NCBI GenBank assembly: GCA_028712505.1
Contig: JAQTQC010000012.1
Span: 1-46,374, forward strand
Reading direction: 5' to 3'
Length of the DNA: 46,374 nt
DNA from: Candidatus Omnitrophota bacterium
Lineage (GTDB): Bacteria; Omnitrophota; Gorgyraeia; Gygaellales; Profunditerraquicolaceae
Position 1 is the first letter of the stretch. The number at the start of each line of letters is the position of its first letter. Positions 1 through 46,374 of the stretch are shown here, piece after piece. The notes under the pieces were generated by a model that saw nothing but the letters and a program-made list of their open reading frames with translations, ran no database searches and was not told where the DNA came from. Position numbers and translations under genes: made by a program.

Positions 1-23
1 TTGGATAAGCGCAAGGAGGGGCT

Positions 24-491
24 ATGGCAATAAACGTATTTGTTAGTTTTGACCAGACTGACCAGAAGCAAGTTGAAGCCTTTAATTTGCTTAAAGGCAG
101 ATCGAAGCATGTATTTGAGGTTCATGATTATTGCTTCAAAGAAATATCGGCTGATGGGAGCGAAAAATTGATACAGTGTCAGCTAAATGACGGTCGTTTA
201 AAAGCAATACGAGAAGAGATTATTAAGAAATTTGAGCAGTGTGCCAAATTAGTTGTTTTAATCGGAGACGGGACTTATAAGAATGCCTGGGTGGAATGGG
301 AAGTCAACAATTTTTATAAGATGAAAGATGCGCTTTTGCCTGGTAAAGCGTGGATGAATATCCGCGGTATGTTTCTTGAAGGCTGCGAAAAAGCAACAGC
401 TCCTAAGGCTTTAGAATGCAGGTCGACGCAACGCTTGGCTTGGGACCCCGAGGCTTTGGAAAAATGGATAGAAGAAAACCCTGGTGCATAA
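24..491 (+). CDS. TIR-like domain protein (DUF1863/ThsB-type)
   Basis: A single-domain 155-residue protein of the TIR-like MTH538/DUF1863 family, whose best known members are the ThsB sensors of Thoeris anti-phage systems. It opens with the beta strand and SFD of the TIR fold (INVFVSFD, residues 3-10). It has the family block VVLIGDGTYKNAWVEWEV (residues 77-94), in which Glu91 and Glu93 flank Trp92. In the family this block lies near the nucleotide site. The ATG at 24 follows a strong AAGGAGGGG at 13-21. No ThsA-like SIR2/SLOG effector lies downstream, and the upstream side is outside the window, so a complete Thoeris system cannot be shown. The family is clear; the defence role is inference. 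Confidence 0.75.
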   Translation: MAINVFVSFDQTDQKQVEAFNLLKGRSKHVFEVHDYCFKEISADGSEKLIQCQLNDGRLKAIREEIIKKFEQCAKLVVLIGDGTYKNAWVEWEVNNFYKMKDALLPGKAWMNIRGMFLEGCEKATAPKALECRSTQRLAWDPEALEKWIEENPGA

Positions 492-714
492 AGGAAGTTT
501 TTAAGCCTACCTGAAAACAAAATCCCCCCTTGAATATTCTGTGTATATACAGTATAATAAAATCTGTTCTTTTGTATTTTTTGGAAAAATTTGCCCGCGC
601 TTCTCAAGCATTGTCCGCGAGAGGCTCGGCAATGCCGCACAGGGGAAGATTTTAAAGAGTTAATTGTGGCATAGCGAACAATAGCTATTTTTAAATACTC
701 GAATTGGACGCGAC
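492..714. other. Non-coding stretch after the TIR-like gene
   Basis: First part of the roughly 500-base gap between the TIR-like gene and the MEMO-AMMECR1 gene. It contains a near-palindrome CTGTGTATATACAG around 539-552 and an AT-rich tract that could hold a promoter, but I cannot assign one with confidence. Open frames here, including a long antisense one running back into the TIR-like gene, have no recognisable protein or ribosome binding site. I see no RNA gene. Confidence 0.5.
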
Positions 715-864
715 GGCTGGCGGCTGCCCCCACCCAGCCGCCAGCCTGCCGAGCCGGTCACGCATTGCATTAGCAAGAAGCCCCGCCCCAGCGGGGCGCC
801 AAGTGAGGCTTTGCCCCAGCAAAGCCGAACGATGCACGCAAGATACGGGAGCCGCCCAAGCGGC
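715..864. repeat. Cluster of four GC-rich perfect hairpins
   Basis: Four perfect inverted repeats sit in 150 bases of otherwise AT-rich DNA. GGCTGGCGGCTG at 715-726 pairs with 735-746 (12 bp). GCCCCGC at 780-786 pairs with GCGGGGC at 791-797. GGCTTTG at 807-813 pairs with CAAAGCC at 820-826. GCCGC at 851-855 pairs with GCGGC at 860-864. The base composition differs sharply from the flanking genes. An open frame through the region (704-886) has a low-complexity Pro/Ala/Arg-rich product and is probably an artefact of the GC-rich repeats. The cluster resembles dispersed palindromic (REP-like) elements; whether copies occur elsewhere in the genome cannot be seen here. Confidence 0.6.
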
Positions 865-894
865 GGTGCCTATTAATATAGATTAAAGGTTCTG

Positions 895-961
895 CTGGAT
901 ACAGGCTCTAACCTTATCCAGTAAGGACCACTTACAATCTTTCCGGCGAGGAAAATTGTAA
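895..961 (+). promoter_or_regulatory. Two stem-loops just upstream of the MEMO-AMMECR1 gene
   Basis: CTGGATA (895-901) pairs with TATCCAG (915-921). Then TTACAAT (932-938) plus TTTCC (940-944) pairs with GGAAA plus ATTGTAA (950-961), giving a 12-bp stem with one bulged C and a 5-base loop. The second stem ends 25 bases before the ATG at 987 and is followed by an A-rich run and then six T residues. It could be a terminator for upstream transcription or a structured leader. It matches no riboswitch class I know. Confidence 0.4.
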
Positions 962-986
962 AAAGAATTTTTTGAGCCCAAGCCCA

Positions 987-2447
987 ATGAAATTTAAGAC
1001 AATCCCCTTAGTATTAATCATCTTATTATCTTTTTTTTCAATTTGCCTTGCCCTGTCTGTAAAACAGCCGGATTTTAGCGGTAAGTTTTACCCCGCAGAG
1101 AAAGATAAATTAGCCGAAATCCTGGATAGTTTATTGGAGAAGGCGGTTGTCAATCCCCTCTCCGGTGAAGTCCTGGTCCTTATCAGTCCGCATGCTGGCT
1201 ACGGTTATTCCGGACAGACTGCTGCCTACGGATATAAGCTTATTAAAGGGAAGCCTTATAAAACAGTGATTATTCTGGGTACTAGCCATCGTAAGTTTTT
1301 TAATGGCGCGGTTGTCTACCCTAAAGGGGCATTTGAAACAGGTCTTGGGTTATTAAATGTAGATGAAGAATTTGTGGCTAAGCTTATAAATAAAGAACCG
1401 GATATCCTTGCTGATGAATCTGCTTTTAACGGAGAGCATTCAGTTGAGGTGCAGTTACCATTTTTGCAGAGAGTGTTGAGTGATTTTAAAATCGTTCCGT
1501 TGGTTATCGGGGATTGTTCCCTGGAAAATTGCAAGAAAATCGCCTCTTTAATCAAAGGGGCAGCAGCTGGGCGTAAAGATGTTTTAATCGTAGTATCCTC
1601 TGATTTATACCATGGTTATGATTTTAAAGAGGCTGATCAGATTGATAGCTTAAGCCTGGAGTTTATTAAGAAAATGGATTATGAAGGGTTATATTATTCT
1701 TTACGCGAGGCAAAGGCACAAGCCTGCGGTGGTTTTGCTATAGTGGTTGCTTTGAATATAGCAAAAGAGATTGGTTTTGATCAGGTAGAGATATTAAATC
1801 ATACTAATTCTGCGGTAGTAACCGGCGAAACTTCTGGCGGCCAATGGACTGTGGGTTACGCCAGTATTGCCATTTATAATCCGGAAGGGGGCCGTATGCT
1901 AAATAGCCAACAAAGGAAAAAACTTCTCAAGATCGCTCGTTCTTCGATTAATGCATACTTGCAGTCAGGTAAGAAAGTTGAACTTACTGAGACCGATCAG
2001 GTGTTAACACAAGAAATGGGGGCTTTTGTTACTCTTAATAAGCATGGTGATTTAAGGGGTTGTATCGGTAGTCTTACTGCAAGCAAGCCTCTCTATCTTA
2101 CGGTCAGAGACATGGCGGTTGAGGCGGCTGTTGGTGATCCGCGGTTTAGCCCGCTTACTTTAACAGAGCTTAAGGACATTGAAATAGAGATTTCCGTTTT
2201 ATCACCTTTAAAAATGGTGGATTCAGCTGAAAGAATTGAACTTGGTAAGCATGGTGTCTTGGTGCGTAAAGGTTATCAGAGCGGGGTTTTTCTGCCACAG
2301 GTGGCTACGGAAACCGGCTGGAATAAAGAGGAGTTTTTAAATAATCTTTGCGCTCATAAGGCAGGGTTACCTCAAGATGCCTGGAAGGATGAGAGTACCG
2401 AGCTTTATATATTCAACGCCGAGGTGTTTTCAGAGAAGGAAGGGTAA
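987..2447 (+). CDS. MEMO (AmmeMemoRadiSam B) - AMMECR1 (A) fusion with N-terminal signal or anchor
   Basis: A two-domain protein of 486 residues. After a hydrophobic N-terminus (residues 1-23, MKFKTIPLVLIILLSFFSIC) comes a MEMO domain (about 27-300) with its conserved metal-site blocks ISPHAGYGYSG, GTSHRKF, GEHSVEVQLPF, SSDLYHGYD and ACGGFA. An AMMECR1 domain follows (about 310-480) with the hallmark LRGCIGSL. In bacteria these two usually occur with a dedicated radical SAM enzyme (AmmeMemoRadiSam); that third partner is not in the window. The molecular function of the set is unsettled. I chose ATG 987 over the TTG at 972 because it gives a clean signal-like start. There is no strong Shine-Dalgarno. 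An export signal on this fusion is unusual. rsmE begins 1 base after its stop. Confidence 0.88.
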   Translation: MKFKTIPLVLIILLSFFSICLALSVKQPDFSGKFYPAEKDKLAEILDSLLEKAVVNPLSGEVLVLISPHAGYGYSGQTAAYGYKLIKGKPYKTVIILGTSHRKFFNGAVVYPKGAFETGLGLLNVDEEFVAKLINKEPDILADESAFNGEHSVEVQLPFLQRVLSDFKIVPLVIGDCSLENCKKIASLIKGAAAGRKDVLIVVSSDLYHGYDFKEADQIDSLSLEFIKKMDYEGLYYSLREAKAQACGGFAIVVALNIAKEIGFDQVEILNHTNSAVVTGETSGGQWTVGYASIAIYNPEGGRMLNSQQRKKLLKIARSSINAYLQSGKKVELTETDQVLTQEMGAFVTLNKHGDLRGCIGSLTASKPLYLTVRDMAVEAAVGDPRFSPLTLTELKDIEIEISVLSPLKMVDSAERIELGKHGVLVRKGYQSGVFLPQVATETGWNKEEFLNNLCAHKAGLPQDAWKDESTELYIFNAEVFSEKEG

Positions 2448-2448
2448 A

Positions 2449-3186
2449 ATGAATCGTTTTATCGTCGATAGAATTGGATTGGAAGATAAATTCATTATCT
2501 TGAATGACCCGGAGCAACTTCATCATTTAAGGGATGTGCTCAGGATTAAGCCCCCGGAGAAGGTTGCAGTTTTTGATAATTTAGGCAATGAATATATTAC
2601 TGTGGTGGTGGCGATCGGTTCTAAAGAGGCAAAACTTGAGGTTAAAGAAAAGTGTTCTCCTGAAGATTCGGGTATAAGTTTGACAGTTGCCTGTGCTATT
2701 CCTAAAAAAGTAAAGATGGATGATATCGTGGATAAGCTTACCCAGCTGGGGGTTGAATGTATTATCCCTCTTGAGACCGAAAGGGTAATTGTCAGGCTGA
2801 GTAAAGAGAAAAAAATAGAACGCCATCAGCGTTGGGAGAAAATTGCCTTAAGCGCCGCCAAGCAAAGCCAGGGATGCAGGCTTGTGCGGATTAATCCGGT
2901 AAGTACATTAAAGGATGTTTTTTTAAGTCCTGACAGGTTTGATTTGAAATTGATCCCTACATTAGAAGGCAGGCGCAGAACTTTGAAGGAAATATTTAAT
3001 CAGGATTGTACAAAGTTAGCCAAGGTGATTGTTTTAATCGGGCCGGAAGGTGACTTTACGAACGATGAAATTATCTTGGCAAAAAAATTTGGATTCCTGC
3101 CGGTTTCTCTCGGGAAACGCGTCTTGCGCGTAGATACGGCTGCCATTGCCGTTGCCAGCTATATTAAATTAAATGAAGCGAATTAA
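2449..3186 (+). CDS. rsmE: 16S rRNA (uracil(1498)-N3)-methyltransferase RsmE
   Basis: A 245-residue SPOUT-family methyltransferase that makes m3U1498 in 16S rRNA using S-adenosylmethionine. The N-terminal PUA-like part contains DPEQLHHLRDVLRIKP. The C-terminal knot carries LIGPEGDFTNDEI, the SAM-binding signature, and SLGKRVLRVDTAAIA at the end. Length is normal. The ATG at 2449 is preceded by AGAAGGAAGG inside the end of the upstream gene; longer frames starting at 2377 add only non-homologous residues. The 3' end overlaps mtaB by 14 bases, suggesting translational coupling of two translation-related modification enzymes. Confidence 0.95.
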   Translation: MNRFIVDRIGLEDKFIILNDPEQLHHLRDVLRIKPPEKVAVFDNLGNEYITVVVAIGSKEAKLEVKEKCSPEDSGISLTVACAIPKKVKMDDIVDKLTQLGVECIIPLETERVIVRLSKEKKIERHQRWEKIALSAAKQSQGCRLVRINPVSTLKDVFLSPDRFDLKLIPTLEGRRRTLKEIFNQDCTKLAKVIVLIGPEGDFTNDEIILAKKFGFLPVSLGKRVLRVDTAAIAVASYIKLNEAN

Positions 3187-4396
3187 ATTCTTTACCCTCG
3201 GCTGCAAGGCAAACCAATATGATACGCAAAGTATACGGGAAAGATTCTTGAGTAGGGGGTTTAAGGATAGTGGTAATAGTCCTCAGGCTGATTATTTCCT
3301 TATAAATACCTGTACCGTTACTTCCGGAGCTGACCAAAAATCACGTAATATCATCCGTAGGTGTATCCAGGACAATCCAGGGGCCGTGGTAATTGTGACA
3401 GGTTGTATGGTTGAAAAGGACTGGAAAGCCTTAGCGGATATCCGGGGAATAAGCTTGATTGTGAAAAAAGGTTTTTTCCCTGAGGGGATAAGCGGTTTCA
3501 GCCGGCATACCCGTGCATTCTTGAAAATCCAGGATGGGTGTGATAATTTTTGTTCATATTGTAAAGTGGCTTTAGTAAGGGGGAAGAGGCGCAGTAAAGA
3601 TATCCATGAGATCTTAAAAGAGGCAAAACAGCTTGTTGGCTGTGGTTTTAAAGAGATCGTGCTGACCGGAATCTGTTTGGGTGCATACGGTAAGGATTCT
3701 TCCTCTCGAGTTGGCCTCGTTGATGTCATTAAAGCCCTAGAGACGATAGAGGGATTGTCGCGCATACGATTAAGTTCCATTGAAGCTGGTGATGTCTCTG
3801 CTGAATTGATTGAACATATGTCTGAAAGCAAAAAGCTTTGCCGGCATCTCCATATTCCTATCCAGAGTGGCGATAATGATATCTTGAAGCGGATGAATCG
3901 TAAATATACCAGCCAGAAGTACGCCAGTTTAATTTCCGGGATCAAACGGGATATTCCCGGAGTTGCTATTACTACAGATTGCCTGGTGGGGTTTCCCGGT
4001 GAAGCAGAAGAGGATTTTAATAATACAGTTAAGTTGGTCAAAAGAATAGTTTCTTTGAAGACACACATCTTCCCTTATTCTATCCGGCCGGGGACCAAAG
4101 CTGCTGATTTCGACGGAATGGTAGATGCTAAAACAGTTAGATCCCGCTGTATTAGTTTGGAGAAGGTATCTATTGAGTGCCGGGATAGATTTATGCGTGG
4201 TTTTGTCGGCAAGAAGGCCTTGGTTTTAGTAGAAGGTGTTTCTAGGGGTGAGCCGGAGTATCTCGAAGGCTTGACTGATAATTACCTCAAGGTAAAATTA
4301 TTGTTTAAACCGGGGTTGAGGAATTCGATTGTAAGGGTCAAGTTAAAGAATATTTCCGGCGATGGTTTTATTGGAGAATATATTGACAATCTTTAG
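3173..4396 (+). CDS. mtaB: tRNA t6A37 methylthiotransferase MtaB
   Basis: A 407-residue radical SAM methylthiotransferase that converts t6A to ms2t6A at position 37 of ANN-decoding tRNAs. The N-terminal UPF0004 domain supplies the auxiliary 4Fe-4S ligands Cys11 (LGCKANQYD), Cys47 (NTCTVT) and Cys78 (TGCMVE). The radical SAM motif C123-x3-C127-x2-C130 (CDNFCSYC) follows. A TRAM-like C-terminus completes the usual layout. The sequence after the radical SAM motif (KVALVRGKRRSK) and the LGCKANQYD start fit MtaB better than MiaB or RimO. The gene starts inside the end of rsmE. A separate MiaB-type gene begins at the window's right edge. Confidence 0.92.
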   Translation: MKRIKFFTLGCKANQYDTQSIRERFLSRGFKDSGNSPQADYFLINTCTVTSGADQKSRNIIRRCIQDNPGAVVIVTGCMVEKDWKALADIRGISLIVKKGFFPEGISGFSRHTRAFLKIQDGCDNFCSYCKVALVRGKRRSKDIHEILKEAKQLVGCGFKEIVLTGICLGAYGKDSSSRVGLVDVIKALETIEGLSRIRLSSIEAGDVSAELIEHMSESKKLCRHLHIPIQSGDNDILKRMNRKYTSQKYASLISGIKRDIPGVAITTDCLVGFPGEAEEDFNNTVKLVKRIVSLKTHIFPYSIRPGTKAADFDGMVDAKTVRSRCISLEKVSIECRDRFMRGFVGKKALVLVEGVSRGEPEYLEGLTDNYLKVKLLFKPGLRNSIVRVKLKNISGDGFIGEYIDNL

Positions 4397-4419
4397 TTTA
4401 GCGCTATATTTAAAAGCAT

Positions 4420-4797
4420 ATGAAAACACATATTTATTATCATCATACTGACTGTGGAGGAGTGGTCTATTACGCCAATTACCTTAATTTTCTGGAAGAG
4501 GCGCGGACGGAGTTCTTTGCTGCCAAGGGTTTTTCGATAAAACTTTTGGCCGATTCCGGGGTGATGTTTGTAGTAGCTCGACAGGAGGTGGATTATAAAT
4601 TTCCCGCAGTATATGGGGATGATCTGGATATCCAGACTCAGGTAGGGGTGATTACCGGAGTGCGTATCGAGTTTTTACATGAAATCTATAATCAAAATAA
4701 ACAGCTAATTGTCAAAGCCAAGACTATTCTTGTTTGTGTAGATAAGCATTTAAAACCTCAAGCCATTCCCGAAGAACTTCGTAAAAAACTGATTTGA
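4420..4797 (+). CDS. YbgC/FadM-type acyl-CoA thioesterase (hotdog fold)
   Basis: A 125-residue single hotdog-domain protein of the 4-hydroxybenzoyl-CoA thioesterase/YbgC family, which hydrolyses acyl-CoA esters. The catalytic Asp is Asp11 in HTDCGGVVYYANYLNFLEEART, compared with TDxxGVVYHxxY in YbgC. The length matches the family. In proteobacteria YbgC sits beside tol-pal genes, but no tol-pal gene is seen here, so the substrate is open. It lies 23 bases after mtaB and is probably co-transcribed with it. The Shine-Dalgarno is weak. Confidence 0.85.
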   Translation: MKTHIYYHHTDCGGVVYYANYLNFLEEARTEFFAAKGFSIKLLADSGVMFVVARQEVDYKFPAVYGDDLDIQTQVGVITGVRIEFLHEIYNQNKQLIVKAKTILVCVDKHLKPQAIPEELRKKLI

Positions 4798-4850
4798 TTA
4801 TTTAACAATCGGAAAAGTCAGGTTTAACTTCTTACAAACCCGGAAGAAAA

Positions 4851-5351
4851 ATGGAAAACTTAGAGTTATTACGATTTAGGCGTAGCATAAGGTTGTTCCA
4901 GGATAAGGCAATTCTGAAAGCGGATTTGGAAAAGATTGTTGATTGTGCCAGGTTTGCTCCCACAGCAAGAAATGTTCAGCCCTGGGAGTTTGTAGTGGTT
5001 ACAAGTAAACCTAAATTGACAGAACTATCCAGGTTAGCTGATAATGGCAGGTTTTTGGCCCAAGCGTCTGCTTGTATTGCGGTTTTTTGCGTTGATACAA
5101 AATATTATCTTGAAGATGGATGTGCTGCTACTTGCAATATTCTTTTGGCGGCTACGGCTCTGGGAATTGGTTCTTGTTGGGTGGCCGGAGATAAAAAAGC
5201 CTATTCTCAAGAAGTAAGTGTTTTACTTGGCCTGTCTTTAGGTATGAGATTAGTTAGCTTAGTTGCTCTAGGCTATCCTCAAGAGAAGGATGCTTTTAAG
5301 GCAATGCCCAAGAAGGATTTGGAAGAAATACTGCACTGGGAGAAATTTTAA
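4851..5351 (+). CDS. Nitroreductase family protein (FMN)
   Basis: A 166-residue single-domain nitroreductase-fold flavoprotein. The N-terminal RFRRSIRLFQD matches the family RRSxRxF phosphate-binding motif for FMN. A second family block is ARFAPTARNVQPWEFVVVTS. The central AATCNILLAATALGIGSCWVAG and the C-terminal LVALGYPQE are also typical. Substrates of such proteins range from quinones and nitroaromatics to dehydrogenation of biosynthetic intermediates, and none can be chosen from sequence alone. The stop overlaps the next ATG by one base (TAATG). Confidence 0.85.
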   Translation: MENLELLRFRRSIRLFQDKAILKADLEKIVDCARFAPTARNVQPWEFVVVTSKPKLTELSRLADNGRFLAQASACIAVFCVDTKYYLEDGCAATCNILLAATALGIGSCWVAGDKKAYSQEVSVLLGLSLGMRLVSLVALGYPQEKDAFKAMPKKDLEEILHWEKF

Positions 5352-5641
5352 TGCCACATATTTATTTATCGGGGCAGGCCGGGTGTTTGTTGCCCGTACT
5401 TATTGTTTTGAACCTATTCTTCGGTAAATTGATTTTTGAGTCTACCGGGTTATGGTTGACAATTGAGGCAATACTGATTTTGATTTTTATGCTTAAGATT
5501 AAATTTATGATCAGCCGGATCAGCCGGCAATTCTCTGCGGATGAACAGGATAGGGCTTCCCGGAGGTATAAGGCAGATAAAGGTATAATTGATGTTCCAG
5601 GGCAGGTAGTTGAAAATAGCGACCAAGACTTATTAAATTAA
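5351..5641 (+). CDS. Small two-helix membrane protein, unknown
   Basis: A 96-residue protein I do not recognise. It has two predicted membrane segments (about residues 10-28 and 32-50), then a charged tail (ISRISRQFSADEQDRASRRYKADKG) that by the positive-inside rule is likely cytoplasmic. Its ATG overlaps the stop of the nitroreductase gene, so it is translationally coupled to it. The glycosyltransferase gene follows after 12 bases. No motif points to a function. Confidence 0.6.
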   Translation: MPHIYLSGQAGCLLPVLIVLNLFFGKLIFESTGLWLTIEAILILIFMLKIKFMISRISRQFSADEQDRASRRYKADKGIIDVPGQVVENSDQDLLN

Positions 5642-5653
5642 CGGGTAACCAGG

Positions 5654-7168
5654 GTGGCAATTTTAAAGAAGTTGCAAGGTTTGGTCTCAAGGTTAACCTC
5701 GAATAGAGAGTTTTGGATGGTGTTGGCTATCTCGATCACTGCTTTAGCCTTGAGATTATATCATTTAGGAGCTAATGATCTTTGGTATGACGAAGTATAT
5801 AGTGTTTTGATTTCCAGGGATTCTTTTTCGATCTGGAATCCGCCGATCTATTTCGCTGTCTTACATTATTGGATCAAATTATTTGGTGTTTCCGAATTTT
5901 CCCTACGTTTTCCTTCCTTGATTTTCAGTGTCTTAAGCATTCCTTTTGTTTTTCTGCTTGGTAAAACAGTTTTTAACAGACGGGTCGGGTTTTACGCCTC
6001 GGTGATTATGTGTTTATCAAGTTTCCACCTATGGTATGCTCAAGAGGCCAGGCCTTACAGCTTAAGTGTGCTTTTGAGCATAATGTCAACTTACTACCTA
6101 TACCGTTTTTTGAAAGAAGAAAGGATTGGATTAGGTATTGTCTATGCCTTGGTTTCTGTATTCGGCTTGTATTCTGATGTAAGTCATTACCATTTGTTTT
6201 TGTTGTTGATCCAACTGTTTTCGGTAGCGATATTGACAAAGAGGCGTAATTATCTAAAATTGTTTCTTATTTTTTGCGCAATATCCTTGGTTTTTGCTTT
6301 ACGTTTAGAGTATTTTATTTCTAAATTAGCGTATATTAAGAATGGTTTTTGGATTCCTTCTCCGAGTTTAAAGTCATTGCTTTTCACATTGGAAAACTTT
6401 AACTTAGGGTATAACGTTTCTATCTGGTTGTATTGGTTTTCGGATTTTCTAGTTTTAATAATATTTGGTTTTGTATTTCTTGCCCTCTGGAAGGAAAAAG
6501 AAAATAGAAGAAGGCTGATTTTTATGCTACTTTTAGCATTCTTGCCGTTAGGATTGGCTTATGGTTTCTCTAAAATATTCTTCTCGGTTTACCTGGACCG
6601 GGCTTTCATTGTTTTTAGCCCGTATTATTATCTTTTAATCGGGTTTGGCCTGAATTACCTGAAGAACAAATGGCTAAAGATGGCCATCCTGTTTGCTTGT
6701 CTGGTAGCTTTATTTATCAGCCTATCCAGCTACTACCGCAACTTAATGCCTGTTGGCCCAGATCACCACAGTGGGGTTACTTTAAAGAAATCATTTAAGC
6801 CTGTTTTAAGGTTTATCGAAGATAATTTCCAGCCTGGCGATAGGATTATGCATACGAATTCTTCCCCCCGGGAAATTTTTGGTTTCTATTCCAGGAATAA
6901 GGAAGTACGCCAGGATTTCCTCTTTACATCGAAAATGGTCGATTCTGACTGGAATAGGCCATATAGACAGGGCCTGGGAGTTTTGAATGTGGACGATCTG
7001 GACTATGTCAATTTTCGTAGAATCTGGGTAGTTTCTTGCGATTGGCAGCGCGGAGAGAAATTAGATAAAAACTCTGAAGCTGTAAATTCTGAAATGCGCA
7101 GGAAGTACAAACTGGATTTGAGCCTGGAGTTTGACGGATTGTGGATATACAGGTATTTAAAGATTTAA
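5654..7168 (+). CDS. GT39/ArnT-like integral membrane glycosyltransferase
   Basis: A 504-residue polytopic membrane protein of the dolichyl/undecaprenyl-phosphate sugar-dependent GT-C class (PMT_2 domain). The first periplasmic loop carries the catalytic-type acidic pair Asp46-Glu47 in NDLWYDEVYS. NPPIYFAVLHYWIKLFG and LWYAQEARPYSL (about 126-137) are the standard following motifs. About ten membrane helices precede a C-terminal soluble part. It would transfer a sugar from a polyprenyl-phosphate donor to lipid, protein or glycan on the outer side of the inner membrane. The start is GTG with an ACCAGG-like weak upstream site. It leads into the NTP_transf_5 gene, suggesting a shared envelope or surface role. 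Confidence 0.8.
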   Translation: MAILKKLQGLVSRLTSNREFWMVLAISITALALRLYHLGANDLWYDEVYSVLISRDSFSIWNPPIYFAVLHYWIKLFGVSEFSLRFPSLIFSVLSIPFVFLLGKTVFNRRVGFYASVIMCLSSFHLWYAQEARPYSLSVLLSIMSTYYLYRFLKEERIGLGIVYALVSVFGLYSDVSHYHLFLLLIQLFSVAILTKRRNYLKLFLIFCAISLVFALRLEYFISKLAYIKNGFWIPSPSLKSLLFTLENFNLGYNVSIWLYWFSDFLVLIIFGFVFLALWKEKENRRRLIFMLLLAFLPLGLAYGFSKIFFSVYLDRAFIVFSPYYYLLIGFGLNYLKNKWLKMAILFACLVALFISLSSYYRNLMPVGPDHHSGVTLKKSFKPVLRFIEDNFQPGDRIMHTNSSPREIFGFYSRNKEVRQDFLFTSKMVDSDWNRPYRQGLGVLNVDDLDYVNFRRIWVVSCDWQRGEKLDKNSEAVNSEMRRKYKLDLSLEFDGLWIYRYLKI

Positions 7169-7174
7169 TTGACT

Positions 7175-8452
7175 ATGTCTAAAGCGGGCACGCGGTATAT
7201 TCAGGCAGGTAACTATTTGATTAATCGGGAAACAAAGTTGATTTCGCTGATTGCCCAATGGGTAATCAGCGACCGTAGGCCGCCGGAAATTAAAGAAATA
7301 TTGACTCAGGGGTCTATTGATTGGGGTTATTTTAACCAGCTCCTAACGTATCATGAATTTTATTCTTTTGCATATATCTGTCTTGGGGATTATCCTTCTT
7401 TAATTCCTGCCAGTGAAACCGATTTATTAAAAAAAGCCCATTATTATATTTTAGTCCAACTTGCCGATTTAGAGCATGAATTCCTAAAAGTTTCCGATAT
7501 TTTCCGGGAGCAGCAGATAGATTTTCTGCCGTTAAAGGGTATGGCTTTCCTGATTGATAATATGTATGGGAATAAAGCTGGTTTGAGGCCAATGGCAGAT
7601 ATTGACATTCTAATAAAAAAGGAATGTTTTCTGCGGGCTGAAAAATTGATTGAGGCCTTGGATTATCGGAAAGAGCTTTTCGGGCTGAAGGAAGATTATT
7701 GGAGAAAAAGAAACTACCATATTGCTTTTACAAGGAATAACAATAGTAAAAGGCTTCCCGTATTGATAGAGGTGCATTGGCTGTTAGATTATCCCGGAGA
7801 AAGATTGTTATTGCCGGATCTTTGGGAAAAGGTAAAAAAGATACAGTATGGCGATAAGGAATTTACGGTTTTAGCGGATGAAGATATGCTTTTTTGCTTA
7901 GCTTTGCATTTGCGCCGTTTCGGAAAAATCCTTTCTCTGAAATCAGCCTGTGATTTTGCTTGTATCCTGGTTAAAAATAAAGATTTAGATTGGGATTATA
8001 TTCTAAGGGAAGCCGAGAGAGGGCAGATGTGCGCCAGTTTGTATTACAGGCTTATCCAAGCCAATATTTTGTTTGGAATACAGGTGCCCGGAACGATACT
8101 AAGTGCTTTAAATCAACCTGGTTTTAAGCGGAATTTAATTGAAAGGTTTGTTTTAAGGAATACATTTTCTACTTCAGGCGATAAAGATAAAAGTGTCTTT
8201 TTGAAGAACCATCTTTTGGTATATGACAACCTTTGGAAACCAGTAAGCATGATAATGAATATTCCTCAGGAGCAATTTTCCAAGTTTTATCATTTGAATC
8301 CCTATGGCATAAGAACTTTACTTTTGTATCAGTTGAGATTTTTGTGTTATTTATTCCATTTATTTGTTTTGGTTCTAAGCGTAATTGCGGAAAGAATATC
8401 CAGTTTTTTTGTAAAACTGTTTCTAATGCGGCTGTCAAGTAAAAGATCTTAA
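7175..8452 (+). CDS. NTP_transf_5 family putative nucleotidyltransferase
   Basis: A protein of about 425 residues from the uncharacterised nucleotidyltransferase family (PF14907 type). The diagnostic block is FLPLKGMAFLIDNMYG followed by RPMADIDILIKKE, whose two Asp residues match metal-binding residues of the pol-beta fold. A second block, VLIEVHWLL, is also typical. Members often sit beside PqqD-like and HprK-like genes in surface-sugar and lasso-type peptide clusters, as here. Its target is unknown. I chose ATG 7175; the TTG at 7169 abuts the upstream stop. A strong promoter lies between this gene and the PqqD gene, so it may be made separately from the downstream operon. Confidence 0.75.
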   Translation: MSKAGTRYIQAGNYLINRETKLISLIAQWVISDRRPPEIKEILTQGSIDWGYFNQLLTYHEFYSFAYICLGDYPSLIPASETDLLKKAHYYILVQLADLEHEFLKVSDIFREQQIDFLPLKGMAFLIDNMYGNKAGLRPMADIDILIKKECFLRAEKLIEALDYRKELFGLKEDYWRKRNYHIAFTRNNNSKRLPVLIEVHWLLDYPGERLLLPDLWEKVKKIQYGDKEFTVLADEDMLFCLALHLRRFGKILSLKSACDFACILVKNKDLDWDYILREAERGQMCASLYYRLIQANILFGIQVPGTILSALNQPGFKRNLIERFVLRNTFSTSGDKDKSVFLKNHLLVYDNLWKPVSMIMNIPQEQFSKFYHLNPYGIRTLLLYQLRFLCYLFHLFVLVLSVIAERISSFFVKLFLMRLSSKRS

Positions 8453-8475
8453 ACTGTAAGCCTTTTCGAAAAAAC

Positions 8476-8504
8476 TTGCATAGCTGAATGAAAAAAGCTA
8501 TAAT
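8476..8504 (+). promoter_or_regulatory. Sigma-70-type promoter of the peptide-modification operon
   Basis: TTGCAT at 8476-8481, a 17-base spacer and a consensus TATAAT at 8499-8504. Transcription would start near 8511, giving a leader of about 87 bases before the PqqD-like gene. No terminator is visible between here and 18925, so this may drive the whole cluster. Confidence 0.65.
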
Positions 8505-8597
8505 TATAATGGCAAAATTTGATATTTAGCTTGATAGAGTAATGATTCGTTTAATATCTATTAGTAGTTTACTATAAAAGATATTTTGGGAGGATTT

Positions 8598-8936
8598 ATG
8601 GAATATTTAAAAAGATGTTATCAAAAGAGCCCTTCGGTTATCTCAAGAGCAGTCGGAAATGAAATAGTTTTGGTCCCGATTCAAGGAAATACTGCAAACT
8701 TGGAAGAGATATTTATGTTGAATGAAACGAGCGGGCGTATCTGGGGGTATATTGACGGAAAGAATTCAGTAGCGGAAATTAAAAAAATGGTTATCGATGA
8801 GTTTGATGTAACCCCGCAAGAAGCGCAAGCTGACATAATCGCATTTATCAAGAAATTAGAGAAGGAGGGGTGTATTAGTACTGCGGATACTAATAAGAAG
8901 GCACGCAAAGCTATTAAGGGGGGCAAAAATGCCTAA
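8598..8936 (+). CDS. PqqD-like peptide-recognition (RRE) protein
   Basis: A 112-residue PqqD-family protein. The motif order is typical: a beta-rich start (SPSVISRAVGNEIVLVPI), then FMLNETSGRIWGYIDGKNSVAEIKKMVIDEF, then a helical end (ADIIAFIKKLEKEGCI). In RiPP pathways this fold is the RRE that binds the leader peptide and presents it to modifying enzymes. The ATG at 8598 has GGGAGGA five bases upstream; the upstream TTG at 8586 falls in that site. Its 3' end overlaps by 8 bases the start of a 51-residue peptide gene, the expected place for a cognate substrate. Confidence 0.85.
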   Translation: MEYLKRCYQKSPSVISRAVGNEIVLVPIQGNTANLEEIFMLNETSGRIWGYIDGKNSVAEIKKMVIDEFDVTPQEAQADIIAFIKKLEKEGCISTADTNKKARKAIKGGKNA

Positions 8937-9084
8937 AAACATCAGACATAAGAAGCTCTATAAGAAGCCGGAAATGAATAAGGTGCAGTTAAATTCTCCA
9001 GAAGATACGGCTGCTGTTGTCGCTGCTGCAGTTGTTATTGGAGTTGTCGGGGCTTTGGTTGTTAGCACTCCTGCAAAAAGTTAA
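8929..9084 (+). CDS. Candidate RiPP precursor peptide, 51 residues
   Basis: A small gene overlapping the end of the PqqD-like gene by 8 bases, with AAGGGGGG just upstream of its ATG. The N-terminal half is basic and polar (MPKNIRHKKLYKKPEMNKVQ). It contains Y11-K-K-P14-E-M16, matching the YxxPx(L/M) element by which lasso-peptide leaders bind their PqqD-like RRE. After EDT (25-27) the C-terminal half is almost purely Val/Ala/Gly (VVAAAVVIGVVGALVV, 30-45) and ends STPAKS with a C-terminal Ser51. There is no Cys, and no acidic residue after Asp26, so lanthionine or lasso ring chemistry is unlikely. The alternative is a small membrane peptide. The gene itself is well supported; the precursor role is inference from position and leader motif. 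Confidence 0.7.
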   Translation: MPKNIRHKKLYKKPEMNKVQLNSPEDTAAVVAAAVVIGVVGALVVSTPAKS

Positions 9085-9118
9085 GTTTATAATCTAATTT
9101 ACGAGCTATGCAAAAAGA

Positions 9119-10138
9119 GTGAACTTAAGCTTTTTCTTAAATCATAAAATACAGAATAGATATCAGCAGAATTTAAGGATAGCAAACATTGATATTTCTG
9201 TAACCAGTCCGTATCCTACAGGCCGGATTATCTTTGGCAAAGCTTATCAAAATTTCTTCTATCCTTCTAAACACCCGGAAGCATCAATTCATACTTATTA
9301 CGGGGCAATACCTCAATTTACATTATTAGATAAATACCTGATTTCTGGAATAGAGGATATGTGGGGTATCTATTCGGTAGGCGGCAAGAAGGTCTTTGTT
9401 TTGCGGCCAATCAAATACAAAAAAGGTAAATTATCTATTTTTGTCAAAGGAAATATAAAAGACAATAAAGACGCTTTTTGTTTCAAACTCCGGCGAGATT
9501 ACGATATGAAGCCTGTAAAAACCAGGATATGCCAGCCGTTTAGGGTTGCCGTCTCTAAGCCTGATTTTACAGAATCTTCTGTTTTTATTGATTCTAAGCT
9601 GCCGTTTTCTTCTCTGGCTAACCCTTTAGGTTATCCTTTATTGGAATTGCTTTTACCGAATCTCTTATCTTCAAAGCGAGGCGTGCTTTTACATGCTTGC
9701 GGGGTAGTCGACAGGAATAAGGGGTATTTATTTTTAGGTCATTCCGGTTATGGAAAAACCACAATGGCAAAGTTATGGCGAGACAGTGGCGGGGTTATAC
9801 TGCACGATGACCTTATTCCCGTGCGAAAGGTTAATGGAACTTATTTAGCGTTTCCAATACCGGGATATGGTGCAACTTTTAGTAAAAAGCTTCTGCAAGG
9901 CGTTCCCGTAAGCAAGATTTTTTTCCTTTATCATAGCCCCCGTAATGTAGTTTCCCATAAAACTGGTATTCTTGCGGCAACCTTGCTTTTGCTACGTAGC
10001 CTGCAACCTACTCCTGATGTAAAATTAATAAAAAACATTCAGAATTTTTGTGCGCAAATAACTAAAACGATCCCCTGCTATTCTTTAGGTTTTGTTCCTG
10101 ATAGGCGAGTTCTGGATTTCATCCGCGAAATAAACTAA
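9119..10138 (+). CDS. HprK-like P-loop kinase
   Basis: A 339-residue protein resembling the HPr kinase-like proteins that accompany lasso-type peptide and surface-polysaccharide clusters. The N-terminal 170 residues are not conserved with classical HprK. The C-terminal half has GVLLHACGVV (188-197), Walker A GHSGYGKTT (207-215) and an acidic pair Asp230-Asp231 in ILHDDLIPV. The HPr-binding features of true HprK are not evident. Related tailoring kinases (PadeK in the paeninodin pathway) phosphorylate the C-terminal Ser of a peptide, and the adjacent candidate precursor ends in Ser. The start is GTG; an ATG at 9108 is out of frame. It lies 34 bases after the peptide gene. Confidence 0.75.
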   Translation: MNLSFFLNHKIQNRYQQNLRIANIDISVTSPYPTGRIIFGKAYQNFFYPSKHPEASIHTYYGAIPQFTLLDKYLISGIEDMWGIYSVGGKKVFVLRPIKYKKGKLSIFVKGNIKDNKDAFCFKLRRDYDMKPVKTRICQPFRVAVSKPDFTESSVFIDSKLPFSSLANPLGYPLLELLLPNLLSSKRGVLLHACGVVDRNKGYLFLGHSGYGKTTMAKLWRDSGGVILHDDLIPVRKVNGTYLAFPIPGYGATFSKKLLQGVPVSKIFFLYHSPRNVVSHKTGILAATLLLLRSLQPTPDVKLIKNIQNFCAQITKTIPCYSLGFVPDRRVLDFIREIN

Positions 10139-10142
10139 AAAA

Positions 10143-11063
10143 ATGAAGAAGCTGGACATGAACGAGTTTATGGAGTTGAGCGAAGAAGTTTTAAGTAGGG
10201 CGCTTAATCTTCGTTTTCGGATGAAGGGGACAAGCATGTTCCCTACTTTACAGGATGATGATATTATTATAATTAAAAAGTTTGATATTTCCAATATCCA
10301 TAATGGAGATATAATATTCTTTCGTCCTCCGTTTCATGAAGGAGTAACCCACCGGGTAATTAGAAAAGTTGATGTTAAGGGCAGACAGGCATTTATAACC
10401 AAGGGTGATTTTTGCCCGTTTTTTGACGGATATGTCTATCCGGAGCATATCCTTGGCCGGGTAGTGGCGATTGAAAGAAAGGGAAAAAGCATAAATCTTG
10501 ATAAGAAAACAACAATGCTGAAAGCTGCTTTTTATACCAGGATTATATGTTTTCAGGTGGGGGTTTATTCAGTTCTTAGAGGCTTGAGAAACCGGATATA
10601 TAAACTATTAGGGGTTTTATTAAGATTGTCGCAAAGGTTAAAAATTTACGATTTCTTCATTACTTTGTTTGCAGACACAAAGCCTATCACCTATCGACTT
10701 GCTTCGCATGATGATGCGCCTTTGTTGGCTCAGCTTTATAGCGCTTATTATTGGCCGGCGCGGACAAGGTTGCTTATCAGGTATTTGCAGCAATACCTCA
10801 AGGATGTTTCTAGGAACCAGGGGTATTGTTTTTTGTCCCAGAAAGGAAATAGGGTTATTGGTAGTGTGGCAGTCCAGAACTTTTCGTCGGATGAGTTAAT
10901 CCAGTCCGGTTGGACGGTTTGCAGTCCATTCGTAAATTGGCGTTACCGGGGAATGGGGATAGAAAACAAACTGGTGGAATTGGCAAAGCAGAAAGCGAAA
11001 GAGCAGGGGGCTGTAGAAATCAAGATGGCGCAATTTGATAAGACACATTTAACATTCAGCTAA
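10143..11063 (+). CDS. S26 signal-peptidase-like domain fused to a short GNAT domain
   Basis: A 306-residue two-domain protein. Residues about 20-115 form an S24/S26 peptidase domain with nucleophile Ser31 (MKGTSMFPTL), a basic-block equivalent THRVIRK with His70, and GDFCPFFDGYVYPEHILGRVVAIER. The Ser-His arrangement resembles archaeal/ER-type signal peptidases rather than the Ser-Lys bacterial type. A hydrophobic linker is followed from about 182 by a GNAT acetyltransferase domain with the acetyl-CoA loop R267-Y-R-G270-M-G272. The GNAT part stops after FDKTHLTFS, short of the usual final strand, so it looks C-terminally clipped. In this cluster the peptidase could remove a leader peptide; that is inference. 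It follows the kinase gene by 4 bases. Confidence 0.75.
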   Translation: MKKLDMNEFMELSEEVLSRALNLRFRMKGTSMFPTLQDDDIIIIKKFDISNIHNGDIIFFRPPFHEGVTHRVIRKVDVKGRQAFITKGDFCPFFDGYVYPEHILGRVVAIERKGKSINLDKKTTMLKAAFYTRIICFQVGVYSVLRGLRNRIYKLLGVLLRLSQRLKIYDFFITLFADTKPITYRLASHDDAPLLAQLYSAYYWPARTRLLIRYLQQYLKDVSRNQGYCFLSQKGNRVIGSVAVQNFSSDELIQSGWTVCSPFVNWRYRGMGIENKLVELAKQKAKEQGAVEIKMAQFDKTHLTFS

Positions 11064-11072
11064 TAATATAGG

Positions 11073-13328
11073 ATGAAAGCCTCTAAAATTAAAAATCCAG
11101 AAATAGTTTTTATCTGTCCGCGGTTTTACGTGAGCCGGTCGTTTACGCTCAGCCTGGGAGTGAGTTATATTCAAGCCTATCTGCTGGAGAAAGGTATACG
11201 AGCTCCGCAGATTGCCCAGAAAGACTTCAACGTATATTCGTTGGTTGACGATATATTGAAACATAACTCCCCTCTGGTGGGTATTACCTGCTACGATACG
11301 ACTTATTACGTTGTAAAAATAATCTCCCAGCTTTTAAAAACCAAGCGGCCGGGTATAAAAATTGTTGTCGGCGGCCCGACAGCTTCTTCTTCTGATGAAT
11401 TGATTATGAATGATTGCCCGCAGATAGATTTTTGCGTCCGGGGAGAAGGCGAGTATACTGTCTATGAACTTATCCGGTTTCTTAGAGGAGGTATCCCAAT
11501 AGAAGGGATCAACGGGTTAACTTATCGTAAAAACAAGAAAATTATTGTGAATCCAGATCGTCTTTTGATAAAAGATGTGTCTCAAAGAGGCTCAGAATTA
11601 GACATCTTGCCTTCGCCATATTTGAAAGGGATCTTGTCTGGTGGGGAGGGGGCCGGGTTGTTGACTTCCAGAGGATGTCTGTTCAAATGCACTTACTGCA
11701 GCGCTCCTCCGATTACGCAATCTACTGTGAGGTATCATTCTACTGAAAGGATAATTTCTGAACTAAGAAAGATACATGATGCTATTGCGCCTGCCCAAAG
11801 GCCTAATTACCGGGTTTCGATTTGGGATGATAATTTTGCCTCGAATACCGAACGGTCAAAACAAATTTGTAAGGCGATAATCGATAATAAATTAAATGAC
11901 TTGATTTATTATAGCGAACTTCGCGCGGATAGGACGGATAAAGATTTATTGGAGTTATTGTTTGCAGCCGGTTTCCGGCATGTAAATTTTGGTTTGGAAA
12001 GTGCTGTTCCGAGAATATTGAGAAACGTGAAGAAGTTGTATTGTTCCGATATCCCCTATGCTAATATGCGCCGGGAAGAGAAATACCTGGAAAAGATAAA
12101 AGAGAATGTCAAGTTAGCCAAGGCAATGGGCATAACCCCCACTGTCAGCGTAATCTTGGGGTTACCGGGGGAAACTCTTGAGGATGGCAAGAAAACCGTT
12201 GAATTCGTTAGGGAATTGGGAATCAAGAGTTATTACCATAACCATTTAATTCTATTTCCGAAGACAGAATTATACAACACGCGGAAAAAATTCGGTTTGC
12301 AAATCAGGAAGTCAGACGATATACTTCCCTGTTTTGTAAAACATACCTATGATATTTTCAAGATTCCCTATGGAAGCAATTCGTTTGAATCCAAGTTGTA
12401 TTATATGGTGTCCTGTTATTTCACGGAAGTTGTCTTTGGTTCTTGGGGAAGTCTTTCGGAGAGAGGTCTATTTTCTTATCCTGCTATTATATTTAACAAT
12501 TTTCAACAGTGGGACAATGACGCTTTATTTGAATGGATCAGGAAGAATATGATAATATCCGCCCCGCTTTGTTTTATTTACCGGCAGGATTTATACAAGC
12601 CGCATTTCTCAAAAACATTGCGCAGACTTATGGTCACTAAAAGCATACCTACAAGAGAGTGTTATTGCTTGACCACTGATAATTATACGAAGAATAACAT
12701 TGGATTAGAGAAATTCAAATTGCTTACAAAAGTTAAGCCGCAGCATAAGAGTCTGTATCCTTTTTCCTTTGAAATAATATCTCTTTCTCAGGCTGATAAA
12801 CTAAACTTTGAGCCTAAGCAGGGACTGGAAAAAGAATCCGAGGTTATCGTTTCGCTGGAGACCGCTGAGGATGTAGGGATATTCAAAAAATTGATTAGCG
12901 CGCCGGTGGAAAATCCGGAAGAAAGTTTATTGGCCAGACTTATCAGTCTGAAGGCTTCTTTTGTGGATGGCTGCAGGTGGCTGGATAAACCCTGTCCGGC
13001 TCTCGAACTTAAAAAGATGTTTGTGCAACCAGATAACACCATAAAACCCTGTATGCATGGCGGATTAATTGGGAAAGTAGGTCAAAATCATGATAAAATA
13101 GCCATAAACTTAAGAAAAAAATTTGAAAAGCTTCAAAAAGAGAGAGGGTGCAAGACTTGTCCGGCGAATAATAGATGTTCAAAATGTTTCTTTCCACATC
13201 CAATGAGTGTTAGAGAATATTGTAGTGTGCGTAGAAGTAGCCCTCATATAAGTAAGATTATAAGGTTATTGGTTATTATGAAGGATTTGGAATTACAAAG
13301 ATCAATGGGGGTCTTGGTAAATGTTTAA
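11073..13328 (+). CDS. B12-binding-type radical SAM protein with SPASM-like Cys tail
   Basis: A 751-residue protein. The N-terminal cobalamin-binding-type Rossmann domain runs to about 160 (ICPRFY, IVVGGPTAS, CVRGEGEYTVYELI). It lacks the base-off DxHxxG motif, as many class B members do. The radical SAM core carries C202-x3-C206-x2-C209 (RGCLFKCTYCS). A long C-terminal extension ends in a Cys cluster C660, C693-x2-C696-x5-C702-x2-C705 and C717, close to the SPASM pattern for auxiliary iron-sulfur clusters. B12-type plus SPASM-like in one chain is uncommon and suggests peptide modification. Possible chemistries are C-methylation or carbon-centred crosslinking; neither can be assigned. It lies 9 bases after the peptidase-GNAT gene. 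Confidence 0.8.
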   Translation: MKASKIKNPEIVFICPRFYVSRSFTLSLGVSYIQAYLLEKGIRAPQIAQKDFNVYSLVDDILKHNSPLVGITCYDTTYYVVKIISQLLKTKRPGIKIVVGGPTASSSDELIMNDCPQIDFCVRGEGEYTVYELIRFLRGGIPIEGINGLTYRKNKKIIVNPDRLLIKDVSQRGSELDILPSPYLKGILSGGEGAGLLTSRGCLFKCTYCSAPPITQSTVRYHSTERIISELRKIHDAIAPAQRPNYRVSIWDDNFASNTERSKQICKAIIDNKLNDLIYYSELRADRTDKDLLELLFAAGFRHVNFGLESAVPRILRNVKKLYCSDIPYANMRREEKYLEKIKENVKLAKAMGITPTVSVILGLPGETLEDGKKTVEFVRELGIKSYYHNHLILFPKTELYNTRKKFGLQIRKSDDILPCFVKHTYDIFKIPYGSNSFESKLYYMVSCYFTEVVFGSWGSLSERGLFSYPAIIFNNFQQWDNDALFEWIRKNMIISAPLCFIYRQDLYKPHFSKTLRRLMVTKSIPTRECYCLTTDNYTKNNIGLEKFKLLTKVKPQHKSLYPFSFEIISLSQADKLNFEPKQGLEKESEVIVSLETAEDVGIFKKLISAPVENPEESLLARLISLKASFVDGCRWLDKPCPALELKKMFVQPDNTIKPCMHGGLIGKVGQNHDKIAINLRKKFEKLQKERGCKTCPANNRCSKCFFPHPMSVREYCSVRRSSPHISKIIRLLVIMKDLELQRSMGVLVNV

Positions 13329-13343
13329 GCAGGGGGCCTGGGA

Positions 13344-15116
13344 ATGAAAATATGTCTGGTAAATTCTAATATTTCCCAAAAAGGCAGCGATGGGGATATG
13401 CAAATAGTTAATTTCCAGAGGGGATTCTTAAGTCTGGCTGCTTTTTTAGAGAAGAACGGCTATGCCGTGAATGTTGTTGATTTAGGCTGGCTGTATAAAC
13501 AGGGTAAATTGGAAATCAATGCTGATTTTCATCGGAATGCCGCAAAACACATAATTAAACAGGGAATCAATTTAATCGGCTTTAATACTCGTTGTGATAC
13601 ATATCCGAATGTTGTAAACTTAGCCAGGAAATGCAAGGAACTGAATCCCAATGCAACTATTATCTTTGGGGGGCCGCAAGCCAGTTTTACAGATGAAGAA
13701 ACTCTAAAGAAACTTCCTTTTGTAGATATAGTTGTTAGGGGGGAGGGGGAATATACCCTTCTTGAGTTAGCCAATGCTTTAAATGCAAATAAGCCTTTGA
13801 CGAATATCCAGGGGATCACGTATAGGGAGAATGGCCGGGTGATCCGGAATATAGATCGGGAGCATATTAAAGACTTGGATTCGCTGCCGCTTCCAGCATA
13901 TCATTTAATAGATAAATATATCCGGAGTGATGATAAACTGCTGTTTAAATATTTCTGCGCTTACCTGGAAACAGGTAGAGGTTGCCCATATAGATGCACA
14001 TTTTGCGGCAGTACCCTGATGGACCGTAATCATAACCGGTTAAGGAGCCCGCAAGAGATTATTAAAGAAATTATACTTTTGAAGAATAAGTATCACTTCA
14101 ATTATTTTATTTTTGGGCACGATCATTTCTTAGCTAATAAAAAAATGGTCAAGAGAATATGTAGGTCTATTGTAGCTAAAAAGCTGGATATTAAATGGAC
14201 TTGCAGTTCAAGAGTGGATGCTATAGGTATGCTTGATGAGAAGTTATTAGAAACAATGTCTAAAGCCGGATGCGTAGGTATATTTTTTGGTGTCGAATCC
14301 GGGTCTCAGCGCATACAGAAAATCATCCGGAAGAATATAAACGTTTCTTTGGTTCCTGAGGTTATCCAGGAATGTCAAAAGCATGGTATTTACGCAAGGG
14401 CGGCATTTATTATGGGCTTTCCTGAGGAGACAAGGGAGGATATGAACGCAACATTAGAATTGGCTTTAAAGTGTCGCCAAATTAAGAAGTGTGAACCACA
14501 TATCCGTCTTCTCGGGCCGATGGCAGGGACAGATATATTTGCTAGAAATAAAGACCGGTTAGTATTTACGGGTTTCCGCTCAGACATGTCTGGAGGCCCG
14601 TTGGTAAATCTGAAAAGTAATATGGATTTAGCCAAGAAATATCCTTCATTGTTTAGTGTTTTTTATGTAGTTAAGCCCAGGCATGTTCCGACAACTCTTC
14701 CTAATGAAGCGGTTACTACCTTTGTTAAACTCCTCTATACTTATCCTATGTCAACTTATCTGGGGATTAAAGAATTAAAAATTACACCTTTAGATTTATT
14801 AGAAGAATTAAAGAAGTGGGCTAAGAAGAAAGGTTCTGGAAGCAGCAAAAAATCTAGCATTATTAAGAATCTGGAAAGCAAAAAATATTTTCCCCTGTTT
14901 TTAAAATATTTGTATGAACGCAATAAAGTATCGTTTGATTTTCTAAAGCCGATTACAGCCGCTGAAGAAGGAAAATGCGAGAAATATATCCGGCAGAGTA
15001 AGCTGTTGCATAGGTATATAAGAGAGAAGAGCGCTTTTAAATCAAACACAATATTGAGAAAGATGTATGAAACAATGCATTTTGATAATACTGCGAGAAT
15101 CAGAGAAGCCGCTTGA
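13344..15116 (+). CDS. B12-binding-type radical SAM protein
   Basis: A 590-residue protein of the class B cobalamin-binding radical SAM family. The B12-type domain contains INLIGFNTRCDTYPN, IIFGGPQASF and VRGEGEYTLLELA. The 4Fe-4S motif is C214-x3-C218-x2-C221 in GRGCPYRCTFCGS. A GxESGS element (GIFFGVESGSQRIQK) and the AAFIMGFPEET block are family hallmarks. The C-terminal 130 residues are Lys-rich with no Cys cluster, unlike its upstream neighbour. It lacks a clear DxHxxG. Members methylate unactivated carbons or rearrange carbon skeletons. The ATG follows AGGGGGCCTGGGA by a few bases. It sits 15 bases from the upstream radical SAM gene, and its stop overlaps the next reading frame. Confidence 0.82.
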   Translation: MKICLVNSNISQKGSDGDMQIVNFQRGFLSLAAFLEKNGYAVNVVDLGWLYKQGKLEINADFHRNAAKHIIKQGINLIGFNTRCDTYPNVVNLARKCKELNPNATIIFGGPQASFTDEETLKKLPFVDIVVRGEGEYTLLELANALNANKPLTNIQGITYRENGRVIRNIDREHIKDLDSLPLPAYHLIDKYIRSDDKLLFKYFCAYLETGRGCPYRCTFCGSTLMDRNHNRLRSPQEIIKEIILLKNKYHFNYFIFGHDHFLANKKMVKRICRSIVAKKLDIKWTCSSRVDAIGMLDEKLLETMSKAGCVGIFFGVESGSQRIQKIIRKNINVSLVPEVIQECQKHGIYARAAFIMGFPEETREDMNATLELALKCRQIKKCEPHIRLLGPMAGTDIFARNKDRLVFTGFRSDMSGGPLVNLKSNMDLAKKYPSLFSVFYVVKPRHVPTTLPNEAVTTFVKLLYTYPMSTYLGIKELKITPLDLLEELKKWAKKKGSGSSKKSSIIKNLESKKYFPLFLKYLYERNKVSFDFLKPITAAEEGKCEKYIRQSKLLHRYIREKSAFKSNTILRKMYETMHFDNTARIREAA

Positions 15117-15139
15117 TAAATGTTTTAAGGAAAAAGCTT

Positions 15140-16129
15140 ATGTTTGATATTATCCAGGAGAGGTTCAGGGATTTCAGGATGCCCATCCTTTGCGGGATAG
15201 CAATAACCCGCAGGTGCAATCAAAAATGCTTATATTGTCAAGTTTGGGATACAGAACACCATGAGCTAAAGACAAAAGAAGCCCTTTCGATCATAAAACA
15301 ATTATCAGAATTAGGGATGCACCGATTCTGTCTTACGGGCGGGGAACCCCTGTTGAGAGAAGATATTGGCCGGATTATAAATTTTGCGTATAATAAAAAT
15401 ATGAAGGTTGAAGTAAGCTCTAACGGGTCTTTGGTAAAGAACAGAATATCGGATTTAAAAGGGGTGCAAGTGCTTTGTATCAGCCTGGATGGTCCGGAGC
15501 ATATACATGATAGCGTGAGGGGCAGGGGGTCGTTTAAAAAAGTCATCGAAGCGGCTGATATCGCAAGGAAAAAAAATATCGCGGTGTCTTTTCGCTCGGT
15601 TATATCCAAGATGAACTTTAGGTATGTCGATGCTATTTTGAATATAGCTAAAGATCTCAAAATGAATTTTATTTTCCAACCGGTGACCCCGATAATCTTA
15701 GGGACGCATCGCATAAATCCCTTGGCTGCATCTTTAGATGAATACAGGCAGGCATTCGCCAAACTAATAGCCAAAAAAGAAAAAGGGAATAAATTTATTC
15801 TTAATTCTTTGGCAGGGTTGAAATATTTTTACGGGCATTTGCACGGTTGGCCAAAACCCAAGAAGATGTTCTGTATCTCGGGGAGGGTTTTATTCCATAT
15901 TGAGCCGGATGGCATACTTTATCCCTGTATTAATGGGTCTGCTTGCGATACCCGGGGTTTAAGAGGTAGGGATTGTTTGAAGTTGGGGGTAAAAGAAGCT
16001 ATTAGAAGTCTGCGTGTGCCGGATTGTGCCGGTTGCTGGAATGCTGCAAGTTTTGAATTAAATTATTCGGTTGCTCTTTTACTCAAGAAGCAGGGAAATT
16101 TCTTGTCAGGAGTAAGATATTTTTGTTGA
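15140..16129 (+). CDS. Radical SAM/SPASM peptide-modifying enzyme
   Basis: A radical SAM protein of about 329 residues with C26-x3-C30-x2-C33 (RRCNQKCLYCQVWD) and the SAM-binding FCLTGGEPLL block. A C-terminal SPASM-type Cys set is at C245, C263, C269, C279, C296 and C299 (GILYPCING, CAGCW). Such enzymes (PqqE, AlbA, MoaA-like SPASM proteins) make carbon-carbon or thioether bonds on peptides, usually guided by a PqqD-like partner, which is encoded earlier in this operon. I chose ATG 15140 because TAAGGA lies 8 bases upstream; a TTG at 15113 overlaps the previous stop. Substrate assignment to the 51-residue peptide is inference. Confidence 0.82.
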   Translation: MFDIIQERFRDFRMPILCGIAITRRCNQKCLYCQVWDTEHHELKTKEALSIIKQLSELGMHRFCLTGGEPLLREDIGRIINFAYNKNMKVEVSSNGSLVKNRISDLKGVQVLCISLDGPEHIHDSVRGRGSFKKVIEAADIARKKNIAVSFRSVISKMNFRYVDAILNIAKDLKMNFIFQPVTPIILGTHRINPLAASLDEYRQAFAKLIAKKEKGNKFILNSLAGLKYFYGHLHGWPKPKKMFCISGRVLFHIEPDGILYPCINGSACDTRGLRGRDCLKLGVKEAIRSLRVPDCAGCWNAASFELNYSVALLLKKQGNFLSGVRYFC

Positions 16130-16186
16130 TAATAAAGATAAAGGGATTGGCTTAACCTTTTTAATTGGATATTAAAGGAGGGAAAA

Positions 16187-17314
16187 ATGGAAAGAAAAAA
16201 AGTAATAATCTATTTATCCATACTTGTTTCAGCCATCATCCTGGCTGGTGTCTGGGCAGGTTCAACGATATTTCATAAACAGGAGGCTTCGGTCTATTTT
16301 CAGAAGGCTATCCAACTGAAGACTGAGGGGGGAAATAAATGGAAGGAAACTAATGTTCAGGGGGCTTTGGCGGATTACGAGAAGGCTTTAGCTATGTTCC
16401 AATTGATCGCTAAGCGTTATCCTGAATGGAAAACCGAGTCTGGTTCTTTATCTGATTTGATCAAGAGTTGCGAAGAGGCGATAAAGTCATGTGGTAGGGC
16501 CAAGAGGACAAATGAAGCAACAGCTATAATTAACCGCGGACATGCTTATCTGGAAAAACAAAAATATAACGAAGCCTTGTCTGAGTATAAGATTGTGTTG
16601 GATGAATATGGGGATATTCCTCGAAACTGCTGTATAGCTCAGTTGTATACGGGTATTGTTTGCCAACAGATAGGGCAGCAGGAGGAAGCAATAAGAAGAT
16701 ACAAAATAGTTCTGGATGAGCATGGTGACCAGGCGGAACTTTGTGCAATAGCACAGACTTATCTGGGGGTTGCTTATTATCAGCTCGGTGATTACGAGAA
16801 TGCTCTTAGTGCATACCAGGCAGCTTTAAAAATTAACCGGGAGTATCGGCAGTTAAGTGCCCAGTCTTTAGCTGGAATCGGTGAGATATACCGGACAATG
16901 GGCAAATATGAAGAGGCGCGCAGCGCATTCCAGGATCTGATAGCCCAATATCCGGATTCCATCCAGGCTAAGGCTATTGCAAATGTAATCGATGTTCTCC
17001 CTTTGGAGTCGTGGAAGGAAAATATCGATCAGTCTGCGAATGTTAAACAGGGTGTTGCCATAACCCAGAAATTTTTGTCCGATCAGATATCACAAAAAGA
17101 TTTCCAGAGAATGCTTGTTGCTTTGGATGAAAAAAACAAAAATGATGCCCTTTATGTGATCGGCTTGAAATATCAAACAAAAGGGGAACTGGGGGAAGCA
17201 AAGAAATATTATAAAGAATGTGTTGCAATGTCTACGGCAGATGGGGATCAGGATGTTGCGTATCAGGCAGCGGTAAAGGCGTTGGAAGATATTGCAAAAC
17301 AAGAAGATGATTAA
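16187..17314 (+). CDS. Membrane-anchored TPR protein
   Basis: A 375-residue protein with an N-terminal membrane anchor (about residues 7-26, IYLSILVSAIILAGVWAGS) and a periplasmic-type helical body of tetratricopeptide repeats. Examples are AIINRGHAYLEKQKYNEALSEY, QLYTGIVCQQIGQQEEAIRRY, QTYLGVAYYQLGDYENALSAY and GIGEIYRTMGKYEEARSAF. TPR arrays are scaffolds, so it may hold the export or processing complex at the membrane. AAAGGAGGG precedes the ATG. It lies 57 bases after the SPASM gene, the largest gap inside the cluster, and 9 bases before the ABC genes. No enzymatic motif is present. Confidence 0.78.
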   Translation: MERKKVIIYLSILVSAIILAGVWAGSTIFHKQEASVYFQKAIQLKTEGGNKWKETNVQGALADYEKALAMFQLIAKRYPEWKTESGSLSDLIKSCEEAIKSCGRAKRTNEATAIINRGHAYLEKQKYNEALSEYKIVLDEYGDIPRNCCIAQLYTGIVCQQIGQQEEAIRRYKIVLDEHGDQAELCAIAQTYLGVAYYQLGDYENALSAYQAALKINREYRQLSAQSLAGIGEIYRTMGKYEEARSAFQDLIAQYPDSIQAKAIANVIDVLPLESWKENIDQSANVKQGVAITQKFLSDQISQKDFQRMLVALDEKNKNDALYVIGLKYQTKGELGEAKKYYKECVAMSTADGDQDVAYQAAVKALEDIAKQEDD

Positions 17315-17323
17315 AATAAGCTG

Positions 17324-18106
17324 ATGCCTTTTATCGTAGAAGCATATAATTTAAGCAAGGAATTCAAACAAGCCCAGCCGTTAAACAATCCTTTTTCTTT
17401 TCTTGGGAGAACAAAGACTGCTCTGGCTGTAGATAATATTAATCTCCAGATTGAGAAAGGGGAACTTTTTGGCATCCTCGGAGAGAATGGGGCTGGAAAG
17501 ACTACTTTAATAAAGATGCTCTGTTGTCTTATACTGCCTAGCCGGGGTACAGCCAAGGTATCGGGATTGGATATTTATAGTGATGGAGAGAAAATTAAAT
17601 CAATAATCGGTTTAGCCGGCAGCGATGAACGAAGTTTTTACTGGAGACTGACGGGTAGGCAAAACTTACAATTTTTTGCCAGTTTGTACAATCTTTCTTC
17701 TCTGCAAGCAAAATCAAGGATAGGGGAAGTAGCTGATTTTTTGGAAATCGAAGGGTTGGATAAAGTTTTTCAGGAATGTTCTGCGGGGGTTAAACAGAAG
17801 CTAGCTTTAGCCAGGGCCTTAATTAATGATCCGCAAATCTTATTTTTGGATGAGCCGACTAAAAGCCTTGATCCTGATGCTGCCTGGAATTTAAGGGAGT
17901 TTATCAAAAATAAACTTGTTGGCCAGCAGAATAAAACTGTTTTCTTTGCCACGCATAATTTAGAAGAAGCAGAATACTTATCTGACCGTTTGGCGATTAT
18001 GAATAAGGGGCAAATTAAAGTTCTAGGTGACATTAACGAACTGAGGGCGATGATGGGAGGAGTTCCCGCTACCTTAAAAGAAATTTTCAGTTGTTTTGCC
18101 AGATAA
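17324..18106 (+). CDS. ABC-2-type transporter, ATP-binding subunit
   Basis: A 260-residue ABC ATPase of the drug/polysaccharide/peptide exporter type. Walker A is GENGAGKTT (53-61). The signature is the ABC-2-class variant CSAGVKQKLALARAL (from about 152). Walker B is ILFLDEPTKSLD (about 172-183). The switch His lies in FFATHNLEEAE. A short N-terminal insert (FKQAQPLNNPFSFLGRTKTAL) resembles that of ABC-2 exporters next to modification clusters. It pairs with the permease 3 bases downstream and is the likely export motor for the cluster's product. Confidence 0.9.
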   Translation: MPFIVEAYNLSKEFKQAQPLNNPFSFLGRTKTALAVDNINLQIEKGELFGILGENGAGKTTLIKMLCCLILPSRGTAKVSGLDIYSDGEKIKSIIGLAGSDERSFYWRLTGRQNLQFFASLYNLSSLQAKSRIGEVADFLEIEGLDKVFQECSAGVKQKLALARALINDPQILFLDEPTKSLDPDAAWNLREFIKNKLVGQQNKTVFFATHNLEEAEYLSDRLAIMNKGQIKVLGDINELRAMMGGVPATLKEIFSCFAR

Positions 18107-18109
18107 AGA

Positions 18110-18925
18110 ATGAAAATATCTCTTGATAAATCAATAGCCTTTATTAAAAAAGATATACTTGTTGAGTTTAGTTATAAGCTACAATTTGTTTTAAGCTGGG
18201 TAGGGATATTTCTTTCGGTGTTGATATTTTATTATATCTCAAGGCTTTTTGGAAAAATAGAAAGCCCATACCTGGCAGAATATGGGGGTGAATATTTCCC
18301 CTTTGTTTTTATCGGAATAATGCTTTCTGGGTATCTGGCATTAGCATTAGGAAGTTTTTCTGTCAATATAAGGAATGAACAATTGACAGGGACATTGGAG
18401 GCAATGTTTGTCACCCCTGCAAAACCCTCTACGATAATTTCTTCTATCTCCCTTTGGAATTTTATTTTTAATTCCATAAGTATCGTTATTTACCTGCTAT
18501 GCGGCATTCTTATCTTTGGTATCAACTTAAGTCAGGCGAATTTTATAGGTGCTTTTATAATTTTATTCCTTACTATCCTATCTTTAAGTAGCATAGGTAT
18601 AATTTCTGCCGCTTTTACGATGGTTTTTAAAAGGGGAGATCCCATTGCTTGGTTGCTAAATCTGTCTTCTGCCTTCTTTTCTGGGGTGTATTTTCCGGTA
18701 AATATACTTCCGGATAACCTCCGGATTGTTTCTAATCTTATACCTGTGACCTATTCTTTAAGGGGGTTAAGGAACGCGTTATTACTTGGCCAGGGTTTCA
18801 AAGTCTTGATGCCGGATATAGTTATTTTGTTTATCTTTTGCCTGGTATTGCTGCCTTTGAGCCTGTTGATATTCAACTATGCCACGAAAAAGTCAAAGAT
18901 AACAGGCAGTCTGGCCCATTATTAA
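18110..18925 (+). CDS. ABC-2-type transporter, permease subunit
   Basis: A 271-residue integral membrane protein with about six helices and the ABC-2 permease layout. A cytoplasmic N-terminus (FIKKDILVEFSYKLQFVLSWVGIF) is followed by the conserved ELTGTLEAMFVTP-like element (here EQLTGTLEAMFVTPAKPS). Near the end is SSAFFSGVYFPVNILPDNLRIVSNLIPVTYSLRGLRNALL, the typical ABC-2 block. It is coupled to the ATPase gene by a 3-base gap and closes the cluster. A new promoter follows within 30 bases and I see no terminator between. Confidence 0.9.
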   Translation: MKISLDKSIAFIKKDILVEFSYKLQFVLSWVGIFLSVLIFYYISRLFGKIESPYLAEYGGEYFPFVFIGIMLSGYLALALGSFSVNIRNEQLTGTLEAMFVTPAKPSTIISSISLWNFIFNSISIVIYLLCGILIFGINLSQANFIGAFIILFLTILSLSSIGIISAAFTMVFKRGDPIAWLLNLSSAFFSGVYFPVNILPDNLRIVSNLIPVTYSLRGLRNALLLGQGFKVLMPDIVILFIFCLVLLPLSLLIFNYATKKSKITGSLAHY

Positions 18926-18954
18926 ATCTATTCGTTTTGCAAGCGTAATTATTA

Positions 18955-18983
18955 TTGACAAATGATGTAGTTGTGTTAACATA
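18955..18983 (+). promoter_or_regulatory. Promoter of hppA
   Basis: A perfect TTGACA at 18955-18960 with TAACAT at 18977-18982 (16-base spacer) or AACATA one base later. The leader would be about 60 bases, ending in GAAAGGAG before ATG 19051. Confidence 0.6.
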
Positions 18984-19050
18984 CATCCTAATTTTTGAAT
19001 TTACAGAGCGTCGCAGGCACTGTTTATTTTCTTGAAAGGAGCGTAGTAAA

Positions 19051-21150
19051 ATGGGTTTTGATTTGTTGCTGCTAGCACCGGTAGGTTCGATTTTAGCTTT
19101 AAGTTTTGCGTTTTATCTGGCCTTAAGTATCTTAAAAATGGACGAAGGGACAGACAAGATGAAAGAAATTGCTCAGGCAGTTCGCGTGGGGGCACAGGCT
19201 TACTTAAAAAGGCAGTATCTTGGTGTTTCCATGTTTTTTATCGTGGTATTCTTTGTCCTGTTGGCTATGGCCTTGAAAAATTATCTGGTTATTTTTGTGC
19301 CTTTTGCCTTTCTGACCGGTGGATTTTTTTCAGGGTTGTCAGGTTTTATCGGCATGACCATTGCTACCCAGTCATCTAATCGTACTGCCCAGGCAGCTTC
19401 CAAGAGTCTGAATTCAGGTTTGCGTGTAGCTTTTTCCAGTGGAGCGGTAATGGGGCTTACTGTAGTGGGGCTGGGATTGCTGGATTTAAGCGTCTGGTAT
19501 TATTTTCTGAATTGGTATTATTCTTGTCATGCGATTCCAATGGGGACGGATAAAATTGCGGCGATTACCTCTACCATGCTTTGTTTTGGTATGGGGGCTA
19601 GTTCTATGGCGCTTTTTGCCAGGGTCGGTGGCGGTATTTTTACTAAAGCTGCTGATGTCGGGGCGGATTTGGTGGGTAAGGTAGAAGCAGGTATTCCCGA
19701 GGATGATCCGCGCAACCCGGCAGTCATCGCGGATAATGTCGGTGATAATGTCGGTGATGTTGCAGGCATGGGTGCCGATCTTTATGAATCGTATGTAGGT
19801 TCAATTGTAGCTACCTCAGCTTTAGGGGTTGCTGCGGGGCTTGGAGTAGCCGGAGTAACTGTACCTATGGTTATGGCAGCGGTAGGAGTGGTTGCTTCAA
19901 TTCTCGGTACATTTTTTGTAAAAAGTGGTGAGCAGGCAAGTCAAAAAGTACTTTTAGCTGCTTTACGTAAGGGGGTATTTACAAGTTCTTTCATAGTTGC
20001 GATAATTTCTTACTTTTTGGTGAAATCTACGTTAGGTATTGAGCATATTGGTGTTTATTGGGCGGTTTTGGCGGGTTTGATTGCCGGTGTATTGATTGGT
20101 TTGTGTACTGAGTATTATACATCCAGCGGATTTAAACCAACTCGTTCTATTGCCGATGCTTCTTTGACCGGACCAGCAACTGTAATTATCAGCGGTATTG
20201 CTGTAGGGATGATGTCTACTGCAATTCCGGTTATTATTGTTTGTATCGCTATTTTGATCAGTTTTTTTGTTTCAGGCGGGGCAGCGAATTTTAATGCCGG
20301 TTTATATGGTATTGCCATTTCTGCCGTAGGCATGCTTTCAACCTTAGGTATTACCTTAGCTACTGATGCATATGGTCCGGTTGCTGATAATGCAGGAGGT
20401 AATGCAGAGATGTCCAAGCTACCTCCTGAAGTAAGGAAGAGAACGGATGCTCTGGATTCTTTAGGAAATACTACTGCAGCCACCGGTAAGGGTTTTGCAA
20501 TTGGTTCAGCAGCTCTGACTGCATTGGCATTAATTGCTGCATATAAGGATCAGGTTATGATTTTTGGTAAGAATATTAATGCTGATATGATGAATCCCGC
20601 GGTTTTGGTAGGTTTATTCGTAGGCGGGATGTTGCCATTTTTATTTTGTTCTCTGACTATGCGTGCAGTAGGCAGGGCAGCAGGTAAGATCGTAGTTGAA
20701 GTGCGCAGACAGTTTAAAGAGATAGTCGGCCTTATGGAAGGCAAAGCCAAACCTGATTATGCTCGTTGTGTAAGTATTGCAACTGCCGCAGCTCAAAAGG
20801 AGATGGTTCTTCCGTCTCTTTTAGCAATAGCTGCTCCTATAATAGTAGGATTATTGATAGGTGTGAATGCAGTTGCCGGTCTGCTTGTAGGAGCGACTGC
20901 CACAGGTTTTGTATTGGCGATTATGATGGCTAATTCTGGAGGTGCATGGGATAATGCCAAGAAATTCGTAGAAGAGGGGCATCATGGAGGAAAAGGGTCT
21001 GCTGCCCATAAAGCTACGGTAGTCGGAGATACCGTAGGTGATCCGTTTAAAGATACTTCTGGCCCGAGTTTAAATATATTGATTAAACTCATGTCTATGG
21101 TTTCTATCGTATTTGCTTCATTTATCATCAAGAATGCTTTCTTAAAATAA
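19051..21150 (+). CDS. hppA: Membrane ion-pumping pyrophosphatase
   Basis: A 699-residue membrane pyrophosphatase that couples PPi hydrolysis to H+ or Na+ export. The PPi site is intact: [32 protein letters not shown] with the [17 protein letters not shown] repeat, a second acidic site [16 protein letters not shown], and the C-terminal [18 protein letters not shown]. In the selectivity motif [10 protein letters not shown] (from Gly472), Ala476 is the residue typical of K+-dependent enzymes; K+-independent ones have Lys there. I cannot decide between H+ and Na+. About 16 helices, full length. It stands alone between its own promoter and a strong terminator. It suits an energy-limited fermenter recycling biosynthetic PPi. 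Confidence 0.96.
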
Positions 21151-21179
21151 GATTTAATTTAAGGAGGTTTGGTCGATCT

Positions 21180-21220
21180 TAGGGGTGTCCCCAACTGGGG
21201 ACACCCCTATTATTTTGTTT
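21180..21220 (+). terminator. Intrinsic terminator after hppA
   Basis: TAGGGGTGTCCCC (21180-21192) pairs with GGGGACACCCCTA (21197-21209) around the loop AACT, followed by TTATTTTGTTTT. A 13-bp stem with a T-rich tail. Its core GGGTGTCC/GGACACCC recurs in the terminator at 31883. Confidence 0.85.
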
Positions 21221-21221
21221 T

Positions 21222-21240
21222 CTATAGCCTGCTGCTATAG
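21222..21240. repeat. Short perfect hairpin
   Basis: CTATAGC (21222-21228) pairs with GCTATAG (21234-21240) with a 5-base loop, directly after the hppA terminator. No poly-T follows. Function unknown; the next roughly 95 bases up to the sigma-factor promoter hold nothing I recognise. Confidence 0.4.
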
Positions 21241-21337
21241 CGGATGGTTTTATCTCTGTTTGCTTGTACTCACAGTGGCTGTGCTAGAAAAAGCGGTAAG
21301 GTGTTTGATTTTGAGTAGGGTCGGTTCAATTCTTTGT

Positions 21338-21364
21338 TTGACAAAGATATTTTAGTGATATAAT
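21338..21364 (+). promoter_or_regulatory. Promoter of the sigma-factor operon
   Basis: Consensus TTGACA (21338-21343) and consensus TATAAT (21359-21364) with a 15-base spacer, slightly short. The predicted start site (about 21371) coincides with the ATG at 21372, implying a leaderless transcript. Confidence 0.6.
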
Positions 21365-21371
21365 TATAAGC

Positions 21372-21983
21372 ATGGACGACTTAAGGTTTGTCCAGGCTTG
21401 TATCAAAGGGGACAAACAATTCTGGAATGAATTTCTATCACGTTATTCCCGCCTGATTTACAACTATATCTACAGTGTTTTGGCAGTAAAAGGTCACAGT
21501 CTTGCATTTGGGCAGGTAGAAGATATCTTCCAAGAAATATTCTATTCTTTAATTAAAGATAATTACAGAAAGTTATCGACTTATCAAGGCAGGAATGGAT
21601 GCTCTTTAGCCAGTTGGCTTAGGCAGATTACCATTAATTTTACTATAGATTATTTGCGAAAACTCAAACCTGCGCTTTCGATTGAAGCTGAGATTGAACC
21701 GGGGCTTAGCTTAAGGGATGTTTTGAAGGATCTTTCGGCTGATGTGCTTGAGTTTTTGAGTAATCAGGATAAGCGTAAGACTTTACAAGATTGCGTGGGC
21801 TTACTTGAGTCCGATGAGCAGTATTTTATGGAGCTCTTTTTGAACCAAGAGTTGAACTTGGAGCAAATCAGAGATTATTATAAGATTACCCGTGGAGCGG
21901 TAGATATGCGCAAAAGCAGGATATTCCAGAAGTTGCGGGATTGTTTTAAAAGAAAGGGTTTTAAGTTAGATTTCTTGAAATAA
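21372..21983 (+). CDS. ECF-type sigma-70 family RNA polymerase sigma factor
   Basis: A 203-residue sigma factor with region 2 (FWNEFLSRYSRLIYNYIYSVL, then VEDIFQEIFYSLIKDNYRKLSTY) and WLRQITINFTIDYLRK. After a linker comes region 4 with LNLEQIRDYYKITRGAVDMRKSRIFQKLRD, the helix-turn-helix that would contact the -35 element. Regions 1 and 3 are missing, as in ECF factors. No Shine-Dalgarno precedes the ATG. It is followed at 27 bases by a zinc-finger anti-sigma-like gene and then a CHAT-protease gene, the usual partner order for a regulated ECF factor. Its regulon is unknown. Confidence 0.85.
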   Translation: MDDLRFVQACIKGDKQFWNEFLSRYSRLIYNYIYSVLAVKGHSLAFGQVEDIFQEIFYSLIKDNYRKLSTYQGRNGCSLASWLRQITINFTIDYLRKLKPALSIEAEIEPGLSLRDVLKDLSADVLEFLSNQDKRKTLQDCVGLLESDEQYFMELFLNQELNLEQIRDYYKITRGAVDMRKSRIFQKLRDCFKRKGFKLDFLK

Positions 21984-22010
21984 TACGTCTATTTAACCGG
22001 GGGAAGTTAT

Positions 22011-22718
22011 ATGTTTAGCAATTTCGAAAGAATAGTCAAGGTTATCTATCGGGAATGGAAAACATCTGTTGTCGGTACCCTGGATAAAGAACATCCCAGC
22101 GAAGAGGTTTTGGCTTGTTTTCTCGAAGATAAGCTTTCTCAGGCAGATAAAGATTTAACCCAGAGTCATCTGTTGAGATGCAACAAATGTGCCGAGTATT
22201 TAAGCGTACAGCTTAGAATTGAGCCGCATTTGAGTAAAGATGTTCCTGTTTCTTTGTTGGAGAAGGTCAAAAGAATTCTTGGCAGCGGTATCAAGGATAA
22301 TATATTTGAGATAGCGCTTAGGCTTAAAGATAAGGCCTGGGAGATTATTCAGACCAGTGGCGATGTGCTTGTAGACCAAGAGTTGATTCCGGCGCCTGTT
22401 TTGCGCAGTCGTCAGATAAATGAGTTTAAAGAAGAAGTGAATATTCTAAAAGATCTGCACGAGTTTAGGATATTAGCCAGGCTTGAAATTAAAAGCAACA
22501 AGGATTTTAGTCTTATGATTGAGGTTAAAGATAAACAAGGGAGAAGGATTAATAAGAGTTTGCGGGTAACTCTTATTAAAAATGAAGTTGAGCTGGAATC
22601 TTATATTTCAGATACGGGCAATAGTGTTTTTGAGAATATCTTGCCAGGAGATTATCGGGTTGAGATAACCCAAAAAGCGTATTTAGCCGCTGTAATTGAT
22701 CTTAAAGTTAAGGCTTAA
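22011..22718 (+). CDS. Zinc-finger anti-sigma-like protein with beta-sandwich tail
   Basis: A 235-residue protein. The N-terminal segment has H53-x3-C57-x2-C60 (QSHLLRCNKC) after EEVLACFLEDKLS, the pattern of ZAS anti-sigma domains that hold an ECF factor inactive. No membrane helix is visible, so it is probably cytosolic. The C-terminal third (about 155-235, SLMIEVKDKQGRRINKSLRVTL to ILPGDYRVEIT) resembles a carboxypeptidase-regulatory or Ig-like beta-sandwich. It is encoded between an ECF sigma factor and a CHAT protease, which makes it the natural candidate for the proteolytic target. That last point is inference. Confidence 0.7.
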   Translation: MFSNFERIVKVIYREWKTSVVGTLDKEHPSEEVLACFLEDKLSQADKDLTQSHLLRCNKCAEYLSVQLRIEPHLSKDVPVSLLEKVKRILGSGIKDNIFEIALRLKDKAWEIIQTSGDVLVDQELIPAPVLRSRQINEFKEEVNILKDLHEFRILARLEIKSNKDFSLMIEVKDKQGRRINKSLRVTLIKNEVELESYISDTGNSVFENILPGDYRVEITQKAYLAAVIDLKVKA

Positions 22719-22723
22719 GCCTT

Positions 22724-24919
22724 ATGCCTTCTCCGGAAGCGTTGGTTTTAGATGTATTTAAGCAAGGGGATTATTTAAGGATGGGCCTGTTTGGCCAGGG
22801 GCAAGTCATCCCTACTTTGCGGCGCTATAGTTTAGTTGCAATATCTTTTAGTGAATTAATAAGTTTAAGCGTTGATTTAATTTCTGTCTTAAACCGTCCT
22901 TCCAAAGATCGTCTATCCAGGTTTGATCAGTTGAAATCTCTGCAAAAAATCGGTCGTTTGTTTTGGGATCATCTGTTTAGTCGTTCAGTAAAGGAAAGGC
23001 TTAAAAATAGCCAGTCTTGTATATTGACACTTTCTTTAGATGAAGAATTGATTTATCTGCCTTGGGAGTTGGTATTTGATGGCAGTGACTTTTTTTGTCT
23101 TAAATTCAGCTTGGGCAGGTTAGTGCGGAGCAAGGGAGATCCTACTTTGCTGCAATACCGGGATTTGGCTGAAAGTTTGAAGATGCTCATTTTGGCCGAT
23201 CCTCTCGGGGATTTAAAATCCGCTTATGCCGAAGGAGTGAATATAAAGAATCAATTTATTCATAAAACCAGGAAAGTCTATATTGATTTTAAGTCTACAA
23301 ATATAGATAAGAACTATGTTAAGAAGAATATTTGTGATTATGATATTGTCCATTTTGCCGGACACTGCGAGTTTGATAAGAAAGATTTTCAGAAAAGTGG
23401 CTGGGTTTTAAGCGATGGTTTATTCACTACCGAAGATATCCTTAAAATGGGCCAGAGTTGCAGTTTACCGGCATTAGTATTTTCTAATGCCTGTCATTCA
23501 GCCCAGGCTAATCCTAGATCAATCGATTCGGGATACCAGCAGGCAAATTATAGCATGTCTAGTGCGTTTTTGAGTGCCGGAGTCAGGCATTATATCGGAA
23601 CAATTCGTAAGGTTGAAGACAACTCCAGTCTTATATTTGCCCGGGAATTCTACGCCCAGCTTATCTCTGGAGTGAATGTGGGAGAGTCCTTGCGTTTAGC
23701 AAAGCTAAAATTGATCAAAGAATTTGAGTTAAGTAGCTTATATTGGGTGAATTATCTTCTTTTCGGGTATCCTGGTTTTGTCTTTTTCAAACACGGAAGG
23801 AACAAAGAGAGTAAGTATAGAAGCACTGTTTTTTATAGGAAAATTTTGTTTAAAAGCGGAATGACAATTTCTTTGGTTTGTGCGGTATTTATTTTAGCGT
23901 TCTTAATGCCTAGGCTTAACCCGAACAAAATTTTAATGTTTCATAACCTACAGGCTGAATATTATAGAGGCAATAACCGGTCCGCGGTTAGTTTAGCTGA
24001 GGAGCTGATTGACAAATACCAGGATTTCTTGGCGGCTTATCCTGTAATTGCTGATGCCTGTCAGCGTCTCGGTGATAAAAATAGGGCTTTAAAATATTAT
24101 TTTGATTATGTGCTTAAAAGTGAAAAATTAAATAATTACCGGCATCTTATCCAGGCTTACGTAAAATTGGGATGGTTTTATCAGCTGGATGGGCAATACA
24201 TAAAAGCTCTGCAGCTATATGATAAATCTATAAAATTAAGCCGGAATACGTATGATAAAACCAGTGAAGCAGTTGTTCTGAGAAGATTAGCCGTTTGGTA
24301 TACAGATAGGGGTGTTTTTGATCGAGCCCTGGACCTTTTAACCAAAAGTCTGGCGATTAACCTGGAAAGGCAGCGTAGCTTTGAGAATGCTCGGAATTTA
24401 GCTTATGATTATCGTGCTGTGGGTGTGGTTTTTATGAAGAAAAATGACTATTCTGCGGCCAAAGAGTTTTATGAAAGAAGCCGTAAGATTTTCGAACGCC
24501 TGAAGCTTAAGAATGAGTTGAGCAGCTGTTATCTTGCTCTGGGGGAAGTTTATTTCCTTGAGAAAGAATACAACAAAGCTTTGGAGTATTATTATAAAGG
24601 AATAGAAATTGATAAGGGCCAAGTTAATAAAGTAAGTCTTGCCAGGGGTTATAATATGATGGGAGAACTTTATATGGGGATGGATGATCTGGCTAAGGCG
24701 GAAGAATGCTTTGGAATTTCGACTAAACTGGCTGAGGAAAGCAACAGCCGCATGGAAATAGCCAAGGTCAATTATAACTTGGGGTTTTTGTATAGAATGA
24801 AGGGGAGAAAAAATCTGGCTAGGGAACATTGGCGTAAAGCACAGGAGATTTACCGGTCGGCAGATCTTGATAAATATCAGGAGATCCGCAAGCAATTACT
24901 GGAACTGGACAATAATTAA
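22724..24919 (+). CDS. CHAT caspase-like protease - membrane helix - TPR protein
   Basis: A 731-residue protein. The CHAT domain (about 80-355) has its catalytic dyad in VHFAGHCEF (His214) and VFSNACHSAQ (Cys257), plus the typical AFLSAGVRHYIGTIRKVED and WVNYLLFGYPG ends. A single membrane helix follows (about 377-395). The basic stretch before it (FYRKILFK) places the protease in the cytoplasm. From about 405 to the end are seven or so TPRs, such as VVFMKKNDYSAAKEFYERSRK and LALGEVYFLEKEYNKALEYYYKG, which would then be periplasmic. The topology suggests an outside sensor and an inside protease. It sits 5 bases after the anti-sigma-like gene. Confidence 0.85.
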   Translation: MPSPEALVLDVFKQGDYLRMGLFGQGQVIPTLRRYSLVAISFSELISLSVDLISVLNRPSKDRLSRFDQLKSLQKIGRLFWDHLFSRSVKERLKNSQSCILTLSLDEELIYLPWELVFDGSDFFCLKFSLGRLVRSKGDPTLLQYRDLAESLKMLILADPLGDLKSAYAEGVNIKNQFIHKTRKVYIDFKSTNIDKNYVKKNICDYDIVHFAGHCEFDKKDFQKSGWVLSDGLFTTEDILKMGQSCSLPALVFSNACHSAQANPRSIDSGYQQANYSMSSAFLSAGVRHYIGTIRKVEDNSSLIFAREFYAQLISGVNVGESLRLAKLKLIKEFELSSLYWVNYLLFGYPGFVFFKHGRNKESKYRSTVFYRKILFKSGMTISLVCAVFILAFLMPRLNPNKILMFHNLQAEYYRGNNRSAVSLAEELIDKYQDFLAAYPVIADACQRLGDKNRALKYYFDYVLKSEKLNNYRHLIQAYVKLGWFYQLDGQYIKALQLYDKSIKLSRNTYDKTSEAVVLRRLAVWYTDRGVFDRALDLLTKSLAINLERQRSFENARNLAYDYRAVGVVFMKKNDYSAAKEFYERSRKIFERLKLKNELSSCYLALGEVYFLEKEYNKALEYYYKGIEIDKGQVNKVSLARGYNMMGELYMGMDDLAKAEECFGISTKLAEESNSRMEIAKVNYNLGFLYRMKGRKNLAREHWRKAQEIYRSADLDKYQEIRKQLLELDNN

Positions 24920-24971
24920 TATTCTTCTCAGCGAGATTTTGTTAGATTTTTATGAGTAATCAAAAAAATAC

Positions 24972-24999
24972 TTGACAATATTTCTTTTTAAGTTATACT
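24972..24999 (+). promoter_or_regulatory. Promoter of the Rrf2-sulfur operon
   Basis: TTGACA (24972-24977), a 16-base spacer, TATACT (24994-24999). The predicted start falls inside the dyad at 25000-25023. The longer reading frame beginning at 24972 starts on the -35 element itself and is not used. Confidence 0.75.
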
Positions 25000-25023
25000 C
25001 TACTATGTTCATAGAGATAGTAG
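25000..25023 (+). promoter_or_regulatory. Candidate Rrf2 operator
   Basis: Perfect inverted repeat CTACTAT (25000-25006) and ATAGTAG (25017-25023), with a second nested dyad CTATG-TT-CATAG (25003-25014). It overlaps the transcription start of the regulator's own operon, the position expected for autorepression. Confidence 0.5.
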
Positions 25024-25058
25024 ACAAGAACCTGGTTTTTAGAAGGCAAGGAGTTGAA

Positions 25059-25499
25059 ATGAGGATTACATATAAAGGGGATTATGCGCTGAAAGCATTG
25101 TTAGATTTAGCTGTTCATTATGAATCAGGGGTATCTACGATTAACGATATAGCTAAACGTATTGACGCGCCAGTGAAATTTCTCGAACAGGTTCTTTTGG
25201 ATTTAAAAAAAGGCGGTTTTGTTGAGAGCAGGCGTGGCAATGTGGGCGGCTATTATTTAGCCAGGAATCCGGCTAATATTACTTTAGGGGCAGTAGTGCG
25301 TTATATCGAGGGTCCGATAGAGCCTATTTCTTGCGTGGAAAGAAATTATAATAAATGTAGCGATTTGAGTTGTTGTTTGTTTAGGGGGATCTGGCAGAAA
25401 GTAGCCAATGCTACTTCGGATATAATCGACAATGTTACCTTTGGCGATTTAGCCGATCAGATCAACGTTAAGAAAGAAGTTTTTGCTTATTCAATTTAG
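25059..25499 (+). CDS. Rrf2-family transcriptional regulator (IscR/CymR-like)
   Basis: A 146-residue winged-helix regulator. It opens with [21 protein letters not shown], the standard Rrf2 start, followed by the recognition segment [32 protein letters not shown]. Cys92, Cys100, Cys105 and Cys106 ([16 protein letters not shown]) lie where IscR binds a 2Fe-2S cluster, so it may sense iron-sulfur or sulfur status. The ATG has AAGGCAAGGAG upstream. It heads the metY-cysK-metX-metW run, as CymR-type regulators of cysteine metabolism do. Activation or repression cannot be told, but the dyad at its own promoter favours repression. Confidence 0.88.
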
Positions 25500-25515
25500 G
25501 GGTAAAGGAGGCAGG

Positions 25516-26808
25516 ATGAGTAAGATTGATAATAAATTAAAGATTGAAACGTTAGCTTTGCATGGTGGACAGGAACCCGACCCTGTGACAGGTTCAAGGG
25601 CAGTGCCTATTTACCAGACTACCTCGTATCAGTTTAAGAATACAGAGCATGCAGCCAGCCTTTTCGCTTTAAAAGAACCAGGCAACATCTATGTGCGTTT
25701 AATGAATCCGACCACTGATGTGTTTGAAAAGAGAATGGCGTTATTGGATGGAGGGCTAGGGGCTTTGGCTGTAGCCAGTGGTCAGTCGGCAATTACTCTT
25801 GCCTTGCTTAATATTGTTCAGGCGGGTGATGAAATTGTGTCTGCAGATAACCTATATGGTGGTACCTACAACCTTTTTCACTACACCTTTTCCCGCTTAG
25901 GTATTAAGGTTAATTTTGTGCCATCAAATGATCTGAATGCTTTAAGAAAAGCCATTACTCTTAAAACTAAAGCGGTTTATGCGGAGTCAATTGGTAATCC
26001 CAAACTGAATGTTGCCGACTTGGATGGTATATCTGAGATAGCGCATGAAAATAAAATTCCATTTGTATTAGATAACACTGTTTCGCCTTATTTATTACGG
26101 CCGATTGATTTTGGGGTAGATATTGTGGTTTATTCGGCAACTAAGTTTATCGGCGGACACGGGACAAGTTTGGGCGGTGTAATCGTTGATTCTGGTAAAT
26201 TCGACTGGACTAACGGAAGATTTCCTTTAATTGCCGGGCCAGATCCGAGCTACCATGGGGTTGATTTTGTTGAAGCGCTTAAATCGCAGGGTAATATTGC
26301 GTATATTACTAAAGCCAGAGTAAGCCTATTGCGAGATTTAGGGCCGGCATTATCACCATTTAATTCATTTTTGTTTTTACAAGGGTTAGAAACTTTACAC
26401 TTAAGGATGCCCAGGCATTCTGAAAATGCATTAGCTGTCGCTAAATTCCTAAAGAAACATCCAAAGGTGAGCTGGGTTAATTATCCGGGTTTGTCTGACA
26501 GCCCGGAAAAGAAAAGGGTGGATAAATATCTGGCTAGAGGGGCTGGAGCGATTATCGGTTTTGGAATCAAGGGGGGTCTTGAGGCGGGGAAAAGGTTCAT
26601 TGATTCTCTTGAATTGATTTCTCATCTTGCTAATGTCGGTGATGCTAAAAGTCTGGCTATTCATCCAGCGACTACTACTCATCAGCAGTTATCTAGCGAA
26701 GAGCAGTTATCAGCTGGTGTAACTGCTGATTTTATCAGGTTATCAATCGGTATAGAGCACATTGACGATATTATTGATGATATTGAGCAGGCTTTAAAAA
26801 ACGCATAG
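25516..26808 (+). CDS. metY: O-acetylhomoserine sulfhydrylase
   Basis: A 430-residue PLP enzyme of the Cys/Met-metabolism gamma family. It converts O-acetylhomoserine and sulfide into homocysteine. Family blocks are [28 protein letters not shown] at the start, [13 protein letters not shown], and the PLP-lysine site [22 protein letters not shown]. The DPSYHGVDF segment and the C-terminal [19 protein letters not shown] are specific for MetY rather than MetB or MetC. AAAGGAGG precedes ATG 25516. MetX, which makes the substrate, is encoded two genes downstream. Length is normal. Confidence 0.95.
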
Positions 26809-26816
26809 GGGAAACT

Positions 26817-27752
26817 ATGGCTAGAATATTTTCTGATATTACCAAGACCGTTGGTAATACTCCATTGGTGAGATTAAATCAAATTGCTAAAGGGGTAAAT
26901 GCAACGATATTAGCAAAAGTAGAATCATTCAATCCGCTTTCAAGCGTCAAAGACAGGCTGGGTGTCGCTTTAATTGAGGATGCGGAACGCAAGGGGTTGC
27001 TTAAGAAAGACACAACTATTATTGAGCCTACTAGCGGGAATACTGGGATTGCCCTAGCGTTTGTGGCAGCTGCAAAAGGCTATAGGTTGATTTTGACTAT
27101 GCCTGAAACCATGAGTATTGAACGCAGACAATTGCTCAAGATCTTAGGGGCTGAACTTGTGTTGACCGAAGGTGCTAAAGGGATGAAAGGGGCGGTGGAG
27201 AAGGCAGAGGAATTAATATGTGCTACTCCGAATAGTTTTATGCCACAGCAATTCAATAATCTTATTAATCCGGAAATCCACCGTAAAACTACCGCCGAGG
27301 AAATTTGGAATGATACTGATGGAAAAGTTGATATCTTGGTTGCGGGAGTTGGTACGGGTGGCACAATTACAGGAGTTTCTGAGGTTATCCGAAAAAGGAA
27401 AAAAAGTTTTAAGGCGATAGCGGTTGAGCCGGATGCTTCTCCGGTTTTGTCAGGAGGAGTTGCCGGTCCGCATAAGATTCAGGGTATAGGTGCAGGGTTT
27501 ATCCCTAAGGTTTTTAACCGTAAGGCAATCGATGAGGTTGTCCGGGTAACTAACGAGGATGCTGGATTCATGGCTAGAGAATTAGCGAAAACTGAAGGGG
27601 TCCTGGTTGGTATCTCAAGCGGGGCAGCCTTGTGGGCAGCCTTGGAAGTAGCTAAGCGCAAGGAGAATAAAGGTAAAACCATTGTAGTTATTTTTCCCGA
27701 CTCAGGAGAAAGATATTTGACTACTTGGTTTTTTCAAGAAGGGAAAACATGA
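26817..27752 (+). CDS. cysK: Cysteine synthase (O-acetylserine sulfhydrylase)
   Basis: A 311-residue fold-type II PLP enzyme that makes cysteine from O-acetylserine and sulfide. Lys45 in NPLSSVKDR is the PLP lysine. [30 protein letters not shown] binds substrate. [16 protein letters not shown] binds the PLP phosphate, and [13 protein letters not shown] follows. The C-terminus stops right after the core fold ([14 protein letters not shown]), with no CBS domains, so it is CysK rather than CBS. It follows metY by 8 bases and overlaps metX by 4 (ATGA). No serine acetyltransferase is in the window. Confidence 0.95.
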
Positions 27753-28909
27753 ATAAAGAAAGAAAAGTGATCCAGAATAATAGCGTGGGCATAGTAAAAG
27801 GCCGAACTTTTACCTTTGATTCGCTTAAACTTGAAAATGGGGAGAGGTTTGGACCGGTTACTTTGGCTTATGAGACTTACGGTATCTTAAACAAGGATAA
27901 ATCCAATGCTATCCTTATTACTCATGCGCTTTCTGGTGATGCCCATGCGGCTGGAGTGCATGAAGGAAAAGATGATCCCGGATGGTGGGATGAATTTATC
28001 GGACCGGCAAAGGCATTTGATACGGATAAATATTTTGTGATTTGTTCTAATATATTAGGTGGATGTAAAGGTTCAACCGGGCCGTCAAGCATTAATCCTA
28101 AGACAGCCAAGGCTTATGCCTTGGATTTTCCTTTGATCACTATCAATGATATAGTCAATGCCCAGAAACATTTAATTGATTATCTGGGTATAGATAAATT
28201 GCTTGCAGTAGTAGGTGGTTCAATGGGGGGGCAGCAGGTTTTATCCTGGTTGGTCAATTACCCGCAGAATATTCTCAGTGCGGTGCCGATTGCCACAACC
28301 ATTAAGCATTCGCCGCAGCAGATTGCTTTTAACGAAGTTGGCAGGCAGGCGATTATGGCAGATAGTCATTGGAAATCAGGAAATTATTATGAAGGTCCGC
28401 TTCCTTCTAAGGGATTGGCTGTAGCCAGGATGATCGGTCATATTACATATATGAGTGATAAATCAATGGCGGAGAAATTCGGCCGGGCTAAGAAAGATAC
28501 GGGAGAGCCATTTAAATTTACCGCTGATTTTGAAGTAGAGGGATATCTGCGTTACCGTGGGGATAATTTCGTAAAACGTTTTGACGCTAATTCCTATCTT
28601 TATATAACCAAGGCTATGGATAATTTTGATGCTTCAAGAGGGGAGCGTTTTGAGGAGGTTTTGCAGGGAACTAAGGTCAAGGTCCTGGTCATTTCTTTTA
28701 AATCTGATTGGCTTTATCCGGCATATCAGTCAAAGGAAATAGTTAAAGCTTGCAAGCTCGCCGGAGTGGAGACCACTTACTGTGAAATCGATTCAACTTA
28801 CGGGCATGATGCGTTTCTATTAGAGGTAGAAGAAGAAACACATCTGCTTAAACATTTCCTTAAGAAAATATTTTATGCTTATGAGGTGACTGGTGATTAT
28901 GGCGCGTAA
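27749..28909 (+). CDS. metX: Homoserine O-acetyltransferase
   Basis: A 386-residue alpha/beta-hydrolase-fold acyltransferase that activates homoserine with acetyl-CoA for methionine synthesis. Nucleophile Ser158 lies in [10 protein letters not shown], Asp in SFKSDWLYP and His in TYGHDAFL. The [14 protein letters not shown] loop is the MetX signature. The start ATG at 27749 overlaps the cysK stop. It provides O-acetylhomoserine for MetY, so metX, metY and cysK form one sulfide-assimilation unit. The exact acyl donor (acetyl or succinyl) is not certain from sequence; pairing with MetY favours acetyl. Confidence 0.94.
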
Positions 28910-29492
28910 AGATATTCAATTGGACCACGAGGTGATTCTGGATTTAGTGAAGCCGCAATCTACTGTTTTGGATTTAGGATGCGGTAACGGCGATCTTTTG
29001 TACCTTCTAATTAAACAGAGGAATGCGCATGCTCAAGGCATTGAAATTGATGAACAGGCAATTTATAAGTGTGTAGCTAAAGGGCTCAACGTTTTCCACG
29101 GAGATGTTGACAGCGGATTGGCAGAGTTTAAGGATAAATCTTTTGATTATGTAGTGCTTAATCAAAGCCTGCAACAGATACTTCATGTGGATAAGGTGCT
29201 TATTGATGCTCTGCGGGTTGGTAAAAAGGTAATTGTAGGATTTCCTAATTTTGCGCATTATAAATCAAGATTGCAGATGTTTTTTCAGGGGAAGACCCCG
29301 GTAACCGGGGCGCTTCCTTATCAATGGTTTGATACGCCAAACTTACATTTCTTGAGCATATCTGATTTTAAGAATTACTGCCATTTAAAAGGGATCGATA
29401 TCGAACGAAGCGTTTGTATCGCTCAGGCAAGGAAGGCCCTGTTTTTGCCTAATTTGTTCGCGCAAACAGGGATATTCTTAATCTCAAAATAG
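28899..29492 (+). CDS. metW: Methionine biosynthesis protein MetW
   Basis: A 197-residue class I methyltransferase-like protein of the MetW family, usually encoded directly after metX and needed for full MetX activity in some bacteria. [15 protein letters not shown] is the SAM-type motif [66 protein letters not shown] and the short C-terminus are typical. It overlaps metX by 11 bases; GTG 28893 is an alternative start, with GAGGTG upstream of both. A methyltransferase activity has not been assigned for the family as far as I know. Confidence 0.93.
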
Positions 29493-29517
29493 GACCTAAA
29501 TTTAATGGAGGTGGGAT

Positions 29518-29697
29518 ATGCCTTATATTAACCTGAAGGTAGTCGGTAGGCTTAGCAAGGAACAAAAAGAAAAAATAGCCAAAGAATTCTCTGAAACACT
29601 TCTAAAAGTAGCAGGAAAACCCAAAAATAGTCTTTATCTGGTAATCGATGAAGTAACTGGTGAAAATTGGGCTCAAGGGGATAAATTTTTCGCTTAG
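29518..29697 (+). CDS. 4-oxalocrotonate tautomerase-like small protein
   Basis: A 59-residue protein beginning MPYINLKVVGRLSKEQK. In the 4-OT family the second-residue Pro is the catalytic base after Met removal, and it is present here. The rest (AKEFSETLLKVAGKPKNSLYLVIDEV and ENWAQGDKFF) matches 4-OT monomers, which assemble as hexamers. The length is typical. AATGGAGGTGGG gives a strong ribosome binding site. It closes the sulfur operon 25 bases after metW; the link to sulfur metabolism is unclear, and its substrate cannot be named. Confidence 0.85.
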   Translation: MPYINLKVVGRLSKEQKEKIAKEFSETLLKVAGKPKNSLYLVIDEVTGENWAQGDKFFA

Positions 29698-29716
29698 ACT
29701 GTTATAAATATTTTTA

Positions 29717-29747
29717 TTGACGATTATTTTAAATGGTGTTTTAATAT
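29717..29747 (+). promoter_or_regulatory. Promoter upstream of the TPP riboswitch
   Basis: TTGACG (29717-29722) and TAATAT (29742-29747) with a 19-base spacer. The spacing is longer than ideal, so the assignment is tentative; the position just before the riboswitch fits. Confidence 0.45.
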
Positions 29748-29755
29748 AAACATAT

Positions 29756-29848
29756 AGGGGAGGTCGGTTAACCGGTCTGAGAGTTCCGTGTAATAAGCGG
29801 ATTACCCTTAAATCAACCTGATCTGGATAATGCCAGCGGAGGGAAGGA
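29756..29848 (+). promoter_or_regulatory. TPP (THI-box) riboswitch
   Basis: Carries the conserved THI elements in order: GGGGAGG, then CTGAGAG (the CUGAGA pyrimidine-pocket strand), ACCCTT, AACCTGATCTGGATAATG, then CCAGCGGAGGGAAGG closing P1. It lies upstream of a thiamine-thiazole gene, with an intrinsic terminator 18 bases later. It should stop transcription when thiamine pyrophosphate is plentiful. Confidence 0.95.
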
Positions 29849-29865
29849 GGTAGATGGTATTTATG

Positions 29866-29900
29866 ACCCTTGTGCATTTGGCATAAGGGTTTTTTATTTT
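29866..29900 (+). terminator. TPP-riboswitch expression-platform terminator
   Basis: ACCCTTGTGC (29866-29875) pairs with GCATAAGGGT (29881-29890), including one G-T pair, around the loop ATTTG, followed by TTTTTATTTT. It sits between the riboswitch aptamer and the thi4-like gene. Confidence 0.85.
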
Positions 29901-29943
29901 CCAATTATCATTGATAATGTCTTAGGTGTAAAAAGGAGGAATC

Positions 29944-30720
29944 ATGCATTTGGATGAGATTAAGATTTCCAGGGCGATCATTGAATCATATAATAAAAAG
30001 TTAGTGGATGCCCTTGATGTGGATGTGGCTATAGTTGGAGCGGGACCTGCTGGTATGGTATGCGGGTATTATCTGGCCAAGGCTGGTAAGAAAGTGGTGC
30101 TCTTCGAGAGAAAACTTTCTGTGGGCGGTGGTATGTGGGGAGGGGGGATTATGTTTAATGAAATAGTGGTCCAGGAAGAGGCCAAGGGGCTTCTTGATGA
30201 ATTTGGCATTAAAAGCAGGCGTTATGAGGCAGGCTATTATTTAGCAGATTCTATTGAAGCAGTCTCAACTATTTGTTCCAAAGCCGTAAAGGCAGGGTTA
30301 AAGATTTTTAACCTGATTAGCGTTGAAGATGTAATGGTGCGTAATAAAAAGGTGAAGGGGTTGGTATTGAATTGGAGCGCGGTTGAGATAGCGAAACTGC
30401 ATGTTGATCCGATTACTATGCGTGCTAAGGTCGTTGTTGATGCGACAGGTCATCCTGCGGAAGTAGCGCGTATAATAGAAAGAAAATCCGGCATAAGGCT
30501 GAACACTAAAACCGGAAAGACAATGGGGGAAGAGTCGATGTGGGCAGAAGCAGGAGAAGAAATCATTGTAAGAAACTCAAAGGAGGTTTGCCCGGGCTTA
30601 TATGCCTGTGGCATGTGTGCAAATGCAGTTTTCGGTGGCCCGCGTATGGGTCCGATATTCGGAGGAATGCTTCTTGCGGGAGAAAAGGTCGCCAAAGATT
30701 TAATTAAGAAGCTATCTTGA
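29944..30720 (+). CDS. thi4: Sulfide-dependent thiamine thiazole synthase (THI4 type)
   Basis: A 258-residue FAD/NAD-fold protein that builds the thiazole half of thiamine from NAD, glycine and a sulfur source. GAGPAG (32-37) is the dinucleotide motif and [16 protein letters not shown] the family block. DATGHPAEV and the end [22 protein letters not shown] are also typical. The residue at the yeast Cys205 position is His153 (LHVDPITM), as in methanogen enzymes that use free sulfide catalytically rather than sacrificing a cysteine. The ATG follows AAAAAGGAGG. It is the only gene between the TPP riboswitch and the next promoter. Confidence 0.93.
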
Positions 30721-30743
30721 TAAATGCTGGTTTTTGTGTTGCC

Positions 30744-30772
30744 TTGACAATCCGCCAGGAATATGTTATATT
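30744..30772 (+). promoter_or_regulatory. Promoter of the c-di-GMP riboswitch transcript
   Basis: TTGACA (30744-30749), a 17-base spacer, TATATT (30767-30772). Near-consensus and ideally spaced. The transcript would start around 30779, some 40 bases before the aptamer. Confidence 0.75.
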
Positions 30773-30817
30773 CTTTATGTAAATTGACATTTGACAATTT
30801 GGTATTCTGCATAACCT

Positions 30818-30898
30818 GATGATAAGGGCTAACCAGTAGTGATGCTGGGGCGCAAAGCTTCCGATCCTCCTGATACGAGGAAAGCGGGGTTGCCAAGT
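30818..30898 (+). promoter_or_regulatory. c-di-GMP-I (GEMM) riboswitch
   Basis: Reads GGGCTAACC, then CAGTA-GTGA-TGCTG, a hairpin capped by a GNRA (GTGA) tetraloop. CGCAAAGC and TTCCGATCC follow, then a second hairpin, then AAGCGGGGTTGCC closing P1. These are the GEMM-I landmarks in the right order. The base before CTAACC is G (30828), which appears to match the position that selects c-di-GMP over cGAMP; that alignment is by eye. A terminator follows at once. Confidence 0.88.
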
Positions 30899-30902
30899 AG
30901 GG

Positions 30903-30934
30903 AAAAACCCTAAAATAGCCTTTTAGGGTTTTTT
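30903..30934 (+). terminator. GEMM expression-platform terminator
   Basis: AAAAACCCTAAAA (30903-30915) pairs perfectly with TTTTAGGGTTTTT (30921-30933), loop TAGCC, ending in a T run. It lies 5 bases after the aptamer, so ligand binding probably controls read-through into the small gene at 30988. Confidence 0.85.
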
Positions 30935-30957
30935 GTTTATAAACCAGTTTTCAAAAG

Positions 30958-30977
30958 CCTGCCTGCCGGCAGGCAGG
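30958..30977. repeat. Perfect 20-base palindrome CCTGCCTGCCGGCAGGCAGG
   Basis: A GC-only-edged perfect palindrome between the GEMM terminator and the small gene. It looks like a dispersed repeat element of the genome; only this exact copy is in the window. Its last bases run into GGGAGG (30976-30981), the likely ribosome binding site of the next gene. Confidence 0.7.
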
Positions 30978-30987
30978 GAGGCCAGAG

Positions 30988-31107
30988 ATGAAGAGAATTC
31001 TACATAAAGCCTTGGCAAAAGCTAAGAAGCAGCATAAAAAGCATATGAATTTCCTTAAGGCGTTAAGGATATTTGAGGGTATGCCTTTATTTGGAATCAG
31101 GCGTTAA
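30988..31107 (+). CDS. Small basic peptide under GEMM riboswitch control
   Basis: A 39-residue open frame, MKRILHKALAKAKKQHKKHM then NFLKALRIFEGMPLFGIRR. It starts 6 bases after GGGAGG and is the only gene between the GEMM terminator and the next promoter (31126). About a third of the residues are Lys, Arg or His. The N-terminal 30 residues could form an amphipathic helix, and the tail is Gly/Pro-rich. I recognise no family. Being alone behind a c-di-GMP riboswitch argues that it is real, perhaps a regulatory or surface-active peptide. An untranslated RNA is the alternative. Confidence 0.5.
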   Translation: MKRILHKALAKAKKQHKKHMNFLKALRIFEGMPLFGIRR

Positions 31108-31125
31108 GAATTGGTAAAATTTTAC

Positions 31126-31153
31126 TTGATTTTTATTATTTCTTACTTATAAT
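31126..31153 (+). promoter_or_regulatory. Promoter of the 31171 operon
   Basis: TTGATT (31126-31131), a 16-base spacer, consensus TATAAT (31148-31153). AAAGGAGGTGG follows immediately, so the leader is only about 10 bases before ATG 31171. It separates this operon from the riboswitch-controlled peptide. Confidence 0.65.
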
Positions 31154-31170
31154 AAAGGAGGTGGTAAAAT

Positions 31171-31434
31171 ATGCAAAGCAATGGGAGACAGATTGTTACG
31201 CATAGAGTAATCACCATGTTGGGCCGGCAAGAAATGGATTATCTTGATAAATTAGGCAAGGATGCTTTATTTACTACTGGCCATAAGCTTTCCTATAATG
31301 ATATCTTGCGTGGTTTGATTGATTTTGCCATGGAAGCGGGCGTATCAGGGGAGAAAATAGATTCAGCTAAATCTTTTAAAGAGAGGCTAACTCGCCAATT
31401 AAGCAGAGTAGAGATTAAAAAAGGAGGAAACTGA
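31171..31434 (+). CDS. Small hypothetical protein, possible ribbon-helix-helix
   Basis: An 87-residue protein. The N-terminal HRVITMLGRQEMDYLDKLGKDALF, followed by a helix-turn-helix-like LSYNDILRGLIDFAMEAG, resembles the strand plus two helices of ribbon-helix-helix (CopG/MetJ) DNA-binding proteins. No firm family match can be claimed. The tail is basic. It has a consensus ribosome binding site, and its stop overlaps the ATG of the TIGR04073 gene (ATGA-type, 1-base overlap), so the two are co-translated. It might regulate that gene. Confidence 0.6.
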   Translation: MQSNGRQIVTHRVITMLGRQEMDYLDKLGKDALFTTGHKLSYNDILRGLIDFAMEAGVSGEKIDSAKSFKERLTRQLSRVEIKKGGN

Positions 31435-31856
31435 TGAAAAGCTTGATTTTGATTCTAAGTGTACTCGGATTAATCTTTGGAAGCTTGACGGTTGGATATT
31501 CTTATGATGGTGATGACAGCTTTGACTATACATTTAGCTCTCCTCCCATGCAGATTGACCGGGATAATATTTCTTTTGTTAATTCGCCGGTCAATAAGCT
31601 TGAGCGTGGAATAATCAATATGGCCACATTTTGGATGGAGATTCCCGCGGAAATAGCTAAAGTTTCTAAAGAACAGGATCCTGCAGTTGGAGTGACAGTT
31701 GGAGCGGTTAACGGGGCAATTATCAGTGCTGTGCGTGGAGCGACCGGAGTTTACGATACAGTTACTTTTCCGGTTGCTTCCTATAGTAAACCGGCAATGA
31801 AACCGGAATATGCCTGGCAGGCTGCAGATGAGAAGATAAAAGCCTGGCTTTGGTAG
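31434..31856 (+). CDS. TIGR04073-family (exosortase system-associated) secreted protein
   Basis: A 140-residue protein with a signal peptide (MKSLILILSVLGLIFGSLTVGYSY). The mature domain has the family pattern: NKLERGIINMATFWMEIPAEIAKVSKEQDPAVGVTVG, then AVRGATGVYDTVTFPVASY, then MKPEYAW near the end. The family was named for genomes with an exosortase/PEP-CTERM system; its function is unknown and no exosortase gene is in the window. It is coupled to the small upstream gene and followed by a terminator. Confidence 0.8.
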   Translation: MKSLILILSVLGLIFGSLTVGYSYDGDDSFDYTFSSPPMQIDRDNISFVNSPVNKLERGIINMATFWMEIPAEIAKVSKEQDPAVGVTVGAVNGAIISAVRGATGVYDTVTFPVASYSKPAMKPEYAWQAADEKIKAWLW

Positions 31857-31882
31857 TTAAAAAGTAACAGGTTTTTTAAGTT

Positions 31883-31916
31883 AAAAAGGGTGTCCTTAAT
31901 CGAGGACACCCTTTTT
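31883..31916 (+). terminator. Intrinsic terminator after the TIGR04073 gene
   Basis: AAAAAGGGTGTCCT (31883-31896) pairs with AGGACACCCTTTTT (31903-31916), loop TAATCG. A 14-bp stem with a U-tract included, symmetric enough to work on both strands. It shares GGGTGTCC/GGACACCC with the hppA terminator. Confidence 0.88.
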
Positions 31917-31965
31917 ATTGTTAGACTTTCGCATTTCTTGCGTCAATTATGCCAGGAGGTGCGCA

Positions 31966-33546
31966 ATGCATAGAAAAATGATTAGTTTTATAGTGGCCAT
32001 GGTTTGGTTAATTATTAGAGGGAATCTTCTCTTGGCTCAGGATTTTAATTGGGAAGACATAAGTAGGGGTAACTATGAAGCGCAGATATTATTGGTTCAT
32101 CCAGAGGATGATAAGATTATCTTCTTGGGAGTTCCCGGAGGGTTATTAAAGAGCGTGGATGCTGGCGAAAGTTGGCGCAGGGTATTATCTGTAAGGGGTG
32201 GTTCAAGAAATATTAGTGCCATGAAATTTGCGCCTTTTAACCTAAACGTTATTTATGCGGCTACGGATGATGGTTTGTATCGTAGTAAAAATTCAGGAGA
32301 GCGCTGGGAAAGGATTTTTAGGGGGAGAAGCAGCCTGGAGAATAAATGCACCGCAGTATTGAATACATCTAGGGCTATTTTTGCGGGAACAGAGGCAGGA
32401 CTTTTTATAAGCAAGGATGGCGGTCGTAGCTGGGTTAAACAAAGAGGTGAACTTAATAATGTTACCGTGTTTAACATCGATACTAATTTTAAACAGGATA
32501 AAATTGTTTATTTAGCTGCTTCTTGTGGAATATTCAGGACATTGAATTGCGGGGAAAGCTGGGAGAGGATATATATAGATTATTCTCATCAGGATGATGA
32601 GAATCTTTTGGATATTGAGGATGCAGATAAGGAAAGCAGAGTCCCAGAAGTGCATTTTGTGAAGGCAGATATTAATAATGTTGATTGTATATATTTTTCC
32701 GGTACCAGAGGAGTTTACAAGAGCCTGGATCAAGGTAAAACTTGGAATAAATTTGCTGAATACGGCTTATTAAACCGAAATGTAAGGATGCTTTGTTTGC
32801 TAAATGATCAGAGAATACTTGGGCTTACTCAGACAGGAATTTTTCTTTATCAAGATGAGCGTTGGCAAGAAATATCATTTAATTTATCTGCCGGAAGATT
32901 AAGCTATCTTGCTGTGGATAGAAAAGGTTGTATTTATGTGGCAGGGGAAAAGGGTGTATTTAGAACTATCCCTGTTGATTCTAGCGGAGGCTTGGGGCGC
33001 TCTCTACTTCGAGAGTATCTCAAATACGAGCCGGAGATAAGAGGATTGCAGGAGGCGGCAATAAAATACGCTGAGGTAAGTTCTGAGAAAATATCTCAAT
33101 GGAGAAAATTGGCGGCAAGAAAAGCAATTTTACCTGAATTAAATATTGGATTAGATCGTAATTCGACTGACCTATGGCATTGGGAGACCGGTTCTTCCGC
33201 TATCGGCCAAATCGGAGACGACCTATTAAGAAGGGGTAAGGATAGCTTGGATTGGGATGTAACCTTGAGATGGGATTTAGGGGATTTGATTTGGAATGCC
33301 GATCAAACTAGCATTGATGTGCGTTCAAAGCTTATGGTGGAGTTAAGGAACGATATCCTGGATGAAGTAAATAAGCTATATTTTGAGCGCTTGAGAGTAA
33401 AATCCGAATTGGATAGTTTGCCTATTGAAGACAGGAAAAAAAGACTGGATAAGGAATTAAAACTTGAGGAATTAGCTGCTTCCTTGGATTCGTTGACAGC
33501 AGGGTATTATTCGGAACAATTACGGTTGACCATGTCCAAGAAATAA
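31966..33546 (+). CDS. Secreted BNR/Asp-box beta-propeller protein
   Basis: A 526-residue protein with an N-terminal signal (about 1-27, ending LLAQ). It has at least five Asp-box repeats of the form S-x-D-x-G-x-x-W: LLKSVDAGESWRRV, LYRSKNSGERWERI, LFISKDGGRSWVKQ, IFRTLNCGESWERI and VYKSLDQGKTWNKF. These mark sialidase/YCF48/VPS10-like propellers, residues about 30-330. The C-terminal 190 residues are helical and charged, with WDVTLRWDLGDLIWN, which could be a beta or stalk region. The Glu and Arg residues of real sialidases are not evident, so it is likely a binding or assembly protein. AGGAGGT precedes ATG 31966. Confidence 0.75.
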   Translation: MHRKMISFIVAMVWLIIRGNLLLAQDFNWEDISRGNYEAQILLVHPEDDKIIFLGVPGGLLKSVDAGESWRRVLSVRGGSRNISAMKFAPFNLNVIYAATDDGLYRSKNSGERWERIFRGRSSLENKCTAVLNTSRAIFAGTEAGLFISKDGGRSWVKQRGELNNVTVFNIDTNFKQDKIVYLAASCGIFRTLNCGESWERIYIDYSHQDDENLLDIEDADKESRVPEVHFVKADINNVDCIYFSGTRGVYKSLDQGKTWNKFAEYGLLNRNVRMLCLLNDQRILGLTQTGIFLYQDERWQEISFNLSAGRLSYLAVDRKGCIYVAGEKGVFRTIPVDSSGGLGRSLLREYLKYEPEIRGLQEAAIKYAEVSSEKISQWRKLAARKAILPELNIGLDRNSTDLWHWETGSSAIGQIGDDLLRRGKDSLDWDVTLRWDLGDLIWNADQTSIDVRSKLMVELRNDILDEVNKLYFERLRVKSELDSLPIEDRKKRLDKELKLEELAASLDSLTAGYYSEQLRLTMSKK

Positions 33547-33567
33547 CCAAATCCTACCTAAAAAATC

Positions 33568-33596
33568 TTGCAATTTCAGCGTGTTTGTGATAATTT
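33568..33596 (+). promoter_or_regulatory. Candidate promoter of the trxA-pta-ackA operon
   Basis: TTGCAA (33568-33573), a 17-base spacer, TAATTT (33591-33596), with a TGTGATAAT extended -10-like element overlapping. Moderately convincing. Confidence 0.45.
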
Positions 33597-33645
33597 ATTA
33601 CGACCTACCAATTTATTAACCCTTTTATTGTGAAGGAATTCAACT

Positions 33646-33966
33646 ATGAGTACACTGCATTTTACGGATTCTAATTTTAGAAAAGAAGTGTTGGAATCTA
33701 AGCAGCCGGTAATGGTTGATTTTTGGGCTACTTGGTGCGGGCCCTGCAAAATGATCGCTCCTTTTATCGATGAATTAGCCAAGGAGTATGCGGGGAAGAT
33801 GAGAATCGGAAAAATAGATGTAGATTCTAACCCGAAAGTTGCCACTGAATACGGGGTAATGTCGATTCCTACGATCATATTTTTTAAAGATGGCAAGGTT
33901 TTAAACCAGATTGTTGGTGCGGTAAGTAAACTTGATTTGAAACGCAATATAGAAGAAAACATTTAA
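33646..33966 (+). CDS. trxA: Thioredoxin
   Basis: A 106-residue classical thioredoxin that reduces protein disulfides. The active site is Cys31-Gly-Pro-Cys34 in VDFWATWCGPCKMIAPF, with the cis-Pro in VMSIPTIIFFKDG. Length is normal and there is no signal peptide, so it is cytoplasmic. AAGGAATT lies upstream of the ATG. Its stop overlaps the next gene's ATG by one base. A thioredoxin reductase is encoded about 4 kb downstream, so both halves of the system are in the window. Confidence 0.95.
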   Translation: MSTLHFTDSNFRKEVLESKQPVMVDFWATWCGPCKMIAPFIDELAKEYAGKMRIGKIDVDSNPKVATEYGVMSIPTIIFFKDGKVLNQIVGAVSKLDLKRNIEENI

Positions 33967-35054
33967 TGCGTAAAATTTTTATTGCCGCCACTAAGCAGAA
34001 TGACGGTAAAACGACAGTTTCCTTGGGGATAATCAAAAATCTGCAGGAGAGATTCGGCAAAGTTGGTTTTATCAAGCCTATCGGTCAGCGTTATCTCGAA
34101 GAAGAAGGCCTGAAGATTGATGAGGATTCAATCCTTATCGAAGAGGTCTGTGGAATAAAGAGCGGGCTTAAGGATATGAGTCCGATTGCGGTAGAAAAAG
34201 GTTTTACTGAGAAATATATCGCCAAACCGGACAAGAAGAATATCTCTAATCGGATTAAAGACGCTTTCCACAGAATTTCTAAGAATCAGGAATTGGTGGT
34301 AATCGAGGGTACTGGTCATGCTGGGGTAGGGTCTGTTTTTGACCATTCAAACGCTTCGGTAGCCAAGCTTTTAGGCTCGAAAGTAATTATTATTTCCTCC
34401 GGCGGGGTAGGCAGGCCGATTGATGAAATTATCTTAAACAAGGCTCTTTTTGAAAAAGAAGGGGTTAAGGTCTTGGGGGTTATTGTAAACAAAGTTTTAC
34501 CTGATAAATTTGATAAGATAAGCCGTTTGGTGAGAAAAGGGCTGGAGAGGAAAGGGATTGATGTTTTAGGTGTTTTGCCTTTTAACCCAATGCTTGCCCG
34601 GCCTACTTTTGAGCAGATTCTGGAGGAGACGGATTTTCAGGTTCTTTGCGGAAAAGAGTACCTGGAGCGTTCTGTCGCCAAGGTGATTGTCGCGGCAATG
34701 GAGGCGCGCGATGCCGCGCGTTATATCAGCGAAGATAGCCTTATGATTACGCCGGGTGACCGAGAAGATATGATTATCTGTGGCTTAAGTTGTTTCAGAG
34801 ATTCAAACAATAGTAAATTAAAGATTTGTGGCATGATCTTAACCGGGGGAATCACTCCTGAACCGCCAATCATGAATCTTCTGAATAAGGCCCAGATCCC
34901 TGTTTTATTGGCCCAGTCTGATACTTATGATGTGGCTACTTGCGTGCACGATCTGACAGTAAAAATCCGCTCTTGTGATAAGGATAAAGTTGATACAGTA
35001 ATTAAGTTAATCAAGGAAAATATTGATTTTAAGAAAATTTTGAAAGGAATTTAA
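33966..35054 (+). CDS. P-loop/DRTGG protein (phosphotransacetylase N-terminal part)
   Basis: A 362-residue protein resembling the N-terminal half of long phosphotransacetylases. A BioD/CobB-type P-loop domain (IFIAATKQNDGKTTVSLG, VVIEGTGHAGVGSVFD) is followed by a DRTGG domain (about 215-330, CGKEYLERSVAKVIVAAM then ICGMILTGGITPEPP). In long Pta enzymes this part is regulatory; catalysis lies in the C-terminal domain, here encoded by the next gene 2 bases away. The pair therefore looks like a split Pta. The P-loop reads NDGKTT. The protein may modulate the downstream enzyme; that is inference. Confidence 0.8.
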   Translation: MRKIFIAATKQNDGKTTVSLGIIKNLQERFGKVGFIKPIGQRYLEEEGLKIDEDSILIEEVCGIKSGLKDMSPIAVEKGFTEKYIAKPDKKNISNRIKDAFHRISKNQELVVIEGTGHAGVGSVFDHSNASVAKLLGSKVIIISSGGVGRPIDEIILNKALFEKEGVKVLGVIVNKVLPDKFDKISRLVRKGLERKGIDVLGVLPFNPMLARPTFEQILEETDFQVLCGKEYLERSVAKVIVAAMEARDAARYISEDSLMITPGDREDMIICGLSCFRDSNNSKLKICGMILTGGITPEPPIMNLLNKAQIPVLLAQSDTYDVATCVHDLTVKIRSCDKDKVDTVIKLIKENIDFKKILKGI

Positions 35055-35056
35055 AA

Positions 35057-35986
35057 ATGGACGCACTTAACCGAATCCGTAATCTAGCCAAAAGAAAATT
35101 GATGACAATCGTTCTTCCTGAATATGATGATAAGCGTACAATAGAAGCTGTGCGTATTATTGAGCAGGAGAAAATAGCTAAACCCTTGGTTTTAACCCCG
35201 GATGTGATTGATAAGAATATTCTGGACAGCTATATCGGAGAGTATTATAAATTATATCAATCCAAGGATGTTGATCTGGACACGGTAAAGAAGCTTTTTT
35301 CCGATAATCTATACTATGCGGCGATGATGACTCGTCAGGGGAAAGCCGATGGTTTAGTCGCCGGGGCAAACCATACTACTGCTGACGTGGCTCGCGCCTG
35401 TATACGTTGTATCGGTCTGGATGAACGTTTTACCATAGCTTCAAGTTGTTTTATCATGGATTTGCCGGGCAACCAGTATGGAGCGAACGGAACTTTTGTC
35501 TACGCAGATTGCGGGGTTATTCCTGACCCAAATGCCCGTCAGTTGTATTGCATTGCTGTAACTGCTGCAGAGTTGGCGGCTAAAGTTTTGGATATTACTC
35601 CGCGCATAGCATTCTTAAGTTATTCCACGAAAGGATCAGCAAAAACAAAATCCGCTCAAAAAATAGCCGAGGCATTAGATTTGTTAAAACAGCAGGTTCC
35701 GGAATTGTTGGCTGACGGGGAATTGCAGGCGGATGCGGCAATAGTTCCTGAAGTAGCTAAGATAAAATGTCCAAATAGTCCGATTGAAGGAAAAGCTAAT
35801 GTTTTGATTTTTCCTAATCTGGAAGCTGGAAATATCAGCTATAAGCTTTCTCAGCGTCTAAGCGGTTGCCGGGCAATTGGCCCTTTATTTCTTGGTTTAA
35901 ATAAACCGGCAAGCGATTTATCTCGTGGATGTTTTGCGCAGGATATTGTGGATAGCGTGGCAGTTTCAGCAACCCGGGCTCAATAA
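35057..35986 (+). CDS. pta: Phosphate acetyltransferase (catalytic domain)
   Basis: A 309-residue PTA/PTB-family enzyme that converts acetyl-CoA and phosphate to acetyl phosphate. Conserved blocks are VLPEYDDKRTIEAV, MMTRQGKADGLVAGANHTTADV, YADCGVIPDPNARQL, FLSYSTKGSAKTKSAQKIAEA, ELQADAAIVPEVAKIKCPNSPIEGKANVLIFPNLEAGNISYKL and GPLFLGLNKPASDLSRGC. The length matches short, single-domain Pta. It sits between the P-loop/DRTGG gene and ackA with overlaps or 2-base gaps, so the three are one translation unit for acetate formation. Confidence 0.95.
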   Translation: MDALNRIRNLAKRKLMTIVLPEYDDKRTIEAVRIIEQEKIAKPLVLTPDVIDKNILDSYIGEYYKLYQSKDVDLDTVKKLFSDNLYYAAMMTRQGKADGLVAGANHTTADVARACIRCIGLDERFTIASSCFIMDLPGNQYGANGTFVYADCGVIPDPNARQLYCIAVTAAELAAKVLDITPRIAFLSYSTKGSAKTKSAQKIAEALDLLKQQVPELLADGELQADAAIVPEVAKIKCPNSPIEGKANVLIFPNLEAGNISYKLSQRLSGCRAIGPLFLGLNKPASDLSRGCFAQDIVDSVAVSATRAQ

Positions 35987-37065
35987 TGAAGATACTGGTA
36001 ATTAATAGCGGTAGCTCATCGATTAAGTATAAACTTTTTGATATGCCTAAGGAGTCTTTGATTTCGAAAGGCGCTATCGAACATATAGGAGAGAAAGGGT
36101 CAAAATTCAGTGATCATTACTCTGGTTTAAAAACTATACTCGAGGAATTTGGTTCGGTTAAGGCCGTTGGACACCGCGTAGTACATGGCGCGGAGAAATT
36201 CAAGAAACCAGCAATAGTCGATTCCAAGGTTATAAAAGGCATCAGGGAATGCTGTGCTATTGCTCCTTTGCATAATCCGGCGAATTTATCCGGAATACTT
36301 GCCTGCCGGAAACTTTTACCGGGAGTAAAACAGGTAGTTGTTTTTGATACGGCATTTCATCAAACCATTCCTGCTCATGCCCATATATACGGCCTGCCAT
36401 ATGAGTATTATCAGAAACTGAAAGTGAGAAAGTATGGTTTTCATGGCACTAGCCATGAATTTGTTGCCGCAGAGGCCAGTCGTATACTTAAAAAGCCACT
36501 CAATAAGCTGAAGCTGATTAGCTGTCATTTAGGCAATGGTTGTAGTATTACGGCGGTTGACAGGGGAAAATCCGTAGATACAAGCATGGGTTTTACTCCT
36601 TTGGAAGGTTTGGTAATGGGCACCCGCTGTGGCGATGTTGATCCGGCGTTGGTCACTTATATTATGTATAAAAAGAATATTAGTGCTCAGGAAATGGAGC
36701 GCATTTTGAATAAAGAAAGTGGTTTGAAGGGGATATCTGGGGTTAGCAACGATATGCGTTTTCTCGAGCAAGAAGCCCGGAAGGGGAACAATCGCGCCAG
36801 GCTGGCGATAGATATATTTATCTATCGTATTAAGAAGTATATTGGTTCTTACTTGTCGATTTTAGGCGGTCTGGACGCTTTGATATTTACTGCAGGAATC
36901 GGGGAGAACCAAGCGGATGTCAGGGATGATATCTGTCGTGGGTTATTTCAATATCTTAGAAAAAAACCCAGAATATTAGTAATTCCCACAAATGAAGAAC
37001 TGATGATTGCTCGTCAGGCTTATAAATTAATCGCACCCCGCGCCTATGGCACCCAATGTCAATAA
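35986..37065 (+). CDS. ackA: Acetate kinase
   Basis: A 359-residue ASKHA-fold kinase that makes ATP from acetyl phosphate. VINSGSSSIKYKLFD opens the protein; KYGFHGTSHEFVA and DTSMGFTPLEGLVMGTRCGDVDPALV are the substrate and phosphate blocks. SGLKGISG and LIFTAGIGENQADVRDDIC follow. It is about 40 residues shorter than the usual 400, mainly through a shortened N-terminal lobe, but all catalytic blocks are present. Its ATG overlaps the pta stop. Together with pta it gives substrate-level phosphorylation. Confidence 0.95.
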   Translation: MKILVINSGSSSIKYKLFDMPKESLISKGAIEHIGEKGSKFSDHYSGLKTILEEFGSVKAVGHRVVHGAEKFKKPAIVDSKVIKGIRECCAIAPLHNPANLSGILACRKLLPGVKQVVVFDTAFHQTIPAHAHIYGLPYEYYQKLKVRKYGFHGTSHEFVAAEASRILKKPLNKLKLISCHLGNGCSITAVDRGKSVDTSMGFTPLEGLVMGTRCGDVDPALVTYIMYKKNISAQEMERILNKESGLKGISGVSNDMRFLEQEARKGNNRARLAIDIFIYRIKKYIGSYLSILGGLDALIFTAGIGENQADVRDDICRGLFQYLRKKPRILVIPTNEELMIARQAYKLIAPRAYGTQCQ

Positions 37066-37074
37066 AGAATTGCG

Positions 37075-37103
37075 TTGATATGTGTTAAGCTAGGGCGTAT
37101 TAC
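37075..37103 (+). promoter_or_regulatory. Promoter of the panD operon
   Basis: TTGATA (37075-37080), a 17-base spacer, TATTAC (37098-37103). TAAGGAGAGAG then lies just upstream of ATG 37139. Confidence 0.55.
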
Positions 37104-37138
37104 GTGGGCGCACCTGCTTAAGTAAGGAGAGAGATAAA

Positions 37139-37489
37139 ATGTTACGGACTATGTTAAAATCAAAGATCCACCGGGCGACAGTGACCGAAGCTAATCTTTA
37201 TTATGAGGGTAGTATTACCATTGATGCGGATTTAATTAAAGCTGCGGATATGTTGGAATATGAGAAGGTGGAAGTTCTTAATCTAAGCAGCGGCCAGCGT
37301 ATTGAAACTTATGTGATTAAAGGCAAACCGGGAAGTGGAGTGATTTGTTTGAATGGTCCGGCGGCCCGGGGTGCTTGTCCAGGGGATCAGGTGATTATCG
37401 TTTCGTATGTTTTGATCGAGGATGAACTAACAAAGAAAATCAAGCCAAAGGTTATAAAAGTAAATGCCAGAAACCAAATTAAAGATTAA
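37139..37489 (+). CDS. panD: Aspartate 1-decarboxylase proenzyme
   Basis: A 116-residue pyruvoyl enzyme that makes beta-alanine for pantothenate and Co[30 protein letters not shown] is diagnostic. Self-cleavage is expected at Gly24-Ser25, turning Ser25 into the pyruvoyl group. [20 protein letters not shown] is the second block. Length is normal. AAGGAGAGAG precedes the ATG. Its last 26 bases overlap the start of def. No panB or panC gene is seen nearby. Confidence 0.96.
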
Positions 37490-37976
37490 TATATTCGGTG
37501 ATTCTGTATTAAGGAAGAAGGCAAAACCGGTTAAAGAGGTTACTGCTGAGTACCGGAAAGTCTTAAGTTTGATGTCTCAATCCATGTATGAACATTCTGG
37601 GATTGGGCTTGCTGCTCCGCAAATTGGAATGAGCGTGCGTTTGATCGTGGTGGATATCGGCGAAGGGCTTTATAAGTTAGTCAATCCTAAAATTGTTAAG
37701 CGCCAGGGTTCTCAAGCTATACAGGAAGGTTGCCTTAGCGTTCCGGGGGCTTCTGTCAAGGTTAAGCGTTCAAGACAGGTTTGGGTTGAAGCATTGGATG
37801 AAAATAATCGTCCATTAAGGCTAGAGGCTAGAGATCTTTTTGCTTGTGTGCTGCAGCATGAGATTGACCATCTGGAAGGTAAACTTATAGTTGATTACGC
37901 GTCTTTTTTGCAAAAATTAAAGATTAGAAAGAAATTGAAGGAACTGAAAAGAGAGTTAAAAACCCGTAAATTGTAA
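37464..37976 (+). CDS. def: Peptide deformylase
   Basis: A 170-residue metalloenzyme that removes the formyl group from new proteins. All three motifs are intact: [10 protein letters not shown] (46-55), EGCLSVPG with metal ligand Cys90, and [11 protein letters not shown] with His132, Glu133 and His136. The N-terminal [16 protein letters not shown] supports the ATG at 37464 even though it overlaps panD by 26 bases. The C-terminus is a short Lys-rich helix. It is followed after 16 bases by trxB. Confidence 0.96.
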
Positions 37977-37992
37977 TTTTAGAGGTTGTTGG

Positions 37993-38907
37993 ATGATCTA
38001 TGATCTGATTATCGTTGGTGCTGGTCCGGCGGGTCTTACTGCTGCTCTTTATGCCGGTCGTAGCAGACTGAATACTTTGATGATTGAAAAAATGGCTCCT
38101 GGCGGTAGGATATTGATGAGCGAGAGCATTGAAAATTACCCCGGTTTTCCTGGCGGGGTAACTACCGTTGAATTGATTGATCGCATGGAGAAACAGGTCA
38201 GGGAATTAGGGGTGAGATTTGAAAGCGATGAAGTGTTGGATTTAGATTGCCTAAAGAAAACAGTCATAACTTCAAGTGCTACATTTGCGGCTAAGGCACT
38301 TATTATTGCCAGCGGTGCGCATCCGCGTAAATTAAATATACCGGGAGAGAAGGAATTTACCGGAAGAGGAGTTTCTTATTGCGCTACCTGTGATGCCCCC
38401 TTTTATAGAGACAAAAATGTAGTGCTTGTAGGCGGAGGGAATGCAGTTGCTGAAGAGGCTATATACCTTAGCCGTTTTGCCAGCTCAGTCAGTGTAATTC
38501 ATCGTCGCCAGGATTTGCGCGCTTCGGCGATATTACAGGAAAAAATGCAGCAGAATAAGAAAATAAAGTTTATCTTAAGCAGTCTGGTTACTGAGGTTAA
38601 AGGAACTAAGAAAGTGGAGGCAATAAGAATTAAGGATTTATCAACCGGTAAAGAAGATGATCTTTGTTGTGATGGTGTTTTTATCTATATTGGTTATGAG
38701 CCGGAGACAACATTCTTAAAAGACAAAATCCAAATGGATGAAGCAGGCTTTATTATTGCGGATGATTCCATGTCTACTTCGGTTGAGGGTGTATTTGCCT
38801 GTGGAGATTGTCGTAAGAAAAGTTTATATCAGGTAATAAATGCTTGTGGCGATGGGGCAGTGGCAGCTGATTCTGCATACAAATTTATTGCGAATAGGAG
38901 TAACTAG
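37993..38907 (+). CDS. trxB: Thioredoxin reductase
   Basis: A 304-residue flavoenzyme with two dinucleotide folds: [19 protein letters not shown] for FAD and VVLVGGGNAVAEEAIYLSRFA for NAD(P)H. The redox pair is Cys130-Ala-Thr-Cys133 in YCATCDAPFY. The C-terminal GVFACGDCRKKSLYQVINACGDGAVAA is the FAD-closing block. HRRQ after SVIH is compatible with NADPH preference. It supplies electrons to the thioredoxin encoded at 33646. pckG starts immediately after its stop. Confidence 0.95.
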   Translation: MIYDLIIVGAGPAGLTAALYAGRSRLNTLMIEKMAPGGRILMSESIENYPGFPGGVTTVELIDRMEKQVRELGVRFESDEVLDLDCLKKTVITSSATFAAKALIIASGAHPRKLNIPGEKEFTGRGVSYCATCDAPFYRDKNVVLVGGGNAVAEEAIYLSRFASSVSVIHRRQDLRASAILQEKMQQNKKIKFILSSLVTEVKGTKKVEAIRIKDLSTGKEDDLCCDGVFIYIGYEPETTFLKDKIQMDEAGFIIADDSMSTSVEGVFACGDCRKKSLYQVINACGDGAVAADSAYKFIANRSN

Positions 38908-40704
38908 ATGGAAAATTTTCCCACGAATAACAAGGGGTTGATTGATTGGGTGAATAAAATGAGCAAGCTTTGCGGACCTAAAGCTATTGTTTGGATCGAC
39001 GGGTCTGAAGAGCAGAGGTTGACCTTGGAAAAAGAATCTGTAACTTCTGGGGAATTGCTGCGTCTAAATAAAGAAAAGCTGCCGGGTTGTTTCTTGCATC
39101 GCACTGCCCATGACGATGTCTCGCGCACAGAACATTTAACCTTTATTTGTACTAAGAAGAAAAGGGATGCTGGGCCAAATAATAATTGGATGTCGCCGAA
39201 TAGGGCCTATCAAAAAGCCAGGACCATATTTAAAGGCGCAATGAGCGGTCGGACTATGTATGTAATTCCGTTTTCCATGGGGCCAGTGGGTTCGCCTTTT
39301 AGTAAGATCGGAGTGGAAATAACCGATTCCCGTTATGTTGTGTTGAATATGTTGATCATGGCTCGCTGCGGTGATGCTGTTTTAAAACAACTAGAGAAAG
39401 GCGATGAATTTACTAAATGCCTGCATTCAAAAGCTCAGTTGGATATCAACAAAAGATTGATTTTGCATTTTCCCGAAGATAATACTATCTGGAGCGTGGG
39501 TAGCGGTTATGGCGGTAATGTACTTTTGGGTAAAAAATGCCTTTCTTTGCGTATCGCCAGCTATGTTGCCAGGAAGGAAAAATGGCTGGCTGAGCATATG
39601 TTGATTATGGGGATCGAAGAACCTAATGGACATGTTGAGTATATTGCTGCAGCTTTTCCTAGTGCTTGCGGGAAAACGAACCTAGCAATGATGGTTCCTC
39701 CTGAAGGGCTTAAACAAAAAGGGTATCGTATTTGGACGCTGGGTGATGATATTGCTTGGATGCGCGTTGATTCCGATGGTTCGCTTTGGGCTGTAAATCC
39801 CGAAACAGGATTCTTTGGGGTTGCCCCTGGCACAAACTCTAAAGCTAATCCGAATATGGTGGAAACAATCAAGAGTAATACCATTTATACCAATGTACTT
39901 TTAAAGCCGGATAATACAGTTTGGTGGGAGGGTGCTGACGGAGAGGTTCCTAGCCAGGGAATAGATTGGAAAGGTAATCCTTGGAAGCCGAATATGAAAG
40001 ATGCTCAAGGGCAGATAATAAAAGGTGCGCAGGCCAATGCCCGGTTTACCGCTCCTATTATTAATTGTCCTTCAGCTTCGTTCAGGTTGGATCAACACCA
40101 TGGGGTGCCGATTTCCGCGATTATTTTCGGTGGCAGGCGACAGCATGTAGCCCCGTTAGTTTATCAATCATTCAACTGGCAGCATGGAGTGTTTGCGGGG
40201 GCGACTATGGGGTCAGAGCTTACTGCTGCCCAGGTGGGTAAAATTGGGCAGGTACGCAGGGATCCTATGGCGATGCTTCCTTTTTGCGGTTACAATATGG
40301 CGGATTATTTTAAACATTGGTTAAATATGGGCAGGCTTATGGCTAAGCCACCAAAGATTTTTCATGTTAATTGGTTTAAAACTGATGAGCATGGTAAGTT
40401 TCTTTGGCCGGGTTTTTGCGAAAACTTAAGGATATTGGAATGGATACTTGACCGTTGTAATAATAAAGTTAATGCCATGGAGACTCCGATTGGTTATTTG
40501 CCGTATCCTTTTGATATCGATATGACCGGGTTAAATCTTGCTCCCGGGGCAATGGAAAAACTATTCAAGGTTGATAAATCCGAGTGGTTGGAAGAAATGA
40601 AAGGGATAAATAAATTTTTCGGAGATTTCAATAAAGATCTACCCAAAGAACTCTGGGATGAATATGAGGGATTAATAGAAAGATTGAAAAGATATGGAAA
40701 ATGA
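38908..40704 (+). CDS. pckG: Phosphoenolpyruvate carboxykinase (GTP)
   Basis: A 598-residue GTP-type PEPCK that interconverts oxaloacetate and PEP. The P-loop [15 protein letters not shown] (Lys256-Thr257) contains the reactive Cys254 typical of GTP enzymes. [25 protein letters not shown], the [17 protein letters not shown] block and [16 protein letters not shown] are diagnostic. It is unlike the ATP-type PckA. In a fermenter it can run either in gluconeogenesis or, in reverse, fix CO2. It abuts trxB and overlaps purC by 11 bases. Confidence 0.96.
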
Positions 40705-41587
40705 AGTTTTGTTAAAAACTGAATTTAGGGACCTTAAGCTTTTCCGCAGGGGCAAGGTAAGGGATGTTTATGATTTAGGGGATAAGCTTTTAATCGTTTC
40801 TACTGACCGGATATCCTGTTTTGATGTGATCTTGCCTTCTGGAATACCATCTAAGGGCAAGGTCTTAACCAGCGTATCTACTTTCTGGTTTGATTTTATC
40901 AAAGATATAATACCGCATCATTTGATAACGGCGGATGTGGAGAAGTATCCTTCGGAAGTAAAGAAGTATAAAAAGGATCTAGTTGGCCGTTCGATGCTGG
41001 TGCTCAAAACTAAAGCTTTGCCGGTTGAGTGCGTGGTAAGGGGTTATCTTTCCGGTTCAGGTTGGAAAGAGTATAAACAAGGACAATCAGTTTGTTCAAT
41101 AAAATTACCCGCGGGATTAAAGGAATCAGATAAACTTGACCAACCGATATTTACTCCATCAACTAAGGCGGATGTCGGCCACGATGAGAATGTAAGCCAG
41201 GAATATATCGAAGGGTTTCTTGGCCGGGACATGGCAGAGAAACTGAAAAAGACCAGTATTGAGGTTTACAGCCGGGCAAGGGATTATGCCCTGCAAAAAG
41301 GGATAATTATCGCAGATACAAAATTTGAATTTGGAATCCAGAATAATCAGCTTATCATAATTGATGAAGTGCTTACCCCTGATTCTTCCCGTTTCTGGCC
41401 GCTGGAAGATTATCGACCTGGACAAGCTCAGCCGAGTTTTGATAAACAATTTGTGCGGGATTATCTGGAAACTTTGGTTTGGGATAAAACTCCGCCAGGA
41501 CCTGCTCTGCCCAAAGAAATAATCGCCAGGACTACAGAAAAATACCTGGAAGCCCATCGTAAGCTAACCGGCAAAGAACTTAAATAA
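40694..41587 (+). CDS. purC: SAICAR synthetase
   Basis: A 297-residue purine-pathway ligase that joins CAIR and aspartate using [45 protein letters not shown] is the N-terminal nucleotide block. [29 protein letters not shown] and [16 protein letters not shown] complete the family set. The length matches the longer bacterial/yeast form. Its ATG overlaps the pckG stop region. No other pur gene is in the window, so it is separated from the rest of the pathway. Confidence 0.96.
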
Positions 41588-41590
41588 AAG

Positions 41591-42577
41591 ATGCAAAAGT
41601 TTAAGAATATATTAAATATCCTGTTAAGAATTATAATCAGTGTTGTTTTACTGATTCTTTTATTTAAGCTTAACAAGATTGATTTTAAGGTTTTGGTAAA
41701 TGATATAAAAAGCGCCGATAGGTTATTCTTGGCTTTAGGGTTTTTTACCCTGCCCTTGACTTATATCCTTGGTTTTTGGCGTTGGCATGTGCTGCTTGGG
41801 GCGGCAGGGATTGATATTCCTTTGAAAAGACTTATAAGTTCTTTTTGCGGTGGTATTTTCTTTAGTATTTTTCTGCCTTCGACTATCGGAGGTGATTTGG
41901 TTAGGACGGCGGATCTCGCTGCGCATACTAATAAGGCCAGGCAGGTTGTGGCCACGGTTTTCCTAGACAGGTTGAGTGGATATATCGGTTTAGTGCTTGT
42001 GGTTTTACCCGCTATTTTATTGGGTGGTTGCCTTATAAACGATAAAATAGTTTATTTTTCGATAGCTATCATCGTCATATTGTTATTGGTTATCCTATTG
42101 CTGTTATTCAACAGCTTTATCTATGAAAGGATAGGTAAGTTTTTATCGGTGCCCGGTTCAGGCAGGATTAAGGAGATGATTAAAGATATGCATCGGGAGA
42201 TTCATATTTTTCGCAATCACAAGAAAACAATTGTCGTCAATCTTATTCTTTCTTTTGTTATTCAGTTAATTTATCCGCTGGGTGTTTATTTTACCGGGAT
42301 TTCTTTAGGGGTGGACATAAATCTTTTCTATTACTTTATTTTTATGCCTGTAATCAGCGCGATTACCTTGCTTCCAATCTCACTTGGAGGCTTAGGCTTA
42401 AGAGAGGGTTTGTACGTAGTTTATTTCGCTAAGGCCGGAGTAATAAAACAGCTGGCTTTGGCTATGTCTCTTTTATCATTTTCTTTTGTCGTTTTTTCTG
42501 GGGCAATAGGAGGGATTATCTATGTCCTTACAGTACATCATCGACGCCTACAACATAATCAATCATCCGCAGTTTAG
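41591..42577 (+). CDS. Lysylphosphatidylglycerol synthase-type TM (UPF0104) protein
   Basis: A 328-residue protein with about eight membrane helices, of the family that shares the flippase half of MprF. Diagnostic segments are ALGFFTLPLTYILGFWRWHVLLGAAG, the FCGGIFFSIFLPSTIGGDLVRTADL block (family S-x-F-x-P-x-x-x-G-G-D-x-x-R), VVATVFLDRLSGYIGL and ITLLPISLGGLGLREG. There is no soluble aminoacyl-transferase domain. Members move lipids or lipid-linked compounds across the inner membrane. The substrate is unknown. It starts 3 bases after purC and overlaps the next gene by 56 bases. Confidence 0.85.
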   Translation: MQKFKNILNILLRIIISVVLLILLFKLNKIDFKVLVNDIKSADRLFLALGFFTLPLTYILGFWRWHVLLGAAGIDIPLKRLISSFCGGIFFSIFLPSTIGGDLVRTADLAAHTNKARQVVATVFLDRLSGYIGLVLVVLPAILLGGCLINDKIVYFSIAIIVILLLVILLLLFNSFIYERIGKFLSVPGSGRIKEMIKDMHREIHIFRNHKKTIVVNLILSFVIQLIYPLGVYFTGISLGVDINLFYYFIFMPVISAITLLPISLGGLGLREGLYVVYFAKAGVIKQLALAMSLLSFSFVVFSGAIGGIIYVLTVHHRRLQHNQSSAV

Positions 42578-43010
42578 GCCCCGGCCAAGAAAATCACCGA
42601 ATATCCAAAGCTTACTCGCAGATTTTATTATATTAAACAGGTTAACCGGAAGCAGGAAGAATAAACTTGTTCTGGTTTTTGATGGGTATCCTCCCCAAGG
42701 AGAAAAAATGCCTGATGAACAGGGTTTAGTTTGTTTATTCTCCCGTTTGATTGAAGCCGATGAGGTAATCAAGAAGTTGGTGGAAGAGTCGGGTCAGCCT
42801 GCTAATATTATTGTAGTTTCGGATGATAAAGGAATACAAACGGTTGTCAGGTTCCTGGGGGCTAAAATAAGTTCCGTAGAGGAATTTATCTGCGGTAAGA
42901 AAAGCGCCAGGGTGTTTGATCCAGGGTTTGAGGAAAGAGAAGAAAACAAGGTTTCTTATTCTGATATGCAGACAATTAACGCAGAGCTTAAGAAAAAATG
43001 GCTGAAGTAG
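42522..43010 (+). CDS. YacP/Rae1-like NYN-domain ribonuclease
   Basis: A 162-residue PIN/NYN-fold protein. YIIDAYNII (Asp8, Asn11) opens the acidic site. LVLVFDGYPP and EADEVIKKLVEES supply further acidic residues, and IIVVSDDKGIQTVVRFLGAKISSVEEFI completes the family core. Family member Rae1 cleaves ribosome-associated mRNA in Bacillus. GGAGGG lies about 10 bases before the ATG, which supports a start 56 bases inside the upstream membrane-protein gene. The 3' end overlaps the MBL gene by 13 bases. Confidence 0.82.
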   Translation: MSLQYIIDAYNIINHPQFRPRPRKSPNIQSLLADFIILNRLTGSRKNKLVLVFDGYPPQGEKMPDEQGLVCLFSRLIEADEVIKKLVEESGQPANIIVVSDDKGIQTVVRFLGAKISSVEEFICGKKSARVFDPGFEEREENKVSYSDMQTINAELKKKWLK

Positions 43011-43777
43011 GTCCGGAAAAGTTAAATTACATCAAATTCTTGGGGACATCCGGGGCGCGTTTTGTGATGATTAAACAACTGCGGGCTTCCGGTGGGCTAT
43101 GGATCTCATCCGGTTCAACTAATGTTTTGATTGATCCGGGTCCGGGGAGTATTGTCTGTTGTGCTAAAAGTCGGCCCAGGCTTGATCCAGGAAAGCTAGA
43201 TGCGATTATTTTGACCCATCGCCATTTAGACCATGCTAATGATATCAATGTGATGATTGAGGCAATGACCGAGGGAGGGTTTAAAAAAAGAGGAACTGTC
43301 TTTTGTCCGGCCGATGCTCTTGGCGTTAATTCAATTATTCTCGAACATGCGGCCGGCTTTCCTGAGAAAATCCAGATAATCAGGGCAAGGCATAAATACC
43401 GGATTGGTGATTTTATTTTCAATACCTCAATGCGCCATATTCATCCTGGCCAGACCTTTGGTTTGAAGTTTTATATAAATAAGACAAGTGTCGGGTTTAT
43501 CAGCGATACCAGATATTTTCCGGAATTGAATGATTTTTACAAAACAGACGTTCTGATTATTTCGGTTGTTTTTCTTGATCCTCGCGCCGGCATTGACCAT
43601 CTTAGTTTAAAAGAGGCGGAGATGCTTATAAAGAAGCTGAAGCCCGAGAAAGCCGTGCTTACGCATTTTGGCATGAGCATGCTTAAGGCAAAGCCGATTG
43701 TCCAGGCAGAAAGATTGTCTCGGGCATTAGGGATTGAGGTGATTGCTGCTTATGATGGTATGACCTTGAATTTTTAG
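42998..43777 (+). CDS. MBL-fold metallo-hydrolase
   Basis: A 259-residue metallo-beta-lactamase-fold protein. The zinc motif HxHxDH is His74-Arg-His76-Leu-Asp78-His79 (ILTHRHLDHAND). Further ligands lie in SMRHIHPG, GFISDTRYF and the final LTHFGMSML. It resembles RNase Z/PhnP-type members in size and in the ligand-rich second half, but lacks evident beta-CASP features. The substrate is unknown; phosphodiester or cyclic-nucleotide-like substrates are plausible. It starts within the end of the YacP-like gene. Confidence 0.82.
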   Translation: MAEVGPEKLNYIKFLGTSGARFVMIKQLRASGGLWISSGSTNVLIDPGPGSIVCCAKSRPRLDPGKLDAIILTHRHLDHANDINVMIEAMTEGGFKKRGTVFCPADALGVNSIILEHAAGFPEKIQIIRARHKYRIGDFIFNTSMRHIHPGQTFGLKFYINKTSVGFISDTRYFPELNDFYKTDVLIISVVFLDPRAGIDHLSLKEAEMLIKKLKPEKAVLTHFGMSMLKAKPIVQAERLSRALGIEVIAAYDGMTLNF

Positions 43778-43804
43778 CCAGAACTCTATCGAAAGGAGGC
43801 AGCG

Positions 43805-44143
43805 GTGCCTAGGTCAATTCTGTTTTTATTAATACCGGTTTTTGTAGTTTTATCTTCTCAGGTGTATGCCGATACGAGAGATTTTCCAGTCAGGGTCGTC
43901 AGCGGCAGGGTCAGTAAACTTGATTGGGTTGGATCTAAAATGTTAATCCGTTGGTGCCAGTCTAATGGGAATTATGATGAAATTGCGGTTAAGATAAATA
44001 AAAACACCAAAATCATTAAGGCGGGAGAGCCTTTTAGCTTTGCTGGAATTGGCATTTCAGATAGCGTAAATGTCAGGTATTATGATGATCCTAATGATTT
44101 TGGGCCTTTAATGGCGGCAGGAATTACGGTTATTTCGAATTAA
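43805..44143 (+). CDS. Small exported protein, unknown
   Basis: A 112-residue protein starting with GTG after GAAAGGAGGCAGC. A signal peptide (RSILFLLIPVFVVLSSQVYA, cleavage near 22) precedes a beta-rich domain: VVSGRVSKLDWVGSKMLIRW, then VKINKNTKII, then GISDSVNVRYYDD. The pattern 'modification to a value, hardness of a constant, function of strand' is that of small OB-like or DUF5666-like periplasmic domains, but I cannot name a family. It stands 27 bases after the MBL gene and before the mechanosensitive-channel promoter. Confidence 0.65.
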   Translation: MPRSILFLLIPVFVVLSSQVYADTRDFPVRVVSGRVSKLDWVGSKMLIRWCQSNGNYDEIAVKINKNTKIIKAGEPFSFAGIGISDSVNVRYYDDPNDFGPLMAAGITVISN

Positions 44144-44167
44144 AAACGTATTCTTTGGGGAATATTC

Positions 44168-44196
44168 TTGACATAACTGCTTAGTTATGTTAAAGT
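44168..44196 (+). promoter_or_regulatory. Promoter with internal perfect dyad
   Basis: TTGACA (44168-44173), a 17-base spacer, TAAAGT (44191-44196). Between them ACATAACT (44171-44178) and AGTTATGT (44183-44190) form a perfect 8-bp inverted repeat with a 4-base centre, the classic place for a repressor operator. It puts the transcription start well after the ATG at 44187. Confidence 0.6.
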
Positions 44197-44225
44197 TAGT
44201 AAATCATACAAAAAAGGAGGCAGAT

Positions 44226-44903
44226 ATGAGTAGTTGGCAAGTTGTGTTGCTTGAGCCAGCCAGAAGCGTGCTTACGCAGATCAGCCAGTTTATGGTTAAC
44301 GTGCTTTTAGTGATCGTTATCCTGATAATTGGTTGGTTGCTTTCTAAGTTGCTTAGGGCTGTTGTAACTAAGGCTTTAGGGGTGATAAGACTTGATACGC
44401 TTTCCAGCCGTATTGAACTGGACAAGATACTGGATAAGGGTGGAATTACTTATTCGCTTTCCGAGTTAATCGGGGTAATCTGCTATTGGTTCGGGCTTTT
44501 GATTACTTTTATGGTTGCGATTAATGCTATTGGTTTGACTATAGCCGCAGAGTTATTGAACAAAGTTGTTCTTTATATCCCTAATGTTATTGCCGGGATA
44601 TTTATTTTAATTATTGGTATGTTTGCTGCTACCGCTTTAAAGAATATTGTGAAGACCGCTGCTAACAATGCCGGCCTTAGCCAGGGTAAATTGCTTGGGC
44701 AGATTGTTGAAGTTGTGGTGATGATTTTTACGATATTCGTCGGTTTGGAGCAATTGAATATCGGTATACGTGTTACCGAGCTTACCGTGGGTATTGTGTT
44801 AGGCTCACTCGGTCTGGCTGTGGCTCTGGCTTTCGGTCTTGGTTGCAGGGAGATTGCCGGAAAGTTTGTGGCTGAATTGGTGGAAAAGCTTAAAAAGAAG
44901 TAA
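44226..44903 (+). CDS. Mechanosensitive-channel-like membrane protein (TM-helix repeat)
   Basis: A 225-residue protein with four to five membrane helices. VLLVIVILIIGWLLSKLLRAVVTKAL and the repeated VVLYIPNVIAGIFILIIGMFAATAL are the conserved TM-helix repeats. Near the end GIVLGSLGLAVALAFGLGCREIAGKFVAEL resembles the pore-lining Gly/Ala-rich TM3 of MscS. The soluble beta domain of MscS is missing, so it may be a short or accessory channel. I chose ATG 44226 because AAAAAGGAGG precedes it and because the upstream ATG 44187 lies in the promoter. A terminator follows. Confidence 0.8.
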   Translation: MSSWQVVLLEPARSVLTQISQFMVNVLLVIVILIIGWLLSKLLRAVVTKALGVIRLDTLSSRIELDKILDKGGITYSLSELIGVICYWFGLLITFMVAINAIGLTIAAELLNKVVLYIPNVIAGIFILIIGMFAATALKNIVKTAANNAGLSQGKLLGQIVEVVVMIFTIFVGLEQLNIGIRVTELTVGIVLGSLGLAVALAFGLGCREIAGKFVAELVEKLKKK

Positions 44904-44926
44904 TGCTGATCCATTCTTACTAACCA

Positions 44927-44964
44927 TTAAGCCCCGCATCGTACTGGTGCGGGGCTTAATTTTT
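44927..44964 (+). terminator. Intrinsic terminator after the channel gene
   Basis: TTAAGCCCCGCA (44927-44938) pairs with TGCGGGGCTTAA (44948-44959), a 12-bp stem with a 9-base loop, followed by TTTTT. It separates the channel gene from the SGNH gene. Confidence 0.9.
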
Positions 44965-44983
44965 CCCGTAAAAATTCAGGATT

Positions 44984-46336
44984 ATGCTCAAGCAGAAAAT
45001 AGGAGTGTTTGTCTTAGGAACTGTTGCAGCAGTAGTTTGTCTTGAACTTTTATTGCGGGTTTTTGGTGTTGGTTACCTATTGTATCGAAGAGGGTTCCCC
45101 GATGACCTTAAAGATAACCCGGCTGTTTATAAGATTTTATGTTTAGGCGACTCCTTTACCCTGGGAGTTGGTGCGGGCAAGGGTGAGGATTATCCCGCTC
45201 AATTAAATGGTATGTTTAAAGAAAGCGGGCTAAGAAAATTTGCGGTAATCAACGAAGGGGTGGGTGGCCAGAATTCTTCCGAGTTGCTCTATTCTTTAGA
45301 TAAGAAATTGGATAAATATAAGCCGGATATGGTTGTTTTGATGATGGGGATGATTGATGGGCATAATATGCATTTACATAATTGGGCGTTAGGGCAAAGA
45401 GGTTGGCCGGCAAAGTTATCTTCCTGGTTTACAGGTTTAAAGATTTATAAATTATTTAATTATACCGGATTATCACTTGAAAGATTGCGCAATATCCAGG
45501 ATGTAAAACAAGAGGCTGATTTTACTAAAAAGGAAACCATTCAATTTAAGCCTTTGGTTAGCACTGCAAAACAAAAAGCGGATTCAATAGTAAATGAAGC
45601 AAGAAGGCTGTACAGAGATGGTCAAAATGAAAAAGCGGCCGAGGTGCTTATAAGGGCAAGCAATAAGGAAAACGTCTGGGAATATCTTGGCATAGCTAAA
45701 GAATACAAGGCCTACGAAACAGAAGAACGTATTATTAAAAAAGTATTAAATGCGGATGCGCAGGATGAATGGCTGCGTTTTACCTTAGCTAAGATTTACT
45801 TAATGCAAAATAAATTTTATGCCGCCGAGAAGGTTTTTAAGTCTATTCTTGAGAATAATCCGGATAATAATTATATAAGGTTTGATCTTGCCTGCTTGTA
45901 TATGAGTTTAAACAGGTATGATAATGCGGAGGAGCTGTTAAAAGATTCAATCAGGGTCCATGGAAAATCACCGCGGGCGGAAAAATTGCTTGCTTATTGT
46001 TATGAGGCTCAAGGTAAGACAATAGAGGCAGGTGCCTTGCACGAGGATATCAATTCTTATAGAAGGGTAACCGACCTTAATTTTTCGGCAATCAAAAATA
46101 AAATTTTAGCCAGGAATATAAGGTTAGTCATTATGAGCTATCCGCAAGGAAATTATGTATCTGAGAACCTTATGCACGGGCTTGCTGTTGTTGATAATCT
46201 GAAAAGCTTTAACAATCTTCCAGTTTTTGAAAAAAATAGATTATTTTCGGCTGACGATAATCACTGTAATGGGCAAGGATATAAGCTTATTGCCGAGAAC
46301 CTATTTAATTATATTTCCGGCAGCGGAGATTTTTAA
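44984..46336 (+). CDS. Membrane-anchored SGNH hydrolase with inserted TPR domain
   Basis: A 450-residue protein. An N-terminal membrane anchor (about 5-24) precedes SGNH block I, ILCLGDSFTLG (nucleophile Ser57). Block II is present as NEGVGGQNSSE. The usual GxND of block III reads MMGMIDGHN, so the oxyanion Asn is replaced by Ile. A helical TPR segment (about 190-365, KAAEVLIRASNKENVWEYLG and KIYLMQNKFYAAEKVFKSILENNP) is inserted before block V, D424-x-x-H427 (DDNHCNGQGY). It is probably a periplasmic esterase or acyl-transfer enzyme acting on a glycan. The ATG lies just 25 bases after the terminator, with a weak AGGATT upstream. Confidence 0.8.
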   Translation: MLKQKIGVFVLGTVAAVVCLELLLRVFGVGYLLYRRGFPDDLKDNPAVYKILCLGDSFTLGVGAGKGEDYPAQLNGMFKESGLRKFAVINEGVGGQNSSELLYSLDKKLDKYKPDMVVLMMGMIDGHNMHLHNWALGQRGWPAKLSSWFTGLKIYKLFNYTGLSLERLRNIQDVKQEADFTKKETIQFKPLVSTAKQKADSIVNEARRLYRDGQNEKAAEVLIRASNKENVWEYLGIAKEYKAYETEERIIKKVLNADAQDEWLRFTLAKIYLMQNKFYAAEKVFKSILENNPDNNYIRFDLACLYMSLNRYDNAEELLKDSIRVHGKSPRAEKLLAYCYEAQGKTIEAGALHEDINSYRRVTDLNFSAIKNKILARNIRLVIMSYPQGNYVSENLMHGLAVVDNLKSFNNLPVFEKNRLFSADDNHCNGQGYKLIAENLFNYISGSGDF

Positions 46337-46339
46337 ATC

Positions 46340-46374
46340 ATGAATAAGAAGATTCATATCAAGACTTACGGTTG
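46340..46374 (+). CDS. miaB: MiaB-type methylthiotransferase, 5' end only
   Basis: Only the first 11 codons are in the window: MNKKIHIKTYG, followed by TG, the first two bases of a probable Cys codon. The start IxIKTYGC is characteristic of MiaB, which makes ms2i6A37 in tRNA; the UPF0004 domain begins with that Cys. RimO or another member of the family cannot be excluded from so little sequence. It begins 3 bases after the SGNH stop. MtaB, the t6A enzyme, is encoded elsewhere in the window. Confidence 0.55.
   Translation, partial: MNKKIHIKTYG

Follow-up and report, generated by a model that had tools for sequence, protein, structure and literature searches.

An island of about 13.3 kb in the genome of an uncultured Omnitrophota bacterium probably encodes (we put the odds at roughly two in three) a pathway to a linear RiPP that is guided by an RRE, C-methylated, phosphorylated at its C terminus, possibly glycosylated, cut after Thr27 and exported. 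It belongs to a previously undescribed Omnitrophota/Chloroflexi branch, set apart from the family of Linear Polyphosphorylated Peptides (LPP) by its added radical SAM enzymes. The window is the whole stretch of DNA analysed, 46,374 nucleotides of contig JAQTQC010000012.1 (assembly GCA_028712505.1).

An inserted unit of twelve genes

A preliminary description had delimited a cluster of ten genes. All ten are where it placed them, on the plus strand and with intergenic gaps of -8 to 57 bp, but its boundaries were too narrow, and the real unit, 5642-18944, adds the PMT_2 and NTP_transf_5 genes:

5642..18944, +, whole inserted island (12 genes), delimited by the empty site in sibling genomes
5654-7168, +, PMT_2-type membrane glycosyltransferase (Pfam PMT_2, 55 bits)
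7169-8452, +, NTP_transf_5, LppN/PsmN-type nucleotidyltransferase (Pfam, 132 bits vs cutoff 31)
8598-8936, +, PqqD-type discrete RRE, leader-binding (Pfam PqqD, 59.8 bits; cutoff 23.4)
8929-9084, +, very probable precursor peptide, 51 aa (leader HMM; relatives in L063 and L111)
9119-10138, +, HprK-like kinase (H192, K213; HPr kinase profile match)
10143-11063, +, archaeal-type signal peptidase S26 fused to GNAT (Pfam Peptidase_S26, Acetyltransf_1; TIGR02228)
11073-13328, +, B12-binding radical SAM enzyme A (B12a), with a Cys-rich C-terminal extension (Pfam)
13344-15116, +, B12-binding radical SAM enzyme B (B12b), ApyD-like (ApyD model; MgmA)
15113-16129, +, third radical SAM enzyme, PqqE/ScmE-like, with a reduced SPASM-type C terminus (Pfam Radical_SAM, 79.6 bits)
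16187-17314, +, TPR protein with an N-terminal membrane anchor (TPR Pfam matches)
17324-18106, +, ABC ATPase (ABC_tran, 94 bits)
18110-18925, +, ABC-2 permease (ABC2_membrane, 52-57 bits)

On the left the island is bounded by the stop codon of a conserved ORF of 96 aa (5351-5641), and on the right by the promoter of an H+-pyrophosphatase, with homology picking up at 18945 in 4/4 aligned siblings. The site is empty in 11 sibling genomes of the same genus, which keep the order nitroreductase, small ORF, H+-pyrophosphatase, with only 360-460 bp from nitroreductase to pyrophosphatase. Because of this empty site, the cluster is taken as one inserted unit that includes PMT_2 and NTP_transf_5. Since the island G+C of 35-42% is not clearly different from that of the flanks and no tRNA was found at the edges, the empty site is the sole argument for insertion. 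In one sibling (G022) this site holds a PMT_2 homologue but no RiPP. The single strong promoter proposed earlier found little backing, as TATAAT at about 8499 is paired with a -35 box matching at only 3/6 positions; the promoter/terminator scan was not used, because the region has about as many promoter-like sites as chance predicts (31 vs 29.2).

A probable leader-bearing precursor and its relatives

On sequence grounds, the 51-residue frame very probably encodes a RiPP precursor. It has no Pfam or NCBIfam match, and it ranks 1/405 among window ORFs by a leader HMM trained on other genomes only, with the window left out (E=8.8e-5; next 0.12). This HMM found no second precursor among the 405 ORFs, and a peptide profile found no other leader-bearing ORF in the organism's own genome. 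Its ATG has AAGGGGGG 5 bp upstream. The leader comprises residues 1-27, with Y11-x-x-P14 (as Y11-K-K-P14) and T27, and the predicted core comprises residues 28-51, AAVVAAAVVIGVVGALVVSTPAKS, which begins AAVV, lacks a Ser at position 3 and ends in Ser51.

Matching precursors occur with the same enzymes in Omnitrophota loci L063 (genome G001) and L062 (G066), and the Chloroflexi MAG locus L111 has two adjacent modules with precursors and homologues of B12a, B12b, the HprK-like kinase and PqqD; no S26, TPR or exporter homologue lies near it in the 19 kb read. These B12-type loci are few, coming from four genomes and in several cases from short contigs. Protein identity to the nearest precursor relatives is only 34-45%, with the L063 peptide at 45%, including a shared C-terminal TPAKS. 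Core similarity is strong for L063, where 0/5000 shuffles reach the similarity score, and modest for Chloroflexi, where 97/5000 do. Thr sits 16 residues after the leader Tyr in the window peptide, the L063 peptide and both L111 peptides, and 15 after it in L062. A cut after Thr27 is proposed because this spacing matches the Thr(-1) cut of LppS.

Of 44 HprK-linked precursors, 37 end in Ser, against an expectation of 6.4 (0/100000). Even the B12 lineage has exceptions, because the L062 precursor ends in Ala and that of L111b in Thr. Within this lineage, the cores of the window and of Chloroflexi contain no Cys and are aliphatic, one Chloroflexi core being alternating Gly/Val, and the L062 core has six Cys. 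SPASM-only cassettes in relatives carry Cys-rich cores. The original proposal of a RiPP cluster is thus supported by precursor counterparts that accompany the same enzymes and by leader-bearing peptides at relatives' loci. Counterparts of the 51-aa frame were present in the same-enzyme loci on long-enough contigs, so we found no case of the enzymes without it. Loci with radical SAM and HprK genes in relatives nearly always have a small leader-bearing peptide, and a consistent pairing of radical SAM genes with polysaccharide genes and no small peptide was looked for and not found.

Enzymes, export and a proposed pathway

The PqqD-type RRE is the genome's single PqqD. Its start is corrected to ATG 8598, which a GGGAGG ribosome-binding site precedes, and its profile matches the TbiB1 lasso RRE (5v1u, E=3e-9). 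The HprK-like kinase has no Pfam match for the protein alone, but the assignment is backed by a profile of 16 homologues that finds HPr kinase 1ko7 (E=1.2e-5), by Hpr_kinase_C matches in 5/16 of them, by an AlphaFold model showing the related fold of PEPCK, and by its residues: H192 and K213 are invariant in the 16 homologues and HDD is present (conserved H-K-DD). It is predicted to phosphorylate the C-terminal Ser. The S26 part of the next protein, which scores 58.1 bits against the TIGR02228 cutoff of 51.85 and has conserved S31, H70 and D89, is the predicted leader peptidase. Its fusion to GNAT was seen in the window only.

Enzyme A matches Pfam B12-binding (60 bits) and Radical_SAM (66.5 bits), and its nearest folds are CysS, TsrM, TokK and MgmA; only the N-terminal fold match was used, because the AlphaFold model is poor in the C-terminal half. 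Enzyme B likewise has Pfam B12-binding and Radical_SAM domains, matches MgmA (9ccb, E=2e-28) and reaches 291 bits over residues 1-462 against the ApyD model NF050148, below its cutoff of 750. It has orthologues of 45-48% in L062 and L063; homologues of 30-39% in L064-L072, where neither an RRE nor a leader peptide is present, were treated as other B12-rSAMs and left out. Both enzymes resemble the C-methyltransferases ApyD, MgmA, CysS and TsrM. ApyD is a peptide Cβ-methyltransferase making β-methyltyrosine (PMC10635010), and Val is β-methylated by PoyC (PMC5682303). From B12-rSAM homology one may reasonably infer, as had been suggested at the outset, that the product is heavily modified on carbon. 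The third radical SAM enzyme, with CxxxCxxC intact, had been called a SPASM protein; it has no Pfam SPASM match, but a shortened C-terminal Cys pattern remains.

NTP_transf_5 has 16 homologous ORFs in related RiPP loci. PMT_2 homologues adjoin NTP_transf_5 in two of these (L025, L040) and are also present in L041, and the PMT_2 enzyme is the probable sugar-adding enzyme of the cluster. TPR genes are also found in the L062 and L063 cassettes. The ABC/ABC-2 pair has homologues, at 38-52%, in seven other RiPP loci (L033, L034, L035, L038, L039, L045, L119), which supports the earlier suggestion that the product is exported.

The pathway we propose is built on the gene set, the homology of the precursor, the C-terminal Ser of its family, the intact catalytic residues and the insertion as a unit, all established at the level of sequence, and we infer every chemical step. 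The RRE (8598) would bind the Y11-K-K-P14 leader and present the 51-aa precursor to the enzymes. The two B12 enzymes would then C-methylate unactivated carbons of the Val/Ile/Leu/Ala core by chemistry like that of PoyC in polytheonamide, and the third radical SAM enzyme would make one more change to the peptide. The kinase would phosphorylate Ser51, to whose phosphate the NTP transferase, possibly together with the PMT_2 enzyme, would attach a sugar. The S26 peptidase would cut after Thr27, the anchored TPR protein may keep the assembly membrane-bound, and the 24-residue product would be exported by the ABC-2 transporter.

Known systems and competing explanations

The closest known system is LPP, encoded by lppAKBSDN in Paenibacillus alginolyticus, a family not reported until 2026 (Popov et al., Nat Commun 2026, PMC13381572), which is said to be confined to Bacillota and to lack radical SAM enzymes. 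Its core set is a PqqD-type RRE, an HprK-like kinase, an archaeal-type S26 peptidase and an NTP transferase (PMC13381572). The island has all four, and also shares with LPP an exporter, a YxxP leader with Thr before the cut and, among the island's own genes, the lack of a cyclase. These genes, earlier described as lasso-type accessories, are therefore the LPP core set and not stray lasso genes. The claim of a new class is supported only in part: the core set is already that of LPP, but the radical SAM addition, the phylum and the aliphatic core are new. LPP lacks radical SAM enzymes where the island has three, and uses an MsbA-like exporter where the island has a separate ABC ATPase and ABC-2 permease; ABC genes of MsbA length are present in other Omnitrophota cassettes. 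The LPP leader is longer, YxxPxVLxHQxIxFETxxS, whereas that of the island has YxxPx[hydrophobic] and a similarly spaced Thr without HQxIxFE. LppK phosphorylates core Ser3, not the C terminus, and LppS cuts after Thr(-1) (PMC13381572). LPP is phosphorylated repeatedly at Ser3, while the related island family has a C-terminal Ser. In paeninodin and pseudomycoidin an HprK-like kinase acts on the C-terminal Ser and an NTP transferase adds hexose to phospho-Ser (PMC9266682). These share the kinase, the NTP transferase and a B1-type RRE with the island (PMC9266682), but their B2 peptidase and lasso cyclase are absent from it and their clusters lack radical SAM enzymes. The functions of LppK, LppS and PsmN are experimental in these related systems (PMC13381572; PMC9266682).

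The kinase, PqqD and third radical SAM enzyme match ScmC, ScmD and ScmE of the NCBIfam SynChlorMet set (ScmC, ScmD, ScmE, ScmF) weakly, at 22.5/125, 37/100 and 94.7/400 bits, so far below the curated cutoffs that membership was rejected; our literature search found no paper on this cassette. Polytheonamide (poy), a proteusin, has two B12-rSAMs, PoyB and PoyC, methylated aliphatic residues and a Gly/Val/Ala-rich core, and proteusins combine a long leader with a radical SAM epimerase. The island resembles it, in a qualitative rather than scored comparison, in its two B12-rSAM enzymes and Gly/Val/Ala-rich core, but its precursor has a YxxP leader of about 27 aa, not a long nitrile-hydratase-type one, and it has a discrete RRE, a kinase and an S26 peptidase. 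Aminopyruvatide (apy, PMC10635010) provides in ApyD the closest curated B12-rSAM model to enzyme B, but at 291 vs 750 only, and apy has a P450, an MNIO, a methyltransferase and a Tyr-Leu-Tyr-Asp core.

The same RiPP could undergo other carbon chemistry, with the B12 enzymes cross-linking, cyclising, epimerising or dehydrogenating the core to give a macrocycle or D-amino-acid peptide. Chemistry other than methylation is also known among B12-rSAMs, the superfamily members BchE (ring closure) and OxsB (ring contraction) are both matched, and the Cys-rich cores of the SPASM-only cassettes suggest different chemistry elsewhere in the family. We nevertheless consider this unlikely, because most of the nearest folds and of the best solved relatives belong to methyltransferases, the nearest curated model is ApyD, and no PoyD-type epimerase model is among the 25 best for the third enzyme. 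It is less likely still that the 51-aa ORF encodes a subunit, a chaperone or some other small hydrophobic membrane protein, with the true substrate encoded elsewhere. Residues 28-47 do resemble a single transmembrane helix by composition, and the core is unusually hydrophobic for the precursor family, but the leader motif is homologous to those of precursors with entirely different, polar cores, the Gly/Val alternation in Chloroflexi is unlike a packed helix, the gene sits between RRE and kinase, and it is the only leader-bearing ORF that the leader HMM finds in the window and the peptide profile in the genome.

Two further explanations are very improbable. PqqD, an HprK-like kinase and NTP_transf_5 are paeninodin and pseudomycoidin genes, and a lasso pathway might keep its cyclase and B2 peptidase elsewhere in the genome. 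No asparagine-synthetase-like cyclase is among the island genes, however, the predicted core as read directly has no Asp or Glu for ring closure, S26 takes the place of B2 as in LPP, and with a single PqqD and no Transglut_core3 (B2) gene in a genome 92.7% complete, the lasso reading was rejected. A locus for surface polysaccharide or glycolipid that includes radical SAM enzymes, and to which the peptide is irrelevant, would fit the PMT_2 gene, the GT2/GT9 genes of related loci and the occurrence of LPP clusters inside capsule loci (PMC13381572). Against it, the constant elements in relatives are RRE, kinase and peptide, not glycosyltransferases, and the 12 island genes include no polymerase, flippase or sugar-nucleotide pathway.

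The linear, C-methylated RiPP is thus our preferred reading. Tentatively, it may also represent a separate Omnitrophota/Chloroflexota class, in which paired B12-rSAMs would methylate many carbons of Cys-free Gly/Val/Ala cores to give polytheonamide-like, perhaps membrane-inserting products, with a C-terminal Ser phospho-sugar cap added by a lasso-type kinase and NTP transferase.

The island would extend an LPP-like pathway, described from Bacillota only, to uncultured Omnitrophota and Chloroflexota, and would join two chemistries, lasso-type peptide phosphorylation and B12-radical SAM carbon modification. In the literature searched we found no paper that brings radical SAM, HprK and RiPP together. 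The precursor is short and expressible, its leader is clear, and both a cut and a phosphosite are predicted, so the chemistry is directly testable. Across the family, leader and kinase stay constant while modifying enzymes and cores are swapped, once at the same chromosomal site.

Gene set and kinase

The ten-gene run claimed in the preliminary description is present in full on the + strand (8598-18925, gaps of -8 to 57 bp), and domain searches recover PqqD, the S26-GNAT fusion, three radical SAM enzymes (two of them B12-binding), a TPR protein and the ABC-2 exporter. The genes discussed below are:

8929-9084, + strand: 51-aa ORF, putative RiPP precursor
9119-10138, + strand: HprK-like kinase
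10143-11063, + strand: S26 peptidase fused to a GNAT acetyltransferase (S26 is unfused in the other loci aligned)
11073-13328, + strand: enzyme A, B12-binding radical SAM (B12a)
13344-15116, + strand: enzyme B, B12-binding radical SAM (B12b)
15113-16129, + strand: third radical SAM enzyme

The proposed HprK-like identity of the kinase holds up. A Pfam search with this protein alone gave no match; a profile of 16 family members finds HPr kinase 1ko7 (1.2e-5), five of these members match Hpr_kinase_C, the AlphaFold model (pLDDT 83) resembles PEPCK, a fold related to HprK, and the catalytic His-Lys-Asp-Asp of lasso kinases (PMC9266682) is found in the window protein. In three related loci of a WxxP-leader subgroup (L040, L041, L042), kinase homology lies inside ~650-aa ORFs, which suggests that these HprK-like domains are fused to another domain.

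The probable precursor and its predicted maturation

Kinase-gene relatives occur in 24/58 related genomes, mostly beside PqqD, S26, SPASM-type or B12-type radical SAM genes and short ORFs with a common leader of the approximate form K-[Y/W/F]-x-x-P-x-[hydrophobic], followed by an ...EEAVL-type end. With an HMM of this leader, built from 31 peptides all from genomes other than the window's, the 51-aa ORF is the top hit of the 405 ORFs in the window (E=8.8e-5; runner-up 0.12). The nearest peptides occur beside the nearest enzyme relatives: L063 has TPR, PqqD, a 54-aa peptide ending TPAKS as in the window, B12b (45%) and a SPASM radical SAM gene, and L062 has a 52-aa peptide, kinase, TPR and B12b (48%). 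A Chloroflexi MAG, whose bin assignment may be wrong, encodes three B12b homologues (36-37%) and has two tandem modules. Both modules contain a kinase and B12a (38%, 526-536 bits); the first adds a 75-aa ORF with a Gly/Val core, the second PqqD and a 61-aa peptide whose core is Ala/Val/Gly. Frame and enzymes have thus been conserved together across a long span, as the preliminary description required. Window and L063 cores are alike far above shuffles (0/5000); window and Chloroflexi cores are only modestly so (97/5000). Every related sequence compared is from a metagenome-assembled genome, and several of the contigs are short. By sequence comparison, the 51-aa peptide is very probably a RiPP precursor.

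Serine is the last residue in 37 of the 44 intact, kinase-linked precursors of at least 40 residues, where 6.4 are expected from their own core composition and none of 100000 simulated sets reached 37. At 29/35 loci at least one precursor has Ser as its last residue, and only 6.7% of long ORFs in the same loci end in Ser. None of four leader-bearing peptides in L119, where no kinase was detected, ends in Ser, a weak control, as other such loci are mostly short pieces and several peptides there do end in Ser. Paeninodin kinases phosphorylate exactly the C-terminal Ser, to which, once phosphorylated, the pseudomycoidin NTP transferase attaches a hexose (PMC9266682). The case that the kinase phosphorylates the C-terminal Ser is thus strong for the kinase-linked family. 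For Ser51, the last residue of the window peptide, it is moderate, because L062 ends in Ala, L111b (one Chloroflexi module) ends in Thr, and LppK, the kinase of the Linear Polyphosphorylated Peptides (LPP; PMC13381572), acts on core Ser3.

The window peptide, that of L063 and the two from Chloroflexi have a Thr 16 residues past the leader Tyr, and L062 has one 15 past it; the LPP S26-type peptidase LppS, with RRE help, cleaves behind Thr at about the same spacing (PMC13381572). The window S26 domain scores above the archaeal signal peptidase cut-off (58.1 vs 51.85) and retains Ser, His and Asp. The predicted core is AAVVAAAVVIGVVGALVVSTPAKS, with nine Val/Ile and no Cys, Tyr or Trp. ApyD is the nearest curated model to enzyme B (291 bits, below the cutoff of 750) and MgmA its nearest PDB relative, and the nearest folds to enzyme A are CysS, TsrM, TokK and MgmA; every one is a methyltransferase. 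ApyD yields beta-methyltyrosine (PMC10635010), and PoyC beta-methylates Val (PMC5682303). Because of these relatives and this core composition, C-methylation of aliphatic side chains would be our best single guess, at somewhat better than even odds (about 0.6) if the rest is right.

Island boundaries and insertion site

In 11 same-genus genomes, as far as each contig reaches, Memo, RsmE, methylthiotransferase, 4HBT, nitroreductase and a small ORF are followed directly by H+-pyrophosphatase; the gap from nitroreductase to pyrophosphatase is 360-460 bp. Because the window's small ORF stops at 5641 and homology to the siblings' sequence ahead of the pyrophosphatase resumes at 18945, the island spans about 5642-18944; it holds PMT_2 and NTP_transf_5 besides the ten genes of the run, twelve in all. 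In sibling G026 the same pyrophosphatase (93% identical; window 19051) is immediately preceded by an unlike RiPP cluster with a Cys-rich core (L027, G026:C52). Different clusters therefore seem to settle at this site, possibly an exchange site for them. In sibling G022 a GT2-like gene and a PMT_2 homologue occupy the site and no RiPP genes are present, so PMT_2 might predate the rest, but it adjoins NTP_transf_5 in two further RiPP loci (L025, L040), which counts against this. Upstream of Memo/AMMECR1, a TIR-domain gene (24-491; ThsB-like, PF08937, 39 bits), possibly a defence gene, has an 85% identical homologue in G022 (L128 2673-3140).

Known systems and other cassettes

The island shares with LPP an RRE, a kinase, an S26 peptidase, an NTP transferase and a linear outcome, here predicted. 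LPP is described as restricted to Bacillota (Popov et al. 2026, PMC13381572), in a text that mentions neither radical SAM nor Omnitrophota. Because the island lacks the MsbA-like exporter and the full leader consensus, we do not place it in LPP and treat it instead as a variant with radical SAM enzymes, akin to both LPP and paeninodin. Membership in SynChlorMet, lasso or proteusin fails in each case on the features tested.

Other arrangements occur among the relatives. L101 (G331:C64) and L103 (G212:C5) carry three to six precursor-like peptides in tandem with very unlike cores and a leader of ...LNPEQAVLSCCD or similar. The large L119 cluster (G157:C9) encodes four very short precursors, a B12a homologue and multiple PqqD domains, of which some are joined to GT2 glycosyltransferases. 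The available part of a Cariaco Basin survey in the open-access PMC literature reports that BGCs in general contain PqqD-like genes and radical SAM proteins and counts Omnitrophota among BGC-expressing phyla; it does not describe RiPP cassettes of the kind treated here. A compact Omnitrophota cassette, PqqD - SPASM radical SAM - Cys-containing precursor - HprK-like - S26, is present in several families of the phylum (L097, L098, L099, L100, L102, L104, L105, L109); it seems to be undescribed and to have a wider distribution than the B12 type.
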